This document shows positions 1-64,000 of a stretch of DNA of 64,000 nt, piece after piece. The first letter of the stretch is position 1; every line of letters begins with the position of its first letter. Made by a program: the position numbers and the translations under genes. The notes under the pieces were generated by a model. That model was given only the letters and a program-made list of their open reading frames with translations, did no database searches and was not told where the DNA came from. Source of the DNA: Mycteria americana (Eukaryota > Chordata > Aves > Ciconiiformes > Ciconiidae); NCBI RefSeq assembly GCF_035582795.1, contig NC_134383.1:2487501-2551500 (forward strand). Direction: 5' to 3'.

Positions 1-3000
1 GAAAAGGGGAAGTGACACCCAGTGAGGTTGCCTGGTCCAGGATGAAGGGCACTAAAGGCACATTTAGGACACAGACTCTTTTCCTCACTCTGCCAGTGAC
101 TTGCTGTGAATTTGACAGCCCACTTTACCTCTGTGTGCCTCAGTTTCTAGCTATGAAGCAGCTGTACTAATTTTTATGTTCCTTGTAAAATGCTTTGGTA
201 ACAATAAATCTTTGACTGTTGCTGTGCAAATGCACTGTAATACATACTACCAAAGGACAGCCACTGCTATGCAACCAAGTAATAGCCTCGCTTAGACATA
301 CAGTGAACCTCAGGCAGGGATTGAGTCCTAAGTGCTCAACCCCTAATCCTATATAACAGCAAATACATCCTTCCCTTGCTGATAGTCCTATTGCTGGCCA
401 GGCACAAGGGCTTTGGGAAAAATGGACAAGAATTCCTGCTAGAGTAAGCAATTGTCTGCTGAAGTACATCTCCATGTAAGTCCAGGTGTGGGAAGCCCCA
501 GCTGTGTTTTCTGATGTCTGTACTTGAGGTTTAGCAGAATTACAATGCACCAGCTGCCCAGTCTCTTGCAGACCAGACAGGCAACCTAGCAAGGTTCAGG
601 CGGTTCTTCAGATCCCAGCCTTTCTCACCCTAGCCAAGGCTTAAACAAGTGTGCCTGACCATCCCGTGGCTTTAATAGTGTAGAGCAGACGTAAAATACT
701 AGCAGACTCATACCAAAACAAAGCTGATGCGAAATGAGACTTGGCCCTACTATGTGGAAAACAGCAGCATCTCTAAAGGGCTTCATGTATTTAGTGAAAC
801 CCAGGCTCTAAGGGATTCGGTACTATAGGGGGCAATTAGTTATGGGCTGGTCCTAATGGGCTGAACTGGACAAGGGAGAGAGGAGTCAAAACAGCTCTCT
901 TCATAGTGAATCCTATTAGCTATAAATAGCACTCATTGCAAGGACAGGGTGAGTGCAAGTTTCTTCTGCTAAGATCACAGTAGCAGAGACATTTTTATCA
1001 CAGATCATACATGTTACATCAAGGGGAACAGAATGGCTGCCAGAACAAGACAGTAGCAAGTCTATACTGCCAGAAAATTAGTTCAACCAGAAAAGCAAAC
1101 CAAAATCAAACCCAGGTCATTTCCCACAGCAAGGATTCAGATCTCACACCTAGGATGCCATCCAATCACCTCAAGTCCACCAACATAGACCAAACCTTGA
1201 AGAGTGAGGGAGAGAGACTGTATGTGTAGGAAATCCAGGAAATACCTACTGCAGATGCCACTCAGATAAGAACCTACTACTTGAGGGAAAATATTACATG
1301 AAGCACTTGGTAAGGGGGCAGGCAATGAGCAGCCTACTAGGGAGAGAACACAGAGCCCTACCTGCACTGCACCACTTCCTGCATGCATATTGCTGGGGAT
1401 TAGCAGTTCTCAAATAGCAAAATGTGTTGGTATTTCCCCACGTAGGCAGAGCCTTATGTGGTAACCTTGCATTTCACTCTGCTGTTGTTGGGAGACCCTG
1501 ATTTCAAAACAACCTCTGCTTGGGCTCTTAAAAATTTGCCATTTCACTCTCTGGAGCGGAGCCAATCCCAGGCCTGTTGTTCAACGTAATCTCAGAAGGA
1601 AAAAATAGCTATTTCAAATGACTCATTGCACACAAGCAACTACATAATTAAGAGTGCCAGAGGAAATGATCTTCTGACTTGAAAAAGAGAAGGTATATTA
1701 TTGTAAAAATACAGACACATTAATGTCTTGGAGCTGTCAGGCCCACTTCTGACACATTTCTGTGTGCCCCATCTGTTTTAAAGAACTGACAGAAGTGTAA
1801 GCGCATATCTCAAATAAACTGCATTTCCTCAAGGAGAGAGAAGAAGCTGAAGCCACATGGACAGAGTCACCACAGAGGAGACCGTGCCCTCTATGGTTTC
1901 TTTACATTATAAACTACTGCTTTTAGCAGCCATACATTCCCATGCCACTATCCAGCTGTGGGATTGAATTATTTAGCTGCCTCAGAGCAGGGTAAATCTC
2001 AATAAACAGCAGGGAAACACCTTGAAGGCAGGGTAGTCCATTTATGAGAGAGGGACAGGAGCTGTGTGATGCCCACAGGGGACGTCACTGCATTTCAACA
2101 TTAAACAAAAGTCATCCTGCTTTAGATTTCTGCAGGTGACACTGACCACAACATATTAAGGCCAGGGACTCTGAAAAAGAAGAGAAATACACTGGCCTGA
2201 ACTTGCAATTTACAGGCCCCCTTTAGCAATCTGTGATTAAGTTAATCATGGAGAAAGCATCAATCTAACAGATGATCTGTGAAGCAGAACAGGCATTAGC
2301 TGCAGAAAGGACAACTATGCTGCATTCACCATCCCCACTCATGAGATAATGAGGCTGATGGGGTGGCTCTCAGCCAGCAGGATGGACAGAGAGGGAAAAG
2401 AATGCAAAGGAACAAAAGAAACTTGCCTGTAGCATCTTGGCTGTGTTGAGTAACTTTCCAGGCATGGATTATTGACCAAAGGTGCAAGATAGAGACACAC
2501 AATCAATATCCCTAGAGAAACTGGAATTATACCTGGCCTCTAGGTCCCAAGCACCTGTAGGGTTGCACCTGAGCTCTGCACATACAACTAGGAGCTTGCT
2601 AGCAACTTCCTTACTTGTATATGTTAATGCACAGATTTGGAAAGTACGTCCTTGTATTTCAAGGTATCTAGTCACCAAAAGAGCCACCTGGCCAGAAAAA
2701 ATGCTCTAGCAAAAGAACAGACACTGAATCAGCAAGGCAATTCCTGCAATACCCCAATTCACTGCTTGTGTTAAACTAAGTCTGACTTTTTATCTTGAAT
2801 CTGTTTTTATACCCAAACATTAGCTTTAGTAGCCACTCACTTCCAGCCTTCTAACATCAGAGTGCTGTGTTGGGATCAGACACCTTGGGACACTCTTTCA
2901 CATTCAGGGACTTATATATATAAGCACCTAAGGTACAAAGAAGTAGGGGAGGAAGTACAGTCGGTGGCTCAAAACAGAAGGCACGGAATTACAGGGTTTC

Positions 3001-6000
3001 TCGCTCATTTCCAACTGTATCTGTGATGTGATGCATGTCCTTGGCAAGTCACTTAACCTCTCTGTACTGTAGGTTCTGCACTCGCAAAATTTATTTTAAT
3101 TTTACTTTTGTTATAATGTGAAGTGTGTGATGTGGCAGAGAGATCCCAAGTGGGAGACATGAGAGTGAATCTGGTTTTATGGTGGGAGAGGGACTTTTTT
3201 TCCACAGCTGAGCAGTCTGTGGGTAAAATCAGACAGTTAGGGTGGGGCTAGCACTGAATGCAAAACTGTTCTTTGCTCCCATTATTAATTATATTATTAA
3301 TATACAGGTTACTATTAGCTTATGCCACAGAAGGATCTGCTGCCCTCGAGCACAGGAAGTGTAAGCTTGAGCTAAACCAATACCTTTGCTAGCTAAAAAT
3401 GAGACTGAGATACTCTGTGGAGGAGGGGATGGAGTATTTACACAGATACGCAGAGCAATCAAAGGAGACCTGTGGCTGGCGTCAAGCTGTGAGGCTCAAG
3501 TTTCATACCCGATTTGTTTTCCCCGTGATGACTGGTACTGTTAAGCCCAGGAGGAATGTTCATTTTCTGTGAAGAATGGAGTACGGGGGCAGAACAGTGA
3601 GGTGGGGGCTGAGCTTTGCAAGGATGAGGAACCACCAAACACAAACAAAAATAAGCTATGCGCTCTAAGAAAGAATAAAACACACCAAGAGACTATCCCT
3701 GCCACCAGGTGGGAAAGCAAATAGCAGCCACTATTTGGTTTCAGCACAAGCCCCCACAATTTTCCTTACTTTTCAGCTTACAGATAGGAAACCATGCTCC
3801 AGCATGGTCTGCACGATGCACAGCCAGGCAGTGGCTGCCCTGGCATTTTGTACGGAGTCCATAGAGTGTCCAACGGAACTAATTTGTTGTGCACTCTGAA
3901 GAGGGAAGCCGACAGCAATCTGCACTCCCCATGCAGTTACAGGATTCCCATCTCTGGAATTTCTTGGTACTCCTCACTCTGTATTTTATGATTTATTAGT
4001 CTCCCTAACAGCAGAATAAGCAAATAAAGAGCACTTTTAAAATTATATTTTCCTGACCAAGATGAATTTCAGTCTCCTAGAGGTTCAACCTACAGAACAA
4101 GATGGGGAAAAAAACCAGCCAGCCTGCTCTTTGTCAGCCTCTCTCAAGAAATGTGTGTCCCCAAAGCAGATTTACAGGCTTTCCAACTGCCTTCAGACAT
4201 AAAGACTTCATATACTCAGGAGAGGAGTTAATTCTATAAAATAAACTGTGCTCCATAACCTTGCTGCAGTTTATATTATTTACTGGTACAACAGTAAAGA
4301 CCTGCGAAGATAATAAAAACTCCGAGCTAAAAACACCAGCTGTAAAACAGCCACAAACTCTTCAAAAAACTATTGCTGATTTGCAGAACCCCGGCTGAGC
4401 TGCCCAGTATGCCTTTCTGTTAGTAAGCATCTCTCCTGCCCTGAAATCTTGCTTGTTTTTCTCCTTCTCTGTTCCTCAAAGCACTCAAAGCACTGGGAAA
4501 CACAGCATTTCCTGAAAGATGCTGCACAAAAGCATGCTGCCTTGCCCTGGAAGGTCTGTGTGAGACTTGGGACATGCATTTACCTCCGTGAAGCCCTCCT
4601 GAAGAATATCCAGTAAATTCCCCCTGGCCAAACAAGCGAGCATTCTCCACGAGCCCACCGATGGGCGAGGGTCTCAGAGGACACAGGGCAGATCCTCCAG
4701 CTCTGGGCACGACCTCTTCCTCCTTCTCCCAAAGACAAAGAGTTGGAGCTCATCAGGAACTGCATTCATAGTCCCATATGTGCAGCCCCGTTACTGCACA
4801 CAGATAGTTGAGCCAAAGTCAAGGCTTGCACTGGGCATGCTCGAGAGGGAGCTGCTGGGGGAGTGGCGGGAGAGATGTCATACGGTTCCTATAGAAACGC
4901 TTCAGCTTACAAGATGCAGGCCCAGGGCTGAGTTGGGGAAACATCTGAAACCCATTTCCAGCAGTCATACTCACACAAAACCTGCTGTGTAAAAGAGATT
5001 TTCAAACCCACCAAACACAGCAAGCCCTGTATGGCGTGGGAGCAGGGAGAGAGTCAAGGAATGGCAAATAGCAGATGCCTTTGCTAGAAAAGCTAGAAAA
5101 GCAAAAGGAAAGACTCTAAGAGCTGCCAGCTTTAACTCTCAGCAATCGTTCTGCAGCCCCGAAGAAACAGCAGCGTTGTCAGCAACCTGGTAGAGACAGG
5201 AAGCTGAAACCCAGGCCACAACACAGCTAGTAGCATTTGCACAGTACTCAGCCCTGCTCTAGCTGCCCTGGCAATGAAGTTGAAAGAAGAAAAAAGACAG
5301 AAAACTTTCAAACTAGAATTAAATACAATCCCTAGCAAATTTTCTAAATCAATAATAACTGCATTCATTCCAGAAACAAGTATCAAATGTCTCCAGGCAA
5401 CATCCTAAACTTCATCTCACCTTACAGTAAATGCCCAGGAAAAAAAAAAGAAAAACCTCTCAGAGTGGATGAAGACACCTTCTGCTAGGGGCTCTGGCTG
5501 CCAGTCCACAGAGCAACACTGCAAGTACTACCCAGTGATATCAGATGGTGCCTTCGGATTTCAAAATACCTGGCCAAACATTTCCAAGTGAGAGACACAT
5601 TTAAAAACAAATACATCTTTCTGCCTAAGTATTGAAGTGTCTGGAGGAAAAAGCAATTGCATAATTTTACCATTTTACCCTGTCACATACGGAGATGCAG
5701 CTAAAATACAGGAAGACAAGCAACAGGTAATTTCCCTCTGTAACCAACCCAAGTAATTCAAAAAGGAGTCAGCCCTCATGCCTCCATGACATAACTTTTA
5801 AATTATTTATTCATGTTTACCTTCCCTACTTTTCATAATTCAGTGGGAATTGAGATTTTTATGTTTTCATTGATTGTAATATCACATCTGTTAAGCAAAA
5901 CAACAGATTACTGTGAGGTTTTGCATAAAGTCTTGTAAGCTGGCAATGCTAGTGGTTAGTACCTTGATCCAGTTTACTTTTGAGACTCAAAATGCCATTA

Positions 6001-6880
6001 AATAGACAGCAATAAATATTTATCCCCATTTTTTGTGATGCAATCAAGTAGCTTATGCCTTTGCAATTTCAATAAAATTTCATAGAAAAACTGAATAACT
6101 GGTTTCCCCATCAGACAGTGACCTAATTTAAAAAAAAAACCAAAACCAGCAACCATAAAACACAGTCTGAGCCTTTTCTGTGGACTTTATAATGCTATTC
6201 TTGACTAATAACCTCAAAGAAAAAGTTATATATTATCTGTTTTTCAGTGCTACATAGTAAACACACATTCATAGAAGACTTCTAATATTAACAGGTAAGG
6301 ATGCTGAGGTCATTCCTTCCCTATACCGCTTCAATTTCTGGAACAAAAAAAATTAACTCCAGATGTACTGATGTAAAATCAAATGCATTCTGAATGCACA
6401 GAGAGGTTGCAGATGGCTGTTAGGTGTTCTCTGATTGTTTTTATAATTTGTTTTATGAATTTGATAGCAGGTTAAATATTTTATGCTCATAATCCCCTCA
6501 AGTTCTAGATATTTACCCTTGTCCTTTGAGGAGCAGATAAGTCAAAGGCAGGCAGTCCCTAGCCACAGACTTTACACTGGAGACATAACCCAAATTTACA
6601 GGAATAACAAAATAAATAAAATTAAGAATAATCTGTTCAAATAGCATAGAAATGCAAAACACAAACAGGATTTAAATGTAAAATGTACTGTTTCAATCAT
6701 GATAAGATGATACACTGAGAACACCAGTTCGTTTATCATGGTCCACCTCAGTGGCATTTAGCAGGTGTCTTGTTGCATTAGTGATAGGCAACAATGAAGC
6801 ACTTTTAACACTTGTGCTCCACCCTGTAAGAACTACAACACCTTTGGGCAGGATATAGAGACTGCCACTAAGTCACTGCT

Positions 6881-6916
6881 TGCAGTGCAACCTGCAGTGC
6901 AACCTGCAGTGCAACC
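6881..6916. repeat. 12-bp tandem repeat, three units
   Basis: Three consecutive copies of TGCAGTGCAACC occur at 6,881-6,892, 6,893-6,904 and 6,905-6,916. This is an ordinary micro/minisatellite; no function is implied. Confidence 0.9.
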
Positions 6917-8677
6917 CATAGAGCTTGTATGTTAAGTCTTGGCAGGCATCTCTAGTTTGTCAGGGATGCAGACTGGCTTTGTTCAAAAGCAGGACACAGC
7001 TATTTGATCATCTAAACTCAAACCAATTCCAAGGTCCCTGTACAAGCTCTCTGTGGCACCACCCCCAATTACAGCTTAGCAGTCATATGAGATACATAAC
7101 ACATTCTTCAATCACAGTGTGCTCGCCATGCCATTGCATAGCAGGACACATTACGCAGCGTGATGGTGAGGGGACTGTCAGCCACATGGATTGAGCAGCT
7201 GGCTTTGCATATAAACCACACAAAGAGTCCTGGACTTCCTCTCAGAAACATAGTGATGGATCTATGTATGTATAACAGATAAAATAGTCAAATGTGGGCT
7301 AGACAAAGGTAATTTCTCCCAGGCCAACCAAATACAGCAAATGACAAAAAAACCCATGTAGTTATTAGCGCCAAGAAGCATTTCTCTCACCCCTACTCCC
7401 TATATCCCTGTTTCCTGGCACAAATCAGGACCTAAAGCCAGATGTGTCACCCATAGTACAGTAGTGTAATTCCTGAGAAATGCAGAAATGCTGTCTCAGC
7501 TGAACGTATTGGGGGAGCTGTGAAGAAGTCAGTTTGGATCAGAGAGACTATTCAAGCCAGAAGCCCTACCCTGCCTGGCTTTTTGGATCAACAAAGAAAA
7601 GCTGGGACTGAAGTCTGAAATTCAGGTGGTCCCATATCCCTGTTACATTGCTTCTACCTACTAGAACACCAACACAGTGAAAGGCAAAGTGTTCTCATTA
7701 TACGGGCCAAGTTCAGGTACAGGCCTGCTTGCGGTATGTTTTCCATCAGAGATTTCATCATCAAAGATTTGCTTCTACATGGGGTTTCTTATCTTTGAAA
7801 CAGCACTGCTTTGCTTTGACAATATGAATGTCAGAGAAGAGAAACTAGGCTATTTCTGATGGCTAGACTGAGAGGCAGAGCATGTTGAGCCATTCTTCTG
7901 TTTATTGTGCTAACACAAATGCATCTTGGGTTTATGTGTGTGCTGAAAATACCTTTTAAAAATTAAACACTAGTTCTCCCATCTTTGTGTTTTCACTCTT
8001 AAATTTCAAGCTTCTTGTAGCAGGAATCATTTTTCTTTCAGTTTTATAACATCACAATAGATGCCTATGAATGTTATCTTTGCAAGAAGCAAATAAAACA
8101 GCCTGTCACTAAAACTAATGCTTCATCATTCTCCCTGAAGATGATTCCAAAATGAAAGGCACGGGGCAATGATATCAAAAGGATCTCTGCATCAACTGTT
8201 CCTGGTGTAAGTGACCTTCAAAACAAACCTGTAGGATGGCAGTTTGGTTGGTGGCATTGCCCTCTCCTGGCCAGTTTCAGCGTAACCCTAACCCTTGTAC
8301 TTGCCCCTGTTGAATTCCGGGCAAGGTGCATGACAAAGCCCTGTTACTGGTCCATTTCCTGTTGTTGTGATGAGACTGTTGTCGTGTCACAGCAGCGCCA
8401 CCACACATAAGCCTTCCTTCAAGCCTTCCATCCAAGGATTTTAAGGCACTTTATCAACATTCTCTGATTGTTTCACTTACCAGCTCTTGAGAAAGAGAGA
8501 AAGTTCAATGGCCACAGTTCAGCTCTTGCTAATAAAATTTTGGTTGGGGAAATAAAAGCAAGTGAGGCTGATTCAGAAACAAAGGCTGTGAGGCTTGTGA
8601 GGCCATGACTGCAGTAATAGCAAAAAGAGCTGCCTAATGCAACTAATGCCTTTGTGCCACTGAGTGTCCCCTCCCAA

Positions 8678-8743
8678 CATCCCCAACAAGTATCCAAAAC
8701 ATCCCCATCAAGTATCCAAAACATCCCCATCAAGTATCCAAAA
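8678..8743. repeat. 22-bp tandem repeat, three units
   Basis: Three 22-bp copies beginning CATCCCCA(A/T)CAAGTATCC occur at 8,678-8,699, 8,700-8,721 and 8,722-8,743. They differ at only one position, suggesting a recent expansion. Confidence 0.9.
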
Positions 8744-9659
8744 CAGAGGTCAAACACAAAAAGGACTCCTGGAAACTCACGGAGGATGCAGCAGGCTGTG
8801 ATGTGTGTTGGGGCACCATGTCCACCAGAGTTCCCATGCTGGATGCCACAGCTCAGCTCAGTGCCACGGGGAATGCACCAGCACTCCTTCCCCCTTGAAG
8901 CCTGAGAAGAAGCAAATGTATTAAATACAAAGGAAAGAATTTTCTCAGAGGGAGAACAGACTTACCAATGAAATGTCTGAATATAAGCAAAACAAAGGAG
9001 GAAAGTCGCCACCTCCTTTCATTGCCTGCAGAAAATATATTTAAGGGCTACAGTCTTAGGGAAATGTACATATTTTTGTATTTTCTTCCACATGTAAAGT
9101 AGGTATGGTGGACAGAATTCCCCTGAAACACATGTAAAAAAGATTTCTGATTACATCGGCTTACACTGCACATCAGGTGTAATTCTCTCTCCCATTTGTG
9201 GAGGGGGAATCCAAATTCAACAGAAGTCAAATATGCCAGCCAAAGCTGTACTGGTCCCTAGTGTCAAATATTCAGGGTATTACTTGATTCTGTGCATTTA
9301 TCCCAGACAGCATAAATTCGTAAATAATTTTAGGAAACAATTCCACATACTGATATTTATATTTAGGAATTTTCTGGTAGTCTATATTTTCTTTGCTGAG
9401 TCTTCCTTTAGAAGTCTGGTGAAAGGAAAGGTGGGGGAGTTTAGTGGAGATAGCAGTATGGATAATGGTAAGATTCCTTGAGAAAGTCTGAATGACAGTA
9501 GGAATCACTGTTTTTAAGAATCATTTAAAGGTGAGCAGGAGTGTGACCCTTAGGCAGATGGTCTTGATTATCTTAGTTGTGTCATCCTGGCACATCTCCA
9601 GGGACCAAAGGTCTGAGGTCAGACCGGACGGGTAACAGAGGCAGAGCCAAGGTGGGTTC

Positions 9660-10425
9660 CTGAATCCGCTCAGGGTGGAGGTATTTGGGGGCCCATTCTG
9701 CAAAGCAGGGCTGAGAGAGAGTGAGCAGGGAGGCCACGAGGTGTCGGGCAAGGGTCTGAGGCCTCGGAGGGGCTGTGTGGCCCCAGGTGTCTCTGGAATC
9801 GGGTCGGCCCGGGGGGATTGGAGCATGGGGATCCCCAGGAGCCGGGCTGGCTGGGGGAGACCAGGGTATGGGGAATGGTAGGCCCAGGGTGGGGGACTGG
9901 GGTATCGGGAACGGGCCGCGATCCCCAAGAGCAGGGCGGTCCCGGGGGCTGAGGAGCCGCTGGGGAGGGGTTGGCACAGGGAAAACCAGGTCCCCGTGAG
10001 GTGGGGTGCCGGGCCCGCCCCGCCAGAGCCCCGCGCCCTGCGGCCCTACCTGCGGGCGGGAGGGTGCAGGCCCGGCCCGGGCCCGGCCGCGGCGCGTCGC
10101 CGCTTGCCATGGGGACGGGGGCGGGACGGGGCGGACCCGCGCAGGCCCCGCCCGGCCGGACCGGGCCCGCCTGCAGCCGGGGCCGAGGGAGCCGGGGTTC
10201 AGGGCCCGGGAGCGGGCGGGGGGCGCAGGCGTTCAGCATCACAGTGCCGCTGTGCTGCAAGGCGTTTGTCCGCAGGAGCGGCACGTCCCCCCACATCGGG
10301 CAGGAGAAGTGTGAGGAACCCTCCGGCTGGTTGGGCCCCAGGCCCCCGCTCTGCAGACACTCACGCGGGGCCGCGCGTGCGCCCCCAGAGCAGCAAGCGG
10401 GCAACGGCCTCCCCAAAAAGTGCAA
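9660..10425 (-). promoter_or_regulatory. CpG island, possible minus-strand promoter (DIXDC1 side)
   Basis: The stretch is strongly GC- and CpG-rich, with GC boxes, and drops abruptly to AT-rich DNA at 10,425. On the minus strand an ATG in good context (A at 10,110) opens a short frame beginning MASGDAPRPGPG and reaches a good splice donor (CAG|GTAGGG) after 10,050, so a 61-nt first coding exon is possible. By synteny the gene would be DIXDC1, but the peptide matches nothing I recognise and the exon could equally be non-coding. Direction and gene identity are inference; that it is a CpG island is visible directly. Long open frames here on both strands are an effect of high GC. Confidence 0.45.
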
Positions 10426-10429
10426 ATTT

Positions 10430-13187
10430 ATTAGTTAAAACTAAAAATTACATCTTTAATGTTCAAGGAACATTTGCTACATTAACGCGCATTTAACACC
10501 TAAACATAACAACCTCACAGGAGAAACACAGGAGATACGCTGTTGGAAGCTTTTAATACTCAGTGCAAAACCAAGTCCTTTAGAAAAATCCTTATTGCAG
10601 AACACGTGGCTTTCACATTTTATCTATTCAAGGCCTGGTAAACAGGCAAAATTACTGTACTACTCCTGTTCCTATGCAGAGCATTTGATTATCTCTTAAG
10701 ATACGCTGTACTTCCAGAAACAACACCAAGTACTAGCTACATACGGAAGCTGGAGCTCCTTAGGGAATAGGAGATAAACTACCATTCCAGGCTTTGAGAC
10801 ACTCATTAAAAGATAGTTTCTACTGTAGCTCCCATTCCTTCAGAATACAAAAGGGCTGATCCACAGATCAACAGAACTAAGTGGCGTGACTAAGTGAAAG
10901 CAAATTCCTCTGAGCCAAACCCAGTCCTACTTACGTCTACAGCAAAACTGGTTTAACTTGATGGATGTGCAAATTTATACCACTCTGGGCTCAAGAGCTT
11001 GACCTTAGTGTCCATGCAGCTCGCTGTCTCCAGCCCCAGCTCTCCTGCTGGGGTGAGGAAAAACTTCAGTACCACACGCTGTGCATCCAACTCAATAATG
11101 AGCCGTTTCACTTAAAATTGTTTTTAAAAATGACCTGTTGGCATCTGAACCTTCCAGGAAACCTCCCATCTCCTGAACTATAGTCCATATTTAATAATGT
11201 TTCTAAAAAATCCAATTTCTTCCTACGATGCAGAGGGCTTGACTAGAACTGAAGCCACTGTCGCTTTCTAGTTCTTGTACCAGCGATTCAGTGCAAGGAG
11301 GTACATAACTGCTTCCCAGCATGAACCAGATCTGGATCTGTGTCCCTGGCTGCCCCTCTGACAGCTGGACTAGCAGGACTGAGTGCTAGAGTGTCCCATG
11401 CCTCCTTGACATACTCTTGTAAGTAAATCCTGTGCCCATTCAATCCTCCTCAGTCCAAAGGACAGGTTTTCATGCTGGGCACGGAGTACAGAAAGGAACT
11501 TGGAGCAGAAAGAGGAATCCTTGGCATTCAAAAGAACCAGCCCTTCCAATAACATAATCCTATACCCATTATAAATGAAGGGCCTTCTACTGCAGACTTA
11601 CAATAGCCCCACTTGAGGTCAGCTGGATAGCATGGACAAAAAAACCTTTTCAGGTAGAAAAATATACTGTATCCATTACAAAAAAGGGGCCTTCTCCAGC
11701 AAATGTTACTCTGGCCTTACAGGAGCCCTGCTGAAGTCTACTGGATAGCATGGGCAAAAAGGTAGAAAAATTGTAGGATTGGTCCTCAAAACACTTTCAT
11801 CTTAGCAAATACTACCCGTACCAGCTTTATTTTTTTCTAATGAGCAGGAACTCCTTCATGCTTTTTATATTTAGCTGAGCCATAATATGCAAAATTATGT
11901 AAGTTTATAAAATGTACCAGGATGTCCATTTTTAAACACTGGCAATAAACAGGTTGTCCCATGATCTGCATTTAGCTATGCAGGCCATTATTTAGGAACA
12001 GAACGTGCCAGGCATTGATTTAGTGCCTGAAGATACTGCTTGGGAGCCCTGTTCAACTGCCAGTGCTGCAACTGCCAAATTCAGTCCAGTGGCAGAAGCC
12101 TTTTGGATGATTGCTATACTACATTACTAACACTATTTTAAATCCATGAATGAATTCTCAAAGGTGTATCTGGGAGGGTTAGCAGAAAACACCACATGGT
12201 ATGTGCTCCATGTTACCGGATTTTATAACTAAGGCTGACAGTACAAATAAGAAAAAATGGAGGAAAAGTCCAAAGCCCTCTCTAAAGTTGACCAGGATTA
12301 ATTCCCAGTATCTCAGGCATGCAGACAGCTGCTATAATCTAAGGACTGGATAACTGCCCTAAATATAGGCAGTGGCTTTTAAATGGCTGCCTTGCAGTTA
12401 AATTGCGAATTTTCCTTGTTTCATTTCCAGTTGGAGCCAAGAGCTCACTACTCACTTCTGTGCATGTTGGGGTAAGGATGCGTATCTGTACAGCCCTTCA
12501 GTGAAAGAAATTGTTCTGTACCCCTCAGATAATTCTGCATTTCTGGCCTTGGTTTTAGTGTGCTGTGCATGGTTATAGAACACTGCTTTTTGAGAAAAGG
12601 GGATGCACATAGTACATGACTGCAGTTACAGTGGCAGGTGTTGGAGGAAGACATTGCAGTAGATACTGTTAAAGGTTTCATGCCATTTCTTCACAGTATC
12701 ATCCTCATGTCATTCTGCACATTGCAGAATTTTCTTAACATTGACATAAAATCCTGTGGCAACATCTCCCTTGTCCCGGTATTGAATCCTGTATGCCATG
12801 TTCTGAAATTCATCTGCAGAGCAGCACTCAGCTGGTCCTGTGCCACAGCAGGAACTTTCTCACTGCAGGTCTGAGCTGTGGTTTTAGCCTTCATCAGCCA
12901 AGGAGCAGCTCTGTCTTCTCACAGTGCTGAGAGAAGATGAGTTGCCAGCTTCAGAGGCAACTCTTCAAAGGGGAAGAGGTGTTTTTTGTCAGCAGAATCA
13001 GATAGGAAACTACTGATCATGTGAGAATAAATATCTCTGTGTCCTCTGAAAAGAAATGCAGGTGGAAGACACAGCCTCTCTGTACCTTCTTAGGGAGACG
13101 TGATGCGTCCATGAGGTTAGCTTGTATCTACAGCATCTCTAAGTCTGTGAAATCCTTTCGCTGCTGAAGGAAGAGGGGGCCCACCAA
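10430..13187. other. intergenic stretch downstream of C11orf52
   Basis: No exon was recognised on either strand. The part next to 13,187 should be the 3' untranslated region of the minus-strand C11orf52 gene. A TTTATT at about 11,828 (AATAAA on the minus strand) is a possible polyadenylation signal, but it is about 1.36 kb from the stop and not well supported. Nothing else structured was seen. Confidence 0.35.
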
Positions 13188-16100
13188 TTATACCAGGGTC
13201 CCATTCTTACTGTCATATTTCAGCCTGGGCCGGGGGAAGTTGAGGGTGGCATACTCTGTGGCATTCTGCATTTGTAAGTTCTTCACCTCTGCTGCAGAGC
13301 GCTCCCGGACCTTGGTGAACACTTGTATGTCTGCATAATGAATGCTGTCATCCTGCTTCACACTCTTGGGTTTACTCACGGTGGCGTAGACAGGAAACTC
13401 CGGGACATCTTCATACATTGGAGCCTTTGGGGAGAAAGAGCTCTGGAAGGTCAGCTCCCTGGGGTGCTGCTACACATGCCTTCCCCAGACCAAGCAGAGA
13501 CACCCTGCACACTGCCCCCAGCACCATCCAGCTCTCTGACACCTGAGGCTCAGAGAGAGATTTCATCCTACTGCTTCCACTGCACTTTAGGGGAAAAAAA
13601 TGGGCCCGCATCACTGTGCAGCAATGCACATTGTTCCCACAGCCATTAAAGCCTATACAGGATGAGATGATTCATGGCTCTGAATAAGCTGCCCCATGTC
13701 CTCCCAACCCTTCTAGCCTAGGAAGTGGTGGTCAGCTCTGTCTTCTCAAAATACAGTTAGCAAAACAACTCTGGGAAGCTGTTTACCTTCCTGCCAGGCT
13801 GATGCTGCTGGCTCTCATGTCTCACATTAGTTCCTGAAAAAGAAACACCAGCGGATCAGGTTAACACAACCATTTATTGTTGCACCTTTGAATGCAGAAA
13901 TGCAGCATGTGGCCCATGGGCTCTCCCCAGTGGACATAAATCAAATTTCTACCTCATCTGACACCCTCAACCCTAATGCTGTCTCTGAGGCCCGCCTCCA
14001 AGAAGAAAGCCTGGGCTTGTTTCTTTGGAAAAAATAAGGTTTCCCAGGATGACAACATGCTGTGGACCGCAATGTTCTTGGCAGAACCTAGGAGGACAGA
14101 CACAGCACAGAGAGCTTCCTTGTCAGGCCCTTGGAGAAGTCAGATCCAGTTTTAACTTTGTTATTTCCTTTGCTGCCTGGCAAACATATTTTGCCCAGCA
14201 TGGTCCAAAGGCCACAGGACACAACTGGGCTACTTAGGGAATGCACTTTATTCTGGGGGACTGATGTCAGACACATGTTTGCAGCTCTTACAAGAGTTTG
14301 ATGCAGCTTCTGCTATGCTGCCACTTGAGAGCACTCACATGTGTATTGATGTGAGACTCTGGTATTTTTAAGATACTGCTGACGTCCCTTCCCTCCTCCT
14401 TGCCAAGTCCCATGGCACATCACACCCCTTGCTTTAAGTTTGAAAGAAATCTTGCCTCTTGCTTCTACCAAACTTCTCTTGAGGAAGGTTAGGTACAAAA
14501 GAGTATGGGAGGGGACCTCAGCCTCAGGGATCCAATTCACAGTCAGCACTGACTAATGTCAGCTAACCAGGGGCTCAGTCACTCCACCTCTTCTTGTCCT
14601 CTAAAGCATTTTCACAAATCCTTACCTTGTTTTTCTTTCTTTCTTTTCAAAGTTGAAGGACAATTCCTGAAATCAGAGAGAGATGTCAGCCCTGAGAAGC
14701 CCCAGCCTCTGCTCTCATAACATGCAAACCCAAATGTACCACCCCAGGGTGCCACACCAGTGGGTAATAAGAAAGGCCCAAGAAGCGTCTCAGAGAAGAG
14801 CTACTGAGCCAAGCCAGAACCTGAGCGACTCTTGCAGGGAGAAGGTCCAAAGGGAAGATGTGGGGATGTGTTTCCTTCTTCTGTGATGCACCTACCATAA
14901 CCCACAGACACCCCCAAGTCTCCTTGCCTTTCAGCCCTGCCTGGCTGCCCAAGACACATATGCATCAGAGTGAATGAGAACAGATTTCACTGTAGTTTTG
15001 CAACTACATTTCTGCAGCTGTATGATCAAAGATGCAGGGTGCAGAGCATGATCTCAATTGGCACAAAACCCTTCTGTTAGGGCCAGATGCTCTGATAGCC
15101 CTGTACCCTGCTCTTTGGCCCCCTTGCCCAAGGAGCAGCTCTGCACAGACCTTTTGCTAATTTAATGTTTCAGACAGTTTTCCTCTTCTCGGTTTTCCAC
15201 TTAAAACACAACCAAACCAAACAAGCTATGCACTTAATATAAGCCAAGCCAAACCCTAATCTCAGCTGTACCGGTGTGACCAGAGAGAGACAAGCCAAAT
15301 GCAGCTATGTTCCAGCCATGGAATGAACAGGAGCCAAATTCATTCCAGCTGTAACAACAGAGCCAGGAGCTGAGCTCCTGCAGGCGGGTGCTGGCAGGGG
15401 AGTGCAGGCTGTCTGGCAGAGCAGAGATGTGTCACATTCTGGGCCAGATGCATGAAGGAAAAGTTATCGTTGCATCATGCTTGGAGGGCCAGAGGAGACC
15501 AGGTGCCAGCCCTTGTACGGCTCCTCCTGCATATGCATGTCCATCTAGTGCTGGCTGCTGACCAACACAGTGTGCAGCTGAGGGTCACACACAGGTCTGT
15601 GTCTCTGCTGCAGCACAGGCAGCAGGTCAAAGTGGGCAGCTAGCACTTTTAATGGGGCTACAGAATTACCAGATGGTTCCCAAGAAGCATTATATGTCCC
15701 ACAGCATGTGCATTTGCCAGGCAGCCCTGCCACCGCTGGGAACAATGCAGTGCCTGAGGCAGAGATCTGCCTTTGCCGGATTTTAGAGGCAGTTTCAGTG
15801 GCTGGGTGAGCAGGACAGTGTGTGCAGTAATGTCTTTGGCACTCCAATGGCAAAACAAAAAAAGCATGAATGCGGGCAAAGAACTTGGAGCCTTCAAAAT
15901 GGTCAGTAATGATTAACCAGACTTGCTAGACCTGGGAAGTCAAAGGCAGCTTCAGGGAAGGCAGGGTGGCCATCCGCCTGTGCAAAAGGATCCAACACTG
16001 CTTCTCATGTCTCTGCTGTGTGCTGCCCTACAGAGGCACCAATGGCCCTCCAGTCCTTGGCAGACAAAATCTGGGGGGCTGCCCCCAGGAGTTAGGGGCC

Positions 16101-19000
16101 TAGCTCAAGGCAGCATTGCTTTGTCTTGTGGTGGTTCTCACTTTGCTCTTGCAGCTCCCTCCTCCACTGCCTCTATGAGCTTGCGGGGTCTCCAGGGCCC
16201 TCCTTGCCAAGGCTTGTGTGCTAGAGCACTTTGCTTCTTTACAGCATTCAGGCACGTTGTGCAATGTAGTTAAAATAGCACCATTTAAAGCAAAATCAGC
16301 TTCCCTATCCTCTTTCCTGGGAGGTAGGTTGCAGTATCAGCTTTCCAAGCTGCTCTTGCTTGTTTTGGTTGCCTTCCTTTGTAGAGAGAGCATTAGCAGG
16401 CAGTGCGTAGACTGAAGCTATTCTGAGGCTGTCTGCAGGCTAATCACAGCCAGGCAGGAGACGGCATCTCCCAGCCTCAGATCTGCGGTAATTAGAACGG
16501 ATGTGGCAAGGGAAACAAGAGTAGGGTAAACCTCTTCCCTCTTCTCAAAACCAGGTCAAACATGCTGTAACTAGCTCACAGCCTGCTAGAAGCACATTGT
16601 ATTCTGCATGACAGCACACATGTCCCTGCCCCTTCCCCTTTCCCCACATCGATGCCAACATGATTTCTGCCCTACACAAGCCTGCTTCACAGTGGGTCCT
16701 GAATTTTGGCATCTTTGCTGTCCATGCACACCGGAGGCCCTGAGTACTAAACCAAGTGGTGAGAATACCACAGGAGCCTCCTAAGTCTCTTGATCTTTGC
16801 TCTATCTCCCTTAGGGCCCATGCTTCGTTAGTGATCATGACAAGGATCTTCCATCCAGGAGAAGGTGGGTGCCTGCCTCCCCTGAGCCCTTTTGTAAGTC
16901 TCAGCTTTATTTAGGAAGTCCAGCTCTTGGCTGACACAGCTGTGGTGCTGAGCAAATATCCAGAAATAAAAGCAGTATAGGAGCCTGGAAACACGTGAAC
17001 TAAAATTAAGTACCATTTTTTTTCCCTCTGTCACCAAGGCAAAGCTATGAATCACGCAAACTTCTGCAGTGGGGCTTCAGTGCACCAGTCTGCTCTTGAT
17101 TGTGGTCCTCTGTAGGTGTCTCGCAAGCCTATGCTACCAACAGCACATTCCCATTTGCCTTCCTCTCTCCTTGCTTAGAGCCCGTTTGAATAGTGTATGC
17201 AGTACAGGGACAGCCTAGGAGCCTAAGGCCCTTCTTCACCCATGTGTTTCCATTTGCAGGACAGGGAATGATGCTTCTGGGGAGAGAGCTCTGCTTTCTT
17301 CTTGCTGCACAGTCTATAAGGCAGATGTTAGCACTTCAGTCCCACAGGGGTGCTGGAGTCAAAACGGTCTTTGACCAGAGCTTTGCCCTCTGCTGTAGGA
17401 ATCTGCCAGAAGGTAGTAGTGACACCACCAGCAGAAATATCATCCCAGCTTCTTACTTTCCATGCAGCTTCTGGGAAAAAATCAAGTGGGACATAGGAGT
17501 CCTGCTCCAGTAGCCTTGAGGGAGCAGAATTTGACACTGCCCGAGAGGAACCAGCCTGCCACCATGCTGCTCCCCAAATGGAGCAGAAAGCTGCTCTCCT
17601 GCCCAGCCTTGCATAGATGAGTGACCTTCAGATTCTGGTTTATACTTCCTTTTGGAGGCACAAGTGTTTGTGCATGGCCTGGCACAGTCTGGACCTGAAA
17701 GTGCCCCCACAGCATACACTGTAATGGTGTTGTTTGTACTCCGGCGTCTCTGGCTTTGCCAGTCCATGCTGTGGCACGGCTCTCCCCACCACACAGTATC
17801 AGCAGTGTTCCCAGTAACTGCAGCTTTGCTCAGGGGAACCAGCCTGTGCCCCAGGCATTCCCTGATCAGGCCCTTGTCCGCTGCAGTAATGAAGCTGATG
17901 CCCTGAGTGCCTCATTTACCCTCTGCCACAGGGCAGAGGAAGTAGAAAATGTGACTTTTGGTGGGGGACATGTCAAGAACCACTCTTCTACCTCCCACCT
18001 GCAGTTCCTATTCCTAAATCCCAAACTCCTCTGCCCTGCAGCTTAGGGTTCAGGTTGGAAGGACCTCGGTGTCCTGAACCTCCTCCTCTGCTCCAGCCAC
18101 TAGGTGATGCTGTGTCTCTTGTAGTTATTGAAAAGCGCTGATGAATTTCTAATACTTTTAACAAATGCAGTGTTGGAGAGAATGTCCTCGGAGCTTCATC
18201 TGATATTCATGGCTCTCCTCCTTGTACCACTCTCAGAGCTGAAAATACTTCCACTTGGCACCGAATGATGCTCCACTGTGACCTTTTTCTGTAAGCAGGA
18301 GGTCCAGGGCACAACATGAGCCAGGAGGGATTAAACTGCCATCCTCCCTCCCAGGGAGAAAGAGCAACATCATGTGAAAAATGTGGCCAGGATTTCCCAA
18401 GCGCAAATAAAGCCCAGACAGACGCAGGCAGGGAGAGGGGCTGGATGCGCTGAGGGCAGGATGGGGTAGCTGACCCACAAGCCTTTAGTGCCAGCACTGC
18501 CCCAGGGGCCCCTCCCTGCAGTATGCCAAAGGGACACCTTACGGTGTGCACCTGGCCGGAGACCACTGGGGCAAGTACAGGGATTTTAACTAGATCCTTC
18601 CTAGAACTGAGCTATTCTCAGCTGCTGGCATGGCTGCGGGAACCCAAGCTGCCAGTCCCAGGAGGTGCCACAGCCTGTCTGGGCTGAGACATGTGAGCAA
18701 CAAAGCCCCTTCGCCTCCCCCTACCCTGCCTTTATCAGGCAGGGGCTGCCCCAGCCTCCCGTCCCCGCTCCGGCACCTGCACAGCAATCCCCCTGCTCAC
18801 TTGCTCTCAGTTTCTGTGTGAGCTGGCAAGGTGCAGGGCTGACAGCCAGGCGCGAGCCCTGGCAAACCCAGCACATGGAAGCAAAGCTTGCAAAGTCCAC
18901 CCAAACTTCCGCTCAGGCTGCCCGGAGCTTTGTCTGCCAACCCCATACCTGGCAGATGCCGTACTCACCATGGTCGCCCGCAGCTGCAGAGATTGCCCAT
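13188..19000 (-). CDS. C11orf52: C11orf52 homologue, small N-myristoylated-type protein
   Basis: Four coding exons on the minus strand: 19,000-18,969, 14,666-14,626, 13,833-13,787 and 13,424-13,188. They total 357 nt, coding for 118 residues (human about 123). All junctions have GT/AG sites and the phases agree. The start MGNLCSCG gives Gly2 with Cys5 and Cys7, a myristoylation/palmitoylation-type membrane anchor as in human. The exon 1-2 junction rebuilds W-N-C-P-S-T followed by a lysine/arginine run. The C-terminal exon carries HYADIQV, NATEYATLNFP and the end YDSKNGTLV, nearly identical to human. The tyrosine-containing HYADIQV and EYATLNF segments resemble immunoreceptor tyrosine motifs, but this is only a resemblance. 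The protein's function is unknown. It lies downstream of HSPB2 on the same strand, as in mammals. Confidence 0.9.
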
Positions 19001-20205
19001 GTTGCTCCTTCCTCCATGAAGCAGAAATGTTTTCTGGACAGGGAGAGCTTGTATTTCCTGGTTCCTGCTCGGCCCCTGGCTATTCCAAGGGAGTGTCTGG
19101 CAGTGTCAGATTTCTCTCCATCGCTGCAGTGACGCTTTGCTAGGCCCGTGCGTGCCATCTACCGGAGGGCTTGCCCTGGGCTCTCCGTGCCCCCAGGGCC
19201 TGCGCTCACCTCTTGCTACCCAGGGAGGAGAGGGCAAGGTAACAGCATGCCTCCAGGCCTCAGCCCTGGGGCTAAAATTCTGCCATACAGTGGATGTCCC
19301 TCTGCTACCCTTCTCTCCCACCAGCACCATCCTGCTGATGCCAGCAGTGATGCAAAGAGGATGGAGGAGGGACTTCAAATGTTCTGGAACAAAAGGAGAA
19401 ACACCAGGGTGGGAGCTCTCAGTGCTGTTCCTGCTGTTCATCATTGCATCTCAAGCAGGATGTCTGAAAAATGCATGGCATGGGCTGGCATCACCTGGGA
19501 AAGAGAGCCTATCTTCTTGGGAGGGAGCTGATGCCCCAGCGAAGGTGAGAGCAGGCTTGCAGGTCTACTCTCAGCAGAGCTCTAGTGCTGCTGCTTCTGC
19601 TGCAGGCAGAAAGGCATATGCAACCTCAGGGACAGTACTGGGAATCCATTTTTTTTAAAGCTACCTAGATGAAAGTGTACAGATTTTTGCTTTTGAGAAT
19701 GACACAATCCCACAAGGGACCTCACATCATTAAGGATCTGCAATACAGCTCTTAGGCTCACCCCTCAGCCTGTCAAACAGGAACATTAATGTGCATTTTA
19801 CCTTTCTACCCCTGTTGAGAGCCCTTCAGACTGTGGCTGGTCATTCCTGGACTGAACTACAGGTAGCTGATCTCTGGCAGCTCTAAGGAAGCTGATAATC
19901 GATACTGAAAGATACCATGTTAATGTAGTCCTCGAGCAGAAACCATGCTCCACAGCTTTGATTTGGCAGTCAGCCTCAGTTCTGCACAGGCCTGAATGCC
20001 TTATGGGATGTACTGACAATGTGGGTAAGTTTTAATTCACCCTTCTGGCAGGCTATCTCAGGAACCAGCCCTAGTCCCCTACTCCAGCTGTACCCATGCT
20101 CTCAGCCAGGCTCACAGCATCATTTATCATCCGCCCAAGTGCAGAGCAAAGCTTGTACCTGTCCAGAAGTGGCAGGAAAGGGTTCTGCTTTGGAAGGACC
20201 ATGGG

Positions 20206-20248
20206 GCTACATGCTGAGGAGCTCCAAAACCACTCCTCAGCATGTAGC
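20206..20248. other. perfect 16-bp inverted repeat with 11-nt loop
   Basis: GCTACATGCTGAGGAG at 20,206-20,221 is followed after 11 nt by its exact reverse complement at 20,233-20,248. No coding frame or repeat family explains it. It could extrude as a hairpin or fold in RNA from either strand; it is too short to be a typical microRNA precursor. Confidence 0.85.
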
Positions 20249-23112
20249 TGGAGAAATTGCACAGCTCAGCCTGCACCACAGCACCCCGGGGAGAATTTAG
20301 GATAAGATTTATGCAGGCAGATGGGATTCAGTCGTGGTCCCAACAGGACCATGTTCTCAAGGTCCTGCAAAGACCAGGTGGTCTCAGGAGTCTGTCCCTG
20401 CTTGGGAAGTTGCAGACTGTGTGTCTCTGGGTTTGCCACAGACACTGTTGCTTTAGTGAGCCAGTGTCTGTTTTGATTTCTGGGATAACTTGGGCTTTGT
20501 TGCTTTGGAGAAGAAGAAAAAAAAAGTCTAGGAGCCTGTTCCCATCAGCCCCTTTCACAAATACTGGAGCTGCTGGTTTGAGCTCCATCAGAGAAACAGA
20601 AAGGCATCAAAAACATTGGCAGAGCTGGAGAGCATTTGGCTGCCACTCTGCATTCCCTCCTCAGTCTGTGTCTGCAGGGATGAAAGAGAGCATGGCTTCC
20701 AGCGCTCCTGCTCAGCAAACTGATCAGGCTATTTTATGCAAAGCCTGCCAAGGTGCAGAGGAACAGCCCAGTGGCTGACACCAGGCAGTGCCAGCCCCTC
20801 TCACTGCATCACTGCTTGGGGCAGCTGTCTTCATGCACTCAGGGACATCGTCTGGGTAACAAGCTGTGCAACTGGCACAGGACAAGCCTGCAAGTGCCCA
20901 GCAATAGAGAATTAACTCATTGGAGAGCAAAGACGGGGCTAATAAAAGCCAGAGTGGGAACAGAACTGTGTAATGGCTACTAATGCTTGTGCATTTCTAT
21001 TGCAATAGTGTCAAGGTACCTCAGACACCAAGGAACTGGGACCACACTGTGATAGGTGTGGTACAGGCACATAACAAGCTGGCATTGTCTATAAAAAATG
21101 AAGGAGACAGCTCTGAACTGTTTTGGGCACTTTTGTCTTAGAATCCGCTCCCTGTACAGCCCCAGCCCTGGCCACATGCCGTTTTCAGCCCCCAGTGGTT
21201 CAGCAACCCACAGCCCTTGTGCTGCAGAGTCAGAGCAGGGCCACATGACATTTCATGTTCTAGCGTGTGCCATGTCTGCATTGTGTGTGTATGTGCACTC
21301 CTTCAGCCAGGCACCCTTTGCCCAGCTTGCAGGTCATATGTTGGCCATCCTCCCTATCCCAAATCCAGTGAAGATGTTTATCCTAGTGACAGGAGGCCTG
21401 CAGTGAGCGAGGGGACCATCAATCCTTCTTACCAGCACAGAAGATGCCAGATCAGAGACAAAGAAAAGCCTTTTATAGCTGCTGCTCTGAAGTGGCTGTG
21501 AGTTTGAGGAATCCTTTTATGGCAGGGGACTAAGGAAATTATGGCCATGCCTGAGCCCACACACAGACACAAGTCTCTGTCCTCACCACAGGGATGGGCT
21601 CGGGAACTCAGCCCTCCTGGGACTCGGGACTCAGGTGGGTGCTGCTGTGAATGGGATGCGGTATGTATCTGGTGCAGTGCGTGAGACTGGTGCGGCGTGC
21701 ACTGAGGAGCAGAGGGAGGCTTGTACACAGGTGAGCAGTTAAGGACTGGGCTGTTCCTGCCCTTACAAGTACCTGATTCAGCTGATTGAAAGTCACTAGC
21801 CCAGGATTATCTCTGGAATTATTATTAATGACTTAGACAAAGCCTGCTGTAAAGGTGATTTTTATTTTGACAGTATCTGAAATACTTAGTGGCAGCAGCT
21901 TATCTGATCCTACTTCATGAGTAAGGGCATCCCTCAGCAGTACAGACTGTGAGTGTGGGTATCTGATCTGCACCGGGGTGGGTGGTGGGGGGTGGAGGAT
22001 TAGCCATCCTCCCACTTGCTCTCATGAGGCTGGCAGACAGGGCTGCTCTTAATTTTACTCTGATCCTCATTGCTGGCAGGGGCTGCACAGTGGTTCAGTC
22101 TGGTCTGGATTTCACTTTGCCTAGCAAGGGTGAAAAAGCAGCCTTATACCAGTGTTTCAGCAACCGAGGAGGTGTGCTGCATGGGATAGACTCCTGAGCA
22201 GGGCATTTCTGGCCCTATGTATTCATGGAGGCAGAGTGCAGAAGCCTGCAGGTCACATCCCAGTAGGGAGAAGAAGCAGCTCTGTCCACAGGGATCTTGG
22301 AAGCTCCTCTCTCCTCTGTGGGAGGGCTGCACTGAGGTAGGCCAGGGACCCCCATATTTGGCCAGTGACACAGCATTTTGGCTGCTTTAATTGGCTCTGA
22401 CAAGACAAGGATTGCAACTGGCACCTGCTGAGCCCTCGGGGCCATCTGAGGCAGCAGCTGCCACCGACAGCAGCATACACGATCCCTGGCCCAACATCAC
22501 AAGACTACAGAGACATTTCTCATATAGCCGGTAGCATCATGGTGTCTGCAAAAGGGGACAAATTCATCCTCTCTGTGACTCTACTGAGAGTGCTGGGATG
22601 CCAGCAAGGCACTTGGGATCTGAGCAGAGCCTTTCCCTTCAGCATTTTGTGGTTCACTCCCCTCACAAGGGCTGAAAAGGTCTGCATGTGAACAAGCCTT
22701 ATGTCCCATAAACTAGAGGGCTGAAGCAGGCAGACACCATGGCTTGGCATTTGTTTACTTGGGCTAACTCCAGCTCCAGGTCTGGAAATGCACAGTGAGC
22801 CTCCAAGAGCCCATCACTCTACACCTTTTCTCCTCGAGGCTGCTGTCCACTGTGGGCTCCCTACAACAGCAAGCAACTCCAGCTGCACCTGAGCCAGGAG
22901 GGCCAATCACAGAGGTCCCCCTGGCTGCCCCATGGACAGAGTCCCTCCAAGTCCCCACTGATGCCATTTCCACAGATGAGCTCAGCATGAACTCTCCGCT
23001 GCTTTGCTCCCCGCATCTGGAGCAGCTAAGGCACTGTCCATCCTTCCTGCTGCAGAGTAGCTTGGCCAGAAGCAACATGAATCCAAGGCAAACAAAGAAG
23101 ATGAGAGGCAGA

Positions 23113-23118
23113 TTTATT
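23113..23118 (-). terminator. HSPB2: HSPB2 polyadenylation signal (AATAAA)
   Basis: TTTATT on the plus strand reads AATAAA on the minus strand, about 480 nt downstream of the HSPB2 stop codon. It is a plausible canonical poly(A) signal. Confidence 0.6.
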
Positions 23119-23595
23119 CCTCTTTCCTCCTGAGAGCTGCAGGCACTTTTACAGACCAACAAGCACCTTCCATCTCCACAAAGGTCAGCCACCAGCTCAG
23201 AAGTGAGGCATTGGGATCATCTCTTCCCTCCTCCCAGTATCCTTCTAGGCTAGAGCACAGCAGCTGTTTAACAGCCCACTGCGACACAGCCTCACAGTTT
23301 AGGATGAGAGTGAGCCATTTGGGGTGAGAGAAGAGCACCCTGCATGGTCCTCAATGAGCACTTGACCTAAGAGAAAACTTGCATTACAGTCCCTCACACT
23401 AACACTGTAGTCCCCCTCTTTTTTCAGTTCCAAGCCCCTTTTTCCAGCCATCAGCCTTAAGAAGCAGAAGTCTGGCATACATATGGCTGCCTCACAGCCC
23501 TGCTAAACACTGATGGTGAGAAATAGGGGTCTGGCACCATGGATTCCCCATCCCTGTCCCCCCTCCCTCCCTGCTCAAGCCCAGATCTGGGGCCT

Positions 23596-25053
23596 TTAGG
23601 ACTCTTCCTTCCCTTTTCCTTCCTCAGACCGTTCTTCTTTCCCCACTGGCTGCTCCTGTTGTGTTATCTTCACCTCGTTGACTCTGGCCTTCACCTCCTT
23701 CCCCGTCCGGGGAGCCACAATGCTTAAGATGCCATCGTGCGACAACGTGGCTCTCACCAGCAAGGGGTCGACATCCAAAGGGAGGATGTAGGTCCTGGTG
23801 AACTCTCGGGAGATGAAGCCATGGCGGTCAACCTTCTGTGGGTGCTGCCCCATCACCTCCAGCAGGTTGTCTACGGTGCGGACGGTGAGCTCATCCGGCA
23901 GGAAGTGACAGACATCCAGGAACACCTGGAATTTGTGCTCATTGAGGCTGATCTCAGAGGTGCCTCGATCCAGCTGCTTATTGATCCGAGGCCTGATGTA
24001 GTAGCCATGGTACAGGGCAGGGGCTAAAATCTCACATGGGGACACACCTGAAAATGAGACTCAGTGAGGAGTGTGGGGTTTCCAGGGGAAGGAGTTAGAG
24101 AAGGATGGTTGGCAGCAGATAGGGGAGGGTGACAGGGGGAGGCTGGGACCTGGCAAACACCTTGGTTTTGCCACCACATTAGCACAATATGGACGGAGTC
24201 TCTTGCAGTTCCTACCTTTGTGTCTCCAAAACACACACAGACCCAGATGCCCACCAGCCACTGCCTCCCACCACACAGCTGGCAGCTGCCAGCAAGCCAA
24301 GGGCTGGCATCCAGCTTTCACATGTCTGCTGGGTGGACAGGGAGGGACTGGTAGGTGCACTGGGTGCTCTGCAGTGCAAAGCCCACAGCCAGGGATGGGC
24401 ATGGAAAATGCTGATGGTGAAGAAACTGCCCTGAAGAACTAAAGGCCTTTTGTGTGCCATTGTCCAGAGGGCTTTCCTTGGAGCTTTTTGCCTTTTCATG
24501 CTGTTGTGCTGGTGCTGAATGGTTCTGCTGCTGCCCACATTCCTTCCCCTCTGCCAGCCATTGCCTGGCTTTGTGCTGAACACCCCAGCTCAGCTTTTCT
24601 CCACTGCTCCCGGTTGCAAAAACTCCCCCCCCCCCCCCCCCCCCCCCCCGGCACATTTTGCTGCATGTTTGCACAGCATATGCATGAATGCCAGACCACT
24701 GGGGGCATGAGGGAGGAACAGGAGAGACAGCAGTAGGCATGGATGGAGGAAGTGAACGTGAAGAGAGAGAGCCTGGCTATTCCCTGGCTATTCCCCCCGA
24801 TTTGACCTGGGTTTTTATGCTCAAAATTCCTTGGCTCCAAAATTCCTTGGCTCCAGCAGCTTGGCCTGCTCTGGAGCTCAGTCTCCCCAGGGTGACTCCA
24901 CCAGCCCTCCTGCACCAGAGGAGAGAAAGGTGCCAGGGGGATCCCACCTCCTTTCTTACCTTCTCCAAAGTTCTGGTCGTAGATCTTGCTAGGGTTGGCA
25001 AACTCATACTCCGAACTCATGGGGTAGGCATGGGGGACAGTCCGTGCAGCCAT
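23596..25053 (-). CDS. HSPB2: heat shock protein beta-2 (MKBP), small heat-shock protein
   Basis: Two minus-strand exons, 25,053-24,960 and 24,047-23,596, join to 181 residues (human 182). Exon 1 begins MAARTVPHAYPMSSEYEFANPSK, matching the human N-terminus with its EYEFANPS motif; the second codon is GCT in good initiation context. Exon 2 begins at the CAG before GTGTGT and carries ALYHGYY followed by the alpha-crystallin domain (FQVFLDVCHF, DRHGFISREF, LPLDVDP, LSHDGIL). HSPB2 is a muscle chaperone known to bind DMPK and to form hetero-oligomers with HSPB3. The tail is highly charged and glutamate/lysine rich. It is divergently arranged with CRYAB, as in mammals, but the two start codons are 2.2 kb apart here. 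Confidence 0.97.
24625..24649. repeat. homopolymer of 25 C in the HSPB2 intron
   Basis: An uninterrupted run of C lies in the intron of HSPB2. Such a run is hard to sequence and its true length is uncertain. As G on the minus (transcribed) strand it could form a quadruplex. Confidence 0.9.
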
Positions 25054-27170
25054 GGCGTGTCTGGGAAGGGGACCTTCCAAGCACTCACTGCCTCTGAGAG
25101 TGAAGGCTGCAGATTGCAAGGTTTTAATTGGGCGAATTCCACAGGGAGGAGTGTGTGATAAAAAGATGGACCAAAATAGCCACGCGCACAGGCCCCAGGA
25201 TGCCTCGCCAGGGTGACGAGGGAAGCTTCTCACTGCATTCCAGCAGGGAGTGCAGGCACTGCCTGCAGTCAGGGATGGCTCCTGAAAATCCCGCACCTCA
25301 TCCCAGCCCCTGAGATCCCCTCCTTGAGCAGGGGGTGCAAGAGACAAATGGGCAGCCAAATACAGCAGGGAGGCACAGAGGTGAGCTGAGGGAGGCTGAA
25401 GTCGGAGAAAGCAGGACAGACCCCAGGCTCTGCTGCCTGTGGTGGTCCCAAACGCAAGTGACAGCAAGAAGGCTCATTGCAAGCAGGTTCAAGGAGTCCC
25501 TGACACTGGTCCTGCTGGCCCTGAAGCACAGGGACGGGGCAGTAGCTAATGCTGGCTGGTGCTTGATCAGGTCATGCAAAGTCACATGAATTCCCTGTCA
25601 CACCCATCACCCCACCGTGAGCTTAGGGCCAAAATCAGCCCCTCCTGTGTCCCACACAAAGGAGCTTGATTTTCCCAGAAGCTGAGCAGATGGCTCAAGC
25701 CTTTTTTTCCTGAGAGTGGTGAAGTGCTGCAGGTAGTTAAGCAGGGCTAGACAGGATCCAGATCCCACTGCTGACACCTCCACATCCCGAACTGTGCTGC
25801 TGCAAGCTGGCTGTCCAGTCTGTCCCCTGGCCAGGGCTTTGGCACAATGTAATGAGACCCAGAGAAATGCCTTTGCCAGAGATCATGAGTTAACCAGGGG
25901 TCTGAAGCTGCATAGATCCAGTTTTATTGAACTGGGGGGGCAGGGGTGGGGTGGTAGTGCCCAGTTAAGCTCCATGTACCCTGAAACCAGAGATTTCCTT
26001 GACTCCATGTTCCTGCAGTATGAAAGAGCAGGTGCACTGCTGTTGATGTAATGGGGAATTAGAGAAGGTATTTATGGCCTGAGCTTGCACAGAGCAAATT
26101 CTGCTCCCTGTTCTTGCAGGCAAGCTGAGAGGAAGAGGGTCAAACCCTCTTGCAAGGGTCTGGTGGTGCTAGCAATAAGAATGATGTGCCTCTGAGCCAG
26201 TAACTGTATTTAAGTTCTGAGCTCTCAGAGGCAGACTAGCTCTTGCCTTTTAAGGACAGTTGCTAGGCTGAACCCATTCCCATTATTTAGGTTCACAGGT
26301 GAGGCAGGAATTTAAATAAATGTCTGAATTAAGATGTATTAGGAGCATAATTATAGGAAATCAGCTTACTGCAGGGGCACAGGCAGACAGAGCTAGCTTG
26401 CATCCCTGAGAAGGCATGTTGCACCGCAGCACCATGGAGGCCATTGGCATGCTCGGTTTATCTCTGCTTACAGCCCTCTGGAGTACTCTGAGGTCACAGA
26501 GTGTCAGGCTCTTCTGCTTTCTCTAGCAAAGTGTCTTCTGTAGTGGGCAAAGGACAAGAGGTGTTGGGCTGAAGCACTGTGGAGAAAGCCATCCTTCATT
26601 CGCACACACACCAATGGGCGTGCACTAGGGCAGCGGGGCTTACTGGGCTACAGAGAGCCACACTGCCAGTGGTATCTCAGCAAAGACCTCCCAGGATCTT
26701 TCCTGCCCTCTGACTAAAGCAGGCTTGTGGCTTCCTTTGCCTTAAGGAGAGGCAAAGGAACTCTGTAGTCTCTTCCTAGACTGGTGGGTGATGTGGGGAG
26801 CTAAAGTCTCAGTGCTGGCAGTGGGAACAACGGCCCCTTGTCATTTTCCCTGTGAGCCAAAGATAGGAGCTGCATTGATCTTGCTGGCATCCAAAGCAGC
26901 TGGGAACATCCGCCAAGCCTGCCTGGGACTCTGCAGATAAACAGCACGTGGGGAGCGGGGCGGGCGGCTGGGTAGTTTGGCTTCTTGCTGCCCCATTAGG
27001 CTCCTTTTCTTCTTCTCCCCTTCCCCCTCCTCCTCAGCAGTGCGTTCAAATCCCCCAGACAGCTACTGGGCACCACTGAAGGGACCAGCCCAGGCGTGGG
27101 ACAATAAAATCCCTGACACCACTGTTCAAGAGGCCTCAGGCGGGGGGGAAGGCCAGTCCAGCTGCACGGG
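25054..27170. promoter_or_regulatory. shared HSPB2-CRYAB intergenic regulatory region
   Basis: The region between the two divergent small heat-shock genes is known in mammals to hold a muscle enhancer and lens elements for CRYAB. Visible here: a TTAAAAC (minus strand, 25,121-25,127) preceded by CCAAT as a weak TATA-like element for HSPB2; a GAAGCTTC dyad at 25,222-25,229 resembling a heat-shock element; a CACGTG E-box at 26,945-26,950; and an 11-bp perfect inverted repeat at 26,732-26,760. No CpG island is present. The assignment of individual sites is inference from motif shape. Confidence 0.5.
26732..26760. other. 11-bp inverted repeat upstream of CRYAB
   Basis: TTCCTTTGCCT is followed after a 7-nt loop by its exact reverse complement AGGCAAAGGAA. 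It lies about 480 bp upstream of the CRYAB start codon within the putative enhancer region. Confidence 0.8.
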
Positions 27171-27176
27171 TATAAA
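27171..27176 (+). promoter_or_regulatory. CRYAB: CRYAB TATA box
   Basis: TATAAA sits 67 nt upstream of the CRYAB start codon, predicting transcription start near 27,200 and a 5' untranslated region of about 40-45 nt, as in known CRYAB genes. Confidence 0.85.
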
Positions 27177-27242
27177 GCTGTGCCCCGCTCCCGGCACTGC
27201 ACTGCAGCACAGTTGTTTGCCAGGCTCCTCCAGCGCACTCCA

Positions 27243-30200
27243 ATGGATATCACCATTCATAACCCCCTGATCCGCAGACCCCTGTTATCTTGGTTGGCAC
27301 CAAGTCGTATCTTTGACCAGATTTTCGGAGAGCACCTGCAGGAGTCAGAGCTGCTCCCTGCTTCCCCCAGCCTCAGTCCATTCCTGATGAGATCCTCCAT
27401 TCTTCGGATGCCCAGTTGGCTAGAGACGGGACTCTCTGAGGTAATCTTCCTTCTTAATGCTCTTTGTTATTGCTGTGTGCACATCCTGATGGGTCTGGAG
27501 CTGGAGACCCATGAGAGCTGAGAGCTTGGAAGCTGCTTGTAGGTGGTTATTAGGAAAAGGCTAGGGAAAATGGTGCTGTGTTTGTGCCTCTGCTCCTCTG
27601 CATTAGGCAAGAACCTCTGCATGCTCTGCTAATCATTTGTGACAGAGCAAGTATTGCCATAGTGTTGGGAATAGAGGCAAACTGAGCTGAGTGTGTGTGG
27701 GAAATGACTCTAAGAGCTGATGGAAGAAAGGAGAAAGCCTAATTTCCCTGTCTGCTGTGCAAAACTTTCGATCCCACTCCCTCCTGAGAAACAAACAGCA
27801 TGGGGCAGTGGGCAGGGGTAGTGGGATCCTCATGTCAGGCAGTGTGGGAGCTCATGGTTGCTGTGGAAAAAGGGGCCTATTTTGAAGACTCACTGCTGAG
27901 GAGAGCAGCATTTTAAGTAAGATACAGGACCCAAAGGATCATGAAGCAGCCATCTGCTTGCTTCAGGGGCTGAGCCAGGAAGCATGCAGTTCAACCAACC
28001 TTGCCTGTTCTGCGAGTCAACTGTCTTATTTACAAGTAACTTGTAGAGCTATTCTAAGCCAAAGAAGTGAGACGAAAGTATTTTTTTAATCTTTGCATAA
28101 TGTTTCCCTTGATTTAGTGACCTGGGTCTGGCTGTCCACTGAAGCAGCCACAATAAGCACCACAGATAACAACATCTGGCTATCTCAGTGGAGAAACCTT
28201 CACAAATAATCTAGAAGGAGAAGGAAGCACTTAGACTCCCAGGTCAAATTGTGGAAACCAGTAAGCCTAGAGCTGGCACAGAGGTCACCTTCACATCCCA
28301 GAGCAGAGCTCCAGGAGGCTCACATGCTCCCTGACCACGAATGCAGCAGGAAGGCAGAGACAGCCAGCTCATACAGCGAAGTCCCACAAACATGTGCAAG
28401 ACAGCAGAAAATGCAAATTCAACTTCAGGAAGCAGCAAAAAGCAGTATTTGTTAGAGGCGATAAAGTGCAAAATGGAAGGGAAGGAGGTGAGATTAGCAG
28501 CAGGTGGCTCAGAGTTTTGGCAGAAGTCCTGCTGCTCAGATAACAGAGGTGATCAGTGAGACAGTACTGCTTGCCAGTGACACAATATTTTTGTTACTAA
28601 AGAGTGATGATGCAGGGGAAAGCCTGCAGATGAGCTGCAGTCAGCTGCGCAGTCAGGGTTTCTTTTGCAAAATCCAGTCACAGAAACTTGAAACCTCCAG
28701 CCGTTCTGTAAAAAGAATTGGATGCGAAACCTGTACGCCAACTAAAGAGTCAGTTTTAACAAATTCAGATTAAGAGAATCTCTTCCTCGCTCCGAAGGAA
28801 AACATTTATCCCATGTGATCAAGAGAAAGCATTCACATTTTAAATACTGTAGTGATGGGCATTAATGTAACAGGCCAGCAAAGGAAAAAGCCACCCAGAT
28901 CAGAATCCCAGGATCGAATGAAGGTCAGACAGTGCATGTATAGATACCAGTTTGAGTCTTGAACTGCTATATTCTGAGAGCCTTTTTAAGCTGAAACCAT
29001 CACCTGTTCTTTTCTGAAGTCACCTCCTTGTTTTGCAGATGCGACTGGAGAAGGACAAATTTTCTGTAAATCTTGATGTGAAGCATTTCTCCCCTGAGGA
29101 GCTAAAAGTGAAGGTGCTTGGGGACATGATAGAAATTCACGGGAAACACGATGAGCGCCAGGTACTTCTACTTTAACTGTGCGACTGATAGAGTCAGTGT
29201 GAACTTCCTCATCTATGGTTAAACAAGGAGACTGCAAAACAATCCTCCCCTCTGCTCATCTGAAATACTTCTAATGTTTTTTATCAACCAGTCCTAATGG
29301 AAGATGCTCTGTGCAACCCCCCCAGCTGATCCCAGACCAGGCAGCAACAGGGTGGAGATTTGTTGCTGATGTTACATGAACTGTGAACTGAACTGGAAAA
29401 TCATCTTTGAAATGGGCATTTTTGGGCCTCCCTCTTTCTGGGAAGAGGCCAGGAATGCCGGGAGGCATTCAATAAGCTAACAACGAACTGTAATAATTAA
29501 ACCACATAATGAATCAGTGCATTGCCCTGTTCCGTTACCATGAGGCTACCTCTTCCTGAAAAAGGCCCATCTCTCAGTTTGTAATCCTTAAAGGCTGTGT
29601 TCTGCTGTCAGTCATCCCACTGGTTCCTGGCTCTGGAGACCTGTGTGGCAACTGGGCAGACAGAAGTCAAAAGCCATGTCCAAAGTTGTATGTAACAGGG
29701 TTTGCCAGACCCCATCTCCCTCCTACCCCCCACCCCCACCTCCCTGCTAGAGGGAAATGAATCCACATGATAAAGTAGCTATGTCACTGGAATTGTCAGC
29801 TCTAAGAGCTTCTGGGAGCACAGATCTGTCATCAGGAAATACAGCATTACTTGCAGCTAGTGGAAGCCTGTAATCCTGACATAGCTTCTGCAAATTTTTT
29901 TTGGTTAAGAAAGTAATCAAGCACTATAGCAGAGATCAGCTCACTAGAAAGCTGTGTATTAGTAGAGCTCTGGAGACCCTCAGGAACAGGTGTGGTTGGC
30001 ACCGCATGTTCTAGCTGCTGTCTGGCACTGCATGTTCTAGCACCGTTGGTCTAGCTGCTGCATTTTAGGAATGACAGCACACCACTGTGCAATGAAGCCA
30101 GTCTCTGGCTGGCCCAAGAGCTGGAACATAAAGCCTCCTCCTGTAAACAGTGTACCTGCAGGCACCTACAGCCTAGGCAGGGCAGTGTCTCACTTCGGCC

Positions 30201-30580
30201 AGTCTTGGCTCTTTAAAAAGGGCATCTCATAATAAAACCTCTTTCAACTTTCTGAATAGTTTTCCTTTGAGAGCTGGAGCTTCCTGATCTCAGACTTTAT
30301 GCAAAGGGCCCATGGTTTAGATGGAACTGAGTGAACATTTCTAATCAGGGCTGTTCCTTCTCTTCTCCTTTTGAAGGATGAGCATGGCTTTATTGCCAGG
30401 GAGTTCAACAGGAAATACAGGATTCCAGATGATGTGGACCCTCTGACCATAACCTCATCACTCTCTCTGGATGGTGTCCTGACGGTGAGCGCACCAAGGA
30501 AACAAAGCGACGTCCCTGAGCGCACTATCCCTATCACCCGTGAAGAGAAGCCTGCCATTGCAGGAGCCCAAAGGAAGTAG
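27243..30580 (+). CDS. CRYAB: alpha-B crystallin (HSPB5), small heat-shock chaperone
   Basis: Three exons, 27,243-27,440, 29,039-29,161 and 30,377-30,580, give 174 residues (human 175), with phase-0 junctions at the conserved places. The protein begins [17 protein letters not shown] and continues with the FDQIFGEHL segment, then the alpha-crystallin domain from about residue 66 ([19 protein letters not shown]). The FNRKYRIP motif contains the arginine equivalent to human R120. The C-terminus has the anchoring IPI motif (RTIPIT) and a flexible lysine-ended tail. It holds unfolding proteins in a soluble state in lens, heart and skeletal muscle and forms large oligomers with alpha-A crystallin or HSPB partners. 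Its sequence is typically avian. All key elements are intact. Confidence 0.99.
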
Positions 30581-30689
30581 GCTGCTATTTAAAGTCACCC
30601 CAGGGGGCCATTCAACAGCACTTTTCATCAGATGCCAGCTGTACTGAATGGCTACTCTTTATTATTTATGCTGAGTAAGTTTACTAACA

Positions 30690-30695
30690 AATAAA
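30690..30695 (+). terminator. CRYAB: CRYAB polyadenylation signal
   Basis: AATAAA lies 110 nt after the CRYAB stop codon, giving a short 3' untranslated region of about 130 nt, followed by a T/G-rich downstream element. Confidence 0.85.
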
Positions 30696-30719
30696 ACATG
30701 AATAAGCAGTTTGTACTTT

Positions 30720-31720
30720 TTTGTTTTGAGCACTGAGGACAAGGGAAGTGTTGGGTCAAGAAAGCTGCGTCAGGCTGCTGTGCAGGGAAATGTGCCTGGC
30801 ATCATTCTTGCTTACAGCTTGAGTGGCAGGTGTGTCCAGGAGAGCTTGTCTTGGTGTTTAGAAACACTCTGCTAGTTTCACTTCGTGTACTCTAATGTTT
30901 TGCAAACATCTAATTGTGTGAGCCTTTTCCTTCAATGTTGCCAGAGGATTTCAGAGTGTTTCACAAGCAACAGAAAAGTTTCTCCAGTGGAGATTAGACT
31001 GGTAAAACAACTTCACAACGAAATGTGGGTATTAGATAACAACTGAATGGAAGACAACTGTATCTTAAATCTCTAGAATGACTCATGTTATGGAGAAGCA
31101 TCCAAGTGCTGCAACCAATTCAGAGCAGTTGCAGATGAAAACTGCATAGCTGCAGTAAACACAGATATATCCAGAGAGGAGAAAAACATCCTGCTCTCAT
31201 GGTAAAAATTGCATCACTTTGAAACTATGTTGTCAGTGTCCTTCAAACAATGAACACGATCTGATGTCTACAGTATTAATCTGATTTATGCTAACATTGT
31301 TGAGTGGTACAAAACACTATTAAGTCCTTCTGAGGTGTCATCATCTGCTTAGCACCTCTCTTCAAAGGGATATGAGCATAAAGGAAAGTCTGTATTATTG
31401 GAACTGAATTTCTAAAATTCATCCCCAAAAAGGACAGAATGCCATACATCTGTCACACAGATCATCAGACTCAGTTATGACCTGACCTATTTTCTATGTT
31501 CTTTATACCTATACCTGATAAGACAAAAGTTATATTAGAAGGGATCAGTTTAAATCTCAAATGAACTGAGAGGGCATGCTTCTTCCATGGCTTTAAGTGA
31601 GAAAAATAAAATGGGCACTCAGTGATGTGGGGTCATTGTCAAATACCCCAAATCCCACCTAATTGCCAAGGTCTAGTGTTTCCTATTAGCTGGTTGTAAT
31701 AAGCTCTTCCAGTTAAGATG
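30720..31720. other. CRYAB-CFAP68 convergent intergenic stretch
   Basis: Unique, moderately AT-rich DNA between two converging genes. No exon, repeat or structured element was seen. Part may be 3' untranslated sequence of the CFAP68 relic. Confidence 0.4.
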
Positions 31721-32039
31721 TTAGTTGGGCTTGACTGACAAGGTGCAGGGTGACTGGTGACTTGCAGTCACCTCTGCACACAAAACAAATGACAGAAACA
31801 CACATAGGTTACAAACAATACAGCTTAGAAAGCAGGAAGAACATTTTTCACGTGATGCTACATTTGGCTTTAATGTGTGACAGGTCTTTTTGCTTGAAGG
31901 ATATCCTTGTAGCACTGCAAGCAGACAGGCCTCCTGTTTCTCTGAAGGCATAGTCTGCAGATTCTCTCCATCTCTGTTGCTCTTCCTGCATCCTTCTTGT
32001 TCCTTCTCTGAGTGTTGGACACAAGCAAAGAAAATGCTG

Positions 32040-33331
32040 CCATATGGAGGCCTGCAGTCTATTGTGTAGCAGGACTGAGCAGTTGGGTTGAACAAAGGAG
32101 GTTCCAACTCAGGGTGGTGGCCTGGAAACCGACGAGGTTCTCATTCAAATCCTAAAAGAATAAACACAAAAAAACTTGAGGAAGTAAGTGCAAAATAGTA
32201 AGAATATATCCAGAAAGTGCAACTGAGGGAAATCTTTTCTATACAGCAGGGTTTTGTTAGGCTCAAACTCAGGAGCAAGAAATGGGAATTTTGAGTGAAA
32301 GCTCCTTGGTGACAAACTTTATGAGATTAGCTAGACAAGAACACTTGAAATGCAAATACCACTCCCTGAATGACTCGAAATACCTGTTCTGTGGTGGCAC
32401 AGGAGCACAACTCAACAATGAGAAAAAGACAGAAAACAATTCTGTCATCTCTAAGCACAAATGTCATTCAGAAGCTCCTCTTTAGCTACACTACAGATCC
32501 AACAGACTATGTTTCAGTTCTGTGCACGTACTTTTTATTCTGTGATGCTTTCCCTTGTTGTAATCTGAAGAGTATATTGTTTCAAAGCAGTGAGTACACT
32601 GAAAAGAAAAACTCACATTTAGTATGGCTAAATATAAAAAAAACCTTTAACATTTTATATCTTACAGGAAGACCAAAGTGTCTGCAATTGCACTACTACT
32701 TTCAAATCAGTCTAACCTAAGATCACAAAGCTTCAGTGATTACTTTTGATTCACCATCTGAACAGCAAAGGAAAGAGAGCTGGACTGGGGCCACCGTTGC
32801 AAGGAGTAAGACTGAGTTTAAACAAAAAAGCATTCCTCACATTTTTACTCCTGTGGTGGGACTGTTGTAGGGCACTCATCAGAGAAAAGGGTGCTGACTG
32901 TTGCCTTTCTGCATTTTTAAAAAACAGTAGAAAAGACTAGGAGCGGGGCTGCAGAAAGGGAAGCTACTCATGGGAGGCTTACCTCTGATGGATTCGTAGC
33001 TGGGGATTGAAAGGATAATGCCCTGTGTGCATGACAAATTAAGTGACCAGTGATCATCTCAACTGAGATTTGCTATATCCACAATAACGAAAAGCACAAG
33101 GACATACCTGGGAAGGAAGTGGCTTGGGCTGCACAATTCTCTGGATATCATATTGCTCTTCATTCTAGTTCTCCATAAGGGTTTTCATTGAGTAATCATT
33201 TTCATTGGTGGTGCACCTCCAGCCATACAGGGAAAACTCAGAAGTGCTGTCCCAGTCCACGGGACAGTAGCATGGCCAGTAGCACGCATTAAGGAGCCAC
33301 AGAGGGAGTTGTACAAGCAGATCTTGGACAT
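32040..33331 (-). pseudogene. CFAP68: CFAP68 (C11orf1) relic with disabled reading frame
   Basis: Three minus-strand pieces match human C11orf1/CFAP68, a ciliary microtubule inner protein. Piece 1 (33,331-33,108) encodes LCGSLMRATGH in one frame and then DWDSTSEFSLYGWRCTTNEN in another; about 4 nt seem lost between them. It continues MKTLMEN-stop-NEEQYD and ends IVQPKPLPSQ before a good donor. The stop (TAG, 33,167-33,165) replaces the TGG tryptophan of human GNWNQERYD. Piece 2 (33,022-32,983) keeps acceptor and donor but is short and poorly matching. Piece 3 (from 32,151) reads GFE-stop-EPRRFPGHHPELEPP, with TGA at 32,143-32,141 in place of a basic codon; the normal C-terminal stop is missing. 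Splice sites are preserved, so decay looks fairly recent. Sequencing error cannot explain all of these easily. Confidence 0.8.
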
Positions 33332-33525
33332 GGTCTGGCAATAGAAATCAACAACTCCCTAGGATCAGCTTGGATCTCAACAGCAGGTAATGTGACATGC
33401 AATGTTGTCCCTTCCACCCCCCTGGCGACTGGAGAAAGACCTCCTACACTTCCATGTATGACAGAGGGCATCACAGAAGAACTGTGTTCCTTCTTGATGC
33501 CAAAAAGCTTTTTTTTTCCTTTGGG

Positions 33526-33548
33526 GTGTGTGTGTGTGTGTGTGTGTG
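33526..33548. repeat. (GT)n microsatellite
   Basis: About eleven GT dinucleotides preceded by a T run; an ordinary simple repeat. Confidence 0.85.
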
Positions 33549-33879
33549 GTATGGTAAGTATCTATTTTCCTAAACTGTGATACTGCATTTCTCAGCTTCA
33601 CCTTACTGAATACCTCTCAGAGTAACTTACCCACGCTTTGAAACAGACGAAGTGATTGACCCAAGGCCACAGGGACGTAATGCCTGAACCAGGACCAGAC
33701 CTCATAAACTGCAGGCGGTAGGTGTCTGTTGGAGCTTGCCTTTGCCAATTTTAAGCCTTCCACTGTCACTACTCATGTGACTCCTGAAACACTGTCCTTG
33801 CCCTGTGCAGCAGCTGAAGGCACACAAATAGAACAGGCGTCAGTAAAGCATGGCTATTCTCTCTCAAGCCGTAACCTGC

Positions 33880-34560
33880 AGTCCCGGGAGTGCAGCGGCG
33901 CACCAGTTACCGCTCCTGGCCTCGCCAGGGGCGCCGGCAGCTATTTGGGCCCCGCGCAGAGGGTCCGTGAGGGGGAGCGGCTGCCGACAAAGCACCAGGG
34001 AGGCCCGCAGAGGCCCAGGCCACGCCCGAGGGGAGAAGCCGCCTCCGCAGCGGGCCCAGGGGAGGGGCGGAGACCCGGGCCGCTGCAAGGCGCAGCTCGC
34101 CGCCCCACAGCCGGCGGCCAGCGGCCTCACGAGGGACCGGGGCGGCGCGGCCTGACGCCACCAACAGGCGATGAGCGCACCAGCGGCCCGCTGGCCGGCA
34201 GAAACGTCATGAGGGAGCGCCGGCGGCCCGCGAGCGCCGGCCGCCGGCCTGGCTGCGGGCATGGAGCCGGTGCGCCGCGTCCTGCTGCTCGGGGAAGGCA
34301 ACTTCTCCTTCGCGGCCTCCCTGTGCGGGGCCGCGGGGACCCACGTCGTGGCCACTTGCTACGAGAGCGAAGAGGAGGTGTCTGGGCGGGGGCGAGCCGC
34401 GGAGAGCATCCGGCGGCTGCGGGAGAGAGGTGGGTCGGCGCCGGCGGCGCTCGGCTGGCCGGTGGGGAGGGCGGGTGGTAGTGGCGGCCCTCGGGCAAAG
34501 CGACGTAAGAGGCCGGGACGAGGAGAGAAACGGTGTCGCTGGTACTCGGCCGTTAGTTGT
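33880..34560. promoter_or_regulatory. CpG island, FDXACB1 promoter (formerly bidirectional with CFAP68)
   Basis: Dense CpG and GC boxes surround the first exon of FDXACB1 and end sharply after its donor region. In mammals CFAP68 and FDXACB1 are divergent neighbours sharing this kind of promoter. No TATA box was seen. Long open frames here on both strands are high-GC artefacts. Confidence 0.75.
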
Positions 34561-37500
34561 AACCGCTCTTCTCGTAACGGTCGAAGCAAGGCTGGAGAGC
34601 GGCATGCCTTCCTTAAATCAGGGACCTGGCGCTGCGGTGCCTCCGTAGGAATTGTTCAGTCACTTTATAGACCTTCGCCACTCCAGGCGTCTTGGAAGCC
34701 CACTTTTGCGACGAGGAATTGGAATTGTCCGAGAGGCTAAATCAAATACCCTAAAATCTTATCAGACTGAAACAAGTAGCCAGTTAGCAGAAGTCTCTGC
34801 AAGACAGCAAAGGGAGCCTAGGCTTTCTGGTTTTCCTAATGCATGTGAGTGAGAAGATGCCTGGCAGCTGCTGCTCTGATATGCTTAAAAATGGACTAGA
34901 GGACTTTAATTGCTACCTTTCTTTAAAATTTTACACAATGATAAACATCAGAGTCTTGGTTTTTGTTTACTTTTGAAGGAGCTGAAGTTGTGTTTTCTGT
35001 GGACTGCACCAAGCTGAAGGACTATTTTTTACCAGAAAAAAGAGAATTTGATTGTATTTACTTCAACTTCCCTCACTGTGGGAGAAAGGCTGGGGTAGTG
35101 AAGAACAGAGAGCTTCTTGCCCACTTTTTCCATAGGTGAGTAAACCAGAAGTAGTTCTATGCTAATTGACTGATGTGATACAGATTTCTAGCTGTGTTAC
35201 AGGTGTTTTTCTGGCACTATAAAATTTCTGGGTGTGCTAGCAGGATTTTTCTTGTTGCCTGGCTTTCATTCCAGCTCTGCAGAAGTGCTGACAGAGGAGG
35301 GAGAGGTCCATGTGGCTCTTTGCAATGGACAGGGTGGGACACCTGCTGATCAACCAAGGAGAGAATGGCACAACAGCTGGCAAATAGTGGCTGTGGCAGC
35401 AGGAGCTGGATTTATCTTGAGTAACGTTCATCCTTTTAAAGCAGAGACTATCCATGGATATAAGTGTACAGGCTACAGGTAACTAACCATCATGTGGCAA
35501 AACTGAAAGTTGGTATTTGTGCTCTTATAATGCCTAGCACTAGTATGTTCTTTTAGTATCTTGTTTGTTGGAGAGAGGAACTCCCTTTCATTTTCCAGAA
35601 AATAGCTACAGTTCTTTTTCACCTCTAAGAAGAATAGCCAAGATAAAAATGCAAGCTTCTTGTCAAAGTACCCTCTAAAAAATAAGATTATCTTAGGATT
35701 TTAAAGGTCAAAATGGTCCATTTCAGAACAAATGTCAATCTCATCCTAAAGACAGCAGGAGGACTGTGGTAAGTGTATCTGCTTAGCAGACAATCACAGA
35801 ATCACAGCATGGTTGAAGTTGGCAGGGACCTCCAGCAAGCATCTAGTCCTACCCCACAGCTCAAAGCAGAGCCAGCTAGAGCAAGTCACTCAGAGCCACA
35901 TTCAGTCTCCAGGGGTGGAGACTGTACAACCTTTCTGTGCAACTTGTTCCGATGTTGGACCACCTGCCCAGTAAAGATATGGTAGTGTTGCATCTTTGTC
36001 ACCTTGTAACAAGACCTGGGATTCAACAAGAGGTGTGTTAGTGTTACACAGAGTTATCTGTGTAATGCTTACTTGTGACACATTAAATATAGGGAGTGAT
36101 CGATGACTTTGCTCTGCTTTTGTGTATTGTCAGGAGTCAAGATAAATCTTTTTGTGTAGAGGGTGCTTTAGACCACATTTTCACACGAAGCATGCCACTT
36201 CCGTGTTTCAAACCTATGATCTGCGAGATAGAACTGGAAAGCCGAAAAGTTTCTTTTCAAGTACCACAAGTACTTGTGGATAAAATTAATAGGTAAGTTT
36301 TATAATTAGTTTCTGTTTGGCAATAACACATACTCCTGCTCTCAATGGGAATGACCCCAGCATAGGTGTCATAAAATGGAATTGCTTTACTTTCCCTCCT
36401 TTCCCCTTTACAGAATTTCCTGTTCCATTTTTTCTTCAAGTCTGCTTCATGTTGGCTTGTGGTTATGGGCTACTTACAAACAAGTCTACAGAACAAAAAG
36501 AAACTTTATGGTTGAGACCAAGCTGCTGTATACTTGAATGCACAAATAAAGATGAAAACTTTAATCTGTGTTACTGTACTGTGGAAGAAATTCAGGAGCT
36601 GGCTTGGTGTCTCCTAATACCACAATACTAAGGCTAGCTAGGATAAAAAATGCTAACCTCTTAGGCGAACTGCTGTGTACTTCGGAGACTATCCAGGGCT
36701 AGCATAATTTGATTCATTTCTGTAGTTTGGTAATGCCTGTGCTGAGTGGAAATGGTGATGCTGACTGTTAAGTCCCATTCGTTTTTTACCAGCGAAAGTG
36801 CAGTTAATTCTTGATTGCAACCCGGAGACAAATACCATTATCCTGAAAACGTGTTAGCCATTGCAACACCTTTGATGAAAGACTTGGCTTGTTCAGGTAG
36901 TTACTAGAAACCAGCTTAATATCTGAGATTGTTTTGGGTAAATTGCTGCTCTCAAATTATGATCACAGGAAGGCATTTCAAGGAAATTTCTTCAGTGGTG
37001 TCTGTAATTTGGTGTCTGTAACTTTATTTTTCACAGGGGTTTCCTAGAACTAAATTCAAATCATCCAGTACGGACAGTAAAGGAGAAGCTTACTGCAGAG
37101 CTCAGCCAAGCCTTTCCGTTACAAGACATTGACTACTGCGTTTCTCTGCTCCACCAAGGTCACCTCAATGGTGTTTGTCACTCAAATATCTTTTGGATCA
37201 TTCTGAGCCCAGAGGAGACTCAAAGTACTGAAGAAATGTCTAATGGATTGGCAAATGCAGTTTCATTTTCCCATGTTGACTTTTGCAGGGACACGGATAA
37301 GAATGGCTGGGTGAATGTACAAGAAGGGTGCCACATTTCAAAACAGTATTGTCTTAGACCTTCTCTTCTACCTTATGCTCAGGCAGTAATACAAAGAGGA
37401 GCCTTTTCCCCAGGGACACTTCATGTTCTTTCTGGCCCAGTTTTCAGGAAGTGTCTTATCACTCCTTACTCCGTGCCTGTTTTTCATGAGATGGTTCTTG

Positions 37501-38225
37501 TATGTGCAAGTAACAGGGGTACAGAGAACAGCTGTATCCAGATGTTGGTGAATAATATTAAAACCAGCATACATTCTCTTCACCAGACTGTTTCCAGCTT
37601 TAAACTGAATATCAATCTGCAGGAAGCAATGAGCTTTGAAACAACTGAGCTAAATGACTTTGCTGCTTTTGAATCTCAGCTTGGTAAAATTCAGTACTTC
37701 ATCTGTATGGAGATAGATACTTCAGGCTCCTGTGAGAAGGGTTCCTGTGTGGGAATTATAAGGACAGCTCATTATGAGCTAGTAAGCAGTGAGCTGGTTG
37801 TTGTCTTTGCTTCACTGAATCTTGACCTCCTAGCCATGCTGATCTGTGGAATATCTGACTGGCGAATGCTCTGGACATCAGACACGCGGTTCCTCTCTCA
37901 ATTCCCTAGGGGAGAGTTAAGGCTTTTCAAGAGTTTTTCTCTCTATCCACCTTCATACGTGCATGATGTCAGCTTTTGGGTTCCTGATGGGGAACAATTT
38001 GATGAAGTTGCTTTTCACACCATTGCTAGGCGGGTGTCAGGTGAAATGGTCATATCCATCCAGTTAATCGACAGTTTCCAGCAGTCAGAGACCGGACGGA
38101 AGAGCCTCTGCTACAGGCTGACCTTTCAGTCCTGTGACAAGGCACTGAGCCGCCAGGAGGTGGCAGAGATGCAGCTGCTCTTCCGGAAGGAAATAAACCA
38201 ACGCTTGCATGTAACTCTTCGGTAG
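34261..38225 (+). CDS. FDXACB1: ferredoxin-fold anticodon-binding domain-containing protein 1
   Basis: Five exons, 34,261-34,429, 34,979-35,135, 35,275-35,478, 36,134-36,292 and 37,037-38,225, with consistent phases, code for 625 residues (human 624). The N-terminal part (about 1-220) is a DUF2431 Rossmann-like methyltransferase-type domain: the start MEPVRRVLLLGEGNFSFA holds the glycine-rich LLGEGNFSF loop, followed by SVDCTKL, FNFPHCGRKAGV, HVALCNGQGGTPAD and YKCTGYRSQDKSF. The C-terminal 95 or so residues (LYPPSYVHDVSFWVPDG to the end) are an FDX-ACB domain like that of mitochondrial phenylalanyl-tRNA synthetase. The middle is divergent. Function is unproven; yeast and plant relatives of the N-terminal domain act on rRNA (BMT5) and the C-terminal fold suggests RNA binding. 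The start is fixed by homology; all domains look intact. Confidence 0.96.
35791..36025 (-). mobile_element. CR1 LINE 3' fragment in FDXACB1 intron 3
   Basis: The plus strand begins AATCACAGAATCACAG and continues with GGTTGAAGTTGGCAGGGACCT, ATCTAGTCC, GGGTGGAGACTGTACAACCT and CCCAGTAAAGATATGGTAG. This is the antisense of the 3' end of a CR1 non-LTR retrotransposon with its terminal octamer-like repeats. The element therefore lies on the minus strand, is 5'-truncated as usual for CR1, and has diverged considerably, so it is old and inactive. The family is characteristic of birds and reptiles. Confidence 0.85.
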
Positions 38226-39190
38226 AGCGTTGTATCTTGTTTTCAGGTGCTCGAGCAGCGTCTGCACTTGTTGCCGATCTGGAGAATGTGGCCTACGTCT
38301 TGTTGGACCTAACGCTGTGTGTTGTTGCAGCGCCTTTTACAAAGGCGGTGTGGGCTTCAAGTACCTGCGCACATTCTGAATGTGGAAATTCCTGTCAGCG
38401 AAGACCAAGCATCTTCCTGTTCTGCGTGCGTGATATGAAAGCTCATTTGAAAAAGCGGAGCCTTTCTTTGCTAGGGTCCTGTGAGACTGGACTTGATCTC
38501 CTTACTGATGCCAATTCACTTTTCCTATTCTTGCTTGTGTTTGCCCGGTGCCTCGTACTGGTGGCGATTGTACCGAGTACACTGAAAGAGGGCGGGTCTT
38601 GCTATTTCCAAAGGGTTGTGTTCAGTTTGAGCACTGAAAACTCTGCGCAGGTGCTCGGTCCCTATGGGAGGATGGTGTGTGCTGGGCTGCCAGTGCCAGG
38701 GGTGCAGCCGGTGGGGCCCCAGCCACATGCGCCAGCAGGCTATTGCCCGAGTAGCTAATACAGAGGGGAATCAGCAATGGTAATTCCATTACTAGATTCC
38801 AAAGGATAGTAACTGATCCTAGAAGATAGCCGTACCACCAGTAGTGCATTAATAGCTACAGCAGAGGTAACTGCTGGCAGAGAACTCCAGCAGCAGAGTG
38901 AGTTACTGGAATCTGTAGGATCACACTGGGGAAAGGTATCAATAGCATGGTGCAAGACCTACTAATAGGTCTTTCTTTTAACAAATGTTGAAGACTCTGA
39001 GACCTGAGGTCATTGCTGACACTCTTGCGACTCCCAGATTGCGCTAGGTAATTCATGGCTGCCGCAGACACTAAGAAGTGCTGCCAGATACTTCTGTCAG
39101 AGTCTTCTAGCAGTAAGTAATTCTACAGCTGGAAAATCTACTCCTGGATTCTAACGATGGAGCCCCCCGAGTCTTTGGGAGTGAAATAAA
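38226..39190 (+). other. FDXACB1: FDXACB1 3' untranslated region with TAA-loop hairpins
   Basis: Sequence from the FDXACB1 stop to an AATAAA at 39,185-39,190, the first convincing poly(A) signal. The first half is unremarkable. From 38,776 there are compact perfect hairpins whose loops contain TAA: AATGG-TAATT-CCATT (38,776-38,790), AGGAT-AGTAACTG-ATCCT (38,803-38,820), CAGCAG-AGGTAA-CTGCTG (38,859-38,876) and AAGACCTA-CTAA-TAGGTCTT (38,954-38,973). Further GTAA(T/G) motifs follow at about 39,048, 39,114 and 39,202 with weaker pairing. The array then continues in the GC-rich DNA downstream. That this belongs to the FDXACB1 mRNA is inference. Confidence 0.5.
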
Positions 39191-39204
39191 AATCTCCTAC
39201 TAGT

Positions 39205-40250
39205 AAGTGCGAGAGCCTGGTGGAGCCGCAGGAGGGCCTGTCAGATACTGACCGATCCCCTCAGCTGCCGGCAGACTCGGTCGCGTCTGCCACCGGCGCT
39301 GCGTCCCAGCGGAGCCCAGTCGGCTCCGCCGCAGCCGTCGGAGCCCGCCGCACTGCGGGAGCGGGTCCGAGGCCGTGCAGACGGTCCCCCTGCGGGGCGG
39401 GCAACGAGGCGCGGGGGCCGCGGCGGGCGCGGGGCGCGTGCCCCCTCCCCGGGCGGCGCGCGGGCGTCTCGCGGGGGCGGGGGGCGGGCGGGAGCAGCCG
39501 TCGCGCGCGGGGGTCACCAACGGTCGCGCGCCTGTGTGAGGGGGAGAGCGGCCGCCTGAGGGGAAGGGGAGCGGGACCCGCCTGGGGAAGGGGCGGGCGG
39601 GCGGGCGGGCGGGGGTCGGCGCCGCCTGGGGAGGGTCCGCGATCGCCTCGGGGCGGGGGTCGGCCATCGCCTTCGTGGGGAGGGCGCCGCGATCGCCTCG
39701 GGGCGGGGGTCGGCCATCGCCTTCGTGGGGAGCGGGCCGCGATCGCCTCGGGGCGGGGGTCGGCCACCGCCTTCGTGGGGAGAGGGCCGCGATCGCCTCG
39801 GGGCGGGCGGGCGGGCGGGGGTCGACCATCGCCTTCGGGGGGTCTGCGAGCGCCGTGGGGAGGGCTGGGGCTCAGGCGCCGTCCCGGGGAGGCGCGGTCA
39901 GCCATCGCCACAGGGGGTGCGGAGGGTCCAGCCCCCGCCGGGAGCGGCCAGGAGCCCGGAGCAGCAGAGGACCCTTCGCACTCGTCCCTGCAGGGAGCAC
40001 CGGAGCACCAATTCGGTGAGAAAAGCCGATCTGCGAGGTTTTTTCCGAGGGCGGGGTGTAGGGGGTAGGGGCGGGAGGACGGCCGGGGTCGGGTGGTGCT
40101 GTGGAGAGCTCCCTCCGCGGGTCGGGTGGTGCTGTGGAGAGCTCCCTCCCGGGGCCGGTGTCCTCTCGGCCCTGACCGCGTCGTCGTGCCTTTGCAGCAG
40201 CTGGTGGAGCAGACAGAGCAGGCACTGCGAGGCAAGAGCGACGAGAAGAG
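39205..40250 (+). promoter_or_regulatory. CpG island at the head of the hairpin-array locus
   Basis: Extremely GC- and CpG-rich sequence with many GC boxes and G-runs, starting abruptly at 39,205. Parts at 39,405-39,560 resemble parts of the ALG9 CpG island (44,770-44,850 and 45,255-45,325), so this may be a duplicated promoter. It contains the 50-bp minisatellite and leads into a candidate first exon ending at a GTGAGA donor (40,016). The long open frames on both strands are ascribed to base composition. Confidence 0.6.
39629..39840. repeat. 50-bp GC-rich minisatellite, about four units
   Basis: The marker GATCGCCTCG recurs at 39,641, 39,691, 39,741 and 39,791, exactly 50 bp apart. Each is followed by a G-run and CGGCCATCGCCTTCGTGGGG, with the last unit diverging. 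Every unit contains several runs of three or more G, so quadruplex formation on the plus strand is possible. Because 50 is not a multiple of three, it cannot encode a repeated peptide in one frame. Confidence 0.95.
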
Positions 40251-40500
40251 GAGCGGAGGAAGCCCGGGAGACTGAAGTGGAGGAAAGAGAAAGGCACTCT
40301 GGGCAAAGGGACCTCCCTGTCACCGGGGCTATGGTCACACAAAGGCGTTGCCAGCACCTTAGGTGCCATGGCTGGCTTTGCACTGGGTGACCTCCCTGTA
40401 ACCAGGGCTTGGGTCTTGGCTTTTGTTGGCCTTTTGTCATGTTGCCCCATGGTTTGGCTGCCCGGAGAGAGTGGCAACCCTGTAAGGAGGGTGAAAGCCA
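39990..40500 (+). repeat. duplicated block, copy A
   Basis: First of four related blocks. It contains GGAGCACCGGAGCACCAAT and the donor GTGAGAAAAGCC, a G-rich intron, the acceptor CCTTTGCAG, a purine-rich exon (GAGGCAAGAGCGACGAG) and then hairpins at 40,310, 40,350, 40,389 and 40,472. Its last part corresponds closely to copy B. Confidence 0.85.
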
Positions 40501-40526
40501 CCGTCTTGGCACCTGGGGGGAGGTGG

Positions 40527-40737
40527 AGCTCCTGAAGACATGGTGTTGTGGTGCAGCCAGGATGGGCAGCCCGTAACTTGGGTGCAGGTCAGAGCCTTGG
40601 GCTCCGTGGGGCTTGTTGAGTGTGCCGAGCCGAAGGGGACGGCCCTGTAAGTAGGGTTGTGCACGTCCCCTGTGCTCAATGGGAGGTGCTGGGAGGGACC
40701 CCCTGTAAGCAGGTGGGTGTCCCTGGCCCCGGCCTTT
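40527..40737 (+). repeat. hairpin cassette, first copy
   Basis: About 210 bp beginning GAGCTCCTGAAGACATGG, holding three hairpins (40,566, 40,635, 40,695) and ending near GGCCCCGGCCTTTCAG. It is repeated in the same orientation at 42,387-42,595. Confidence 0.9.
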
Positions 40738-41084
40738 CAGAGGCATGGGGTTGAGATGTGTGGGGCTGGGCGTGCCCTGCCCTAGCCCTCTTTCTCTCTG
40801 CTCTCAGCCCCTGGAGCAGCTTGGGAGAAAGAGAGCCATGGGGGAAGGTGGGAGGCTGGGAAGAAAGGGCCCTCTCCTGGCATTGGGTCATGCCTGTGAG
40901 GGGGGCTCGGGTCCTGCCCGGGCAGGCCTGGCACTGGGAAGCCCTTTTATTGCCTTGAGCTGGGCCACCGCCCTGGAAGCAGGGCTGGGGCCTCTGCTCT
41001 TCTGCTTCTGCCCCCCTCCAGGCCGCTGGGCACCATGGTGGTGAGAAAGGTTGGTCTAAGGTGGGTGAGCCCGGGGGGGTAGAG

Positions 41085-41500
41085 CGTAGGAGGGGGGAAG
41101 GATGGCCGGGGGTCGGGGAGTGCTGTGGGGACCTCCCTCCGGGGGCTGGCATCCCTCTCTCCTCCAGGCGGAGGAGCTGGCGCTTGACTGTGCCCTCCTT
41201 CCTTGGCAGCAGCTCCTGGAGAACAAAAGGCATCATGTGGAACTGCGAGGCAAGAGCGAGCGAGAGGAGGAGCAGTGGGCTGAAGAGGGGGAAAGAGAAA
41301 GGCGCTCTGGGCAAAGGGACCGCCCTGTCACCGAGGCTGTGGTCACACAAGAGCATTGCCAGCACCTTTGGTGCCCTGGCTGGCTTTGTGCTGGGCGACC
41401 TCCCTGTAACCAGGGCTTGGTCTTTGGCCTTTTGCCACGTTGCCCCATGATTTGGCTGCTCAGAGAAAGTGGCAACCCTGTAAGGAGGGTGAGAGCCGCT
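41085..41500 (+). repeat. duplicated block, copy B
   Basis: Direct copy of block A lacking the GGAGCACC head. It keeps the GGGTCGGGGAGTGCTGTGG segment, the purine-rich GAGGCAAGAGCGAGCGAGAG segment and the same four hairpins at 41,318, 41,358, 41,397 and 41,471. Substitutions are scattered throughout. Confidence 0.85.
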
Positions 41501-41829
41501 GTCTCCGTACCCGAGGGGGAAATGGAGCTCTCTGGACCCCAGGCCCACCCTGTAAGCAGGGGAGAGCCGTTTCCCCGCTCCCCTCCTGCGGCCCTGGCGG
41601 CTTTCTGCCTGCTGGTGGCCTGGCTGGCGTGACCCCCTGGAGTCGGGGCGTGTCACGACATTAGCCCCTTGGCCACCCGTGAAGCCCCTTGGCGTGTTGA
41701 GGCCCCTCTGGGCCTCCATGCAGCCCGGGGGGCAGGTCTGAGGCTCTCCTCTCCTGCTCGGGGGTAGGGATGGCTCCCCAGGCATTGGCTGCGCAGAGCT
41801 CGCTCTCTCTTCTGGGAAGTTCTGTTTTT

Positions 41830-41885
41830 CCCTGTCTGTGTCTGTTTCTGTATCCGTGTCTGTGTCTGTGTGAGTGAGTGAGCGA
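41830..41885. repeat. TGTCTG-type simple repeat
   Basis: Degenerate repeats of TGTCTG and TGTTTCTG passing into GTGAGTGAGTGAGCGAATGAG. A simple repeat within the hairpin-array locus. Confidence 0.8.
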
Positions 41886-42386
41886 ATGAGCTTCTTGTTT
41901 AGGCCCCTGTTAAAATTGCTGCAGCGTACTTAGCCTAAACTTCCCAGGAGGGAGAGAAGGGCTCTGTGCAGCAACGGGGGGGTCCCCTCTGAGCCCACGA
42001 GCGGAGGGAGGGTCCGGGCTTGCCCCTTCTTTCTAAGGACGGAGCGAAGCCGCTTAGTCGTAGCGCGGGCAACGCGACCTGCCTGTAGTCAGGGCCCGGG
42101 TCTCTGCCTGCGTGGCCGCCTGTCCTGCTGGCGACCTGCCAGCGTGACAGCCCCGCACTCGGGGCGTGTGTCACGAGCCGTGGAGCCCTCTGTCCCCAGG
42201 AGCAGCCCGACCTCCCTGTAGGCAGGGCTGAGGGGCTGCTTTAGCCATCCAACAGGAGCGAGCCCTCCCTCGCCCTTGAGAAGGGTGCAGGTTGAGGAAG
42301 CGCTGTGCTGGAGGGTGCGGTCCCGCCTTTGGCGCTGCTTTTGGCTGGGGCGACCTCCCTCCGCCGTTGGGGTCGAGGTCGCTCCC

Positions 42387-42595
42387 TGGGCTCCTGAAGA
42401 CGTGGTGTTGTGCTGCAGCCAGGACGGCCAGCCCGTAACTCGGGCGCAGGCGGGAGCCTCAGGCTCCGTGGGACTTGTTGGGAGCGAGTGCCGAGCCGAG
42501 GGGGACCGCCCTGTAAGTAGGGCTGTGCGTGCCCCCCGGTGCTTGGAGGGACCCCCTGTAAGCAGGCGGGTGCCTCTGGCCCCGGCCTTTCAGGG
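42387..42595 (+). repeat. hairpin cassette, second copy
   Basis: Diverged direct copy of 40,527-40,737 with hairpins at 42,431, 42,500 and 42,546. Differences fall partly in stems: G-T closing pairs of the first copy are G-C pairs here, and the outer stem of the third hairpin uses GAGG/CCTC instead of GGGAC/GTCCC. Confidence 0.9.
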
Positions 42596-42639
42596 ACAAA
42601 AATTTGGAAGTTTTGTCTTCTTACCAGAGAATTGGAATG

Positions 42640-43020
42640 GCTTCTAGAAATCTAGGGAGCAGCACTGAGCCAAGTATCTCCCCCAGAGCCATAAAAAACA
42701 TCCCAAGAGCCATAAAAAACATCCCAAGGATGCTCTTGTGTGACCGCAGCCCTGGTGACAGGGAGGTCCCTTTGCCCAGGAGCGCCTTTCTCTTTCCCCC
42801 TTTTCAGCCCAACGCCGCTCTTCCTCTCGCTCGCTCTTGCCTCGCAGTTCCACACACGATGGATGCCTCTTCTTTCTTTCTTCTCCAGGAGCTGCTGCCA
42901 AGGAAGGAGGGCGCAGTCAAGTGCCAGCTCCTCCGCCCGGAGGACAGAGGGGTGCCGGCCCCTGGAGGGACCTCCCCACAGCGCTCCCCGACCCCCGGCC
43001 GTCCTTCCTCCCTCCGCCCC
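42640..43020 (-). repeat. duplicated block, copy C (inverted)
   Basis: The reverse complement matches blocks B and D, including CTCTCGCTCGCTCTTGCCTCGCAG against the purine-rich segment and CCATAAAAAACATCCCAA (present twice in tandem) against the 3' part of D. It is followed by an inverted copy of the 40,777-41,060 segment, so its outer neighbour is duplicated too. Confidence 0.85.
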
Positions 43021-43284
43021 CTACCCCCCCAGGCTCAGCCATCTTAGACCCTGTGGTGCCCAGCAGCCTGGAGGCTTAAAGAGCAGAGGCCCCAGCCCTG
43101 CTTCCAGGGCGGTGGCCCAGCTCAAGGCAATAAAAGGGCTTCCCAGTGCCAGGGCTGCCTGGGCAGGACCCGGGCCCTGCTTGCAGGCCCGGAATGGGCC
43201 CCTTCCCCCCAGCCTCCTGCCTTCCCCTGTGGCTCCCTTTCTCCCAAGCTGCTCCTGGGTCTGAGAGCAGAGGGAAAGGGGACC

Positions 43285-43346
43285 AGGGCAGGGCAGGGCA
43301 GAGCAGGGCAGGGCAGGGCAGGGCAGGGCAGGGCAGAGCAGGGCAG
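43285..43346. repeat. (CAGGG)n pentanucleotide repeat
   Basis: About twelve 5-bp units, mostly CAGGG with two CAGAG variants, at the outer edge of the right arm of the inverted repeat. The pentamer equals the 3' half of the common hairpin inner stem (CCCTG/CAGGG), which may be coincidence. Confidence 0.85.
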
Positions 43347-43884
43347 CAGATTTAGGGTGGCCAGCACCACTTGCAGGCCCCAAACACCAGCCACTTTCCA
43401 ACCAGCTGCTCTGCATTGAAGCGGCAGCTTCTCCCAAGTGGTGAGGAGCCCACCTCAGGAAGTTTTTCTGCCCAAGCCCCCAGAACCTCCCGGGAAAAGC
43501 CCGTGCCAAAGTCACCAGCCACCGCTGCCGATTCACCTGCCTCCAGGGCAGAACGTGCCCAGCACTCTTGATAGTGCTCAGCTGGCAGCCTGTGTGGGGT
43601 GACCGCCCCGTTAGCGGGGTGCGGGTCAGGGTGCCCCTGAATCGGAGAGAAGGAGCCTCCGTGGGCCTTTGGGACCAGGGCTGCCCTGTAAGCCAGGGCC
43701 CGGCCAGTGCCCTGGAGTCCCGGGCGCTTTGCAGTCCAGGCAGCGGCTCGAGCCCCCTGTAAGCAGGGGCGCGGCCTCTGTGGCCGCTGCTTTGCCGGCC
43801 CAGCTTCATTTGCCCAGGGTGCCCGCCTCCGACCGAGCCCAGATCCAGCGCCGGCTGGAACTCCGCAGGCGGCAGGGGTGGCGC

Positions 43885-44360
43885 CCGGGGGGAGCACCGG
43901 AGCACCAATCCGGTGAGAAAAGCCGGTCGGCGAGGTTTTTTTCCGGGGGGGGGTGGGGGGGGGGTGTTAAGGGATAGGGGGTAGGTGTGGGTGGAACGCC
44001 GGGGTCGGGTGGTGCTGTGGAGAGCTCCCTCCGGGGGCCGGCCCGGCGTCCCTCTGTGCTCCAGGCGGAGGAGCGGGGGCTTCTCGGTCCTGAGCGCGTC
44101 CTCCTGCCTTTGCAGCAGCTGCCGGTGAAGAAGAAAGAAGAGGCATCCATCGTGTGTGGAAGGAACCGCGAGGCAGGAGCGAGCGAGAGGAGGAGCGGCA
44201 GTGGGCTCAAGAAGGGGCAAGAGAAAGGCACTGCTGGGAAGGGGATCTCCCTGTCTTCGGGGCTGCCGTCACCTAAAGCATCACTGGCCCTTTGGGGATG
44301 TTTTCTGTGCCTCCGTAGCAGGTACTTGGCTCATTGCAGTTCCCGCGATTTTTAGAAGCT
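43885..44360 (+). repeat. duplicated block, copy D
   Basis: Direct copy with the GGAGCACCGGAGCACCAAT head, donor, 203-nt intron and acceptor, as in A. It is truncated or diverged in the hairpin-bearing part: CTCCCTGTCTTCGGGGCT remains where A has its TCAC hairpin. The 3' part (GGGATGTTTTCTGTGCCTC) is shared with inverted copy C. Confidence 0.85.
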
Positions 44361-44686
44361 GCTCCGGTTGTGCGTTAAGATGACACGACTTCCCAAAGTT
44401 GTCTCAAAACTACTTTGTACCTTGATGTTGCTGCACCAGCTGGGGGAGTGGAAGGGCTCTGCAGACACCCGAAGCGTCCTTTGAGGCTGTGTGCATGCTG
44501 GGGGACGAGTACTCGAGAGCAGGGATTTTGAAGTGGTTTCCCCCGTTCTGAATGCTTCTCTTTCAGCACCTGCACGGGAGAGGAAGCCGGTGGACCTCAG
44601 CCTCTGGAAGAACATGTTTCTCCTCTCTGTCCCAAAACAGCTGCTGTCGCTGCCCTTTTCCCAGCTATTCAGTGCTGGGGGTACCC

Positions 44687-44692
44687 AATAAA
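44687..44692 (+). terminator. polyadenylation signal at the end of the hairpin locus
   Basis: AATAAA within CCAATAAAATGC, about 80 bp before the ALG9 CpG island begins. It is the only canonical plus-strand signal between 39,200 and ALG9 noted, so it is the best candidate end for a transcript from the locus. Confidence 0.45.
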
Positions 44693-44749
44693 ATGCTTTC
44701 TCCAACTGTGAGTTCCCCATTTAGCTACTTTCCTGCCCAACTCTGCCCG

Positions 44750-45700
44750 GGCAGGGGCAGGGAAGGGGGCGCGGGCGGGGGGGAGCAGCCGCCGCCGCGG
44801 GGCTGCAACGGTCGCGCACGTGTGTGAAGGGGAGAGCGGCCGCCTCGCAGAAGCGCTGCCGCCGCGGGTGGGCGAGGGAAGCTTGTTCTGGGCCAGATGC
44901 CCTGTGCAGCAGTGTGCCTGCGCAGCGCCTACCCGGGGCCGTCGGCGGCGCGGCACGCGCGCTGTCCTCGGGAAAAGCGCGCTTACGGCCGCCCGCGCAC
45001 GCGGCGTGGAGGCGCGCGCCCGTGCCCACACCCGGCATGGCGGCCGGCGGCTTCGGCACCGCTCTCGTTTCGTCCGCTGGCGGGAGGGAGCGGGCGCTCG
45101 GCTTCCCGTACTCGGCATGGCCGCCAAGGGGGCCCGGCAGCGGCCGCGGGCTGGAGGTGGTGGGGAGTCGGCCCGGCCGCGGTCGGAGGCCGCGGTCGTG
45201 GAGGAGGCCCGCCTGGAGTAGGTGTCGGAGCGGGCGGCGGGGCCGCGGGGAAGCGGGGGCCGGGCTGCAGCGGGCGCCGGGCGCGTGCCCCCTTCCCCGG
45301 GCAGCGCGCGGCCGTCTCGCGGGGGAGGGTTCTGCAACCGTCACTCGGGCGGGATCGCAGCTGTCGTTCGGGGCCCAGCAGCCCTAACGCTGGCAGGGCG
45401 GTGTCAGTTGCGAGCACCCGCCCAGGTACTTCCTGGCTGCTGGGTTTTTACGGCTCAAAAGTACCCACGGCCCCGAGTGAGCCCCGCATCGGGTGGCCGT
45501 GGTGGGTGCCCAGCCGGGTTAGTGTGTGTTGTGGAAGTCGGTCTCCCCGGTCTCCCTTCGGTGGAGCTCCTCCCGGCCCTGCGGTAGCGAGTGCGTGGCC
45601 TTGCTCTCTGTTGTTGGGGGGAGGAGGGGGAGGTCCTGGGGGGGCTGTCTTGCAGCAGTGGGTTAATCACTCAGGGCCGTTGCTCCGGTGTGGTGAGGGG
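44750..45700 (+). promoter_or_regulatory. ALG9: CpG island, ALG9 promoter
   Basis: CpG-dense sequence around the ALG9 first exon with GC boxes and no TATA box, as expected for a housekeeping gene. An upstream ATG at 45,037 opens a different frame and overlaps the coding start, so it may act as an upstream open reading frame. Parts of the island are duplicated near 39,405-39,560. Confidence 0.75.
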
Positions 45701-48700
45701 GGGTGATGGTGCTTCCTTGGGGGGGAACTGGCATGCCCCAAAGAAAGCAGTGAATGAAAGACTCGTCTGTACTTACACAGTGCTTAAATGACAGAGATGC
45801 AAATACGCTTGTCAGTTCTTTGCCTAGTGTCACACTGGCAGTCTTGATCTTGTTACTGGGTCTTCTTGGTGCATATTTTTATTTTTTCTTTGGATTAGAT
45901 CATCTGGGAGCAAAGCAGGACAAGTTTGGGCCCCTGAAGGGTCAACAGCTTTCAAGTGTCTCATCTCAGCCAGGTTCTGTGCAGCTCTCTTAAGCAACAT
46001 CTCTGATTGTGATGAGACGTTTAACTATTGGGAACCGGTAGGTGGCTTTCTTTCCTTGGAGATACCTGGGATTTTGTAGTTGACCTGTGTAAATGCAGAT
46101 TTATCTAGAACCTTGTGCTAATCTCTGTGTTTCAAAGAGAAATTTTCTTACTCAAGAATTCAGAGATGGGAAGTGCAAAACTGTCTACTCTGTGCGATGC
46201 ATGTTTATGTATTTATTTATTTAATCTCCATTGTAGACACACTACCTCGTTTATGGAAAGGGGTTTCAGACATGGGAATACTCTCCAGCCTATGCCATCC
46301 GCTCCTATGCTTACCTGTGGCTTCATGCCTTACCAGCCTTGTTCCACGCTAGAGTCCTACAAACTAACAAGGTAAATCAGATGTGTGAAAGCTTCTTTTG
46401 TGATGAATAAACATGCCTTTAGTCTGTGTTAAACAGCTGCTTTGTTTGCTGTCAGAGGTAAGAGAACTGGTGTTTACAAAACACTAATTTATTTACAAAT
46501 ACTAACCTCCCTGTAAGGATTTGGAAGGGTTTGTGAGCTAACTCAATGGGATCCAAGGAAGAGTGATTGGGAAGTTGCAGGGAAATGCTCCAGGCTCCGG
46601 TTTGATTGAGAAGCTGTCCCAGAGGGGCTGGTAGCTCCTTGGCCTTTTGAGTGTGTGCAGGCCTGGAGACAGTTACCTGGCAGCCACAGGCTCTCATTCA
46701 CCCCTGTGAGTTTCACCCTGATGCTTTAGAAGCCTGTATTGTTTTCTATGCCAGCTATCAGTGACTGTTTTGATTTTTTTTCAATAAACTATAAAAAAAA
46801 AGATTAGTATTTTGCAAGGGATATTGCAAACTGAACTCACAGAAATGTAAAAGAAAAAGCACCGAATGTGCATTCTGGGTATCTATTGCCATACTTGGCA
46901 TGTTTCTGCAAAACAGAAAACAAAAGAGGGGTAGTCCTGGTAAGTTCAGCAGGCTGTGTTCATTTTCTGTGTTGTAAAGGACTTCAGTGTTAGATGGCTA
47001 GGCCTTGAGCTGCTGGGTTCTTCAGCATCCCTTGGTATGGGATCTGGGTCTACAAGAATAGGCTCATTCACCACGGCCAAACTTGCTCCATCCTGTTCAG
47101 AACTTTTGTTCTTGGGACCGCCTTGTTAGTAATAGGTGCATAAGCTTCATTGCAAACCTCATTCAGACTCTGAGTATGTCTCCTAGGTTCTTATCTTCTA
47201 TTTCCTCCGATGCTTCCTGGCCTTCCTGAGCTGCGTTTGTGAACTCTACTTCTACAAGTGAGTATTAGAAGGTGTCTACAGTGAATGTTTTGGAGCAATG
47301 TGAGCAACATATTCAGTTATTGCCACAGGAAGTGCACTCTGAAGCTCATGCATAGATGTGTCTGGTAAATTTGGCTACTTCACAGTGAACCTTGAAAATA
47401 TGGGTTCTCATGATAACTTAATGAAATATTGGTCAGAATTCCACTGTTAGGACAAAATTTTATTCTCAGATCTGCCACCCACATCTCCACTCCAGCATTT
47501 TGTTGGCTACACTCATTTTCTTACTGATGCCAGCAAGCAGGGTGGGAGTGTTGTAAACTGAGCTCTGCTGGAGGAGAGGCTGGTGCTGTGTTTGCTTATG
47601 ATAGTGGCATTTTAGAGGAATACATTGATTGTTGCTGTCTGTAATGTATCTGCCAATGGTGTTTACATCCACTAAAAGCAGTAGCCTGAACATACAATTA
47701 TCTTGTCTAAGCTGGATTTTTATTTTTACCTGCTGCCTCTGCATTTGTGACTCTCAAACTATTACCTTCCATGACTTTTCTGTTGGCAATAGTCTGGTTT
47801 TAAGAACGTGAGATGTGGCTTATTGCAAGATGGGGTTTTGTGAGGGGTGAAAATCTTAGATAGATTGATGTTGCTACAGCAGTGCAGAATCCCTAAGTTC
47901 CTGAGATTTGCACAAGCACAACTCACACTGGTAGAAGCCAAGTCTCTTCTAGAGTTTTGCACTAGTGTAATTTACAAGGATCTGAAATCCCAGGCCAGAG
48001 GCAGTCAGGTTGCCTTCAGTGGCTGAGTAATGAGAATCACCCACCTTAAAGCTCTCAGGATGCTCCATGGATTGTTTGTGGTTCTGCATGCATTGGGTAC
48101 TGTTCTTTTATGTACTGAGGATATTTTTGTGGTCTCTAATTCTCTCTTGCTTCCTTAGGGCTGTGTGCAAGAAGTTTGGGCTACATGTGAGCCGGCTGAT
48201 GTTGGCCTTCTTAGTACTCAGCACTGGGATGTTTTGCTCATCTGCAGGTAAGTTTGCTTAGCGATGATACTGACAATTACTCTGTCCATAGAAACCAAAG
48301 ACAGGTCCAGAGAGAAGAAAATCCACAGCACTAAAATATCTCTGTAGGAATTGTTTGTTGTATTCTGTTGCAGGTATTTCTCATGGCAGGTGTGATGACA
48401 GAATAAGTGTTGATTCAAATGATGTTCCCTGCATTACTCTCTTGTATCTTTCCATTTCCAGGGCATGTTTGTTTCTGTTGCTGCCTCCAGTCTCTCTGCA
48501 ATGGGCTATGCCTTTTAAACAGGGTCTTGGCCTACCTTCCCTGAACATATTTTAATCCAAGGAAGGAGGGTCATATTTTGGCATTGTCATTTGCCTTTGT
48601 GTCCTGTCCCCTCTGGCTGGTTGTACTAGCCAACCACTGTAAGACTTATAAAACACCTGCTGTAGGTATTGAGTAAAGTGCAAAGAGAGACTTTGAGCAA

Positions 48701-51700
48701 AGGTTTTCTGTATTGCATGCATACAGAAACTTAAAGGGAAATACCACAACTTAAAAATGCTGTGATTTCCTATTTTACCCTTTTTTTGTTTATGGTGAGT
48801 GGAGAAAGGACTCCCTTCATTGTTTTTGCAGTGTCTTATGTCTCCTCATTCTTCACTTACTTCCCACCAGTCTCCACCCAGTTGTTTCAGAGACTGTACC
48901 CAGTCAGCTCGCATTTTCTGCTGCCACTTGAGCAGGTTCGTTTCATATTTTTCAACCTAGCAGAATATAGAGGGTGCAGCAAGTGTTACAAGCGGTAACC
49001 ATGGATGCTGTCAACTGGTTACCACTGCTGAGTGCCACTGAGGAAAGAGGCCTTCATACTTAAAGGAAGTATTTCTGGTCTTGGCAGAACAAAAAAAAAG
49101 AACCCTCTTTTCTGCTTTCACTGAAATGACAGCGTCCAGTATAGCATCCCAGCTCCAATGGAATGAATGAGAGATGATTAGCCTTATCTTGGCCTCGTGC
49201 AGCTCTCCCACTGTGGGAAAGCTGTGCTAACCCCTTTCTTTCTTTGTGTTGCAGCTTTCCTCCCAAGCAGTTTCTGCATGTACACCACGGTGATTGCCAT
49301 GACTGGCTGGTATATGGACAAGACCTCTGTAGCAGTGCTGGGGGTGGCCGCTGGAGCCCTTCTGGGCTGGCCCTTCAGTGCAGCTCTTGGGTAAGGAGAG
49401 GAGGGCTCAGGAGTTTTGCACTTTGTCAAATGTTTCTTGCTTGGTTGGGGAGAATGTAGGGGCTGGAGAGCTGGAGGAAGAAACTAGCAGAGACTGAGCT
49501 ACCAGCCTAGTGCAGGATCATTGCTGCAGGCTTCCATAGCCTGATTTGTTTGCTTTTGAAGAACTTAGGTTGGGAAGATTTCCTGACCCTAAAATACTGA
49601 AAGTAACACCTGGGTTGGATGACTGGAATATGCAGTAGAAGCAGAGCCCAGTGAAGTGATGGTTCTCTTCCAGCTGCTGCCCCACTTTCTTTGAATGGGC
49701 AGGAAAACCTGCAGTGGGGAAAGACAAAGCCTCCCATTGATACCTGGTCTCTCTTTCAGACTTCCTATTGCCTTTGACTTGTTGATACTGAAGCAGAGGT
49801 GGAAAAGTTTCCTAAACTGGTGTTTGGTGTCATTGATCCTGTTTTTGGTAAGTGCCTGTAACAACTCAGAGAGGGAATGGATTGGGCCTGCAATAGAAGG
49901 GGTGGGTTCCGTTAAGAAGATCACATGGAACTTTTGGGTGGTCCAGCCAAAAGCTTCTGGCACTTTAAATAATAGATGCTCTCTTCCAGGTGCCCTTGGT
50001 AGTTGTGGACAGCTATTACTATGGGAAGCTGGTAGTTGCACCTCTCAACATTGTTTTATACAATGTCTTCACTTCTCACGGACCTGATCTCTATGGTGAG
50101 TTTAAGATAACAAGACAGGAAGGGAGTCGGCGGTTTTCTTGCTACTGTCTTTCTACCGTGACCCACCAGGTCTTGATTGCCAATCCTTTTTCTGACGTAC
50201 TCTAAAGCAAAAGCAGCCTGCAAGCTCCAAAGGGCTACAGTTTCAGCTTTTTGCCACAGGGTGTCTCTCTCGAGCTGGGAATCCGCAGGCCATTGTCGGA
50301 TTTCTCCACGCTTGTGAGTTAAGCTGGTTTTGTTCACTTTCAAGTTCTGTAAACCGTCGTGAGATGTCTCAGCGTCACACTAGAGAACTGTTAGTAGCAA
50401 ACGTGTCTGGATGCTATGCAAGTGCAGTGGGCAGAAATGATATATGTGTGTGTTTGTCAGCTTTAATTGAGTTCTTGGCTGTTGTTCCTCACAGTCAAGG
50501 TGCAGAACCTTGGGATAGTGCGTAACAGTGCAGAATCCATAGTTCTTTCAGCTTACATCAGGTCTGTGCAGACTTCCCGAGTCCATGCTGTGCCTTGGGA
50601 ATCTCCTTACTTATTGGCAGTGAATGGCCTGGGCTTTGCTGGCAAGCAGAATCTGAGGTTACCATAAAGGCATCTAGTCTGCAGGCAAATCATCTGCCTA
50701 CGAGGGGTTCCCTAGTACTGGCCATTTAGGATACTGTGTGACCCAAATCTCAGGTCTGAACCTTGATGGCAATGCTGTGTTGTTTGTTTGGGAGCTGCCA
50801 CTGCACTAAGTTGTTCATATCATGTACTTCTAGAGCTGAAGAGTAGAAAAGTATTCTATTTCTGGCAGGGCTTCAGATAGACTGGCAGAGGCTTCAGGGA
50901 GCTTAGGGTGCAGGGTCCCTGCGTCATCACTGTCATCTGTTTAAGCCCTGTCGAGATATTCTAGGAGGGATTCAGCAGTGGTTAGCAGCAAGGCTTTCTC
51001 TGGCAGTGCCCTGCAAGCCATATTTGTTGGTTCATTTGAAGGGCCATTTTGGGTGGTGCTGAGTGGTGATTTGTTACTTGTGCTGTGGCACAGCAGGACA
51101 ACAGCTGCTTTGCCATGATTCTTCATCTCTGCAGGAAGGTTCTGAAGTCTGTTGCTGTGAATTTTCTGTAAGGAAACTCCAGGCTCTGTCTCTGATAGGT
51201 TTTGGCATCGGCTTGTGCCTGACCTTTTCCACACTGGTGCATGAGTTGTTTCCAGAAGCCTCCAGGGACCAGTCTATTCTGAAGTGTTTTATTCATAGTG
51301 ACATTCATATAACATCCTCAGGCTAGTAAAAGAGCCTGCCTGAAATTGCTCTTTAATGCAATGTGGCCAGGACAATGCTGTGTGTTTAGAGAGCTTCAAA
51401 ACACTTGGGAAAAATAACACTACCAGGAGAGATGAAAGGCTGGCCAATCCCTCTTGGCTTTGGAGCTGGGATTTCCCAACTTTCACATGATGGGAGCAGG
51501 AACTGCTGGAGGTTGCAGAGTCATCAACCCATATCATCTTCAGTGTAAGCACCACAGTATTTTTCCTTTTGCCTGCAGACGGAGTTCTGGAGTCAAGGTT
51601 CGATTTCCTTTTTTTTTTTTTTTTTTTTTTTTTTTGTCTTTAGCAATACACTCCATCCTGCATAAATCCAGTCTGCACAATGAATATTTCCCTGGGGTGA

Positions 51701-54700
51701 TTAGGTTTCTACAGCCAAGGGAAAGTAGCTTCTAAGCATATATCCCTAAGCCTGATTCTGAGGCTTAGGGACATTTTTGTGTACATATGTTCTAAGAATA
51801 CACAATTTGTGACAAAAGTTTTGTCCCACTTCCTGTGATCAGAGCCTTGGCTGTGACTTGCAGTGGGATGGCACTTTGGGAAGCTTTGTTCAGCTTGGGC
51901 AGAATGTGCTGGAGCTGTTTATATGACACCTTGCTCTGTTGAGTCCTGGTTCTTAAATAGAGTGAAAATAAATGAAATGCAGAAAGCAGACTGTTTATTA
52001 TACTAGCACTGAATCAGACTTGCTTAGAATGAGGGCTGTGACTCACAATCAAATTATTGCGGCTTAGTTACTGCTTAACAGCTGAGCTACAGTTCCTGTC
52101 TGCATACAGGCTTTCAGCCTGTGACAAACATAGTGGGGGCACCTTAGCTTAAGCCTATTTTACAACTCCTCTGCTTTGTCCTGAGCCACACTCACCATTG
52201 CTGTGGTCAAGCTGCAGCATAGTAGCTTGTTAAGTTCTATTAATTTGTGTGTGAGTTTGATTTCTAGAATTGCTCCCGGAGCCTGTCGCAGAGCACAAAA
52301 GTTCAAACCAGTTTCTGGCTCAGTGTCTGACAGTGCTTCCAGTTGATTATCCCGATGGAACCATAGTGCCATGAAATGACTGGGTCACAGTGTTCTTCCC
52401 ATTGTTTTCATCAGTCTCTCTCCTACAGCCCACATCTGCTTAGCTCTAGCACGTGGGATACTTGCAGAAGTTAAATTTTCCGTCATGGTCTGAAGGCAAT
52501 GCTGTGGAAGCAAGTTCCCATCAGTATTGTGCATGAAGAGTTCTTTAGTGTCCCTCCCTGCTTGAAAGACCATGTTCTGGGCCAGGACTTCTTGTATGCA
52601 ATGGGGTTGTTCTTTTTTTATATTGCAGTTCTTTCTCAGATCACCTTGAGTCGTTGTGGATAACAAGAATAAAAGCATTTTGCCCTGGGAGGCATTGAGA
52701 CTGAATGCCTCTGAATGGGTGAGTCATCACAGTGACCAAGCCTATTGCTTTTTGCCTGGTGTCTGTGAATAATTTAACTTGCCTGTGTAATGCACTGTTC
52801 TCCTCTCATATTTTTTTTCCCCTTTTTTATTTTTTCCTCACCCAGAGAAGCAAATCCCTCATTGGAGAAGGAGGGGAGGTTCCAGTGCTTAGTTCTTCAG
52901 GGCAGTTCAGTCACACTGCAAAAAAATCTGAGAAAGTAGCCTTTTTGTTAAAGCTGTGCTTCAGACCAGCTGACTTCTTTATTAGCAGAGTCCCTCAGGA
53001 CACCTCTGGGCCTTTAAGGCTGTATCTGGATTGTGGAGGAGGTGTGCTTCATGAAGTGTCCTTCATTCCTGAGTCCTAGGCTACCAAATCAGAGACCCGA
53101 CTAGAGAGAGCCATAGTTAATTTCCTTTACTTTCCATAGCAACCAGGGCAGGTAGAAAGGTGACAGTATGGTCCCTGGTACTATCCTTTAAAGATTTGGG
53201 ACTTGGCTGTGCTATGCAGCTTAACTGTAGCCAGAAAACACTGGAGGGTAACAGTTTGTATCAGTTTAAGAAGCTTTCTATCTCATCCTGGCATCTCCTA
53301 TGATAATGTGGCTGTTGTTTATAGCAGTGAGAGTGGGGAAGCAGGCTACGGAACCCCGTTCCAGTCCTTTTTTTATATAATGAGGGGCCTTGGTGCTCCA
53401 CAGAAGTAGTTACTAGAGTGGCCTAACCAGTGCTAACCCTGCTGTAAGTCTTTAGAAACCTGTACTATTGCCTCAGAAGAGAATCTGGAGGTGGCAGGGC
53501 TGGGAAGAAACCAAAGCCCCCTTTACGCACACTTTTTCTAGATGTCCACTGGAAGATTTACAGTGTGATACCCCAGACTGCCTCAGGTTTTCCCTCACAG
53601 ACATATCCCAGTTAGCAGCCCTGATTTCTAGGAAGGGTAGTACGCTTCAGTCCTAAAATGGTTTGCTTTCTGCACATGTTCAAGGTCTGTCACAGTGATT
53701 ATTTAGAACTGCAGTCCTTAAATATGGAGAGTCACCAACAGAGTCTAGAGAAGAAGGAAGGGACGTTGGCACTATTGCGATATTGCCATACAGATAACTC
53801 TGTCATGTCCATCACTTGACATGCTCTTTCAATCTACCGTATTCCATATTCAGCCTTTCACAGGCTGAGGATTGTGCTCATGTGGGACTTGCAAGAATTA
53901 TGAGGCAGGTGGAGAGACACAGAAGGTGAATTTCTAGTAATTAACTCCCCTAAGGCCCCCTACTCCCCCAAATCCAAATCTGTAATTGCTATTTGCTTTC
54001 AGTGCTAATAGATAAAGGTTTCCTAAATGAACCTCAGTTGCTTGGACTTGGCCTTAGTAACTCCAATGGCATATTTCTGACATTACTAGTGCAGCTTCTA
54101 ATCATACTTAGCTGTAGGAGCTGCAGAGGTTTCAGGTTTTCCTTGCTGCTTTTCAGTTGTCTGATTAATTTCAACATGGACCCTATTTAAATGGCTCTGA
54201 TTGCAGGAAATTGCTGCGGCTTGTGACACATGTCACAACAGTGCAGTGATTAAAGCCCCCGCGTGTCATTTACTGACTGATTGAGCTAATCACACTGAGA
54301 GAGTGACAAATGTGTGGAAAGGAACTGGTATTCCTTATTGTTCAGGATTTTAAGCATCCTGAATTAAGAGTCCAAATAAATTACAGTTGCACTGGAATTT
54401 CTTTCAATTTCCATCCTTCAAAGCTTGGAACCAATACCCAAGTATGTCATCTTAGGAGGCAGAGTTGGCTTGTTCCTTTTTGAAGCTACACTGTAAGAAC
54501 AAATTGAAGTAGGGACATTTTAAATAGTGTTGACTCTAAGGAGGTACCAAAACTAGCATCTGGATGAACTTTAGTGGCAGAGTCTTTGTTGGGGTGAAGT
54601 GTGAATATGAACTCTTTTTCTTGTTCCTTTCTAGTACATTTTCTATTTCTGCCAACATGGAGTATACATCATCACTCCAGAATTATAATGATCTCTTATT

Positions 54701-57700
54701 AACATTGTGTGGTTTTGTGTTACTACTCTGTTACTTCTCCGCAATTAGAAAGAATGAATTTGGAGTCAAATTTCCTAATTTTACAAGTTTCCGCCTCTAC
54801 TTTCTTGCTGTGTAGGCTTTCTTAACACAAGGGTGAGTTCTGTGTCACAGAACTCTGCTGGGCAAGGCTGACTGTTAGAGTGGCCTGTGACTCATGAGCA
54901 GCAGATTTGATATTGACTATGACCCAGTGAAAAAAGAAGGAGAAAAATAATTTCTGAAAAGGAAGACAATGAAGTTTCTTGGGCAGACATGATTGTGAGA
55001 TACTGTAGTGCATTTGTATGGCTATTGACTAACTCTCATGCCACTGTTATGCCAGTTTTATGGGTGAGGGGCAGAACCATGAGACTGCGTTGAGATGGCT
55101 CAGGCTCATTCCATGGGGCTGCATCCTGTGTCCAGCTGCAAGATCTTCTGTCCACACCCTTTCCATTCTTTGGTTCCAATATGGTTGCAATGGGGAGAAT
55201 CAATGGGGGAGAATCAATGTCTGCTGCTGATTGTCTGAGTCTGTGTCAGGCAGAGAAGGAACGAAGCTGCTGTTACATCTAGATCTCATACATGCTTGTA
55301 TTTAAAAACTCTTGTTTCCTTTTCTCATCCTTTAGGTACGGAACCCTGGTCCTTCTATTTCATCAATGGCTTTCTGAATTTCAACGTGGCATTTATTTTG
55401 GCGCTGCTTGTGCTGCCACTGACTTATCTCATGGAGTGTCTGCTTCAGAAATTTCATGGTGGGTGCAAGACAGCTGTGAGAGCCAAGTACAGATAGCCCA
55501 GATCTCAACCTTGTTACTAAAGGGAGAGCTTGCCTGCCAAAGAGCAGCTTTCCTTTATTGGAAGTGAAAGTAGGTTCAGGGAAAGTCTTTGGAATAATAG
55601 GAAAGTTCCTAGAGCTCATTACTCAGTTCAGTATTGACCCCACAATGGAGTTGCTGTGTAGAAAGAACATGCAGTGAGATGCATCTACTCACGTGCTGTC
55701 TGCAAAAGGGCAGAAACATGTTTTTCTCTTTAAGGATAATTCCCATGTTCCCTGCTTCCACCTCAAGAAGAACAATTTGTTATGAAGGCTGAACTAGCCA
55801 TACCCAGAGTCAGCTTAACAAGTTGTATGGTACATAACCTTCAGCCAGACATGCAAATGCATTAGAAATAGCCCCATCAGAAATGTTAAGGGAGAAAGAA
55901 ACTATGTACCCGTTGTTGTTTGCATCTTATCTGCAGCTGGCAATGGTAGCCTTTAAGAGTTATTTGGGGAACCTTTTGCTGGCTCTTCCAATGTTACTTT
56001 TTTATACCACTGCTAGAATGTTTTCTGCAGCAGCTTGAGAGAACAGAGTTACTATTTCCTTTTTGATTGTTGAGGCTGAGCCTACAAATAGGCATCCTCT
56101 GGTCTCTGCTGCTGCCATCCACGTTGGGACTGAACCTTGACTCTTCTGTGCACTGTGAAAGGCGCTCTTCAACTCGCAGGACTGAGCCCTGGCAGGACAG
56201 TCTTGCTACCCCATGCTTTGGGAAGTGTCCCCATAGGTGTGGATATACTGAGAGTAGAGAAAGGAGGAACCAGAATATTCCCTACTTCACGTTGGGCTTT
56301 CTCTTAAATGACATCAGTTTAAACACATGACATTTGGCATGTGACTCTAGAGAGGAAAAAGGTGTTGAGGAAGTGTGAATCCTTCTCTGCTGTTTTCCTA
56401 AGGGAGATTCATTAAGCATCAGCAGCAGCCTCCAGATTCATCAGTCCAGTTAGTGCTTTGCTCTCTGATTTTTTACTGAGTACAAGAAACAATAACATGA
56501 TAATCCTTGCTGAAATTGTGTGTTAACGGGTATTTACTTATATCTGTTCCTTGGATATGACTGACATACTGTCAGAAACCAGTAAAAGCTCAGTAGGAGA
56601 TCCTTTAAATGCAAGATTTCCTGCTGTTCACTTGGTGTTCTTGTTCTTAACAGCAGGAGCAATTCTGCCAAGTACTTTGTTCTTACTGTCTGTGAAATGC
56701 CGTTAGCTTAATTGCTTAACTCTGCTGTTGGGAGTAGCAAGGGGGCAGAAAAGGGACTGCAAATTGTCAGGCACTGTAGAACCCTCCTCAGTGTGACTAA
56801 AATTCAGGGTAATTGTTGTTATTTTTGAATCAGTTATTTCCTCCGTTAAGCAGAAGGTGCCTGAGAGACCTCTCATGCTGTCATTTTTGTAATGAAGCAA
56901 TGAAGGTTGTGGAAACTTCAGTCGCTAAACAACCATTTGTAAGTGGAAGGGTAGGTCCAGAGGAGATCCTTTCTGATCTTTGTATGTATAGCATAATACA
57001 CAGCAGGAAATCTAGTACTTCTGACTACCCATTCAGACCTGTCAATTCTTGATGGGTTTTGTCTCTTGCTTGGATTCAGTAATGCAGTCCCTTATTTTCT
57101 GCTTTTGGTCTTCTAGAGTCTGTTGAATTTGTTAGTATTGTAGGAATCTACAAAAATTCTCTGATCAAAATTCTGTACTGACTGTTTGGACATTACCTGG
57201 ATTTTAGCAACACAGCTGCTCAGAACATGGTGTGTTTGTGTCTGAAGACAACCGTTTGGGTCTGAAGAATGGGCTTTTGAATGTGAGATATGATTGTGCA
57301 AGAGGGGAGTGGGATAAACCCCCCATTACTATTTTGCTGAGTGTTTGTTTCTTTCAGTTCAGAATCTGGGCCGTCCCTACTGGCTGACACTAGCTCCTAT
57401 GTACATTTGGATCATTATTTTCTTCAGTCAGCCCCACAAAGAAGAGAGGTTTCTCTTTCCCATCTATCCCCTCATCTGTCTCTGTGGTGCTGTGGCTCTG
57501 TCTGCTCTTCAGGTAAGTTTTAGTGGAACGTGGTTTTTTAATGAGCTTATACCTTTAGGAAGCATAACTGCTAGCTGACTTCTTTAATATCGCTTCCCAA
57601 AGTTTGGGAACATCTGCAGAGTATCTGTGTCTGTGACACAATCTACACTGATTACACAGTTCAGGACTGTCCTATGCATAACATTTAATCATTGTCTTTA

Positions 57701-60700
57701 ATCTGTTAGCTGGTACAGTTTTCATTTTTGAACCATGTTTCATGGATAGGAGTTGAGACTCTGGAAGCAAAATGCACCACGGCTGTTCTAATACTGAAGT
57801 GTGTGTGTGTGTGTGTTGCTGATTTTACAAGTTAAACCATAGTCTTCCTGTACAGTTGATTGAGAGCATGTGTAAAACTATTAGCTCTCTGTAAGATGTG
57901 ATGTAAAAGCAAAAATATTTGGGATTTCCCTCCTGAATGTTGTACAGAATGAGCTCATCTAATAATCTTGGACTTCAGTGCAGACTGCTTAACAGCCCAG
58001 CAAAAAAAGATCAAATTTCATGGCTTTATAAGGTGATCACATTAGGAGCTTGTCTGGGATTGTGTGTAGTGATAAATGGTTGAGAATATTTCCTTGCCAC
58101 TAATTATTTCATGATGACTTTGAGTTGTTCTCCCATCCCAAGTGGGAATTTCTGGTGAGGAGCAGTTGTGATGTTGTGCCAATACAACATAACGTCCAAG
58201 AGATGTCATGAGGATTAGTAACTTGCTTATAGCATTGTGCCTCCTTTGTCTGCTGTTAAGCAAGCTTTAAGGGGCAGGAATGTGTGTGTGTAGGAAATGC
58301 ATTCACTGATTTGAAAAAGGAAAAGTGATCTTGTTTAGGCATCGGGAAATTGTGTTGGACATTTAGAAGAGCCAAAAATTGGATGTTTAGTAAATATCAT
58401 TTGAAACACTTCAGAGTAAAGCACTAATATAGATTGATATAAACCTTCCCAAAGCTCAAAATTATTTATCTTTCCTCTGTTAAAGAGGCGCAGGAATGCA
58501 GTCACTAGTCCCTGTTAGAGGCTGTTCCAGCTGTTCGGCCTCATTCTGCTATTACTCCTCTGTCCTGCTATGCACCACTGCTGGCTGTTCCTGTCCTGGG
58601 CTCCCCACCAGCATTGCCTGCACCCCTCAAATCACTCTCACTCTTCCCCTGGTCAGTTGCTATTCTGGGTGTTGATCTCCCATCACTGCTGATGCTTTGC
58701 AGTGCTAAGCTGGAGCACCCCAGATGAGTTTCAGTCCTTGCATTCGTACAGGATCAAGCTGTACGCAGTGCCTGCAGTTTTATGTCAGCAGTTTTATGGC
58801 TCTGACTGAGAATTGCTATGTGCTGTCAGAACATTAATCAGCGGGCGATGGTTTAGGACCTTTGCCAAATATGGCTTTAGGAAAATCTAGTGTATATTTC
58901 TGTCCTGCATATTTTAACACTGTTTGATGACATTTTGTCCAGTATTCGGTATCCAGCTGAGAATTTAGAACTGATTGCCCACTAGTAGTACAAGCTTGTC
59001 AGAGTCTGCTCCTCCAAACCATGTGGATCTGGCTGTTATGAGAAAAATGCAAACAAGACAAGAGGAACAGAAACCAGATTAGGATAGGAAGTGAATAATC
59101 ACTCCTGCAGAAAGGCAGAGCAGGATGGAGGGACCAAGCCAAGTATTGGATGTATTTCCTCCTGCCTATTCCCAGAAAGGCTTTTAAATTAGAAAAACCT
59201 AAAGGGCTTTTCTTTTAACAATTTCAGAGTGGCTTGTGTTTAAAGGTGGATGCAGAATGTGCTCGGTGTTCTTTTATCCACTTCAAAGCTGTAGTTTGTG
59301 CAGACAGGGTAAACAACCATAGGTCACTCAGTAAATCTGGGTCATGGAACATGTTAGAGAGGAAGTCAGTCCAGCATTGAAAATGAGGTCTGTCTGTGTA
59401 GGGAAGTTCTACGGAAGTGTCTGAAAGGGACACTTGCTGCTGGTTCACCTGGGAACAACCAAGCTGGAGCCCTGGTAGAGAGCACTTTACAGCTTGACTA
59501 GAGGCCTTCCTAGGGAAAAGAGCTGAAAATGACTTTAAAATACCCTAGATTATCAGTTAAGAAATGTGACTGAACCATGTGAGTTTCTGTGCATTTTTTA
59601 TGAGTCTGAATGGAAAAATGAAGACCAAAGATCTGGTGGGAGACGCAGGCACTGCTGTAAGGTCCTTATGAAAAATAGAATTTTGCCAAACATATCAGAG
59701 TTTGAGTAATTTTATATTGTCTTTTTTTTTAATCTTTCCTCAGAAATGTTACCATTTCATATTCCAGCGCTACCGCCTGGAACACTACACAGTCTCCTCC
59801 AACTGGCTGGCTCTGGGGACTGTCTTTCTCTTTGGCCTTTTGTCATTGTCACGCTCTGTTGCCTTATTCAGAGGTTGGTATTTTAGACTTGTTCTGTGCT
59901 TTCCTGGGTATTGGTCTTGGCAAGTCTTAAGACCTGCCAAAGTTGTGCTGCTTTGACTATAGCAGCACAGTAGAAATAAGGAACCTCGAAAGTTTGGATG
60001 TCATTGTTGCAGGGAAAGGAATAAGTTCTAATGGTCACCATTAATGAATGATTATATGTGTGTGTGTGTATATGCACATTCATACATGTGTATATGAATG
60101 TATGTATGTATTCATGCATGTATGAATATATCACTAGAATTATGCCAGTTAAAAATCTGCTGCCCTTCACCTTCAGCCAGTACAACTATACTGATATAAA
60201 ACCTGTACCCAGACTAGTATTAAAGCAGATACTTTAACTTTCAAACATATGATCCCACTTGAAAAAGCATTTTCCCATGTAAAAACTGTAATTAGGTGCA
60301 TGTGTCCTTAATGGAGATGGATTAGATATGGTCCTTAAGTACTTTCTTGAATCAGAGCCATGCAGTGAACCTTCCCACCTCATCAATATTTTTTTGCTTG
60401 ATGGTAGCCATTGACAGTCAGGACAGGAGAATGTGCATAAAGGTGGTAGGGTACAAGCACTTCTAAAAGGAGGGGGAGCTTTGGAATCCAGCCACTTCTT
60501 AGCATAGACCAGTTCATTTATTCAAGAAGTTATCAGTTAAAAAGTTATGTATGAACAATTTTTTGTAGTCTTTCAAAAGTAGTCATGTAAATATCACTTA
60601 TTTCTTTAGCCTTATTTACAACTTTCTGTCTTCCATAGGCTACCACGGGCCCCTGGACCTGTACCCAGAATTCCACAGGATTGCTACTGATCCAAGTATT

Positions 60701-61238
60701 CACACTGTGCCAGAGGGGAGACCAGTTAATGTCTGCGTGGGAAAGGAGTGGCACAGATTTCCAAGCAGCTTTCTCCTGCCAGATAAGTAAGTTGTTTAAT
60801 GTAAAAGGTGCAATTTGGTGAGATTCATAAGGAGGGACGCTTCTCATAAGAAGTATTTATGGGACTAACCTTGAAGATCTTGTATCTCCGTTGACACTAG
60901 CATATCCAAAACAAAGGATTCCGAAGTTTGTTGTCAGCAGATTGTGTTGGTCACAAGCTACTGAAATTTTGTGGTGTGACTGCTCCTCTAGCAGGGCTGT
61001 CTACCCTCAGGAATTAAATCTCCTTGGTTATGCTTTTGGTTTTCTCCACACAAAATGTTACTAGCGCCTGCATTTTCCTGCTGGGCTTTCTGACACTGTT
61101 CTCTGCAGCTGGCAGCTCCAGTTCATCCTGTCAGAATTCAGGGGTCAGTTACCAAAACCATTTGCCAAGGGACCAATGGCCACACGGATCATTCCCACTG
61201 ACATGAACGACCAAAACAAGGAAGAGCCATCTCGATAT
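45117..61238 (+). CDS. ALG9: alpha-1,2-mannosyltransferase ALG9 (3' end outside window)
   Basis: Twelve coding exons with agreeing phases: 45,117-45,217; 45,899-46,037; 46,237-46,371; 47,187-47,257; 48,159-48,247; 49,255-49,390; 49,760-49,847; 49,990-50,095; 55,336-55,458; 57,358-57,512; 59,744-59,873; 60,639-60,786; then 61,109-61,238 as a thirteenth piece. They give 517 codons; the last 85-90 residues of the human protein (611) are not here. ALG9 is an ER multipass GT22-family enzyme that adds mannose from dolichol-phosphate-mannose to lipid-linked oligosaccharide. Visible family features: SDCDETFNYWEPTHYL (luminal catalytic Asp-Glu region), SPAYAIRSYAYL, many hydrophobic helices, HKEERFLFP and TVPEGRPVNVCVGKEW. 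Exon 1 is short; the start MAAKGARQR aligns with human MASRGARQR. No disabling change was seen. Confidence 0.97.
50096..55335 (+). other. ALG9: ALG9 intron of 5.2 kb
   Basis: The longest ALG9 intron in the window, between the exon ending GPDLYG and the one beginning TEPW. It has a T run of about 27 at 51,609-51,635 and otherwise unique sequence. No other exon, RNA gene or recognisable transposon was found in it. Confidence 0.8.
51609..51635. repeat. poly(T) run in ALG9 intron
   Basis: About 27 consecutive T. No retroposon body was recognised next to it, so it is listed as a simple homopolymer. Confidence 0.85.
60055..60130. repeat. TG/TATG-rich simple repeat
   Basis: Alternating purine-pyrimidine tract of TGTG, TATG and CATG units in the intron after the exon ending at 59,873. 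An ordinary degenerate microsatellite. Confidence 0.8.
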
Positions 61239-64000
61239 GTAAGGATTATATTCCTGTTTTCTTTTCCTTACCTTACTGTATAATTTGTATTATTAAAATG
61301 GCTATGATTGGGTCTCCCCTTTTTGTTTCCCAGGGACCATACAAGTTACAGAACAAAAATGGGCTCTCTGCAGCACTTGGAAATTTCCCCATTTATGTGA
61401 GCGGTTTCTGTTTGCGTTTCATCTGCCTATTTTTCATTTAAAGACATAATAATAATAATAATAAAAAGAAGCAGACGAAGTAATAATTCCTAGTTATTGC
61501 ACTTTTGGGTTTAGTATAATGTGTTACTGTGATCACAGGAAAGTGAACTGAATGAGTGGTTTGAAATCCCCTCCACAAAATGTTTGTTACTGAGCAGGGA
61601 TTGAAATTTTCCTTTGTACTTTCCTTTCTTTTTAAATATAAATGTATTCATCATATTTGCAACTGAGAAGGAGGAACTTAATTTGGAACTTCACTGAAAC
61701 AATTGCATCGGTGATTTCAATGGGAATCTGTTAAGATAATGTATACTGGTATTATTTATTTGTTACTTTTCCTGGTTGTATTCTGTTACCTAAACAAAAA
61801 CAGTGCACACATATGAATATTTTAAAATTATTGTCAGCTAACTTCTTTAAAATTATTTAGTAGGTTAAATCTTAGCAGTGCACTAAATATTCTTTGCAGT
61901 GCACTAGATATTTAGTCATCCTTTCTTTTTTGTCCTAAGGGTTGAATGAGAGGAACTGCCAAGAAATCCATAGTCTTTTCTTCTTTCTCTCTTAGCACCT
62001 TGGAGGATAGCTTTGGTATGTCAATCAGTATATAGGAAGCACTCACATGTAATGGACCAGGTCTCTGGTTTACATGAGTGGGTCTATCCTGGCTGAAGAC
62101 AGTAGACATATGCTTGTTTATGTGGCTCATGACTTTGGCCTGTTAGACATTGTACAAGCACTTGTGATCTGCTCACAGAAGTGGATGGAAGGCAGTATTA
62201 TAACACAGGAGCAAACTGTGTGGCTAAAAGCAGGGATCAGTCTTCTGGGTTAAAGCTCTCTTATTTTGAGCCTCATTATGTAGTTACTGGAAACGGGAAG
62301 GAGGCGTGTTCCCACCTGAGAGAAGCTGTCTGCTGCAGTGCATTTAATTTACGAAATCTTTAACTGTGGCATATTTTTAGCACAGACAGCTGGCTGGTGC
62401 ACAGCCTGTGACTAATGGAGCAAAACACACTTTTGTTTCATGGTTGTTTCTTAATGTCACCCTACAATTTTGTTACTTCTCATGCAAGCAAAAGGGCCTA
62501 GGACATTAGAAATCAGCTACTAAATGTGAATTTTAAATGGGATTTTAAAACTTTTACTTCTGACCTGCTAATAACACCAAGAGAACAAGGTGTTTTCTCA
62601 AGTTTAGTGAGCTTACAAGTGCAAGCATACTGAGATTTAATAAAAAAAAAAGTTAGCAAGCACTGAAAAGGACCATCATAGCAAATAAATCTAAATAGCA
62701 TGAATTCTGTTGGTCATTTAAAGGGGAGAAAACAAATAGTTCAAAAGGATTATCTGAGCCATGGACAACTTAAAACCAATTAATGGCTGCAGAAATGGGA
62801 CTGATCTCTCCCTTTCAAGTGTAAGTATCTATTACTGCTCTGCTTGAAAATTGAAGAGTAAATCTCAGTGTTTCTGTTGCTATGAGACACTGGGGAAAAG
62901 AGTGATTTGATCTTCTTGTTTTGCAATTCTTCCTTCCTTAATCATGTTGAACAGCACTTAACTTGTACTTGTCCTACTGGGGAGATGCATTTGTCTCTGA
63001 AACTGCTAAGAAAGAGATAAGGAGTATTATCTCTTACAAGGATGTATCCAAGCAGGAACAGTAGATTAGGCCTAAAAGCTGAAACGGTTAAAAACTCCTG
63101 ACTTCAGAGGAAGTTTTTTTTTAACCACTTTATTTCCACTACTTTTCCAATTCCCTTTAGCTCTGTTTTTAACTGTGGGAACCACCTGAAGCTTGGTCTC
63201 ATTTTTTTAAATATGTGTTTGAGCCATCAGTAAAACATCTCTAGTTTTGCTCAAAACAGTTTAACTTCATCTGTGGTAAACCAGACAAGCTCCTGTTGCG
63301 CTCTGTGTGGCCAGGCTAACATCCATCCAGACACCAGTGAGAGATACATGGCTGCAGCGGTACAGCAGAAGGCTGTGCCCTTAGCTCTATCTCTGTACTA
63401 TACCATGCTGCCACTCCTGTTATTCAGGATGTGATCAAATGTAGTTCTCCACCACTTAGCATAGCAGTTGCATCAAATAAAAAAAGAGTGGGAGGAGGAA
63501 AAGGAAAGCAGAACAGAAGAGGATAGGATGTAATTTAGAAATTCCTTGCAGCTCTGTTCAGTAAAACTTCTTTCTACAAAGAAACATTTCAAGGTCTGTA
63601 CACCACCGAAGTCTTGTGTAAATCCCCAAATAAATGCATAGGTGCTGTGTTGGCCCTCTGACCAGGATGAATATTATCCTTAGCTTCACTGTAACTTGTA
63701 AGAATGCACTGTGCTCTACTTGGAATGGTAGAAAGGAAATCTGTCTTTCACGTGGCAGATAATTCATATGCATTGGAAGTGCCAGCCCTTTTAGGGGAGC
63801 ATTTAGGATGAGAGAAGTGAGATCAGTCTTAGTGCTTGAGGCAGTAACTTGTCTTTCTCTGAATGATCCTACATCACTTACAGCAAAACTTGGTTAGTGG
63901 TTTGGGAGTCTTTTTGCTAATGAGCCAGAACCTCTCTCAGGGCCTGGAATTTCTTCTCATACAGTGCAAGAAGTGGATTCAACATTCTCCTCAGCTGAGT
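61239..64000 (+). other. ALG9: start of a further ALG9 intron, window ends within it
   Basis: After the donor GTAAGG at 61,239 no exon matching the remaining ALG9 C-terminus (human IDISKCHYLVDLDT onwards) was found before the window ends. The stretch is AT-rich unique sequence with a short (AAT)n tract near 61,450. Confidence 0.7.

Follow-up and report, generated by a model that had tools for sequence, protein, structure and literature searches.

What kind of element underlies the compact hairpins that crowd the interval between FDXACB1 and ALG9 in the stork Mycteria americana? In the window (the whole 64,000-nucleotide stretch of DNA analysed here), a family of related hairpins occupies positions 40,309-43,777, and the locus looks like a candidate, so far undescribed noncoding RNA gene adjoining the sugar-transfer gene ALG9. 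The FDXACB1 exon matches that of the wood stork at 100% identity. The original prediction had placed more than 20 nested hairpins, with a repeated two-stem plan and a bias to TAA-containing loops, at 38,776-43,789. The hairpins that it named were all found at the positions given, and both the plan and the loop bias proved real. Two-stem hairpins with a TAAN, TCAN or TAGN loop number 11 in 38,776-43,789, compared with 1.20 ± 0.84 (maximum 3) in 40 dinucleotide-preserving shuffles, the control originally proposed, which did not reach equal numbers of nested TAA-loop hairpins. With any loop allowed, the same interval holds 57 two-stem hairpins versus 41.1 ± 4.8 (maximum 52) after shuffling. The interval 40,196-44,300, read on the minus strand, holds one hairpin with a TAAN, TCAN or TAGN loop, versus 0.95 expected. 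A scan of 40,196-43,800 restricted to Watson-Crick pairs returned 7 TAA-loop hairpins on the plus strand (0.25 ± 0.54, maximum 2, in 60 shuffles) and 2 on the minus strand (0.18 expected). Allowing up to three mismatches, the core CCCTGTAAGCAGGG occurs 30 times in the whole window versus 9.4 ± 3.4 (maximum 17 among 100 shuffles); of the 20 occurrences that fall at 40-44 kb, 16 are on the plus strand.

A covariance model (R1), seeded with 15 distinct hairpins and applied with a cut-off of E ≤ 0.02, recognises 21 sites, 19 on the plus and 2 on the minus strand. The significant matches in this window are confined to 40,309-43,777; beyond the hairpin region the best match has an E-value of 1.2. 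The sites comprise 14 seed members and 7 copies generated by segmental duplication, while seed hairpin M reaches only E 0.28. Segmental duplications contribute at least 7 hairpin copies beyond the 15 distinct ones, and the predicted number of more than 20 hairpins thus holds if duplicates are counted but not as a count of distinct hairpins, of which there are about 15. Likewise, the predicted span holds for 40,309-43,777 but not for 38,750-39,235, a separate block that the covariance model does not recognise and that is outside the hairpin sequence family. This block is AT-richer, is structured on both strands (minimum free energy z -3.45 on the plus and -3.20 on the minus strand), and contains three two-stem hairpins whose loop includes or adjoins TAA, versus 0.13 expected.

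The 15 distinct hairpins share a common plan, in which an outer stem encloses an inner stem of 4-6 bp, a few bases are left unpaired on the 3' side, and the loop is usually UNRN. The typical inner stem is closed by CCCUG/CAGGG, the loop is mostly U-N-purine-N, and 12 of the 15 loops satisfy the U-N-purine rule. On the plus strand they are A (40,310-40,336; loop TCAC; R1 E 0.00096), B (40,389-40,415; TAAC; 1.5e-5), C (40,471-40,501; GTAAGG; 2.5e-5), D (40,563-40,590; TAACT; 0.0014), E (40,634-40,671; GTAAGT; 0.0013), F (40,694-40,724; TAAG; 1.2e-5), H (40,961-40,993; GAAG; 9.6e-5), L (41,542-41,568; TAAG; 0.0078), M (41,628-41,657; GAGT; 0.28), N (42,076-42,102; TAGT; 4.5e-5), O (42,143-42,175; CACT; 0.00016), P (42,209-42,238; TAGG; 0.00098), V (43,600-43,628; TTAG; 8.1e-6, the best match), W (43,679-43,704; TAAGC; 0.012) and X (43,741-43,789; TAAG; 2e-5), with B and X among those named originally. 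The plus-strand copies are A2 (41,318-41,344; E 0.0047), B2 (41,397-41,422; 0.00027), C2 (41,468-41,500; 0.00012), D2 (42,425-42,453; 0.34), E2 (42,500-42,536; 0.0025) and F2 (42,547-42,576; 0.019). An inverted duplicate segment on the minus strand (42,603-43,295) carries reversed copies of A (42,742-42,768) and H (43,087-43,115), and both minus-strand model sites fall within this duplicate, at 42.6-43.3 kb. Two G.U pairs of D become G-C in D2. For 15 of 21 hairpins modelled in a 200-nt context, the mean pair probability is 0.5 or higher; the values for B, C and D2 are 0.73, 0.90 and 0.81. Folding is poorly predicted for A (only 0.01), A2, D, L, V and W.

UMAC tetraloops fold like GNRA loops, and the loops had been assigned in part to this class; only 2 of the 15 (TAAC in B and TCAC in A) have the form U-(A/C)-A-C, the loop of D being TAACT. 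The loop of hairpin O begins with C in the stork, which may be compared with the statement, in an excerpt of PMC6061696, that the conserved U of U-turns is replaceable by C.

Pairing among the paralogous hairpins follows a single register. In total, 79.0% of 157 cells are paired, a level reached by 2 of 500 shuffles of the 3' letters (73.1 ± 2.0%); sliding the partners gives 35.8-55.6%. Each outer stem tends to pair better with its own flank than with the flanks of other hairpins, the Watson-Crick run length being 52 versus 37.1 ± 3.9 at 12 sites picked by the core alone (P 0.0006 with a free register, P 0.04 with a fixed one). Across all 15 hairpins, three of which had been selected in knowledge of their outer stems, the pairing is 179 versus 99.4 ± 19.8 and was equalled in 0 of 20,000 permutations. 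G.U and A.C are both depleted among the paralogs. The element likely acts as a folded RNA; the compensatory evidence for this lies in the comparison of paralogous hairpins rather than in comparison across contigs.

Predicted "proteins" from 23 contigs are antisense readings of DNA homologous to the array, in the same order; hairpin F, for instance, is read as ACLQGVPPS in two of them (P0121 and P0122). This DNA is 76-93% identical to that of the stork at fixed bases. The contigs probably derive from other birds, and the array is present in these probable relatives, as the original prediction implied. Inner stems are identical at 654 of 710 fixed bases (92%), versus 4884 of 5740 (85%) in linkers, and exceed linkers in 23 of 23 homologs, which are related to one another and therefore do not provide independent counts. 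The A and T bases of loops are identical in 163 of 173 cases (94%) versus 1487 of 1922 (77%) for linker A and T. Bulges are least conserved (188/267, 70%), and outer stems are no better conserved than linkers (466/559, P 0.29). The conservation of inner stem plus loop (0.900) was matched by 10 of 861 circular shifts. Deleted bases amount to 10 of 3202 in hairpins versus 704 of 11242 in linkers, and indel events to 29 versus 208 (odds 0.49), with hairpins lower in 21 of the 23 homologs. Among individual hairpins, inner stems are identical at 117/119 fixed bases in L, 22/22 in N, 30/34 in W and 33/35 in X, and the C.A mismatch in the inner stem of stork A2 is a C-G pair in 8 of the 9 homologs whose bases are fixed at that pair. 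This stronger conservation of inner stem and loop relative to linkers favours a constrained element over chance.

These data bear on a neutral origin, in which tandem, segmental and inverted duplications spread a palindromic, GC-rich unit adjoining a CpG island, with hairpins as by-products whose arms are kept alike by template switching. Much of the locus is duplicated and the hairpins are of common descent. Bulk folding is ordinary: in the local folding of both strands, 120-nt windows at 40.2-42.6 kb have a mean z of -0.31 (plus) and -0.61 (minus). Between stork duplicates, hairpins differ at 5/84 positions versus 36/223 for linkers in units 1 and 2, and at 15/96 versus 13/111 in the D-F duplicate, so that pooled hairpin divergence is not below that of linkers (P 0.28). 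Against neutral multiplication stand the better conservation of inner stem and loop in the related homologs and deletions that avoid hairpins. Moreover, the first loop base of the two stork outliers is the family T in homologs with a fixed base there, in 6 of 7 for M (G in the stork) and 4 of 4 for O (C in the stork). We regard this origin as possible, although on the unlikely side.

Selection on an RNA fold, rather than on the DNA, would be expected to preserve pairs as they change. Single pair changes in homologs are kept in 9 of 18 cases for inner and 6 of 25 for outer stems, and double changes in 0 of 2 and 2 of 7, compared with 0.45 and 0.37 in chance stems of the linkers; changed pairs thus show no preferential retention over chance. 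At outer pairs, 0.80 of homolog cells are paired versus 0.86 in the chance-stem null, and RNAalifold on the paralogs returned only four pairs with a covariation term of -0.1. Pair 41,472/41,496 of C2 changes on both sides from G-C to A-U in P0141 and P0143, and is broken in P0123 and P0127. Counts of G.U and A.C in homologs are 11 and 11 (inner 7:2, outer 4:9), without strand preference. The palindromic core CCCTG-TAAG-CAGGG could instead be the DNA site of a dimeric transcription factor; the array would then be a cluster of sites acting as enhancer or insulator close to the promoter of ALG9, with RNA folding incidental. Such a site array would fit the conservation of palindrome and spacer, but not outer stem, across contigs, the failure to keep changed pairs preferentially, and wobble pairs that leave the strand undecided. 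A DNA site has no need, however, of paralogous outer flanks that pair beyond permutation. In B2, the outer stem is identical at 74/76 fixed bases across a bulge at 20/29 (inner stem 112/115, loop positions 1-3 32/32), and one homolog appears as a spliced RNA that includes the hairpins. We consider a DNA-site array unlikely. If correct, it would represent a regulatory array conserved in birds and located close to ALG9 and the small heat-shock genes; two chicken selection studies single out this interval, according to excerpts of PMC12046372 and PMC10286233.

Long open reading frames span the region on both strands, and the array could in principle encode a repetitive protein. Yet hairpins occur in all three frames, and one hairpin is read in three frames among homologs. 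Only 40 of 237 indels in homologs are multiples of three, and no Pfam family was found in 8 of 8 ORFs tested. Since indels ignore codon phase and these ORFs lack a Pfam family, the array is judged noncoding, and a protein is highly improbable. Processing of the hairpins into small RNAs, or their use as marks for transcript cleavage, would suit the regular spacing seen in several runs, where adjacent hairpins lie about 60-90 nt apart. The stems of microRNA precursors are, however, far longer than the roughly 10 bp found here, and among Rfam microRNA and snoRNA families none reaches threshold; such processing is very unlikely. The array was rightly called undescribed: 0 of 4227 Rfam 15 families reach the gathering threshold in the window, and 38,700-44,750 gave only sub-threshold matches (mir-4716, 21.1 of 76 bits; snoU82P, 16.5 of 42 bits). 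ARAGORN identified no tRNA gene or tRNA-derived element in the window.

A plus-strand gene model can be predicted around the hairpins. Its presumed promoter and first exon lie in a CpG island at 39,240-40,015 (GC 0.80, CpG o/e 0.99) with a donor, CCAATTCG/GTGAGA, at 40,015/40,016. Two pieces of this island are copies of the ALG9 CpG island (39,415-39,481 matches 45,262-45,329 at 90%, and 39,473-39,557 matches 44,765-44,845 at 86%). Predicted exon 2 (unit 1; 40,198-41,040; acceptor TTTGCAG/CAGCTG, donor GGTG/GTGAGA) carries A, B, C, D, E, F and H, and is duplicated with 41,074-41,530 and 42,390-42,593. Predicted exon 3 (unit 2; 41,210-43,912; acceptor TTGGCAG/CAGCTC, donor AATCCG/GTGAGA) carries A2, B2, C2, L, M, N, O and P, then D2, E2 and F2, the inverted segment, and V, W and X. 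The inverted segment pairs with 40,773-41,356 and with 43,971-44,396, and the stretch between P and W is absent from two homologs (P0129 and P0134). Predicted exon 4 (start of unit 3; 44,116-44,321; acceptor TTTGCAG/CAGCTG, donor GTAGCAG/GTACTT) includes a degenerate hairpin, A4, with a weak model match (44,243, E 3.9), and the unit duplication is also visible between 39,993-40,344 and 43,890-44,278 (73%). A putative terminal exon at 44,567-44,710 (end approximate) has acceptor CTCTTTCAG/CACC and an AATAAA at 44,687, with a T/G-rich stretch behind it. The array exons have a GC content of 0.63-0.65, and the linkers are GC-rich. In homolog P0142 the exon end is followed by GTGAG, whereas in P0132 an exon-3-like end is joined directly, without an intron, to the CAGCTG of the next unit exon; judged from its sequence, P0132 looks spliced at the predicted intron, with the hairpins included.

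We hypothesize that the locus is a spliced, polyadenylated lncRNA with amplified exons whose hairpin array is a multivalent protein-docking scaffold, a reading to which we assign a probability of roughly 0.45. This lncRNA gene would lie between FDXACB1 and ALG9 in the same direction as ALG9, with transcription starting in the CpG island that has sequence in common with that of ALG9. Its exons may have been tandemly amplified along with the short introns between them, and would carry a single hairpin element in about 15 distinct versions, or more than 20 once duplicates are counted. The repeated loop and stem might be a docking site for one RNA-binding protein, which the many copies per RNA would concentrate. 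If RNA is made, this would be a vertebrate lncRNA with a repeated element recognisable by covariance model, beyond sequence alone, and an example of a lncRNA that grew through amplification of its exons next to a duplicated CpG island; natural variants in other birds (in loops, bulges and copy number) would make the function of hairpin repeats directly testable. A bolder form of the proposal is doubtful: a lncRNA present throughout birds, and missing from catalogues of RNA families, would have amplified whole exons to present at least 20 U-turn-like, 3'-bulged hairpins, and would condense one RNA-binding protein into a domain of the nucleus or act on ALG9 and neighbouring genes in cis, as an avian design counterpart of the Xist A-repeat on an autosomal microchromosome.

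Repeat-domain lncRNAs provide the closest comparisons. As in these, the array has no conserved protein-coding frame. It contains several copies of a repeated structural plan, which would lie within one transcribed unit if the indirect support for transcription from homolog P0132 is borne out. Excerpts of PMC5742192 describe the Xist A-repeat as a 26-mer with an AUCG loop, present in 7.5 copies in mouse and 8.5 in human and proposed as a platform for protein multimerisation. It shares with the array a short GC-rich tetraloop hairpin repeated many times in one lncRNA (a proposed lncRNA in our case) with less structured linkers, but has an AUCG loop and U-rich linkers where the array has a U-N-purine-N loop and GC-rich linkers. 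The array also differs in its approximately 15 diverged versions, its amplification of whole exons and its autosomal locus beside ALG9 in a bird. The two are alike in plan and not in descent, no sequence relation between them having been found. Firre, as described in PMC4820808, is a lncRNA with local repeats (RRD) at a single locus, and one of these repeats serves as a nuclear retention signal; the confinement of local repeats to one locus is shared, whereas Firre repeats are defined by sequence and the unit of the array is a short stem-bulge-stem-loop. Most array loops are UAAG and not UMAC. The loops resemble U-turn and GNRA-like tetraloops in the U-N-purine pattern seen in most of the distinct hairpins, and may share their three-dimensional fold.

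The hairpin array (40,309-43,777) has FDXACB1 on one side and ALG9 on the other. The FDXACB1 exon (37,008-38,225) carries the FDX-ACB domain, with 100% identity to the wood stork protein across 98% of its length and 97% identity to two Ciconia storks. A further exon (46,237-46,371) hits the Alg9-like mannosyltransferase family with E 5.4e-14, and an ATG and CpG island at 45,117 presumably mark ALG9 exon 1. HSPB2 and an alpha-crystallin are found at 23.6-27.5 kb, and the gene order is the same as that of chicken chromosome 24: CRYAB, HSPB2, C11orf1, FDXACB1 and ALG9 (PMC12046372). In the region of the last FDXACB1 intron, a 120-nt window (36,541-36,660), known from its z score alone, folds on the minus strand with z -5.48 versus shuffles, and its plus strand is unremarkable.

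The excess of hairpins described in the original prediction is borne out, with 11 two-stem hairpins carrying TAAN, TCAN or TAGN loops versus 1.2 in shuffles; on the opposite strand such hairpins are not above shuffles. Matches to the core (inner stem plus loop) number 30 against 9.4 expected. A covariance model gave 21 matches at E values up to 0.02, all within 40,309-43,777, of which 14 are built in because the model was made from 15 of these hairpins, and the other seven are duplicates. The bulk folding energy of the array is uninformative. A single GACCTTTTTCTGTAAGCAGGAGGTC hairpin of similar appearance, distant from the array at 18,280-18,304, is probably a chance occurrence. The model has no match in an AT-richer block ahead of the upstream CpG island (38,750-39,235; MFE z -3.45 on the plus and -3.20 on the minus strand), which contains perfect small hairpins such as GGAATC-AATGG-TAATT-CCATT-GATTCC and AGACCTA-CTAA-TAGGTCT.

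Aligned by their cores, the 15 distinct hairpins have the consensus GACC-n-CCCTG-TAAG-CAGGG-nnnn-GGnC, in which outer columns 4-9 pair with 29-34 and inner columns 10-15 with 20-25. In this register 79.0% of cells are paired, compared with 35.8-55.6% when partners are slid by 1-3 columns and 73.1% when they are shuffled, the last value indicating that a large share of the pairing comes from the common consensus, with a lesser share specific to each hairpin. The inner pair 14-21 is U-A in nine hairpins, U-G in two and C-G in two, and the outer pair 7-31 is A-U in five, G-C in three and G-U in one. Seven pairs have changed on both sides among paralogs, a count not significant by itself because 57 of 500 shuffles reach it; the paralog covariation score was equalled in 10 of 500. 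The first loop base is U in 12 of the 15, and the third is a purine in 14.

The hairpins, named by letter (with "2" for a duplicate copy), lie in three forward units that start near 40.0, 41.05 and 43.9 kb. Each has a similar donor, a presumed intron of 169-203 nt, a similar acceptor (TTTGCAG|CAGCTG, with TTGGCAG in unit 2) and then hairpin A. Units 1 and 2 have A-B-C and D-E-F in common, and unit 2 has an extra 0.87 kb between C and D that holds L, M, N, O and P. Together with a polyadenylation signal at 44,687, the repeated units with their donors and acceptors lead to a predicted five-exon gene model, whose introns would span 40,016-40,197, 41,041-41,209, 43,913-44,115 and 44,322-44,566. 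The region 42,603-43,295 is an inverted duplicate of array units, ending at a CAGGG pentamer repeat (12.6 copies, 43,284-43,346). An 87-nt stretch at hairpin H is identical between the inverted arms, and the remainder differs by about 16%, a pattern that gene conversion between the arms would give. Pieces of the ALG9 CpG island (44,765-45,329) recur 5.3-5.8 kb upstream at 39,415-39,557 in swapped order, and this upstream island contains a 50-bp minisatellite (3.6 copies, 39,627-39,807).

Homologous contigs were recognized through predicted proteins that are antisense readings of the array. A search with a meaningless antisense ORF (40,676-41,926) found at least five such proteins among the 7,997 best word-sharing candidates, and a second search with three of those five found 21, queries included, for at least 23 homologs altogether. 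Because an amino-acid-level tblastn comparison was misled by frameshifts (identical: hairpins 0.540, linkers 0.491), the proteins were instead back-translated for a base-level alignment with the stork. At fixed bases (those certain after back-translation) they are 76-93% identical to it over 40.7-44.0 kb, so the contigs probably come from birds, and hairpin order is preserved. The alignments include hairpins A2, B2, C2, L, M, N, O, P, W, X, F and H, and exclude A-E of unit 1 and V. In two contigs (P0129 and P0134) the P side is joined straight to the W side, and these contigs thus lack the part that holds D2-F2 and the inverted segment. In two others (P0132 and P0142) W-X lies upstream of a unit carrying A-B-C-L-M, as expected for tandem units. 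Among viral contigs, an exact 20-mer pattern had no matches, and a protein-based scan gave four pattern matches, none confirmed.

In these homologs, identical fixed bases amount to 654/710 in inner stems, 466/559 in outer stems, 202/238 in loops, 188/267 in bulges and 4884/5740 in linkers, and inner stem identity exceeds linker identity in all 23. The same holds for G/C bases only (inner stems 559/585 versus linkers 3397/3818), and for A/T bases loops are identical at 163/173 versus 1487/1922 in linkers. Of 861 shifts of the annotation round the region, 10 equalled the core identity and two the low bulge identity. P values from comparisons across the homologs overstate, because the homologs are mutually related (several pairs at 0.92-0.98). 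Deleted bases number 10/3202 in hairpins and 704/11242 in linkers, and indel events (deletions and insertions) 29 versus 208. Where the stork deviates from the family, homologs have the family base: T at loop base 1 in 6/7 for M and 4/4 for O, and C-G in 8/9 for an A2 inner pair that is C.A in the stork. Taken alone, the claim that the array is a constrained element family is likely to be correct.

The original prediction of a structured RNA fares less evenly. Changed pairs were kept no more than in chance linker stems, likewise defined on the stork: one-sided changes were kept in 9/18 inner and 6/25 outer cases and double changes in 0/2 and 2/7, against 0.45 and 0.37 in chance stems. Some outer pairs defined on the stork are fortuitous outermost ones, in L (41,542/41,568) and C2 (41,468/41,500), and few homologs retain them. 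The outer stem is kept in B2 (74/76) and N (28/30), but not in L (49/68) or C2 (107/141), and RNAalifold returns the four innermost pairs only. Together these results indicate that the core is constrained; for the outer stem, support comes from the paralogs only. Counts of G.U wobbles did not decide the strand of the element. The main rival is that the array is a set of DNA sites, since the part conserved across contigs is palindromic. We favor a multivalent scaffold RNA, since many diverged copies keep the stem, the U-N-purine loop and the spacing while bulge and linker drift, a pattern expected from repeated docking of a protein. The array transcript would act as the scaffold, its repeated hairpins serving as docking sites for a hypothetical protein partner; for this reading as a whole we estimate a probability of roughly 0.45.

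Two contigs bear on transcription. The antisense reading of P0142 runs from an exon end into GTGAG and on through the intron. P0132 passes from a like exon end directly to CAGCTGAT, with which the exon of the following unit begins. This junction, in a single contig read via its protein, is as expected from a spliced RNA; genomic intron loss or a chimera is a possible alternative source. If P0132 is spliced, W, X, A, B, C, L and M would be in one mature RNA.

A coding repeat was rejected, as were microRNA, snoRNA and tRNA identities. A match to a 5' splice site is judged by U1 pairing; some loops contain GTAAGT, but decoy 5' splice sites are not favored, as the loops TCAC, TAGT, TAGG, TTAG and CACT break the match. 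No Rfam family matches the array. None of the titles or opening abstract lines listed by the literature searches describes it, and four core strings are absent from the texts searched. Genome databases may hold an annotated lncRNA at this position. In design the array is like the Xist A-repeat (PMC5742192) and the Firre local repeats (PMC4820808); its loops and linkers differ, and we regard it as a member of neither.
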